Under the pieces are notes generated by a model, which was not told where the DNA came from, ran no database searches, and was given only the letters and a program-made list of their open reading frames with translations. The translations under genes and the position numbers were made by a program. A DNA stretch of 33,985 nucleotides from Saprospiraceae bacterium. Its GTDB lineage: Bacteria; Bacteroidota; Bacteroidia; Chitinophagales; Saprospiraceae. Positions 1-33,985 of the stretch are shown piece by piece; the stretch's first letter is position 1, and each line of letters opens with the position of its first letter. The stretch spans positions 1-33,985 of the forward strand of contig JADLHE010000537.1 in NCBI GenBank assembly GCA_020848965.1. Direction: 5' to 3'.

Positions 1-3000
1 GAGAGCGTTGCAGCAGCAGCCAAGTAGGTTGGATTGGCCGTTGTGGCCAGCCATTGACCATTGAAAGACCAGTCATAACTGACCGCCGAACCAGTAGTTG
101 GGGTGGCGTCGAGTTGCAAGGTTTCGCCTTCGCAAAGCTGCGCATCGGCCACGGTCACGGTCGGGGTGGCTGGCATTGAACCTACCTCAACGGCCACGCT
201 TTGCGGAGCTGAAACACAACCCTCGGCGCTGGTGAGCGTGAGCGTGTAGCTGCCTTCATTTTGCGGCGCAATGGACGAAAAAGCCAACGGGAACGGCCCT
301 GCCGCTGCCGCCGTACTTGTGAAATTAAAACCATTCGGCCCAGCCCAAGTGAACTGAACGGGCGCAGTCATCGGCAAGCTGTTCGAGGCGCTGAGGTTGA
401 CCGGGCTGCCCTCGCAGGCCGTCAAATTCTCCGTCAAATCGGCGATGATTGGGGACGGGTTCACTGGAATGAAAGTAGTTGCAACAGCTTCGTTTGCGCA
501 GCCATTTGTCCTCACAACCAATTGAAAATCAGTGGAATCCGTCAACGGCAAGCTCGGATTTTGTTCGAGGGAAACGACCTGCCCGGCCACCTGCCATTCG
601 TAGCTGACACCGACTTGGCTGGCCGCAAAAAGCTGCGCCATTTCGCCCTCGCAGACCGCCCCGCCGCTCCAGGCCAAGGCCACCGGGGCCGCCAATTGCT
701 CCACCATGACGGGTGCCGAAAGCACACTCGGACAGGTGTTCACAATGGTTTTCACCAAAAAAGGCGGCACTGCCAGCGGGTCGCCGATGGGCAGTGTGAG
801 CGTCGCCTCGCCCGTGCCGACGGGGTCGCCGCTGCCGTTCAGCCATTCATAGCTCACCGTTCCGAAATTGACGGGGTTTTGCACCGTCAGCACTAGGTCG
901 GCACCGGGACAAACGGGGCTGTTGGAGGCCACCAGCGGCGCATCGGGCAGCGGCAAAATGCCATCCACGACCAAACTAGCTGTTGCTTCACAGCCATTAT
1001 TGCCCGTCACCGTGATTTGATAAGCACCGATGGTAGCGATGTCCGTTTGGTAAATGACCGGGGTCGGCGAGTCGGAATCGAAGCCGCCCGGCCCTGTCCA
1101 GTGCCAATCGGCGATGCCATTCAGGTTGCTGTAAAACTGCAAAGTACCGCCCTCGCAAGGTTGGCTGAGGTAAAAATCGGGGTTGGGCTGCGGCTTGTCC
1201 AGCACGTCCACTGCATAGTTGGCGGACTCGACCACGCAGCCGTTCACCGTTGCCCGCAGCTTGTAATTGCCTTCAGCAACTGGTTGTATTCCGTTGAAAA
1301 TCAAGGTATTGGAAGTCTGGGCAAACAATGGCGTCGTGCCTTTGTACCATTGGTAGCTCACCTGCGAGCCAGCGTAGGGCTGCACGGACAGCGTCAAATC
1401 ATCGCCGGGACAGGCGGGCCCGGTGCTTTGCACTTGGGGCTGTGCCACGGCATCGGGGATGCCCGCCACCAGCACGGCCTCCGTTGCGGAGCAGCCGAAA
1501 ACATTGCTCACCTGCACCGTGTAGCTGCCGTTGGCACTGCTGTTTGCTGCCGCAATGACGGGGTTGGCCGCCTGCGAGGTGAACCCGTTCGGCCCCGACC
1601 AGAGGTAGCTCAACCCGATACCGTCAGCGTTGGCGGAGAGGCTCAGCGGCTTCGGCGAACAGTCGGTGGAAGGGGTGTATTGTTGTTGCGGAGCAAGGCT
1701 CGGCGGTTCGTTCAGGGAGATGGTGGCAGTGGCGGGAATGCTGGAAACGCAGCCGTCCTGCCAGACGAGCAGTTGGAAAGTTTGCGGAGCTAAAACATTG
1801 TCTATCAGCGGGTTGGCTTGCGTTGAAAACAAGGCAGCCTCACCCTGCCGACGCCATTCGTAAGTGGCACCGGGCAGCGGATTGGAGAGCAATTGCGCCT
1901 CGCCGCCAAGGCAAGTGGGGCCGCTCGTCTCGGCAAACGCCTGCGGCCTGGGCTTGATGAGCGTGGCCACGGGGGCGCTCATGGCCGAGCAGCCGTGTTC
2001 GTTGGTGATTTGGAGCTGCCAATTGCCGGAGGTATAAAGGTCCATCGTCTGATCAATATAGACCAAACTGTCGGTGGTGCTGAGCGCCGGGAGGATGCCA
2101 CCCAGCGGCCCGTACCAGTCGAAAACGGTGGATTGGGCGGTGGTTTGCAGTATGATTTTGTCACCAAAACAGATAGCGCCATTGGTCAAAAGTTCGGGCA
2201 CGGCAGGCAATGCATTCACCTGCAAATGCGTCGAAGCCGATGCGGGGTCGCAGCCGGGAGCGGTGAGCAAAAGCGTATAATCACCTGATTGATAATTGTT
2301 TACATCAAAAACAACAGGGTCGGCGAAGGTCGGATTGAAGCCCTGCGGCCCCGACCATAATAGCGAGGCATTGGCGGGCAAGGGGCTTGGCGCCATAATT
2401 TTGAGTTGGACATCTTCGCCTTCGCAAGCCGTTGCAGGCGCTTCGAGCTTTACCTCCAAATTGGTGCCGGGCTGCAATTCGACGGGCGGGCCAATGGCCG
2501 TGGCTAAGCAGCCAAAGCGAATGCCCCGCACTTGCGGCTGGTAGCTGCCGACACCAAGTCCAGAGAAATAGGGGCTGCTCGACCAGTTTTGGCCGCCGTC
2601 CACGCTGTATTCGAGGTTGGGAGCGCCGTGGGCGAAGAGCCGCAAAGTGCCATTCATGCCGCCGAGGCAGACGATGGGGTTGGCGGTTTGCACGCTGTCC
2701 AGTTTCACCAAGCCATCGGTGAAAAGGCAGCCAACGCAGGGCGCAGCGGCCATTGCGCCGGGGCAAATCGGGGTGTTTTCTGGGCTGTCGCCAAAGCGCA
2801 AAACATGACCGAGGCTGGCCGATTGCGAATTGGGCGGCAGGAAGGCATCATTGTTTTTCACCAAGTAAATGGAGTCACCTTGGCAACTCCCCCGGTTTGC
2901 GAAGCGAAAAATGGGCGTGCGGATGCCGGGCAAAAGCTGGGTGGCAGACCCCGTGGACAGCATCCGGAAGGTGATGAAATCGTGCGCATCGTCCTCCACG

Positions 3001-3753
3001 GGGGCATCCTGGCGGGAGGTGTTCCCGAAGGAAAACTGGCCGGGCAAGAGGTTGGTGAGGTTGTAAATCTGGAAAAAATTGGTCGGTACCCGCAACGAAA
3101 CCTGTAGGTAACGGAGCGGCCCCGGCGCTGAAAAAGCAGCGTCGGTGGCAAGCGAAACCTGGTACAGGCTATCGGAAAGCAGTTCCAACTCGCAGGTAAT
3201 CAAGCAGTTAGCCGCCGAAAAGCAATTGGCTTGGCCAGCATCATAGCGCCCAGCCACGGCATTGCCTTGCCCAGCACCCTCCACGATAAACTCGTTGAAA
3301 ACGGGCAGGCCGAGTGAGTTGGGTGGCAGAAAGGGGTCGTTGGTAGGGTGCATGATGTCGAGCAAGCCCGTGCAGCCCAGCGCATTCCGAAAGGAGAAGA
3401 GTCGAACCGCTTGGCCAGCGGGGTAGCTGATGGCATCCGTGGCAGCGGAAAGGGTAAAAACGGCATAGTCCACGCTGGGGTTTTCGATGGGGCGCTGCAC
3501 GAGGCTGGTCATTTGCCACTGCCCGGCATGGCTGGAGAGCGCCGCCAGTTCAAAGCCTCCAGTCGGTACGGTGACGACCAGTTTAGCGGCATGGGTGATA
3601 TGGTCGAGCGGGGGCAACAGGTCGGATTGGGAGCGGGCAATGGCGGTGTAGCTGCCATCCGGTTGCAGTTCCAGTTTCAGTTCTATCTGGCCAAAAACCG
3701 TGGTGGCCGTTGCACAGGCAAAAAGTGTCAGTAAGTGTAGGAGGTTTTTCATT
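1..3753 (-). CDS. Large secreted multi-domain Ig/PKD-like repeat surface protein (C-terminus beyond window)
   Basis: Manual reverse-strand translation from ATG at 3753 (MKNLLHLLTLFACATATTVFGQIELKLELQPDGSYTAIARS...) stays open to position 1. Signal peptide; repeated 'WSGPNGF / GSYTLTLTSAEGC' Ig/PKD-like modules. Not in ORF track because the stop lies outside the window. Confidence 0.9.
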
Positions 3754-3802
3754 CAAACGTTGAACGGTGGACGGTGGACGGCTTACGGTGGACGGTGTGC
3801 CA
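3754..3802. repeat. Heptamer tandem repeat (GTGGACG family)
   Basis: TCAAACG-TTGAACG-GTGGACG-GTGGACG-GCTTACG-GTGGACG-GTGTGCC, strict 7-bp register, directly abutting the start codon at 3753. Confidence 0.75.
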
Positions 3803-4055
3803 CATAGCAAGCAGTGCCAACGACTGCGCCAGTTGGTGTACGGTGTGTGGATGTACTCGTTTTTGTTGAAAAACCTTTGAAGTTGTGCCTTCGGCAAGCC
3901 ACAGTTTAGCTTTTTACCGATGGGTAAAATTCTGATTGTCTGCAAAAATGGTAGGATACGGGGCTGTCAGCCCATGGGATAATAATGTGCGGGACTGACA
4001 GCAAGTTTTGTGCCGGAGGGGGTGATTTGGGATTTTTTTTTAATTTGAAAAAAAA

Positions 4056-6641
4056 TCACAACCTCGGATCTACCCCCTCCGTCTCCATCGCTAAAACCCC
4101 AAAAACGCATTCATGCACCCGACGCAGCGGTTCTTTCTGAACGAAGCGCTCCAATGCCTCAACCCCTAGTGCAAACTCCCGTGAAGCCATGCTCCGCTTT
4201 TGTCCAAGGCTTCGCTTTTTGAGCAAGGAAAGGTTGCGTGGCAGCGTGTATTCTGGGCCATAAATAATGCGCAAGTACTCACGTCCACGGCATTTCAAGG
4301 CTGGTTGCACCAGTTTTTCAGACTCCCTGTTTGCAATAAAATCCAAAGGTTTAACCACCATACCTTCCCCACCATTTGCTGTAAGTGCCTCCCACCATTC
4401 AATAGCTGCCGTTACCGTTTCAGGGGCTTCGAAATCTACCAAACGGTAGGGCGTGGCCAACAGAAAACCAGGGTCTTGATTGCAAATAGCATGGATTTCT
4501 TCCATGTGCCAGACGTGATTTTTGTCGAAATGCGCCTTGTCCTCTGTTGCCAGCAGGTGGAATGGCGCAAGGCGGTAGTCATCAAGGGAGGCTACCTCCC
4601 AGCAATAGCGGCGATAAGATTCAACGAATTGCCCGGCCATTGCCAGCCGTTCGCCGTAGGAGTTGACAAAACCGTTCATTTCAACGCCCCGGGCTTCAGC
4701 CGCTTTCATGGCCGACAAAACCGCTGGTAGCGCCGCCTTGGCAGATGCTCCGACTGCCGCATACTGGTTCGTAATAAGGCCTTGCGCCTTGGCCGACCAT
4801 GGCATTAGTTCGCAATCGAAAAGCGCCCACTCAGTTTGGTGTTTTTCCCAAAAGTCCGCATTGCTGAGTGCTTTGCAAAATCGTTGCAAGAAAGCAGATT
4901 CCAGTGCATTGTCTTCTGGGAAAAAGGAACGCCCCGTGCGAGTCCACACCTTGCCTATGCCCTCGTTTTGAACGCCAAACCGCCCCAAAGCTGCGGCTTC
5001 ATCTTTGCAAATGGCCACAACAGCACGGCTACCCATGTGTTTTTCTTCGCAAATGACCTGTCGAATGCCGATTTTTTTAAAATAATCAAACACCTCCTCT
5101 GGGCGCTCCAGGTGGTCAGGTTGGACGCTTGTTTCTCCCGGAGACATCGTAGGCGGCAGATAGACCAACCACTTGGGATTAATGGCAAACCGGGACATCA
5201 CTTCCAAGGCAGCCGTGGCATTTTCTTCCCGAATAAGCACGTTTTTTATGAGTCGGGTGCTGATATGGCGCTTCCCCAACACGTCCTCTAGGTGCAGCAG
5301 GTCGTCATTTTCCTGTTGCAAGGACAATAAAGGAGCCTGCGCCTCAAATGGGCGAGTTGGTTCGTAGTAAACCTCTTTTGCCGGCACGGAAACCAGTTCC
5401 CGTTCTGGGTAGCGAAGTGCCGTCAATTGTCCACCAAAGACACAACCCGTGTCTATGTCAATCGTGTTGTTGAGCCATTCAGGTTGCAGAACGGGCGTAT
5501 GGCCATACACGACCACCGCTCGGCCACGGTATTCCTTTGCCCAATTGTAGCGGACGGGCAGGCCAAATTCATCCGCCTCGCCCGTGGTTTCACCATACAG
5601 ACAAAAAGAACGCACTTCGGCAGAGGCCCTTCCTTGCATTTCTTCCCGAAGACCCGCATGGGCAACCACCAAACGCCCATTGTCGAAGACATAATGGCTA
5701 ATCAAAGCCTCCAAAAATTTGCGCACTTCTTTCAAGAATTCAGGCGGTTCTGTGGCCAATTGTTGCCAAGTCTGCTCCAGGCCGTGTCGCATTTGCACGT
5801 CACTCCCCCCGATTTTGCGGTTCAATTTGTCGTCGTGGTTGCCGGGCACACAAATAGCAGTGCCTTGCTTGGCCATGCTCATCACCAAGCGCAGCACTTC
5901 GTTGGAAGCCGGGCCACGGTCCACAAAATCACCGACGAAAACGACCTTCCGGTTGGAGCCTATCGGCGGCGTTACGGAGTAACCAAAATGCTTATCGAAC
6001 AGGTTGCGCTCCTTGTGCTTCGTGACTTTGTAGCCAAGTTTTCCGAGTAGTTCTTTGAGTTCGAGGAAACAGCCGTGTACGTCCCCAATAATGTCAAATG
6101 GGCCAGATTCGTGCTTTTTATCATTCCACATTTTAGTGCGGCTGACGGCCACCGCTTCCACTTCTTCCGCATTGCGCAGCACAAAAATTTGCCGGAAACC
6201 TTCTTTTTTCAAACGTGCAATGATGCCTCGCATTTCCCGGTGCTGGTGCTGTATGACCTTGCCACTGATATTCCGGTCGGTGCGGGCGGCATTGCGGTCA
6301 ATGCAGGTGCGAAGCGGCAAATCGAGCACGATGGCCACGGGAAGCACATGGTGTTCCTTGGCCAAGGCAATCAAGGATTTGCGGGCCTCGGCCTGCACAT
6401 TGGTGGCATCCACCACGGCGAGTTTGCCTAATTTTAGGCGCTTCGCAATGATATAATGCAAAAGGTCGAAAGCCTCGCTGGAAACGGATTGGTTCAGTTC
6501 GTCATCGCTGACGAGCGCCCGGCAATAATCGCTAGACACCACCTCCGTGGGCAGGAAATGCCGTTTTGCGAAGCTGCTTTTGCCAGCCCCGGAAGGGCCA
6601 ACGAGGGCGATGAGGGAGAGTTCAGGTATTTGGATTTGCAC
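4056..6641 (-). CDS. pnkp: Polynucleotide kinase-phosphatase-ligase (bacterial Pnkp, RNA repair)
   Basis: P-loop GPSGAGKSSFAK; metallophosphoesterase motifs GDVHGC, GDFVDRGP, GNHDDK; C-terminal ligase-like motif EEKHMGSRAV. Likely GTG start at 6641 (VQIQIPELSLIALVGPSGAGKS). The ORF-track start at 7034 is an out-of-frame extension into Hen1. Confidence 0.92.
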   Translation of the reverse strand: MQIQIPELSLIALVGPSGAGKSSFAKRHFLPTEVVSSDYCRALVSDDELNQSVSSEAFDLLHYIIAKRLKLGKLAVVDATNVQAEARKSLIALAKEHHVLPVAIVLDLPLRTCIDRNAARTDRNISGKVIQHQHREMRGIIARLKKEGFRQIFVLRNAEEVEAVAVSRTKMWNDKKHESGPFDIIGDVHGCFLELKELLGKLGYKVTKHKERNLFDKHFGYSVTPPIGSNRKVVFVGDFVDRGPASNEVLRLVMSMAKQGTAICVPGNHDDKLNRKIGGSDVQMRHGLEQTWQQLATEPPEFLKEVRKFLEALISHYVFDNGRLVVAHAGLREEMQGRASAEVRSFCLYGETTGEADEFGLPVRYNWAKEYRGRAVVVYGHTPVLQPEWLNNTIDIDTGCVFGGQLTALRYPERELVSVPAKEVYYEPTRPFEAQAPLLSLQQENDDLLHLEDVLGKRHISTRLIKNVLIREENATAALEVMSRFAINPKWLVYLPPTMSPGETSVQPDHLERPEEVFDYFKKIGIRQVICEEKHMGSRAVVAICKDEAAALGRFGVQNEGIGKVWTRTGRSFFPEDNALESAFLQRFCKALSNADFWEKHQTEWALFDCELMPWSAKAQGLITNQYAAVGASAKAALPAVLSAMKAAEARGVEMNGFVNSYGERLAMAGQFVESYRRYCWEVASLDDYRLAPFHLLATEDKAHFDKNHVWHMEEIHAICNQDPGFLLATPYRLVDFEAPETVTAAIEWWEALTANGGEGMVVKPLDFIANRESEKLVQPALKCRGREYLRIIYGPEYTLPRNLSLLKKRSLGQKRSMASREFALGVEALERFVQKEPLRRVHECVFGVLAMETEGVDPRL

Positions 6642-6649
6642 CTTGTTCG

Positions 6650-6684
6650 AATGATAATTGATGAATGGTAAATGATGGATGGAC
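6650..6684. repeat. Heptamer tandem repeat (AATGATR family)
   Basis: AATGATA-ATTGATG-AATGGTA-AATGATG-GATGGAC in the Hen1-Pnkp gap. Confidence 0.65.
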
Positions 6685-6690
6685 TCAGGC

Positions 6691-8082
6691 TTACACCCTT
6701 TGGAACACGGCCATTTGGCTTGGTGCCCCGTGGGTTTCGTCCTCGTCGCCCAAGGGCAGCACCTCGGCTTGGTAGCCATGTGCTTCGCAAACCTTGTCGC
6801 ACCAAGCCCGGAACTGGCTCCGTGTCCATTCAAAGCGGTGGTCGGAATGGCGGAACTTGCCTTCGGGCATGCCCTCAAAAAGCACGTTGTACTCGCCGTT
6901 GGGCGTGGTGATGACCACGGTACTAGGGCGTGCATGGCCAAACAGCACTTTTTGCAAAGCATCCAAACGGGCTTCGTCCAAGTGCTCGATGACCTCCACC
7001 AAAGCAGCAGCATCGAAGCCATCCAAACGGGCATCCCGGTAGGTTAGCGACCCTTGGAAAAGTGCAATCCGTTCTTTCATGGCAGGCGAGGCATCGCTGA
7101 GGTTGAGGCGTCGCTGCGCAATTTGGAGCGTCCGCAAGGAAATGTCCATTCCCCTGATTTTATCGAATTGGCCATGCGGCATCAAGAGTCGAATCAATTT
7201 GCCCTCCCCACAGCCAAGGTCGAGCACCGAGCGGGCACCGGATGCTTTCAATTGCTCAACAACTGCCCGCAGTCTGATGTCGTGGAGTTTGGTTTTTTCA
7301 ACCCGCTCCTTCATGTCCACAGTTTCTTCCTCTTCGGCTTGTTCATCCTCTACGACGAGGCGGCTAAGGGCTTCTTTTGCCAAGGCGCCCCGGTTTTTCA
7401 AGTAGCGCCGGGTTATGAACTCCTGTTCAGGGTGCTGCTTCAACCAATCGCCGCCTTTTTCGAGCAGCTTTTCGATTTCCTCTTTCCCCATGTAGTAGTG
7501 CTTGTTGTGGTCAAGCGCAGGTATCAGCACAAACAAATGCGAAAGCAAGTGCTGAAGCTGGATATTTTGGCGCAGCCGAACCGAGAAATAGGCGCTGCTG
7601 CCCCAATTGGGAAACTGCTCATCAAGCGGGTGCTGTGTTGCCTCCACTTCATAACCCAATGGTTCAAAAAAGCGGCGTAACACGGCCTCACCACCACGGA
7701 CGGGCAAACAAGGCAACTCAGCCACGAGCGGGATTGGTGTTTCGGCCAGTTCGGGCCGTTCCTTGCAGTTGCCGTTGAGGGCGCTGCCAAAGACCTTTGA
7801 GATGGCCGTCGTCAAAAAAGAAGAGGCCACATAGGGACGGTCATTAACGAAATGCTCCAATTGGAAGCCGCCATCGAAATTGTTGCTGCCAGACTTGAGC
7901 AGTTCAACAGGATTCAATTCCAGCAACAAACTAGCGGTACAAACCTTGTCGGAGGCTTCCGGGAAAAAGACATGGGCATTGCCGAACGGCAGTTCCTTTG
8001 ATTGGAAGCGGCCGGGGTGCTTGCCGAGCAAATAGCCGAGGTCGGTAGCAGGTTGGTAAGTGGTCGAGATGCTTAGGAGCAT
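6691..8082 (-). CDS. hen1: 3' terminal RNA ribose 2'-O-methyltransferase Hen1 (bacterial)
   Basis: SAM-MTase motif VLDLGCGEGKLIRLL, EVIEHLDEARL, bacterial Hen1 N-terminal domain (MLLSISTTYQPATDLGYLLGKHPGRFQS); paired with Pnkp. Confidence 0.92.
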   Translation of the reverse strand: MLLSISTTYQPATDLGYLLGKHPGRFQSKELPFGNAHVFFPEASDKVCTASLLLELNPVELLKSGSNNFDGGFQLEHFVNDRPYVASSFLTTAISKVFGSALNGNCKERPELAETPIPLVAELPCLPVRGGEAVLRRFFEPLGYEVEATQHPLDEQFPNWGSSAYFSVRLRQNIQLQHLLSHLFVLIPALDHNKHYYMGKEEIEKLLEKGGDWLKQHPEQEFITRRYLKNRGALAKEALSRLVVEDEQAEEEETVDMKERVEKTKLHDIRLRAVVEQLKASGARSVLDLGCGEGKLIRLLMPHGQFDKIRGMDISLRTLQIAQRRLNLSDASPAMKERIALFQGSLTYRDARLDGFDAAALVEVIEHLDEARLDALQKVLFGHARPSTVVITTPNGEYNVLFEGMPEGKFRHSDHRFEWTRSQFRAWCDKVCEAHGYQAEVLPLGDEDETHGAPSQMAVFQRV

Positions 8083-8145
8083 GCGTAAAAGATTTGGGGC
8101 AAGGTACGCAGATAGGTTTTAAAAAGTTCCTTCGGGAAAGCTAGT

Positions 8146-9639
8146 TCAATGCAGCACAAAAATCTTTTCATACCCAAGCTGCCCATCTTGGAACTTTAAC
8201 GTGAGATAGTACATGCCTGACTGAAAGCCTCCGACCCCTAAAGACAGTTTCCCGCTTTCATCACTAGGATAAACACCGAGCAGCCTACCAGTGGCATCAT
8301 GAATGCTTGCCTCAAAAGGCATAGCACTGCTGGCCGTCTCGATATGGATGACCTCACTGGCGGGGTTAGGAAATACCTTCACACCGAGCAGTCCAGAAAG
8401 CGATTGTACCTCAGCCGACAATAAGCTATCGCAGGGGCTACCCGCCAATGGCCCCAGTCTGTAGTTTGGAAAATGCGGTAGCCCAAATACAATATAAGTA
8501 GGCGTTATAAGCCCATGCTGCTGAAAATCACAGGCGAGGCCCGGTTCATCCGGTGAGTTGATGACGTGAAGCATGTTCACTTGGTTATGCGCGCTCAGGT
8601 AAATCTTGCCATTGGGTGCCAACTGCGCCATATAAAAAGTGGTGGGGTACGGCAATTGAAATCCATCATATATTGCCACAACGACCTTTGAGGCTGCTAT
8701 ATCGCTTGCTTCAGTATCGAACTGGTAAACCCGGTCCCATGAAGACACATACAAGAACCTTGAATTAGGTGAATAAGCTAGACCTCCTGCCACCAAGGTG
8801 GTGTCAGAAGCATCAGTAATAGTCACATGTAATGGGTTGCTCAATTCGCCTGTGCAACGGTCAAAATCAAAAATATTCAGGTCGTTGACAAGGTCGTAGC
8901 GGGCGTACTTCGAGCCATCGGGTGAAAAAACGCTTTGGCCTCTCGTGTCGTCTAAATCATAGACTGGCCCTATGTTCTGCTCTTGCAAATCCCAGACTGA
9001 ATCCCGTTGGAACAGCACCTTGAAATAGCCGTTGGTGGCCTTGTCAGGCTGCACCACCCACCAGTCCCTGCCGTTGCCGTGCTTGGTAGCTGTTATCTTA
9101 CCCAATGCGAAATTGTGCTCCTTGATGATTTCGTTCTTGCTAATTACCCTGCCCTTACCACCATTCAGCCGCATGTCCACCACTGTCTTCTGCAGTCGGT
9201 CACAAATGCCCATGCCGGAGTTAATGGCCCGCATGTGGAACAGGAAGAAGAGGCTGTCCCTCGTGCTAGATGGCAATACAACGACGCCTTGGGCGCAAGG
9301 GTAGCCATAATCTATGAACTGGTCGTGTACCTCGCCAGGGTTGATACTATCCCCATTCTCAATCAACTGCTGGTCGTTGCCGATGATTCGGATACCGTTT
9401 GTGGCAAACATTAGGTTCCCTTCAACATCACAGATGGAAGCATTGGTGAACCTGAACCAAATATCCCTTGTAACAATTTCCACTGTGACTGAATCATCAC
9501 CGAACGTAAGGTCTGTGCCTCCGAATATTGGGTTAGGCTCATAGGTCTCCTGTCCGAATACCCAATGGTGGTCGTGTTTTTGGGCGTAAGCCAAGCTAAA
9601 ACAATGAAGCAGCAAGAAGAGTATGAGTTGAAATTTCAT
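8146..9639 (-). CDS. Secreted beta-propeller-like protein with T9SS type A sorting domain (paralog 1)
   Basis: Signal peptide MKFQLILFLLLHCFSLAYAQ from ATG 9639; C-terminal VKVFPNPASEVIHIE...; close paralog of 9700..11199. Confidence 0.88.
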   Translation of the reverse strand: MKFQLILFLLLHCFSLAYAQKHDHHWVFGQETYEPNPIFGGTDLTFGDDSVTVEIVTRDIWFRFTNASICDVEGNLMFATNGIRIIGNDQQLIENGDSINPGEVHDQFIDYGYPCAQGVVVLPSSTRDSLFFLFHMRAINSGMGICDRLQKTVVDMRLNGGKGRVISKNEIIKEHNFALGKITATKHGNGRDWWVVQPDKATNGYFKVLFQRDSVWDLQEQNIGPVYDLDDTRGQSVFSPDGSKYARYDLVNDLNIFDFDRCTGELSNPLHVTITDASDTTLVAGGLAYSPNSRFLYVSSWDRVYQFDTEASDIAASKVVVAIYDGFQLPYPTTFYMAQLAPNGKIYLSAHNQVNMLHVINSPDEPGLACDFQQHGLITPTYIVFGLPHFPNYRLGPLAGSPCDSLLSAEVQSLSGLLGVKVFPNPASEVIHIETASSAMPFEASIHDATGRLLGVYPSDESGKLSLGVGGFQSGMYYLTLKFQDGQLGYEKIFVLH

Positions 9640-9651
9640 GGCAACAAAACA

Positions 9652-9681
9652 GTAGCCCAAGGCAATCACGCCTTGGGCTAC
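9652..9681 (-). terminator. Perfect 12-bp stem-loop between tandem paralogs
   Basis: GTAGCCCAAGGC-aatcac-GCCTTGGGCTAC; followed by TGTTTTGTT on minus strand. Confidence 0.6.
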
Positions 9682-9699
9682 TTATAATTATCAAAGGGA

Positions 9700-11199
9700 T
9701 TAATGGTTGATGGTCACTTTGCTTGAAAGGGTTTGACCTTTCAAATTCATAACTTTTAAGAAATAAACGCCATTCGGAATGTTCTTCAAGGAAAGCTCAA
9801 ACTGGGCATTGCCCGCCGTTGATTTGGAAACCAGCAGAGCTTGGCCAAACTGGTTGAAAAGAACAATATCGTCACCTTCTGTAAAATCGTTGGGCAGCAT
9901 GATGGTCAAGGCGTCGCTGGCGGGGTTAGGAAAGACCTTGATTTGAAGCTGCGTTTCAACATTTTCATGGGCCTCGGATATTAAGCTATCGCAGGGACTG
10001 CCCGCCAACGCCCCCAGTCTGTAGTTTGGAAAATGCGGTAGCCCAAATACAATATAAGTAGGCGTTATAAGCCCGTGCTGCTGGAAATCACAGGCCAAAC
10101 CCGGCTCATCCGGTGAGTTGATGACGTGCAACATGTTCACTTGATTTGGTGAACTCAGGTAAATCTTGCCGTTCGGCCCCAACTGCATTAAGTAAAAAGT
10201 GGTGGGATAAGGCAATTCAAACCCGTCGTAGCTTGCTACGACGACCTTCGAGGCGGCGATGTCGGTTGCCTCGGTATCAAACTGGTAAACCCGGTCCCAA
10301 GCGGACACGTAGAGGAACCTCGAATTTGGGGAGAAAGCAAGGCCACCATACGCAAAGGTGGTGTCCGAGGCATCGGTGATGGCAACGTGCACGGGGTCGC
10401 TCAGTTCTCCCGAGCAGCGGTCAAAGCCAAAGATGTTCAGGTCGTTGTCGTGGTCGTAGCGGGCGTACTTCGAGCCATCGGGTGAGAACACGCTTTGTCC
10501 TCTTGAATCGGATAAAGTGATAACTGGCCCTATTTTCTGTTCCTGTATCTCCAGCACGGAATCCCTTGCGAACAGCACCTTGAAATAACCGTTGGTGCTC
10601 TTTTCGGGCTGCACCACCCACCAGTCCCTGCCGTTGCCGTGCTTGGTGGCCGTTATCTTGCCGTATGCGAAGTTGTGCTCCTTGATGATTTCGTTCTTGT
10701 ACACCACCCTGCCCTTGCCGCCGTTCAGCCGCATGTCCACCAGTGTCTTCTGCATTCGGTCGCAGATGCCCATGCCGGAGGTGGTGGCCCGCATGTGGAA
10801 CAGGAAGAACAGGCTGTCCCTCGTACTGGAGGGCAGTATGATGGCGCTTTGAGCACATGGGTAGCCATAATCAACAAAATCGTCGTGCACATCCCCGGCA
10901 TTGATGCTGTCCCCGTTCTCAATCAACTGCTGGTCGTTGCCGATGATTCGGATACCATTTGTGGCGAACATCAGGTTGCCCCCCCGGTCGCAGATGGAGG
11001 CATTGGTAAACTCAAACCAAATATCCCTTGTCACCATTTCGGAGGTGACCGAGTCTTCGCCGAATATCAGGTCAGTGCCACCAAATATCGGCATCGGCTC
11101 ATAGGTTTCCTGTCCAAGCACCCAATGATGGTCGTGTTTTTGGGAATGGCCAATATAGGCGCAACCCAACAGACAAAGGATTAAGGAAATATGCCGCAT
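9700..11199 (-). CDS. Secreted beta-propeller-like protein with T9SS type A sorting domain (paralog 2)
   Basis: Signal peptide MRHISLILCLLGCAYIGHSQ; body closely matches 8146..9639; C-terminal IKVFPNPASDALTIM... Confidence 0.88.
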   Translation of the reverse strand: MRHISLILCLLGCAYIGHSQKHDHHWVLGQETYEPMPIFGGTDLIFGEDSVTSEMVTRDIWFEFTNASICDRGGNLMFATNGIRIIGNDQQLIENGDSINAGDVHDDFVDYGYPCAQSAIILPSSTRDSLFFLFHMRATTSGMGICDRMQKTLVDMRLNGGKGRVVYKNEIIKEHNFAYGKITATKHGNGRDWWVVQPEKSTNGYFKVLFARDSVLEIQEQKIGPVITLSDSRGQSVFSPDGSKYARYDHDNDLNIFGFDRCSGELSDPVHVAITDASDTTFAYGGLAFSPNSRFLYVSAWDRVYQFDTEATDIAASKVVVASYDGFELPYPTTFYLMQLGPNGKIYLSSPNQVNMLHVINSPDEPGLACDFQQHGLITPTYIVFGLPHFPNYRLGALAGSPCDSLISEAHENVETQLQIKVFPNPASDALTIMLPNDFTEGDDIVLFNQFGQALLVSKSTAGNAQFELSLKNIPNGVYFLKVMNLKGQTLSSKVTINH

Positions 11200-11239
11200 G
11201 TAAAAATGATTTTGCCCAAGGCAAGTTAACTTTCTTTGG

Positions 11240-11247
11240 CAAATATA
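11240..11247 (-). promoter_or_regulatory. Putative Bacteroidota -7 element (TATATTTG)
   Basis: Minus strand TATATTTG fits TAnnTTTG, about 40 nt upstream of ATG at 11199. Confidence 0.35.
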
Positions 11248-11470
11248 TAAGGTTGTAAAGTCAGTGCAGAAACGTCAGCAGTACGTTCAACTATCCCCCG
11301 CACAAAAAGTCTTTCTTGAAAGTTTGCAACTTTTATGACTGCAGTAGAAGTCCACGAAAACCCAGCGTTTTCTTTAACCAAGCTGATATTTGCCTGTTCA
11401 AAATCCACCACCCACCAAAACCAACCCATTCCTCATCTTTACACCTGTTTACCAACCTAAATGCTCCTTT

Positions 11471-13384
11471 ATGAAAAAATTCCAAACATTGATTCATGGT
11501 GCCATCTTGGCCTTGGCCTGCCTTTTTTTGAGCCAATGCAGCACGACGCCCACCCGCCAAGACAAGACCGAAAAAATGCACCCCAACGACCCCTTCCGCT
11601 CCACGATGGTACCGAGCCAGTTCTTTGAGGTGGCTGCCGAGACCGACAACGTGGTGATGGGCACGGGCGGTACCCGCATCGCTTTGCCCAAGGGCTGCCT
11701 CACCGATGGCAGGGGCAGGGTCTATGAAGGGCCAGCGAAGATAGAACTGGCCGAGGCCCTGCAACTGTCGGATATGCTGCGCTCGAACCTCACCACCACA
11801 TCGGGCGGCAAGCCGCTGGTGACGGATGGCATGGTATATTTCAACGCCACCACTGCGGATGGCGAGCAACTCTACGTGAACAAAGACAAGCCCGTTTATA
11901 TCGAAATACCTACCAATGAGCGCCAGCCGGGCATGATGGCCTACCGGGGCGTGCGGGACGAAAACGGCAATATGGATTGGGTAGAACCGAAGGAAATCGA
12001 AAACTACTTGGTGCCCGTGGACATTAAGTCGCTTGATTTTTATCCTAAAAACTTTGAGGCCACGGTCGCCGCCATCCTGCCCTTCAATGGGCATGAACTG
12101 GCGGACAAGGCATTTACAGACAGCCTTTATTTCAGCTTTAATTTTAGCACCCTTAAACAATTGATGCAGGCACTGGATGAAGAAATGCCCGAATACAATG
12201 AACCCCACCACAACAAACACAAGCAAATCGTGGATGGGAAATACACGGATGACTCGTACGAGGTGCAACCAAGGCAAGATAGCCCGACCGACTCCGCAGC
12301 CGTGGAAATGCCTGAATGTGGCATAGACCCAGCCAGCGTGAAAGTGATTTGGTCGGAGGATTACCAAAACAGCTTGCTCGCCACCCGTGAGTTTGAGGCA
12401 CGCATGAAATTGATTCACCAGACTTGCCATATTTCCGTTTTGGAGGCTTATGTGAAAAACCTCGACCGCAACCTTTGGGAGCTTGACAGCATGGCCGCCG
12501 ATGCAATCATGGCTTTGCCAAGTTCAGAAGAAGTTCATGGCACACAAGACATCCTACCCTTCCACCGGACGAGTGAAATGGAGCACGTTGCCGAGGAATT
12601 CAGGGCCATGTCCCACCAGCGCCTGACCAAAATCAAGGACGGCAATATTTATGCGGAACTGTTGAGGGGGCATTATGAAAAACAGTTGAAGGCAGTACAA
12701 TCCGAATTGGAAGCCAAGCAAAAAGAAGCGCTGAAAGCCTGGCGGGAAGGCTCGCCAGCAGCCAAAAAAATGGCCACTGAATACAAGGAAATCCTTTGGA
12801 AAAGGGAGCAGCACCGGATGTCGAGCTATGGTTTTGAATGGTCAGGAAATGGCTGGATAAATGTTGACGAAGGCACCGTGCCCAAGACTTGGGGGCCGCA
12901 ACAATTGGAGGTTTTAGTGGAAACGGGGCCTAGTTTCGACCGGGTACACACTTATGTGGTCTATTCTTCCATCAAGAGTCTTTACCGCCTGAACTCCTCC
13001 GACCAACGGGTTTTCCATGTGGGCAATGCTGATGAACGATTGATGAACATGCCCAAGCAGGCTCGGGCTATCGCTATTACAGTCGGCTATAAAAAGGAGG
13101 TGCCCTACCTCGCCATTGAGGAGTTCACCACCGGTGCTGCGCAATTGAAACTAACGCCCAATCCAACCACCGAACTGGAGCTTCAAAAAACGTTGTCCCT
13201 TTTCGACCAGTATTCCAAGGAAAACCAAGTGAGCGTGGACTTGGCCTACCAAGCATTTTTTTTCCGGGAAAAGCAGAAGCGGTTGGAAAAACGGGAGAAA
13301 TTAAAGGGGCTCATTAAATGCGTCATTGCTTGTTGTGAACATGAAAATGAAGGCCCTATCATACAATCAGAATACGTGAATTGA
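11471..13384 (+). CDS. Predicted outer-membrane/periplasmic lipoprotein, unknown function
   Basis: ATG at 11471 (MKKFQTLIHGAILALACLFLSQCSTTPTRQ) with lipobox LFLSQC; in-frame with ORF 11390..13384. Confidence 0.88.
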   Translation: MKKFQTLIHGAILALACLFLSQCSTTPTRQDKTEKMHPNDPFRSTMVPSQFFEVAAETDNVVMGTGGTRIALPKGCLTDGRGRVYEGPAKIELAEALQLSDMLRSNLTTTSGGKPLVTDGMVYFNATTADGEQLYVNKDKPVYIEIPTNERQPGMMAYRGVRDENGNMDWVEPKEIENYLVPVDIKSLDFYPKNFEATVAAILPFNGHELADKAFTDSLYFSFNFSTLKQLMQALDEEMPEYNEPHHNKHKQIVDGKYTDDSYEVQPRQDSPTDSAAVEMPECGIDPASVKVIWSEDYQNSLLATREFEARMKLIHQTCHISVLEAYVKNLDRNLWELDSMAADAIMALPSSEEVHGTQDILPFHRTSEMEHVAEEFRAMSHQRLTKIKDGNIYAELLRGHYEKQLKAVQSELEAKQKEALKAWREGSPAAKKMATEYKEILWKREQHRMSSYGFEWSGNGWINVDEGTVPKTWGPQQLEVLVETGPSFDRVHTYVVYSSIKSLYRLNSSDQRVFHVGNADERLMNMPKQARAIAITVGYKKEVPYLAIEEFTTGAAQLKLTPNPTTELELQKTLSLFDQYSKENQVSVDLAYQAFFFREKQKRLEKREKLKGLIKCVIACCEHENEGPIIQSEYVN

Positions 13385-13395
13385 AGGGCGCACTG

Positions 13396-13560
13396 ATGAA
13401 ACCATTACAGCCCGCATTAAGCGTTGTTGTAGCAGCGACTATAATCGGCTTCTCCATATCTGATTTGCAAGCTTTGAAAATTCATTCGCAGTTGTACCCC
13501 AAGAACACGGCCAATCCATCCATCCGAATTACCAGCACTTTGGGGCAAAACTCAAATTAA
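13396..13560 (+). CDS. Possible 54-aa exported small protein
   Basis: MKPLQPALSVVVAATIIGFSISDLQALKIHSQLYPKNTANPSIRITSTLGQNSN*; starts 11 nt after the preceding stop; hydrophobic N-terminus; below the ORF-track size cut-off. Confidence 0.35.
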   Translation: MKPLQPALSVVVAATIIGFSISDLQALKIHSQLYPKNTANPSIRITSTLGQNSN

Positions 13561-13615
13561 AAAGGACTATGATGTATTTTAGCTCCCTATTATTGCATTG
13601 ATTTGCCGCCAAAAC

Positions 13616-14368
13616 ATGAATTTCCCAATTGAAATCACACTCGGACCGCTGCACCTGAACCTGCACTTCGTCTTTGAAATATTGGCTTTCTTCGTGGGAT
13701 ACCGCTACTTTTTGTGGCTGCGCCAACGGACGCCCGACCCTTTGCCGACGCAAAACCGGATGTGGGCCTTTGTGGGGGCAGCGGGTGGTGCGCTGCTCGG
13801 CTCGCGGCTGCTGGGGGCACTGGAAGACCCTACTGTTTTCTTTAGCGAAGCCAATTCGCTGCATTATGTTTTTCAAAGCAAGACCATCGTGGGCGGGCTG
13901 CTGGGCGGACTGGCGGGCGTGGAGGCCATCAAATGGGCCATCGGCGAGCGGCAGTCTTCGGGCGATTTGTTCACCTATCCCCTTATTTTGGGCATGATAC
14001 TAGGGCGTATCGGCTGCTTCACAATGGGGGTGAATGAACCGACCTTTGGCTATCCGACCGACCTGCCCTGGGCGCTCGACCTCGGCGATGGCATACCTAG
14101 GCACCCCACGGCGCTTTATGAAATCGGGTTTCTCGCACTGCTTTGGATGGCGCTTCGGTTTGTGGAAAAAAAAGTGGCCCTGGCCAATGGCACTCGATTC
14201 AAATTGTTCATGGTCAGCTATTTGTGCTGGCGATTGGCAGTGGGGTTCATACAGCCGGGTTGGCGCTTCGGGTTTGGGCTGACGGTGATTCAGGCGGCTT
14301 GTTTGGTGGGGTTGGGCTACTATGGTTGGCTGTTTTTTAGGTTGAGCAGCATTCGGAAAAGCCATTAA
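13616..14368 (+). CDS. Prolipoprotein diacylglyceryl transferase (Lgt)-family membrane protein, divergent
   Basis: Multiple TM segments; FQSKTIVGGLLGG, LGRIGCFTMGVNEPTFG, PRHPTALYEI motifs collinear with Lgt; ATG at 13616 preferred over the TTG at 13598. Confidence 0.82.
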   Translation: MNFPIEITLGPLHLNLHFVFEILAFFVGYRYFLWLRQRTPDPLPTQNRMWAFVGAAGGALLGSRLLGALEDPTVFFSEANSLHYVFQSKTIVGGLLGGLAGVEAIKWAIGERQSSGDLFTYPLILGMILGRIGCFTMGVNEPTFGYPTDLPWALDLGDGIPRHPTALYEIGFLALLWMALRFVEKKVALANGTRFKLFMVSYLCWRLAVGFIQPGWRFGFGLTVIQAACLVGLGYYGWLFFRLSSIRKSH

Positions 14369-14389
14369 CTTTGGTGAAAATTCCAATTC

Positions 14390-15787
14390 ATGCCCGTCTC
14401 GAAATACACCTATTACGACTTTACGCTCTCCCTTTGCCCGGAATGCCTGCGCCGGGTGGATGCCAAAATCGTCTTTGAAGACGGGCAGGTTTTTATGCTG
14501 AAACGCTGCCCGGAGCACGGCCGCCAGCGGGTGCTCATCGCCACCGACATCGCCTACTACAAAAACCAGCGCAACTACAATAAGCCGAGCGAGTACCCCC
14601 GCCGTTTCAATACCAAAACACACCTCGGCTGCCCTTACGACTGCGGCCTCTGCAACGACCACGAGCAGCACTCCTGCCTCACCGTAGTGGAAATCACCGA
14701 CCGCTGCAACCTCACCTGCCCCATTTGCTATGCCGAAAGTTCGCCCTCGCACGGGCGGCACCGAACGTTGGAGGAAGTGGAGCGAATGCTCGATATCATC
14801 GTGGAGAACGAGGGCGAACCGGATGTGGTGCAAATCAGCGGAGGGGAGCCGACCATACATCCGCAGTTGTTTGAAATCCTCGATGCTGCCAAACGGCGCC
14901 CCATCAAGCACCTGATGCTGAACACCAATGGGCTGCGCATCGCCAACGACCCCGGCTTTGCGGAGCGGCTGGCTGATTACATGCCCGATTTTGAGATTTA
15001 CCTTCAATTTGACTCGTTCAAAGCCTCGGCGCTGGAGTGTCTGCGTGGTCAGAACTTGTTGAAAATCAGGGAGAAAGCACTCGAAAACCTCAATCGGGTG
15101 AACCTCTCGACCACCCTCGTGGTCACGCTGCAAAAAGGGTTGAACGACGACGAAATCGGGGCCATCACGGAGTTTGCGCTGCAACAAAAATGCGTGCGGG
15201 GCGTCACTTTTCAGCCTACCCAAGTGGCTGGCCGTGCCGACGGCTTCAACCCTGCCACCGACCGCCTGACATTGACCGAAGTGCGGCAGGCCATCCTCGA
15301 CCAGACCAGTATTTTCCAACCAAACGACATCATTCCCGTGCCCTGCAACCCCGATGCCTTGGCCATGGCCTACGCCCTGAAAATAGAAGGGCAGGTGCTG
15401 CCGCTCACGAGGTTCATTGACCCAACGGCCTTGCTCGACAACAGTCGTAACACCATCGTGTACGAGCAAGACGAGCGCCTCCATGAGCATGTGACGAAGC
15501 TGTTCAGCACCGCCAACTCCGTGGATTCGCTGGAATGCGATTTCAACCAATTGCTTTGCTGCCTCCCCTTTGTAAAAGCACCAGACTTGAGTTACGACAA
15601 CCTATTCCGCATCATCATCATGCGCTTCATTGATGCCTTTGACTTTGATGTGCGGGCCATTAAGAAGTCCTGCGTACACATCGTTCACCAAGATGGGCGG
15701 ATTATCCCGTTCGAAACGATGAACTTGTTTTACCGGGATGAAGAAAAGGAACGCATGGTGAAGGAATTGGCAGAAATGAGTTTCTAA
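14390..15787 (+). CDS. Radical SAM protein, Tes/MJ0619-like (tetraether/membrane-spanning lipid synthase-related)
   Basis: N-terminal CPECLRR...KRCPEHG metal-binding-like module; HLGCPYDCGLCNDHEQHSCLTVVEITDRCNLTCPICYA; QISGGEPTIH; C-terminal Cys-rich segment ECDFNQLLCCLPF. Confidence 0.85.
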   Translation: MPVSKYTYYDFTLSLCPECLRRVDAKIVFEDGQVFMLKRCPEHGRQRVLIATDIAYYKNQRNYNKPSEYPRRFNTKTHLGCPYDCGLCNDHEQHSCLTVVEITDRCNLTCPICYAESSPSHGRHRTLEEVERMLDIIVENEGEPDVVQISGGEPTIHPQLFEILDAAKRRPIKHLMLNTNGLRIANDPGFAERLADYMPDFEIYLQFDSFKASALECLRGQNLLKIREKALENLNRVNLSTTLVVTLQKGLNDDEIGAITEFALQQKCVRGVTFQPTQVAGRADGFNPATDRLTLTEVRQAILDQTSIFQPNDIIPVPCNPDALAMAYALKIEGQVLPLTRFIDPTALLDNSRNTIVYEQDERLHEHVTKLFSTANSVDSLECDFNQLLCCLPFVKAPDLSYDNLFRIIIMRFIDAFDFDVRAIKKSCVHIVHQDGRIIPFETMNLFYRDEEKERMVKELAEMSF

Positions 15788-15799
15788 AACCAAAGTATC

Positions 15800-16141
15800 A
15801 TGGAAGATAAAATCAGCAATGAAAATCAGGCCGACCCGATGAAGGGGTTTGGGAAAATTGTAGGGGTCAACCTTGCCATATTTGGAGCACAGGTGGCCAT
15901 TGTATATGGTGTTGACAATGCCGGCAACTTGGGGAACACTATTGCCATGCTTGTTGGCATGGGGATGTTCGTCACGCTGCCCGTACAACTATTGGTCAAT
16001 TTAATTTTGGCAATTGGCAGTTTCGGCAACAAGCAGAAGCTGCCCGGCATTGCCTATTTGCTCAGTATCGTTTTGGTTTTCCTGATTGGCTACTCGGCAT
16101 GTGGCGGGTACAGCATTTTAACAGAGGGACTTGTACATTAA
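15800..16141 (+). CDS. Small integral membrane protein (about 3 TM helices)
   Basis: 113 aa, hydrophobic; starts 12 nt after the radical SAM stop. Confidence 0.75.
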   Translation: MEDKISNENQADPMKGFGKIVGVNLAIFGAQVAIVYGVDNAGNLGNTIAMLVGMGMFVTLPVQLLVNLILAIGSFGNKQKLPGIAYLLSIVLVFLIGYSACGGYSILTEGLVH

Positions 16142-16261
16142 TTTGAAAATCATTGGTGGCGAAAGTGCATTTAATGCCTAAGCACCCCTTTCAGCCCCCC
16201 ATTCTTCCCACTCAGCCAATAGCCGATAGTTTTGGGCGTAGGTTCCTGTTATTTTTGGGGT

Positions 16262-16897
16262 ATGTCTGGAAAATCCGCAATCAAAAAACGATGGCTGTTG
16301 GCTTCGACGGCTTATTTCGAGGCCTTTTTCTTCACCTTGGGCACGGGTTACAAGCACGCCCCCCTGCTCGACGACGACGGACTCGGCCCGATTGACTCCA
16401 CGGATACACTGGACGCCATTCCCGTCATTGATACCATCCCCGACGGCATCCCTTGCGACCCGGATTCGGTTTATTTCGAAACGGATACGCTGCCATTACT
16501 CATTTCCAACTGCACCATGTCGAGCTGCCACAATACGGTCTCCCACAAGGAATGCGTCATCTTGGGCTATTGCCAGAACGTGTTGAACACGGGGGACATT
16601 AAGCCAATCAACCCCAACTATGGCCAATGCAATACCTCCAATATAAAATTTTACACTTTCATAAAACCTGTTATTGACACCCATTGCAAGGGCTTACACA
16701 GCGGCAACCCGCCTTCCGGTAATATCAATTTGTCCAATTATGCAGGCGTCAAAACAATCGCCTTGAATGGCAAATTGCTCGGCACCATTTTAAGGCCGAG
16801 CGGCTACCGCAAAATGCCGCAGGGAGAGAACAAATTGGACGATTGCACTATTTCCAAATTTGAGGCATGGATTGCCGCAGGCGCAACCGGGAATTAG
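16262..16897 (+). CDS. Cytochrome-c-like (PSCyt1-like) exported protein with degenerate heme site
   Basis: ISNCTMSSCHNTV and PVIDTHCKGLHSGNPPSGNINLSNYAGVKTIALNGKLLGTI...KMPQGENKLDDCTISKFEAWIAAGA; ATG at 16262. Confidence 0.7.
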   Translation: MSGKSAIKKRWLLASTAYFEAFFFTLGTGYKHAPLLDDDGLGPIDSTDTLDAIPVIDTIPDGIPCDPDSVYFETDTLPLLISNCTMSSCHNTVSHKECVILGYCQNVLNTGDIKPINPNYGQCNTSNIKFYTFIKPVIDTHCKGLHSGNPPSGNINLSNYAGVKTIALNGKLLGTILRPSGYRKMPQGENKLDDCTISKFEAWIAAGATGN

Positions 16898-16906
16898 GGT
16901 GTTGAG

Positions 16907-16957
16907 AGTGGGCAGTTCGACAGTGGGCAGTTCGACAGTGGGCAGTGGGCAGTCAGA
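16907..16957. repeat. Short tandem repeat (AGTGGGC / AGTTCGAC)
   Basis: AGTGGGC-AGTTCGAC-AGTGGGC-AGTTCGAC-AGTGGGC-AGTGGGC-AGTCAGA, starting 9 nt after the 16897 stop. Confidence 0.8.
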
Positions 16958-16980
16958 GCCTACAATACAGGGAAGTTCGT

Positions 16981-17028
16981 CCATGAAACCATGAAGCAAT
17001 GAAACCATGAAACCATGAAACCATGAAT
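16981..17028. repeat. 8-bp tandem repeat (CCATGAAA)
   Basis: CCATGAAA-CCATGAAG-CAATGAAA-CCATGAAA-CCATGAAA-CCATGAAT; last unit contains the ATG at 17023. Confidence 0.85.
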
Positions 17029-17376
17029 TTGATAAAAAAATACTTAGCAATTTGCACCTTAGCGGCTGCGGTTTTTGGTTCGTGCTACTACGATGTGGAG
17101 AAGGAACTTTACCCTACGTTGGATTGCAGCACGGCTGGCGCAACCCATTCGGCGGTGATTGAACAAATCATCCGGTCGAACCGCTATACTGGTAGCCACA
17201 ATGCTGCGACGAATATTGCCAATATCACCTTGGAAGGCTATATTGACAACGGGAAATTGCTGGGGGTAGTGGAGCATAGTACAGGCTTTTCGCCCATGCC
17301 CAAAAACGCCGCCAAGATGGTGGACTGCAATATTGCGAAGCTGGAAGCCTGAACAAACGCAGGCGCAGCTTTTTGA
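17023..17376 (+). pseudogene. Decaying cytochrome-like paralog (CYYDVEKELYP family)
   Basis: MNLIKKYLAICTLAAAVFGSCYYDVEKELYPTLDC...NGKLLGVVEHSTGFSPMPKNAAKMVDCNIAKLEA*TNAGAAF: in-frame TGA (17350-17352) where the neighbour has W (KFEAWIAAGA); expected CxxCH replaced by YTGSH. Confidence 0.6.
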
Positions 17377-17408
17377 CAATTCAACCAATTGAAAATCAAC
17401 TTCTTACA

Positions 17409-17816
17409 ATGAAAAAATTAATCATCATCACGGGCGTGCTCATCCTTGGAGCAGCCATTTACGGTTACTACGAATTCAATCGGGGCGCAGTTAGCAACGC
17501 CGATGCAAAATCGGATGTGACCATCTCCGCCAACGAACTACTGACGGCGTTCCAAACGGACGAAAACGCCGCCAACACCAAGTACAACGACAAAGTGGTG
17601 GAGGTGTCAGGCGAAGTAGGCAGTACTAAACAGGAGGAGGGCAAGACCATCGTCAGCTTGAATGCGGGCGATTCGATGGCGGGCGTTACCTGCGAACTGG
17701 ACCCTACCGTCCAGCACAAGCGCACCAATTTCAACACGGGCGACCAAGTGACTTTCAAGTGTACCTGCACGGGCATCTTGATGGACGTGGTGCTGGTGCG
17801 CTGCGTGGAAAAGTAA
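17409..17816 (+). CDS. Exported OB-fold (tRNA_anti-like) protein
   Basis: Signal/TM anchor MKKLIIITGVLILGAAIYGYY; YNDKVVEVSGEVGS...VTCELDP...GDQVTFKCTCTG. Confidence 0.78.
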   Translation: MKKLIIITGVLILGAAIYGYYEFNRGAVSNADAKSDVTISANELLTAFQTDENAANTKYNDKVVEVSGEVGSTKQEEGKTIVSLNAGDSMAGVTCELDPTVQHKRTNFNTGDQVTFKCTCTGILMDVVLVRCVEK

Positions 17817-17855
17817 ACCCTTAGATTTTTTTTGCGCACAAACGACTATTAGGCT

Positions 17856-17886
17856 CCCGGTCAAGCACCGGGCTTGGGCGTTTTTT
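17856..17886 (+). terminator. Putative rho-independent terminator
   Basis: CCCGGT-caagc-ACCGGG stem followed by cttgggcgTTTTTT, about 40 nt after the 17816 stop. Confidence 0.5.
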
Positions 17887-17962
17887 GCCTTTCAGATACT
17901 GTTTTATGAAAAAATTGCTGCGAGGTTCCGCTTTTATGCTCGCCAATTTCGTGGTTGCCCGC

Positions 17963-17997
17963 ACTGGATATTGGATACTTGATGCTGGATACTAGAT
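17963..17997. repeat. Heptamer tandem repeat (ACTGGAT family)
   Basis: ACTGGAT-ATTGGAT-ACTTGAT-GCTGGAT-ACTAGAT. Confidence 0.75.
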
Positions 17998-18026
17998 GGG
18001 CCTGCAAGCATCCAGTATCCAGCATC
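17981..18026. repeat. 18-bp inverted repeat hairpin (one mismatch) between convergent genes
   Basis: GATGCTGGATACTAGATG (17981-17998) / CATCCAGTATCCAGCATC (18009-18026), 10-nt loop. Confidence 0.8.
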
Positions 18027-18031
18027 TTTCA

Positions 18032-18964
18032 TCAGGCAAACACCAGTTTGCTCATGTAAGCAGCATCCACTTCAGCGCTCTTGATGGGCGTGGAATTGTC
18101 CCAGCGCTCCTGCTCCACGATAAAGTATTGCATGCCGCTGTCCTTCGCCACTTTCAAGATTTTGGCGAAATCAATGCTGCCAGTACCGAGGTCAACCGAG
18201 GCGTTTTCCTCCTTGGCAGGCAGGGTTTTGCTGCGGTCTTTCACGTGGCAGAGGCGGAAGCGGTTCGGATACTTGGTCAAGTATTCGGCGGGGTCTTTTC
18301 CAGCCGTCACCACCCAGTAGATGTCCATTTCGAAATCAACCAATCCTGCGTCGGTATTGGCGAGTACATAGTCATGCGGCACCTGGCCTTCCAGCGTTTC
18401 GAATGAATAGGCGTGGTTGTGGTAGGCGTAACGAATGCCAGCCTTCTTCGCTATTTCGCCATTTTTGTTGAAATCTTGGGCAATCTTTTTCCAATCGTCC
18501 ATTTTCTTCTGAGGGCCGAGCCAAGGGGTTATGAGATAGCTCACGCCAATGGCAGCAGCTTCGGCGGCTTTTTTCTCGAAGTCCTTTTTGGTGTCGCAAT
18601 GGGCAGAGATGAGCGTCATGCCCAGTTCGTCCATGTATGCCTTGAACTCGGTGTTTTTCATGCCCCAATAAATGCCCTTGTCGCCTTCGAAGCTCTCGAT
18701 TTGCTTGTAGCCAGCAGTGGCGAGCGCCTTGAGGGTGCCTTTGGCGTCTTTGGCCATGTCGTCACGCACGCTCCAAAGTTGGATGCCGTATTGTGGGATG
18801 CTGCCAGCGACCGGCGTTGGGGCCGCTGCGGCGGTAGAATCGGCGGCAACCTCAGCACCAGCAGTGCCAGCACCGTCCGATTTGCAGGCCCAGTTGGGCA
18901 GGATGAGCGCCCCGGCAGCAGCTGCCCCGGCGTATTGGAAGAATTTTCTACGGGAGTGGTTCAT
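18032..18964 (-). CDS. Tat-exported sugar phosphate isomerase/epimerase-like TIM-barrel protein
   Basis: MNHSRRKFFQYAGAAAAGALILPNWACKSDG (Tat-like); YGIQLWSVRDDMAKDAKGTLKALATAGYKQIESF...FEMDIYWVVTAGKDPAEYL; ATG at 18964 preferred. Confidence 0.88.
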   Translation of the reverse strand: MNHSRRKFFQYAGAAAAGALILPNWACKSDGAGTAGAEVAADSTAAAAPTPVAGSIPQYGIQLWSVRDDMAKDAKGTLKALATAGYKQIESFEGDKGIYWGMKNTEFKAYMDELGMTLISAHCDTKKDFEKKAAEAAAIGVSYLITPWLGPQKKMDDWKKIAQDFNKNGEIAKKAGIRYAYHNHAYSFETLEGQVPHDYVLANTDAGLVDFEMDIYWVVTAGKDPAEYLTKYPNRFRLCHVKDRSKTLPAKEENASVDLGTGSIDFAKILKVAKDSGMQYFIVEQERWDNSTPIKSAEVDAAYMSKLVFA

Positions 18965-19036
18965 TTTCTCTGAATTTTTAGATGGATGAATTAAAATTGA
19001 AGCCACGAATTACCCGAATTATTTTCAAAAGCGGAC

Positions 19037-19077
19037 AAAAAAAAAGCCCCAGCCTTGAAATTCGAGGCTGGGGCTTT
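19037..19077 (-). terminator. Rho-independent terminator of the 19098..19952 gene
   Basis: AAAGCCCCAGCCT (19043-19055)/AGGCTGGGGCTTT (19065-19077), T-tract on minus strand. Confidence 0.8.
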
Positions 19078-19097
19078 CCGAATCGGTCAAAACGCAA

Positions 19098-19952
19098 TCA
19101 TTCCGGAATCTGCTCCGAAAGTATATAATTCAATACCCCTGCGTAAATCGCAACCTGCGTGAAGGCAACGGAGCGGTCGTTATTGGGGCCATAAAAAGTA
19201 GCATAACCATCCATGTTCAGGTCAGCCAAAGCATAGGCTTTTGCGGCATAGTTGCCATAACTTTGACTGTTGCCGGAGGCACTGTAAACATAGGTAAACA
19301 AATAGAAAATATCGTTGTTTGGCCCTTGATAAATGCATCGTTTGTCGCGGTTGGTGTCGCCCAGCCAAAGCATGCGTTTATTGCCCACTTCCTTGGTAGC
19401 GTGCGTGCCGTACAGTGGTAGGTCAAGGCTGGTGAAATCCACGGTAGTTGCATTGCTGGACAGCGAAATCGGTTTGGCGGTCATGGTGCCAAGATGGTTG
19501 CGGTGCCTGACGGAGACGTGATATTCGCCCGGCGCAACGCTCAAAAAACGAACGGGAGAAACGCCGTCAGTGGAAACCACATCGCCATCCCGCTGCAACA
19601 GGGCTGCGTGGGTGCTGACGGGCTTGGCCATATTGCCGGGGCTGCGCAATTCAACCACGACCCAATCCACAATGGCATCGTTGCCAGTGACCTGAAAAAC
19701 GGCAGGGTTTGTCACCGATTCGCCGCCGCCATCGCCGTAGTGCTTAAAATGGACGAGGCCAGTGTAAGGCTCGGAATTGGGCAACAGGCCATTGGCCCGG
19801 ATGCCGTCCCGCATCAGGCCATTGGATTCAAGGGCGCCAGAAAGCAAAAGTTTTGGGCTGACGGCCACGCCATTATGCGCATTTGCTTGCAATGAAAATG
19901 CTGCAAACACGGCCAGCAGCATGGATTTTTGCTTTGAAGGAAAGAATTTCAT
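19098..19952 (-). CDS. Secreted protein with paired dockerin/EF-hand-like repeats (tandem paralog 1)
   Basis: Signal peptide; GDTNRDKRCIYQGPNNDIF and DLNMDGYATFYGPNNDRS; shared VDWVVVELRS...ALLQRDGDVVSTDGVSPV...RHRNHLG block. Confidence 0.85.
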   Translation of the reverse strand: MKFFPSKQKSMLLAVFAAFSLQANAHNGVAVSPKLLLSGALESNGLMRDGIRANGLLPNSEPYTGLVHFKHYGDGGGESVTNPAVFQVTGNDAIVDWVVVELRSPGNMAKPVSTHAALLQRDGDVVSTDGVSPVRFLSVAPGEYHVSVRHRNHLGTMTAKPISLSSNATTVDFTSLDLPLYGTHATKEVGNKRMLWLGDTNRDKRCIYQGPNNDIFYLFTYVYSASGNSQSYGNYAAKAYALADLNMDGYATFYGPNNDRSVAFTQVAIYAGVLNYILSEQIPE

Positions 19953-20006
19953 GATGTTGACGAAAAGGGGAGTGGGTTAGTTGAATGATTTTCGGTTTAG
20001 CTCGCC

Positions 20007-20885
20007 TTATTCTGGCAGGCAATCGGGTAAGATATAGTTTGAAACGACGGTCGTATTGGGGGGATAGGTAACGATGTTGTGGAATACCAATTCCACATCA
20101 TTGCCCGCACCTTGATAAATTACTTTACCATCCATGTTCAGGTCGTAAATCGAGTATCTTTTGTTGATATAATTGCTCTCCAAATTGGTGTTCCCAGTTG
20201 CTTCTGGCCCTATAATGCCCCGCAATAAAAGTATCGACCTGTCATTGCTTGGGCCTGTGACTATCACCCTTCCATCCCTGCTGCAATCCCCGGCCCACAT
20301 GGCCGCTTTCCCGCCAATGATTTTTTGCCCGTATTGGCAAACTGCCGTGTTGGGGTCGGTAAAATTGACGGTCACGGGCATTTGCGATAGCGAGACTTTA
20401 GCGTTCGTCATTATGCTCAGGTGGTTTCGGTGCCTGATAACGACATGGTACTGTCCGGCATCCACATTGGAGAAAATGACGGGCGATTGGCCATCAGCGG
20501 CCACCACATCACCATCACGCTGCACTAGTGCCGAACTGGTGGCCAAAACGGCATTTGTTGCACTCGACGAAGTGCGCAACTCGACCACCACCCAATCCAC
20601 GATGGCGTCGGGGCCAGTGGCTTGCAAAAGGGCTGCATTGGCAATGGTTTCGCCGCCACCGCCGCCCTTGTGCTGGAAATTGGCAAGGCCCGTATAGGGT
20701 TCGGTCATGGGCAAAAGCCCTTCTGCCCGCAGGTCGTCCCGCATCAGCGTTGCCGCAGGCGAAAGACCGTGCAGCGCCGCTTGTAGATAGACCTTTGGGC
20801 GCAACGAAACGCCGTTTTGGGCATGGAGGCCCAGACAAAACGCTATTCCGGCAGCAGAAAAAATGATTCGTTTGAAAGATTGCAT
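20007..20885 (-). CDS. Secreted protein with paired dockerin/EF-hand-like repeats (tandem paralog 2)
   Basis: GDCSRDGRVIVTGPSNDRS and DLNMDGKVIYQGAGNDVEL; shared N-terminal block. Confidence 0.85.
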   Translation of the reverse strand: MQSFKRIIFSAAGIAFCLGLHAQNGVSLRPKVYLQAALHGLSPAATLMRDDLRAEGLLPMTEPYTGLANFQHKGGGGGETIANAALLQATGPDAIVDWVVVELRTSSSATNAVLATSSALVQRDGDVVAADGQSPVIFSNVDAGQYHVVIRHRNHLSIMTNAKVSLSQMPVTVNFTDPNTAVCQYGQKIIGGKAAMWAGDCSRDGRVIVTGPSNDRSILLLRGIIGPEATGNTNLESNYINKRYSIYDLNMDGKVIYQGAGNDVELVFHNIVTYPPNTTVVSNYILPDCLPE

Positions 20886-20930
20886 GTTGATGTGTTTTTA
20901 GTTTGTAAATAGTGATGAAAAGGGGATGTA

Positions 20931-21803
20931 TTAAGGTATGCATTCCAACAGCACCCAATCACCACCGCTTTGCCAACCTGGGTGTGAGGTAAAAAACTGC
21001 ATCAGCACCGCTCTATCATTGTTTTGGCCACTGTAAATTGCTTTGCCATCCATATTGGCATCCGCCATCAAATAGCCTTTGCTGATATAATTTGCCGAGA
21101 GTTGGGTATTGGCCTGGTCATACAGCACGGTGGTGAACAGTTTCAAAACCTCATTGCCTGGGCCTTGGAAAATGAATCGGCCATCGTTGTTGAGGTCGCC
21201 GCCCCAAAGTGCACGCTTGGCTCCCAAATTGGCCATTGCGTATGCTCCGCACTGCAAAGCGAGGTTAGGGTCGGTAAAATCAAGACTTTTGGGCGTACTG
21301 GAAAGCTGCACGGGCAATTCCGTCATTACGCCAAGGTGTATGCGGTGGTCAATTACCACGAAATACTCCCCGGCTGGCGTTTGAGGGAAATTGACGGCAG
21401 AGGCGCCATCCACATCCACCACATCGCCATCCCTTTGCAGCAGGGCAGCCCTAGTCGCCAAAACCTGGCTTAGGTCCAAAGTTGACCTAAGTTCCACCAC
21501 GACCCAATCCACAATGGCATTGGAGCCAGCCACTTGCAATATGGCAGGATCGCTGATAGTTTCGCCGCCACCACTGCCGGAAGGCTGGGAGTTGGCAAGG
21601 CTTGAATAAGGTTCGGTCATGGGCACCAAGCCTTGTTTCCGAAGGTCGTCCCGCATCAGCGTTGCCGCAGGCGAAAGGCCATGTAGGGCAGCTTGGAGAT
21701 AGACCCTCGGCTTGATGCTTACGCCCGTTTGCGCATTGGCCTGCGCCCCCAATAAAGGCAGCAAGAAAAGAAGGGCAATAGGGCGAATGTGTTTGTGTTT
21801 CAT
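20931..21803 (-). CDS. Secreted protein with paired dockerin/EF-hand-like repeats (tandem paralog 3)
   Basis: GDLNNDGRFIFQGPGNEVL and DANMDGKAIYSGQNNDRA; shared N-terminal block. Confidence 0.85.
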   Translation of the reverse strand: MKHKHIRPIALLFLLPLLGAQANAQTGVSIKPRVYLQAALHGLSPAATLMRDDLRKQGLVPMTEPYSSLANSQPSGSGGGETISDPAILQVAGSNAIVDWVVVELRSTLDLSQVLATRAALLQRDGDVVDVDGASAVNFPQTPAGEYFVVIDHRIHLGVMTELPVQLSSTPKSLDFTDPNLALQCGAYAMANLGAKRALWGGDLNNDGRFIFQGPGNEVLKLFTTVLYDQANTQLSANYISKGYLMADANMDGKAIYSGQNNDRAVLMQFFTSHPGWQSGGDWVLLECIP

Positions 21804-21882
21804 GTTGAGTTATTTAAAATGTTAGAAAAAGCAACTAATGGATGGTTCTGAAGGCATAAACAGCCTGGTCAACGCTTAACTA

Positions 21883-22779
21883 TCAGGGCAGTTCCTCCAC
21901 CAATCGGCAATCGCCGCCCACTTCTGGGCAGTTGTGTTGCCAAAGGAAAACGATGTCGAAAGTGAGCTGTGCACCATCCGAACTTGGCCCTTGGTATTTC
22001 ACGAGGCCATCCATATTGATGTCGCTGTCATCATACCCTTTTAGCACAAAGTTCTGGTTGGCATCCACGTTGTCGGGCGACAGCAATACATGGAAGAAAA
22101 TATGCTCCTTGTCGCTTTCGGCACCTTCGGCTTCCACCCGTCCGTTGTGATTGGCATCCCCGGCAAACAATGCCATTATATTCTCACGCAACTGAATCAT
22201 GGGCTTGTTCCCATAGCACTTCAGTTTGGGGTTGGTGAAATCAACGATTTGAGGGGTTTCCGTGAGGTTGAAGGCCAAAGTGGCCATTACCCCAAGGTGG
22301 TTGCGGTGGCGAACGGCCACCATATAAGTGCCTGGCTCTACGTCGGGGAATTGCAGCGGCGAAACGCCGTCCACATCCACCACGTCGCCGTCCCGCTGGA
22401 GCAATGCCGAGCGGGTGGCCAAAACGACTTTTTGAAGCTCTGGGTGCCTCAGTTCAACGAAGACCCAATCCACGATGGCATTGGAGCCTTCCACATTCAG
22501 AACTGCTTGGTTTTCAATGACCTCGGTGCCACCCAAAACGCCGTAGTGGCTATAATTTTCCCTTGCGGAATAAGGCTCTTGGAGGGGAATCTGCCCGGTC
22601 GTTCGAAGGTCGTCCCGCATGAGCATACTTGGCTGTTTTACGCCGAGCATGGCACCTTGCAGGTACATCCTGATACTCAATTGCACACCTTTGTTGGGAG
22701 GGAGATTACCGGCATTGCTGGCTGGCACCAAAAAAAACGAGGCAAATAGCAATGCAGGAATTAGGGTTCCGATTCTCAT
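21883..22779 (-). CDS. Secreted protein with paired dockerin/EF-hand-like repeats (tandem paralog 4)
   Basis: GDANHNGRVEAEGAESDKE and DINMDGLVKYQGPSSDGA; shared N-terminal block. Confidence 0.85.
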   Translation of the reverse strand: MRIGTLIPALLFASFFLVPASNAGNLPPNKGVQLSIRMYLQGAMLGVKQPSMLMRDDLRTTGQIPLQEPYSARENYSHYGVLGGTEVIENQAVLNVEGSNAIVDWVFVELRHPELQKVVLATRSALLQRDGDVVDVDGVSPLQFPDVEPGTYMVAVRHRNHLGVMATLAFNLTETPQIVDFTNPKLKCYGNKPMIQLRENIMALFAGDANHNGRVEAEGAESDKEHIFFHVLLSPDNVDANQNFVLKGYDDSDINMDGLVKYQGPSSDGAQLTFDIVFLWQHNCPEVGGDCRLVEELP

Positions 22780-22977
22780 GGAATTAGTTTTTACAAATAC
22801 AACCAGTTAAAAAAATTACACTGATTTTGCGGACGCAGCAGCTTTAATTGAATGCCACTGTTCGGCCTAGCAATGGGGGGAAATGCAGTGTAGGGAGGAA
22901 GGAGAATTTCAGCGTATTTGCTCTGTGGTTGTTTTTTGTAAAAACGATAGCGAATCTAAAGAAATTAGGTAAAAGGC

Positions 22978-22991
22978 GTCTTTGCAAAGAC
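22978..22991. promoter_or_regulatory. 14-bp perfect palindrome in intergenic region
   Basis: GTCTTTGCAAAGAC. Confidence 0.25.
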
Positions 22992-23064
22992 CGTACCTAT
23001 CTAACAAGGCAATAGTGAAAAGCTGAAAAATGCGCTTGCCCGGAGGCGAGAAGCCCACCGCACT

Positions 23065-24456
23065 TCAAGCAAATTGTCCCAACAACCATTCCTTTTCGGT
23101 AAGCACCTCTTCCCCTGCAATGGCCTCGTACAGCGCCGACCGCTGTGCCTCATCGTAGGGGTTCAGGTCGAGCAGTTTTTGGGTATAATGCACGATGTTC
23201 GACCAGTTCAGGTGGTGGTAGCCCATGCGCTTGTTCCGGCGGATGAACATGCGGAGGGTGCGCAAATGGGCGTCCAGCAGCTCCAGTTCCTGCTTCTCGA
23301 AATAGATTTTCATTTGGAGAATCCGGGCGGCCATTCCGTTGATAAAATCCTTGTAATCAGCACGTTGCAGCAAAAAAAGCGCATCGTCGTAGCGGTGCTT
23401 TGCAAAAGCCAGACGGGCGGCGTTGAGGCTGAAGGCCGCTTCTTGCGCAGCAGGTTCCAGGTAGCTTCGGTACTCCTCCACGAAGCGCTCGGCCCAGGCC
23501 CACTCGTCGGGCAGGCGCAGGGCAATGCCCACGATATTGTTGTAGGTAAAATGGTTGATTTGGCCGCCTTCGAATAGTAGGCCCGTTTTCAACCCCTGCT
23601 TGTAAAGGTCGAGTGCCTCCTTGCGGTAAGCATGTTGGTTGGCGTTGATTTTTTTGATGCAGAAATTGATGGCCATCAAATACAAGGAAGCAATCTCGTC
23701 CGTCGGGAAGCAATTGCCGAAGTCGAACAGCGCCTGCTTCATTTCCCCAAAATGCCGCTCGCCCCCCTCGCCGAACAGCGCCAAATAACACAGCCGATAG
23801 ACCCGAACCGCAGGGGCATCCCGATAGCTAGGCTCATCGGCCAAGGCCAGTATAACTTCCAGTAAATCAATGCGGTAGCTGGTTTTAAAAACCGTTTGGT
23901 GCGAGCGCAAAAGGCAGGCTTGGCGCAGCTTCATAGCCAGCATGGCCGTGGTCAGTTGGTCTTCCACCAATTGCAGGTTCAGTGCCTTGGTGCGCCCCGA
24001 TTCGAGTAGGTGCAGGTAGTGCTGGTGTTCCATTAGGTAGCTTTCTAGGTAAAAAGCAGGCTGCCGCAGCGGTTGGTTTTCAGCTTGCTTCGCAATGGCT
24101 TTCTGCGCCTTTTCGAAGTGCCGGGGCAGTTTTCGGCGGTGGTAGGCAGCCAATAAGCGGTGGCCATCGTCGAGCGGCTCCCGCTGCCGCTCCTTCTGCA
24201 CGAGGTATTGTTCCATTAATTTCATCAGGTAACTCAGCAGCAACCGGAACTGCTGCTCGTTGAAAGGCTGGCCGGGCTGGGCGGCCTCCCAAGCAGCCTC
24301 TCGGTTGGGTTCTGACTGGTTTTTTGCCAAAAAATCAAAGAGCAGCCGCACGTCTTGCCGCTGATTGAAGAAGGGCGAGGCGAGGAAATTGCGCAGCTCC
24401 CGTTGCTCCGGCTTTGAAAATTGGGCGATTATTTCAAAAACAAGGGTATTTTGCAT
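23065..24456 (-). CDS. Hypothetical helical-repeat cytoplasmic protein
   Basis: 463-aa ORF, no signal peptide, strongly helical composition, no convincing family by eye. Confidence 0.85.
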   Translation of the reverse strand: MQNTLVFEIIAQFSKPEQRELRNFLASPFFNQRQDVRLLFDFLAKNQSEPNREAAWEAAQPGQPFNEQQFRLLLSYLMKLMEQYLVQKERQREPLDDGHRLLAAYHRRKLPRHFEKAQKAIAKQAENQPLRQPAFYLESYLMEHQHYLHLLESGRTKALNLQLVEDQLTTAMLAMKLRQACLLRSHQTVFKTSYRIDLLEVILALADEPSYRDAPAVRVYRLCYLALFGEGGERHFGEMKQALFDFGNCFPTDEIASLYLMAINFCIKKINANQHAYRKEALDLYKQGLKTGLLFEGGQINHFTYNNIVGIALRLPDEWAWAERFVEEYRSYLEPAAQEAAFSLNAARLAFAKHRYDDALFLLQRADYKDFINGMAARILQMKIYFEKQELELLDAHLRTLRMFIRRNKRMGYHHLNWSNIVHYTQKLLDLNPYDEAQRSALYEAIAGEEVLTEKEWLLGQFA

Positions 24457-24481
24457 GTGGGCAAGATAAAGTTTATTTCTA

Positions 24482-24489
24482 CAAATTTA
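24482..24489 (-). promoter_or_regulatory. Putative Bacteroidota -7 element (TAAATTTG)
   Basis: Minus strand TAAATTTG about 26 nt upstream of ATG at 24456. Confidence 0.4.
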
Positions 24490-24673
24490 ATTGCTTGATT
24501 GTTGAATTATTTGATTGCTAGTAGAATTTTTGTAAAAATCATTTTCTACAAAACGCAAAAAATGTAGTTGCTGGTGCAATGCTTTGCTCGGATGTTTGTA
24601 GCATGAAAATTTGTCAAGGGCAATGCGCCGCACCGGTCGGCAATTTGCCCCCGAACCTTTTAAATGTTCACCT

Positions 24674-27514
24674 ATGAACTCGATGATTTATCGCTTATTC
24701 GTCATAGCTCTTTTAACGACCACATTGGGAGTCAGGCTTGTTGCACAATGCACCTCCAATGCAGGTTTTATGGTCAATTTACAAATTGATGCCTGTGGTG
24801 CCGAAACCATAACTGCACAACATGCGGGAGGGCAAACCTTGGATGCCAACGACGCCTTACAATATGTGCTGCACACGTCTGCTGGCCCAGTGCTGGGCGT
24901 TGTTCTGGCAGAAAGCACCACACCAACCTTTGCATTTCCACCCTTGGGTATTTATGGGCAGACCTATTACATCTCTGCCATTGTTGGCAACGACTTAGGC
25001 GGCGGTGATGTGGACTTATTTGACCCCTGCCTCTCAGTATCTATTGGAACACCAGTCACTTGGCACGAAATACCGACGGTTACGCTGGTTGAGCAAACCG
25101 TGGAGGCCTGCCCCGGCGAATTAATCTGGTTCACTATAAACTATACTGGAGAAGGCCCTTGGACCTACCAACTAACTGCCAATGGGGAGCTTTTCGGCCC
25201 GTCTCAAACCAGTTCCGTAAACTCATTTACCGGCAATTTTGGAGGGCCAGACACAATGGTGGTTTGCCTCGCCAATACCAGTAACGCCTATTGCACAGGG
25301 ACTGTCAGTGGCTGCGTCACAGCCAATATTTCAGAACTGCCAACTTGTGAAATCTCCGTAACCACTGACCCCGATTGCGATGGGTTCCCGAACGGCACTA
25401 TTACTTTGGATTGCACAGGTGCCAATGGCCCAGTGAGTTACACTTGGTCAAATGGCGAGACCACGCCAAATCTTCAAAATTTGACAGGCGGTAATTATTC
25501 AGTAACCGTATCCAATGCGGAGGGCTGCACCAGAACTTACAACACTATCGTCAACTACGGAGTGCCGCTTTCTGCCAATATACTCTTGTTCGATTCCATC
25601 AGTTGCTTTGACCAGTCCGGTGCCTTGGTCTCATTGGTTGGAGGAGGCACACCACCCTATACCTACCTCTGGACAGGGCCAAACGGCTTCACTTACACAG
25701 CCAATCACCCCTATATCAAACTGCCCGGCACTTATACGCTCTTGGTTACTGATGCAGTTGGATGCACCGCACAAACTTCCATCACGGTGCAAAATACGAG
25801 CGATGATTGCGGCACCATCGTGGGAAATGTCACTACCGAATCGGATGGAAACTGCATTCTTGATTCAGGTGAAAACGGCTTGCGAAATTGGATGGTGCGG
25901 GCCACCGCCGCCAATGGCGATGAATACTTTGGCACAACCGACTCGCTGGGCCATTATGAAATTCGGATACTGGGCGGCGATTACCTGGTTGAAGCAATCC
26001 CATTTGCTGGTCTCTGGGATGCTTGCACTGCCCCTATTAGCATAACCTCGTCCGGGGTTTCCGACCTTGACACCGCCGACTTTCATTTTCATGAAATTTA
26101 CAATTGCCCGCTAATGGAGGTGGACATCAGCACGCCGTTCCTGCGTCGCTGTTTCCCCAACACTTATTTTGTGCAATACTGCAATCATGGAACCGAAACG
26201 GCCTTGGATGCAACGATAGCAGTTACACTTGACTCGCTCATCCATTTACAAGGTGCTCAAATCCCTTACACTGGTCCACTGAACGGCATCTACACCTTCG
26301 AAATCGGCGATGTAGCGCCCGGCGAATGTGGCAGCTTCTATATCAATACAGAGGTGCTTTGCGATGCAGTACTCGGCCAAACCCTCTGCGCCGAAGCACA
26401 TATCTACCCCGATTCGCTTTGCGGCCCTCCGAACGGCAATTGGTCTGGCGCTTTTGTGGACATTACTTCCGATTGCAACGCCGACAGTGTCGTGTTCACT
26501 TTGACGAACACAGGCACAGGCGATATGCCAGGCCCCTCATCCTTCATTGTGGTGCAGGACGGCGTAATGCTCATGTCCCAGACCTTTGAACTGGGGGTAG
26601 GTGAAAGCACCACGGCCAGCTACGCCGCCACAGGCGCCACCTATGTGATACTGGCCGAGCAAGTGCCAGATGCACCGGGTTTGTCCTATCCCACATTGTT
26701 CGTGGAGGGTTGCGGTGGCAATGGAGCATTTAGCCTTGGTTATGCTTCGCAATTCCCCGAAAACGACGCAGACCCCTTCCTGTCCATTGATTGTCAGGCA
26801 GTTATCGGCAGCTTCGACCCCAACGACAAACAAGGCTACCCGCTCGGCTTCGGCCCGAACAATTTGATTGAGGAAGGCCAATCCATTGACTACCTCATCC
26901 GTTTCCAGAACACGGGCACCGACACCGCCTTCAAAGTGGTGGTGAAAGATGTCATCCATCCCAACCTCGACATCGCCACGCTGCGGCCCGGCGCTTCGAG
27001 CCACCCCTACCAACTTGACATTCATCGGGACTCGCTGATTTTTACCTTCGACAACATCCTGCTGCCAGACAGCTTCGTGAACGAACCTGCCTCCCATGGC
27101 TTCGTGAAGTTCAGCATCGGCCAAAAAGCAGGTTTGAATATCGGCGATGCGATTGAAAACGAGGCGGCGATTTACTTCGACTTCAACGACCCGGTCATCA
27201 CCAACCGCACGAGGCACCAAGTGGGCGAGCCGTTCATCGTGAACAGTGTCGAGCCGCCCGTTTTGCGGAGTAAAATAAGCTGCACGGTCTATCCAAACCC
27301 GATGGGCGAGGAGGCAGTCGTCTTGATTCAAGGCGCTGAAAACCAAGATTTTGAGCTGCGGCTTTACGATATGACGGGCCGCTATTTGCGCAGCGAAAAA
27401 ATAACGGGCGGCATGGGCAAAATCAGGAAAAACGGCTTGCCCGACGGGCTTTATTTCTTCGATGTTTTGTCAGAAGGCGTGAAGCTTGGGCAAGGTAAGG
27501 TGGCGATGGAGTAA
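24674..27514 (+). CDS. Secreted T9SS-dependent adhesin-like protein (SprB-type repeats, DUF7619/DUF11-like domain, T9SS CTD)
   Basis: Signal peptide MNSMIYRLFVIALLTTTLGVRLVAQ (ATG 24674); TYTWSNGETTPNLQNLTGGNYSVTVSNAEGC; GSFDPNDKQGYP...IDYLIRFQNTGTDTAFKVVVKD; CTVYPNPMGEE... Confidence 0.88.
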   Translation: MNSMIYRLFVIALLTTTLGVRLVAQCTSNAGFMVNLQIDACGAETITAQHAGGQTLDANDALQYVLHTSAGPVLGVVLAESTTPTFAFPPLGIYGQTYYISAIVGNDLGGGDVDLFDPCLSVSIGTPVTWHEIPTVTLVEQTVEACPGELIWFTINYTGEGPWTYQLTANGELFGPSQTSSVNSFTGNFGGPDTMVVCLANTSNAYCTGTVSGCVTANISELPTCEISVTTDPDCDGFPNGTITLDCTGANGPVSYTWSNGETTPNLQNLTGGNYSVTVSNAEGCTRTYNTIVNYGVPLSANILLFDSISCFDQSGALVSLVGGGTPPYTYLWTGPNGFTYTANHPYIKLPGTYTLLVTDAVGCTAQTSITVQNTSDDCGTIVGNVTTESDGNCILDSGENGLRNWMVRATAANGDEYFGTTDSLGHYEIRILGGDYLVEAIPFAGLWDACTAPISITSSGVSDLDTADFHFHEIYNCPLMEVDISTPFLRRCFPNTYFVQYCNHGTETALDATIAVTLDSLIHLQGAQIPYTGPLNGIYTFEIGDVAPGECGSFYINTEVLCDAVLGQTLCAEAHIYPDSLCGPPNGNWSGAFVDITSDCNADSVVFTLTNTGTGDMPGPSSFIVVQDGVMLMSQTFELGVGESTTASYAATGATYVILAEQVPDAPGLSYPTLFVEGCGGNGAFSLGYASQFPENDADPFLSIDCQAVIGSFDPNDKQGYPLGFGPNNLIEEGQSIDYLIRFQNTGTDTAFKVVVKDVIHPNLDIATLRPGASSHPYQLDIHRDSLIFTFDNILLPDSFVNEPASHGFVKFSIGQKAGLNIGDAIENEAAIYFDFNDPVITNRTRHQVGEPFIVNSVEPPVLRSKISCTVYPNPMGEEAVVLIQGAENQDFELRLYDMTGRYLRSEKITGGMGKIRKNGLPDGLYFFDVLSEGVKLGQGKVAME

Positions 27515-27604
27515 CACGGTCTGGCAGACCGTGCTACCGCACTTCACACTCACCGACGCCGCTAAAACTGAAACAGGAAAGCACGGTCTGCCAGACCGTG
27601 TTAC
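27511..27604. repeat. 25-bp perfect inverted repeat whose arms are each palindromic (REP/BIME- or MITE-like)
   Basis: GTAACACGGTCTGGCAGACCGTGCT (27511-27535) and its exact reverse complement (27580-27604); core CACGGTCTG-G/C-CAGACCGTG. Confidence 0.85.
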
Positions 27605-27606
27605 GG

Positions 27607-27638
27607 CGGGTTTACGGAGCGAGGGCTTCGTAAACCCG
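27607..27638. repeat. 10-bp stem hairpin adjacent to the palindromic element
   Basis: CGGGTTTACG-gagcgagggctt-CGTAAACCCG followed by TTTTCTTT. Confidence 0.7.
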
Positions 27639-27723
27639 TTTTCTTTATGTGACTTTTGGCAGTCAAACTCTGTTTTGGAATATCGAACTTTGCAGCTTTC
27701 AAAGCTTTGCTATTCATATTTCG

Positions 27724-28668
27724 ATGAAAAAAAATCACTTGGCACTGTTTGCATTTATTGTTGCAGCATTTCTCGTCGCCTTTTCCAGCACCGAGCCAAA
27801 AGACATCACTGAACTCGGCAAGCAACTCTTCTCCGACCCCATCCTCTCATTGGACAGCACCATCAGTTGCCAAAGCTGCCATATACCCGAATTCGCCTTT
27901 GCCGACACGGCCCGATTCAGCCGGGGCGTGGGCGGACGGCTGGGCAGGCGCAATGCACCCAGCACCATGAACATGTCGGCCCGCTCGCATTTTTTCTTCG
28001 ATGGTCGGGTGCTGGCGCTCGAAGACCAAATTTTGATGCCCATACAAGACACCCTCGAAATGCGCATGACGCTGCCGGAGGTGGCGTTGCGGCTGCGACG
28101 CAACAAGGTTTATGGCCCTGCTTTTGAAAAGTTGTTTGGCCGTCCGGCCAATGTGGAGGACATGGCCAGCGCCATCGCCGAGTTCATCCGCACCCTCGAA
28201 ACGCCCGCCACGCCCTACGACCGCTGGATGAACGACGAACCCGGTGGCATGAGCGACGCTGCCGCCCGTGGCCGTGATATTTTCATCGGAAAAGGCCGCT
28301 GCTTCGACTGCCATTTCGGGGCCGACCTGACGGGTGACGAGTTCCGAAACATCGGCCTCTACAACGGCAAAGACCTGAACGACCCCGGCCGCTCGGCCAT
28401 CACCCGCAACCCCGCTGACCTCGGAAAATTCAAAGTGGCCGGGCTGCGCAATGTGGCACTCACCGCCCCTTACATGCACAATGGCATGTTCAAGACCCTC
28501 GACGAAGTGATTGATTTCTACAACGACCCCTCGAAGGTGGTACCCGATGCCATTGGCCGGGACACCGTTTTGGCGAAGCCGATGAACCTCACCAAATGGG
28601 AAAAGGCAGATTTGAAAGCGTTTTTGGAGGCGATGACGGACGACCAATTTGTTGGGAATGATAAATGA
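27724..28668 (+). CDS. MauG/cytochrome-c peroxidase family di-heme protein
   Basis: Signal peptide from ATG 27724; CQSCH and CFDCH; FFDGRVLALEDQ; VAGLRNVALTAPYMHNGMFKTLDEVIDFYN. Confidence 0.9.
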   Translation: MKKNHLALFAFIVAAFLVAFSSTEPKDITELGKQLFSDPILSLDSTISCQSCHIPEFAFADTARFSRGVGGRLGRRNAPSTMNMSARSHFFFDGRVLALEDQILMPIQDTLEMRMTLPEVALRLRRNKVYGPAFEKLFGRPANVEDMASAIAEFIRTLETPATPYDRWMNDEPGGMSDAAARGRDIFIGKGRCFDCHFGADLTGDEFRNIGLYNGKDLNDPGRSAITRNPADLGKFKVAGLRNVALTAPYMHNGMFKTLDEVIDFYNDPSKVVPDAIGRDTVLAKPMNLTKWEKADLKAFLEAMTDDQFVGNDK

Positions 28669-28691
28669 TGAATGATAAATGATGAATGGAG
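28657..28691. repeat. Heptamer tandem repeat (AATGATR family) overlapping the stop codon
   Basis: AATGATA-AATGATG-AATGATA-AATGATG-AATGGAG; TGA stop at 28666-28668 lies inside. Confidence 0.85.
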
Positions 28692-28782
28692 GCAGCACAG
28701 CCTTTCTCGAAAAAATAATCCATCTTTGAGTTTCAACTATGATTTACAATAGGTGGCAACTCTGAACTATATGGGGTGGCGC

Positions 28783-28817
28783 AATCGTAAATCGTAAATC
28801 CGAAATCCGCAATTGCT
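28783..28817. repeat. Heptamer tandem repeat (AATCSKA family) overlapping the moaA start
   Basis: AATCGTA-AATCGTA-AATCCGA-AATCCGC-AATTGCT; TTG start at 28813 inside the last unit. Confidence 0.8.
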
Positions 28818-29799
28818 ACACGACAACCACCACCGGCCCATTAATTACCTGCGGCTCGCCGTCACCGACCGCTGCAACCTTCGCTGCTTTTATTGCATGC
28901 CAGAACAGGGCATTGACTACGTGCCAAGGGCCGAACTGATGAGCTACGAGGAGATGCTCCGAATCGTGCAGGTGATGGTGGGCATGGGCATCGAAAAGCT
29001 GCGCATCACGGGTGGCGAACCGTTCCTTCGGCGGGACATGATGGATTTCCTCACGGCCATCAGCCGATTGGACGGGCTGCGGCAAATCCACATCACCACC
29101 AACGGCGTATTGACCGCCCCGCTGGTGCCCGAACTGAAACGACTTGGCATCCAATCCGTCAACCTGAGCCTCGACACGCTCAGCCCGGAGCTTTTCCATG
29201 AAATAACCCGGCGGGACGAGTTCCACCAAGTGATGAAAACCTTCGAGGCGCTGCTTTCGGCGGGCATTTCCACGAAAATCAACGCCGTGATGATGGAGGG
29301 CAAAAACGATTACGACCTGTTGCCATTGGCCATGCTCACGAAAGACAACCCGGTGGGCGTCCGTTTCATCGAGGAAATGCCGTTCAATGGCGGCGAGGCC
29401 CATTACGAAAAGCTTTGGTGGAGTCACCGCCGCATCCTCGAAACCTTGCAGCAGCACTTCCCCGACCTCCAGAAACTGCCCGACCCGCCCCACTCCACTT
29501 CCTACAACTACCAGATTCCCGGCCACCAAGGCACGGTGGGCATCATTGCGGCCTATAGCCGCACCTTCTGTGGCACTTGCAACCGCATCCGCCTGACGCC
29601 GCAGGGTATGTTGAAGACCTGCCTCTACGACGGCGGCGTTTTCAATATCAAAAACCTGCTCAGGGCTGGCGCAACGGACGAGCAACTCGCCCAAGCCGTG
29701 CTGGAAGCCCTCGGCCACCGTGCCAAAGACGGCTTTGAGGCGGAACGCAATCGCCTCTTGGGGCCAGTTGGGGAGAGCATGGCAACGATAGGGGGGTGA
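28813..29799 (+). CDS. moaA: GTP 3',8-cyclase MoaA (molybdenum cofactor biosynthesis)
   Basis: RPINYLRLAVTDRCNLRCFYCMPEQGI; RITGGEPFLRRD; C-terminal FCGTCNRIRLTPQGMLKTCLY; terminal GG; TTG start inferred (in-frame TAA at 28795). Confidence 0.95.
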   Translation: MLHDNHHRPINYLRLAVTDRCNLRCFYCMPEQGIDYVPRAELMSYEEMLRIVQVMVGMGIEKLRITGGEPFLRRDMMDFLTAISRLDGLRQIHITTNGVLTAPLVPELKRLGIQSVNLSLDTLSPELFHEITRRDEFHQVMKTFEALLSAGISTKINAVMMEGKNDYDLLPLAMLTKDNPVGVRFIEEMPFNGGEAHYEKLWWSHRRILETLQQHFPDLQKLPDPPHSTSYNYQIPGHQGTVGIIAAYSRTFCGTCNRIRLTPQGMLKTCLYDGGVFNIKNLLRAGATDEQLAQAVLEALGHRAKDGFEAERNRLLGPVGESMATIGG

Positions 29800-29800
29800 T

Positions 29801-29835
29801 ACTGGATGCTAGTTACTAGATACTGGATACTGGAT
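29801..29835. repeat. Heptamer tandem repeat (ACTGGAT family) immediately after the moaA stop
   Basis: ACTGGAT-GCTAGTT-ACTAGAT-ACTGGAT-ACTGGAT. Confidence 0.85.
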
Positions 29836-29914
29836 GGCGTGTGCTTTCACTGCGCAATGTTTCCTATCGTAATATGCCATAAATAGCTTGGCAAGTGGCA
29901 TCTTCGCAGCCCGA

Positions 29915-29935
29915 AATCGTAAATCTGAAATTTGG
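29915..29935. repeat. Heptamer repeat (AATCGTA family)
   Basis: AATCGTA-AATCTGA-AATTTGG. Confidence 0.5.
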
Positions 29936-30093
29936 GGTGTTAAGAAAAAAATCCTGACGCAGTTTTTTTGACGCAGAAAGACGCAGATGATTATGATTTT
30001 TTATGTTTTTCAGGTTTTTGCTACGCAAAAACAAGGCATAATCAATCATAAAAAATCATAAAAATCTGCGTCGAAAAATTCTCTCAACACCCC
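29934..30093. repeat. Long imperfect inverted repeat filling much of the moaA-coaX intergenic region
   Basis: Outer arms GGGGTGTTaAGA / tcTcAACACCCC; inner arms GACGCAGATGATTATGATTTTTTATG (29980-30005) / CATAAAAAATCATAAAAATCTGCGTC (30047-30072), 24/26 matching. Confidence 0.75.
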
Positions 30094-30114
30094 TAATCTG
30101 AAATCCACATTCCT

Positions 30115-30858
30115 TTGACTAATCTTTCTATTGATATTGGAAACACCCGCACGAAGCTCGCCGTGTTTCGGGGTGATGAAATGGTTGCCAATGAAGCCTG
30201 GGATGTGCTGAGCATTGACGCACTTCGGGAATACGCATACAACCATCAAGTAGGCAAGACCATACTTTCAAGCGTTGCGAAGCAATCGGACGAGTTGATG
30301 GCCTATTTAAAGTCGTTGCCCTATTTTCTGGAGCTGACGACGGAGACGCCGCTGCCCATTGCCATCCGCTACAAAACACCGCAAACGCTTGGAAAAGACC
30401 GGGTGGCTGCCGCTGTTGGGGCCTGGCATTTTTACCCAAATGAAAATTGCCTCGTGGTGGACGCTGGCACCTGCATCAAAATGGACGTGGTGAGCGCCAA
30501 GGGGGAGTTCCTCGGTGGCAATATTTCACCGGGCATCGAAATGCGGCTGAAGGCCATGCACCATTTCACGGCGAGGCTGCCTTTGGCGCAACAGGGCGAG
30601 ACGCTGCCTTTTTTCTTGGGCGACAGTACCGAAAATGCCCTCCGGAACGGCGGCGAGCTGGGCGCACTGCTGGAAGTGGAGGCTTTTATCGGGCGCTGCA
30701 AACGGAAATTCCGGGGATTGAAAATAGTAATAACAGGAGGTGACGCCGATTTTTTTGTCAGTAAGCTTAAAACCAAGATATTTGCGCACCAAAATTTAGT
30801 CCTTGCTGGGCTGAATCAAATTTTGAAATATAATGCCAAACTTTTTGAAGGATTTTAG
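30115..30858 (+). CDS. coaX: Type III pantothenate kinase
   Basis: NLSIDIGNTRTKLAVF; KTPQTLGKDRVAAAVGA; VVDAGTCIKMDVV; GGNISPGIEMRLKAMH; TTG start. Confidence 0.94.
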   Translation: MTNLSIDIGNTRTKLAVFRGDEMVANEAWDVLSIDALREYAYNHQVGKTILSSVAKQSDELMAYLKSLPYFLELTTETPLPIAIRYKTPQTLGKDRVAAAVGAWHFYPNENCLVVDAGTCIKMDVVSAKGEFLGGNISPGIEMRLKAMHHFTARLPLAQQGETLPFFLGDSTENALRNGGELGALLEVEAFIGRCKRKFRGLKIVITGGDADFFVSKLKTKIFAHQNLVLAGLNQILKYNAKLFEGF

Positions 30859-32164
30859 AGGCGGTGTGTTCACGCTTTTTTTGCTGTTTTTGACCGCACT
30901 CGCCATTGCGCAGCCCAAAGACAATTCGCCCTACTCCCGCTTGGGCTTGGGCGAAATCGTGGTTCCTACCCTGTCAGCTGGCGGCTTTGCAGGCTTGTCA
31001 GCTGCCTACGCCGACCCACTCCACATCAACTTCCAGAACCCGGCCTCCATTGCCTGGCTGAGCACGGCCACCTACGAGGCGGGCCTCTATGCCGAGCGGG
31101 CAACCTTGAAGTTCGGTGGCGACAAGTCGAAGATATGGACGGGCAACCTGAGCCACCTCGTGCTGGCCTTCCCGCTGCACAACACCCACAACGACGTGCT
31201 CGACAAGAAAAAGCGAAAGCTGACCTGGGGCATGGGCATCTCCCTGACGCCGTTCTCCACGGTGGGCTACGACATTGAGACGACCTCCGTTATCCCTGAA
31301 ATTGACACAACGGTCAACGTGTATCAGGGAACGGGCGGCACGAACAAGGCCCAATGGAGCAATTCGTGGCGCTATAAAAACACTTCTTTCGGCGTACACC
31401 TCGGCTATGTGTTCGGGCAATTGGAGCGCACCCGCAGGGTAGTTTTCACGGACGTCCCGGTTTCGTACGAAGATATTTTCAAGGACAATATCAGCATCCG
31501 AGGCTTTGTGTGGTCGGTGGGTGCGCAGCAAATGATACAACTTGAGAAAAAGAAAACTGGGGACGACCTGTACAACGGCAAGGCATTGATTATCGGTGCC
31601 TTCGGCAATTCCACGAACAGTTTCAGCACGAACAGCACCGTGCTGCGAATGCGCTACAATTTCGATTACAACCACCGGGACACCATGCAGTACCTCACGG
31701 ACGTGGAGGGCAACGGAAAGCTCCCTTCTGAGTGGACGGTGGGCATCATGTACCAAGACCCCGGCAAACTCCGCCTCGGTGCCGAGTACAGTGCCAACAA
31801 TTGGAGCCAATACGAGAACGATGCCAAGCCCGACGAAACCCTCGTTGACACCCGACGCATCGCCGTGGGCGGTGAGTACATCCCCGATATTGCCTCTTAC
31901 AACAACTATTTCAAACGGATACGCTACCGGGCAGGCTTCTACCACCGCACCGACCCCCGATTGGAAGACCTAAAGCAATACGCCCTGACCGTCGGCTTTG
32001 GCTTGCCCGTCATTCTGCCACGGCAGCAGACTTCCTTCGTGAACCTGGCCTTTGAGTTTGGGAAATACGATACCTCCAACGCCATCAAGGAGAACTTCAT
32101 CAAGATGAGCCTCGGCTTCACGCTGAACGACAGTAGCTGGTTCTTCAAACGGAAGTTTGGATGA
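30833..32164 (+). CDS. Outer membrane beta-barrel protein (OmpP1/FadL-like, Bacteroidota), overlapping the coaX 3' end
   Basis: Signal peptide ...FLTALAIAQ; DNSPYSRLGLGE...GLSAAYADPLHINFQNPAS; terminal aromatic-rich barrel strand. Confidence 0.85.
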   Translation: MPNFLKDFRGGVFTLFLLFLTALAIAQPKDNSPYSRLGLGEIVVPTLSAGGFAGLSAAYADPLHINFQNPASIAWLSTATYEAGLYAERATLKFGGDKSKIWTGNLSHLVLAFPLHNTHNDVLDKKKRKLTWGMGISLTPFSTVGYDIETTSVIPEIDTTVNVYQGTGGTNKAQWSNSWRYKNTSFGVHLGYVFGQLERTRRVVFTDVPVSYEDIFKDNISIRGFVWSVGAQQMIQLEKKKTGDDLYNGKALIIGAFGNSTNSFSTNSTVLRMRYNFDYNHRDTMQYLTDVEGNGKLPSEWTVGIMYQDPGKLRLGAEYSANNWSQYENDAKPDETLVDTRRIAVGGEYIPDIASYNNYFKRIRYRAGFYHRTDPRLEDLKQYALTVGFGLPVILPRQQTSFVNLAFEFGKYDTSNAIKENFIKMSLGFTLNDSSWFFKRKFG

Positions 32165-32196
32165 TGCCTTGAAAATTTTGGAAATAGACAGAAGAG

Positions 32197-32238
32197 AAAA
32201 TCGGGCGGCGGCTGCAAGTCACCGCCCGATTTTTTTTG
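32197..32238 (+). terminator. Strong rho-independent terminator
   Basis: AAAATCGGGCGG (32197-32208)/CCGCCCGATTTT (32222-32233) with T-run to 32238. Confidence 0.88.
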
Positions 32239-32318
32239 CCCATCAGCCAAATGGAAGCAGCGTCAATAATTTTAGATGATTTTCAGGCATGGTTAATAGC
32301 CAATATGCGATATAGCAC

Positions 32319-32326
32319 TATTTTTG
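32319..32326 (+). promoter_or_regulatory. Putative Bacteroidota -7 element (TATTTTTG)
   Basis: TAnnTTTG 29 nt upstream of ATG at 32356, after the terminator. Confidence 0.45.
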
Positions 32327-32355
32327 CGGCAATTAATTACCCAAATAATACAGTT

Positions 32356-33985
32356 ATGAGGCGATTCCTCTATTGTCTGCTCTTTTTAGCCTGCTTTATC
32401 GCATTAAGCCCGCTACACGCCCAGTCTGACACCCCAATGAAGTTTGGGCAAGTACCCGTACAGGACTTGAAAATGGTTAGCTATGAGGCTGACACCACGG
32501 CCCCTGCCGTAGTGTTGTGCGATTTTGGAAATGCCTCCGTTGAAGACATTGGCAATACCTATAAGCTATATTGGACACATCACAAGCGCATCAAAATATT
32601 AAAAAAAGAAGGCTTTGACCAGGCCAATATTATTATCCCATTTTATTCCTACGAAAATCGGGAAACCTTTGGATTTGAAAAAGCCATGATTCACTTGCCG
32701 AACGGCAAGCAGATTTCGCTCTCGTCGAAAGATGCCGTTGTAGAAAAGATTGACAATTATTATTCCGTGGCCAAGTTCACATTTCCGCAAGTAACGGAAG
32801 GCTGCATTGTTGAATATATTTACAATATCAGGTCAGCTTATATCAATGAATTAAGGGAATGGTTTTTCCAGTTTGACATTCCAGTGGTACACAGTGAAAT
32901 AAGGGTCGATTTCCCGCAATTCGTTGACTATATCTTCCTCTTTCAAGGAAACGAAGGCATGACTGCCGTAAAAGACAGCGACGGCAATACCCTTTATAAA
33001 GGCAAAAACGGCACTTTTACCTTCGGCCCAAGAAAGTTTGTGCTGGAAAATGCCCCTGCCATGAAAGAGGAGGCTTATGTCACCACCATGGACGACTACC
33101 GGGCCAGAATAAGGTTTCAATTATCTGATATTGCCCACCCCGGTGGCGGAGTAGAAAAAGTAATGGGCGATTGGCCAAGGCTTCAGAAGAAAATCGGCGA
33201 ATATGCGCAGTTCGGCAACCAATTGCTCAAAAAGGCTTATTACAAGAAAATAACCGAACTACTGCTCCCCCAAATTGCAGGGCTAAGCACCGACCGGGAA
33301 AAAATAAAATTCTTTTATGCGTATTTAACCACCCATATCCGTTGGGACGGCAATTTCTCCATGTTCACCCATGAAAAAAAACTGAACGAGATTTTTGAAC
33401 AAGGCGAAGCCAATAGCGCCGAACTGAACATGATGCTCTATGTGCTGCTGAAAGAAGCTGGGATAAAAGTCGCACCAGTGCTCATCAGCACTCGTGGGCA
33501 TGGCAAGATGATGATGGAGCACCCCATACTTGACCAGTTCAACCACATGGCTTTGCTGACGGAACTCGACAACAAACCCATGCTGCTCGATGCAACTGAC
33601 CCGCTGCGCCCCATTGGTTACCCAAGCATACCCGCACTCAATGGCATAGGGTTAAAGCTTGATTTCGAATCGGACAAGCCAACCTGGATTAATATTGCCC
33701 CGCCCCGTGATGGTGCCGATGTCATAACTTTCCACCTCCAACTCGACGCAGAAGGCACCCTCTCCGGCTCGATGGTGACCGCCCACAAAGGCTACAACGC
33801 CATTCCTGAAAGGCGTGGGGCCTCAGACGACCACGGAAAAAAACTTTGGCAAAACAGGCTAGCCGAAAGGTATCCAGAGGCCGTCGTCCTGAACGCAAAA
33901 TCTGGCAACCTGCCACTACTGGAATCCCCTTATTACGACACGCGCGTCTTCAGTCTTCCCACGGCCGCACAAGTATCCGGCGACC
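32356..33985 (+). CDS. DUF3857 + transglutaminase-like domain protein (truncated by window end)
   Basis: MRRFLYCLLFLACFIALSPLHAQ signal; DUF3857-like YYSVAKFTFPQVTEGCIVEYIYNI; ...GEANSAELNMMLYVLLKEAGIKVAPVLISTRGHG; open to the end, hence not in ORF track. Confidence 0.88.
   Translation, partial: MRRFLYCLLFLACFIALSPLHAQSDTPMKFGQVPVQDLKMVSYEADTTAPAVVLCDFGNASVEDIGNTYKLYWTHHKRIKILKKEGFDQANIIIPFYSYENRETFGFEKAMIHLPNGKQISLSSKDAVVEKIDNYYSVAKFTFPQVTEGCIVEYIYNIRSAYINELREWFFQFDIPVVHSEIRVDFPQFVDYIFLFQGNEGMTAVKDSDGNTLYKGKNGTFTFGPRKFVLENAPAMKEEAYVTTMDDYRARIRFQLSDIAHPGGGVEKVMGDWPRLQKKIGEYAQFGNQLLKKAYYKKITELLLPQIAGLSTDREKIKFFYAYLTTHIRWDGNFSMFTHEKKLNEIFEQGEANSAELNMMLYVLLKEAGIKVAPVLISTRGHGKMMMEHPILDQFNHMALLTELDNKPMLLDATDPLRPIGYPSIPALNGIGLKLDFESDKPTWINIAPPRDGADVITFHLQLDAEGTLSGSMVTAHKGYNAIPERRGASDDHGKKLWQNRLAERYPEAVVLNAKSGNLPLLESPYYDTRVFSLPTAAQVSGD

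Follow-up and report, generated by a model that had tools for sequence, protein, structure and literature searches.

A conserved three-gene cassette in Bacteroidota with Lgt-like and Tes-like enzymes and a candidate C-terminal cysteine lipidation substrate

What do an Lgt-family membrane protein and a radical SAM enzyme resembling tetraether lipid synthase (Tes) do next to each other, and next to a small membrane protein? The question is raised by a locus in the window (the whole analysed stretch of 33,985 nucleotides, contig JADLHE010000537.1 of the Saprospiraceae bacterium assembly GCA_020848965.1), where three genes on the forward strand, here named lgtL, tesL and smC, each run from ATG to TAA and are separated by gaps of 21 and 12 nt. 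An earlier note on this DNA had reported the three genes and their spacing, and all coordinates, starts and stops are confirmed. The features are as follows.

13616..14368, + strand: lgtL, Lgt-family membrane protein with seven transmembrane (TM) helices, 250 aa, predicted diacylglyceryl (or modified-lipid) transferase
14390..15787, + strand: tesL, radical SAM enzyme of the Tes/TrsS superfamily, 465 aa
15800..16141, + strand: smC, membrane protein with three TM helices, 113 aa, proposed substrate with candidate acceptor Cys101
16046..16108, + strand: C-terminal signal of smC, the last TM helix ending in LVFLIGYSACGG; codon of Cys101 at 16100-16102

Scans of the locus for promoters and terminators returned signals no commoner than in shuffled sequences. 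The flanking families seen across cassette loci (F3-F12), which we take from their sequences to include LepA, DusB, RbfA and an M28 peptidase, were considered as partners and rejected as lineage synteny. Just downstream of the cassette, the window encodes a secreted protein with the haem-like motif CTMSSCHN (16232-16897, +) and a shorter relative in which this motif is apparently degraded (17023-17352, +), a pair not seen beside the cassette elsewhere. Other genes of the window include two tandem, very similar proteins of about 500 aa (8146-9669 and 9700-11199, -), the first with a Por secretion (T9SS) C-terminal domain, four tandem secreted paralogues of about 290 aa with a repeated GDxNxDG.xxxxGPxND-like motif (19098-22779, -), of which the one copy searched (19098-19952) has no Pfam match, and a bacterial Pnkp-type polynucleotide kinase-phosphatase-ligase, an RNA repair enzyme (4056-7034, -).

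The first gene product passes the gathering score of the Pfam LGT family (67.3 bits, cut-off 24.9), so that its earlier assignment as an Lgt-family membrane protein holds, while it falls below both lgt equivalog models (26.8 bits, cut-off 118.9; 27.7 bits, cut-off 334). As a separate and stronger LGT match (132 bits), identified as the housekeeping Lgt, is present on another contig of the same genome (G000:C86), the cassette protein is a paralogue beside a housekeeping copy. Its fold is predicted confidently (pLDDT 88.7), and its sole solved relative is E. coli Lgt (PDB 5AZB), both by profile (E=1.4e-14) and by fold (E=1.5e-6, TM 0.61). It shares the seven-helix fold with this enzyme but is without the large periplasmic head insertion. 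In E. coli Lgt, the lipid-donor pocket is built from R143, E202, Y235 and R239 (PMC4728403); their equivalents are conserved in all aligned cassette copies, whereas the position of the essential H103 (HGGL motif) is occupied by V, L, M or T in all of them, neither His nor Tyr being found. The loss of H103 could indicate that the acceptor differs, or that no thiol is modified at all; its use as decisive proof of a new chemistry was rejected, because the housekeeping Lgt of the window organism has Tyr at this position and likewise lacks the His, so that the loss alone proves nothing. The protein may well act as Lgt does, with a new acceptor.

The radical SAM protein matches the Pfam families Radical_SAM (90.7 bits) and HMPTM zinc ribbon (74.5 bits) and contains the motifs CPEC, CPEHG, GCPYDCGLCNDH and CNLTCPIC. 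The solved protein most closely related to it is tetraether lipid synthase MJ0619 (Tes, or GDGT-MAS) of M. jannaschii (PDB 7TOL, E=1.5e-71), and the AlphaFold model of tesL aligns with 7TOM along its full length (Foldseek E=2.5e-33, TM 0.77); as the confidence of the model is moderate (pLDDT 70) and the cluster loops are poor, it was used for the overall fold only. Compared with the rubredoxin-like, N-terminal cluster and radical SAM motifs of Tes, taken from the passages on them in PMC9433317, tesL retains the rubredoxin-like site C16/C19/C40/H43, spaced exactly as in MJ0619 (CX2CX20CX2H), the auxiliary-cluster motif C81/C85/C88/H91 (CX3CX2C plus His) and the radical SAM motif C106/C110/C113. 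It also has extra invariant cysteines (C96, C319, C390 and C391). The sequence of the C-terminal cluster region differs from that of Tes: the equivalents of Met439 and C456 (C428 in tesL) are kept, but the cysteines of the Tes motifs IPFC and HQHC are replaced by E and A in the Bacteroidota cassette proteins. Tyr459, strictly conserved in archaeal Tes, is Ile or Val in all cassette proteins (Ile in tesL). In the same passages, the Y459F/L variants of Tes are described as remaining active (PMC9433317).

Against the curated family models, tesL scores 291.6 bits with NCBIfam Tes (NF045702, cut-off 450) and 333.5 bits with NCBIfam TrsS (NF045646, cut-off 490), the latter being the best-scoring family model with a full-length alignment; a Tes protein from the same phylum reaches 493.8 bits against the Tes model. 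Thus the earlier attribution to the Tes/MJ0619 family stands for the CPEC/CPEHG module, the cluster motifs and the fold, and does not extend to membership of Tes proper, whose cut-off is failed and whose Tyr459 is absent. The comparison places the product of 14390..15787 in the Tes/TrsS superfamily and in no family with a known non-lipid substrate. Judged by the curated cut-offs, the cassette enzymes are neither Tes, TrsS nor housekeeping Lgt.

Conservation of the pairing was examined in 297 Bacteroidota genomes from across the phylum, searched with both the lgtL and the tesL protein. Each enzyme is found in 26 genomes (18 of 141 genera), both together in 25 and neither in 270, with one exception each way (Fisher p=4e-34, a value that treats genomes as independent although they are not). 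The single genome with the radical SAM protein only (G066) encodes a different protein, one that passes the Tes cut-off. As two genomes (G034 and G273) carry lgtL and tesL on different contigs, the co-occurrence exceeds what operon inheritance gives. Among the best 80 named loci, all from Bacteroidota with 70-78% identity, 73 of the 76 with enough context have an lgtL-type gene upstream on the same strand, within 60 bp or overlapping in 54 of these 73; two of the three remaining loci have the gene elsewhere in the genome. The linkage that the earlier note had seen in one contig is therefore conserved across Bacteroidota and, as described below, beyond, and by these pairing and co-occurrence counts the gene arrangement is not a chance one. 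Genes found between lgtL and tesL in Hymenobacter and others were rejected as partners, since they differ between loci and look like unrelated insertions. One genome carries an Lgt-like gene without the radical SAM gene (L150, G017:C10:159000-169000); no cysteine-tail protein lies near it.

The third gene, smC, encodes a 113-aa protein with three predicted helices; it has no Pfam or NCBIfam match above cut-off, is without an N-terminal signal peptide ending in a lipobox cysteine, and carries Cys101 at the end of its last helix, the C-terminal end being LVFLIGYSACGGYSILTEGLVH. Among the best 80 loci, an ORF of 45-135 aa with at least two TM helices directly follows tesL in 73 of 76, in one to three copies. 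These small proteins fall in several groups of little mutual similarity and nevertheless share a tail with the consensus L-[LI]-[IV]-[GS]-[LF]-[GS]-x-C, in which the cysteine stands 3-14 residues from the C-terminus. A cysteine is present in the last 26 residues of 101 of the 108 small ORFs, and the pattern [GAS]x(1,2)C within the last ~25 residues of 99, compared with one of 16 small TM ORFs elsewhere in those loci. Of these 101 cysteines, 98 are preceded by G or S at -4, 83 by L or F at -3 and 95 by G, S or A at -2. The tail is lipobox-like only, as position -1 is mostly I, T or V and not G, A or S. It is also distinct from the NCBIfam lipo-invert tail (NF058595), which was rejected as an explanation, the small proteins scoring 13-14 bits, smC among them with 13.9, against a cut-off of 37; in 148 Bacteroidota genomes this profile gave no match over the cut-off, and its many weak matches to TM segments are noise.

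The small proteins occur with the module exclusively, and their cysteine tail is conserved. A profile of the two-helix type matches nine of the 297 genomes, all of them cassette-positive, and adjoins tesL wherever the assembly permits a check (in G212 the match lies on a short contig of its own, as an assembly break would explain), while in 61 relatives smC homologues are found only beside tesL, save one weak match with an internal stop. In four loci of another family, the small protein lies between lgtL and tesL. Within 1.6 Mb of a closed cassette genome (G134), the full tail is present in one of 1,521 ORFs, the cassette protein itself, and a genome-wide sorting signal was thus rejected. Taken together, these counts make a conserved three-gene module well supported, and as nearly every other cassette has a counterpart ending in the predicted helix-plus-cysteine tail, the third gene is more than an accessory. 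What this recurring tail suggests is that a dedicated small membrane protein is lipidated, and not only that bulk lipid is modified. The genomes of the window's own genus mates (G297-G309) contain no smC homologue (0 of 13), though many other Bacteroidota have the cassette, a pattern suggestive of patchy inheritance or lateral transfer.

More distant versions of the cassette are found within and outside the phylum. The distant Bacteroidota G121 and G156 encode radical SAM proteins 39-41% identical to tesL, in the order tesL, ICMT-family methyltransferase, DUF4395 protein, lgtL and a small protein ending LLFGAC.. or LIFGSC.. (the ICMT and DUF4395 family matches were checked on the G121 copies), and G096 matches the window in its three parts, the tail being LLSGGMC. 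The membrane methyltransferases lie at 4883-5494 of L148, the copy on which the family was tested, and at 4784-5374 of L149. The isoprenylcysteine carboxyl methyltransferase family is known for modifying C-terminal lipidated cysteines, and this enzyme could catalyse another step of the cassette's pathway. In Actinomycetota, an Lgt-family gene, at least one TM protein and a Tes-like gene occur together on plasmids of Mycobacterium avium and M. branderi and in Nonomuraea gerenzanensis, the TM proteins having tails of the form IGWAL.SI...G[IYL]CTG[LI]NP. The cysteine-tail protein of Nonomuraea (L143, ORF 2081-3193) is up to 371 aa long with a long Pro/Gly-rich N-terminal region before its TM helices, so that the tail can evidently be attached to a soluble domain. 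In a tree of the radical SAM proteins, the Lgt-linked members group together against a methyltransferase-linked relative with weak support (68), and the G096 protein groups with the actinobacterial ones (support 100), which suggests lateral transfer.

The reading we favour, to which we give a little short of an even chance, is that the cassette is a dedicated three-part system by which a small multi-span membrane protein is lipidated on its C-terminal cysteine. In the small proteins of the best 80 loci, the loop leading into the last helix has 3.4 K/R residues on average and the tail beyond the cysteine 0.14, and by the positive-inside rule the cysteine is therefore predicted to be outside, the side of the inner membrane which the Lgt active site faces (PMC4728403). 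The small protein would insert so that its last helix ends on the outer side of the inner membrane and its cysteine comes to lie where a lipobox cysteine normally sits, and lgtL would then transfer a diacylglyceryl-type group from a phospholipid to its thiol; both the position of the cysteine and the retained donor-site residues argue for this step. The soluble tesL, presumably on the cytoplasmic side, would act before lgtL on the lipid tail, by C-C coupling or another radical modification, and the delivered anchor would then be non-standard, possibly membrane-spanning. That a lipid is the substrate of tesL is suggested by homology. The two enzymes need not share a substrate, as a cytoplasmic radical SAM enzyme and a periplasmic cysteine are on opposite sides of the membrane. 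The wider proposal, a new protein lipidation in which a radical-SAM-modified, possibly tail-to-tail coupled lipid is attached to C-terminal extracytoplasmic cysteines of polytopic proteins in at least two phyla, is more ambitious, and we consider it rather unlikely to hold in full.

There is a likeness in idea to the C-terminal cysteine sorting signals MYXO-CTERM and GlyGly-CTERM, which also have an invariant cysteine in a C-terminal membrane segment, and an Lgt-like transferase acting on the C-terminal cysteine has been hypothesised for MYXO-CTERM (PMC11980579). In MYXO-CTERM, however, the cysteine stands ahead of the TM helix, and the C-terminus is a basic tail in the cytoplasm, whereas in the cassette proteins the cysteine follows the helix and there is no basic tail; moreover, the cassette has no linked sortase, and its signal is confined to cassette proteins in the genome stretch surveyed. 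No published description of the cassette was found in the open-access literature, a scope outside which most subscription papers and all bioRxiv preprints fall, and the system is apparently undescribed, as the earlier note had supposed.

Production of a modified membrane lipid, the reading first offered for this locus, would have tesL couple or alkylate lipid tails, lgtL supply or remodel the diacylglycerol part, and the small protein serve as a scaffold or subunit with a structural cysteine. It draws on tetraether lipid synthase being the closest solved relative of tesL, on the Lgt fold and donor-site residues of lgtL, and on both enzyme families acting on membrane lipids; we nevertheless think it improbable, as it leaves unexplained why a fast-diverging small protein, often in two or three tandem copies, should retain only the helix-plus-cysteine tail, and why the tail should recur in Actinomycetota on proteins with long Pro-rich N-termini. 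The earlier proposal of membrane-lipid or lipid-linked-product modification is partly supported, the tail redirecting it to lipidation of the small protein and not only to modification of bulk lipid.

Alternatively, the small protein may be a ribosomal, hypermodified membrane peptide, modified by tesL and lipidated by lgtL to give a secreted or surface-active lipopeptide. A radical SAM gene next to short, divergent and tandem-duplicated partners, which are themselves confined to the cassette, does recall a precursor-peptide locus. These partners span the membrane several times, however, and show no leader/core layout; no SPASM-type model matches tesL above its cut-off, and the solved protein nearest to tesL binds lipids rather than peptides; and no conserved exporter or protease lies beside the cassette loci, all of which makes this origin quite doubtful. 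Equally doubtful is that tesL acts on a non-lipid target, as HMPTM/TrsS-type enzymes might, with the small-protein cysteine as a redox or metal site: the slightly better score of tesL against TrsS than against Tes and the soluble methyltransferases that adjoin other TrsS-type genes would fit, but not the single conserved outer-face cysteine beside an Lgt-family transferase in every lineage checked, nor the small proteins themselves, in which no second conserved ligand was seen.

Lipidation of the small protein by a dedicated cassette, if correct, bears on how bacterial Tes homologues are viewed. What the many bacterial homologues of tetraether lipid synthase do is unproven; the usual suggestion is that they make brGDGTs (PMC8941075, PMC11868695). 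The TrsS/Tes-type genes examined, on one Mycolicibacterium and one haloarchaeal plasmid, adjoin a soluble methyltransferase and not Lgt, unlike tesL, which is linked to an Lgt-like gene and a cysteine-tail protein. Through the cassette, one large clade of the bacterial Tes homologues gains a concrete partner and a concrete candidate substrate, and the question of its role can be tested on one small protein by mass spectrometry. Caution is advisable where bacterial Tes homologues serve as markers of membrane-spanning bulk lipids. If true, the proposal would bring the C-terminal cysteines of polytopic proteins into lipoprotein biogenesis, and the cassette may provide the kind of enzyme that has been hypothesised, and not yet found, for C-terminal cysteine lipidation in other systems.
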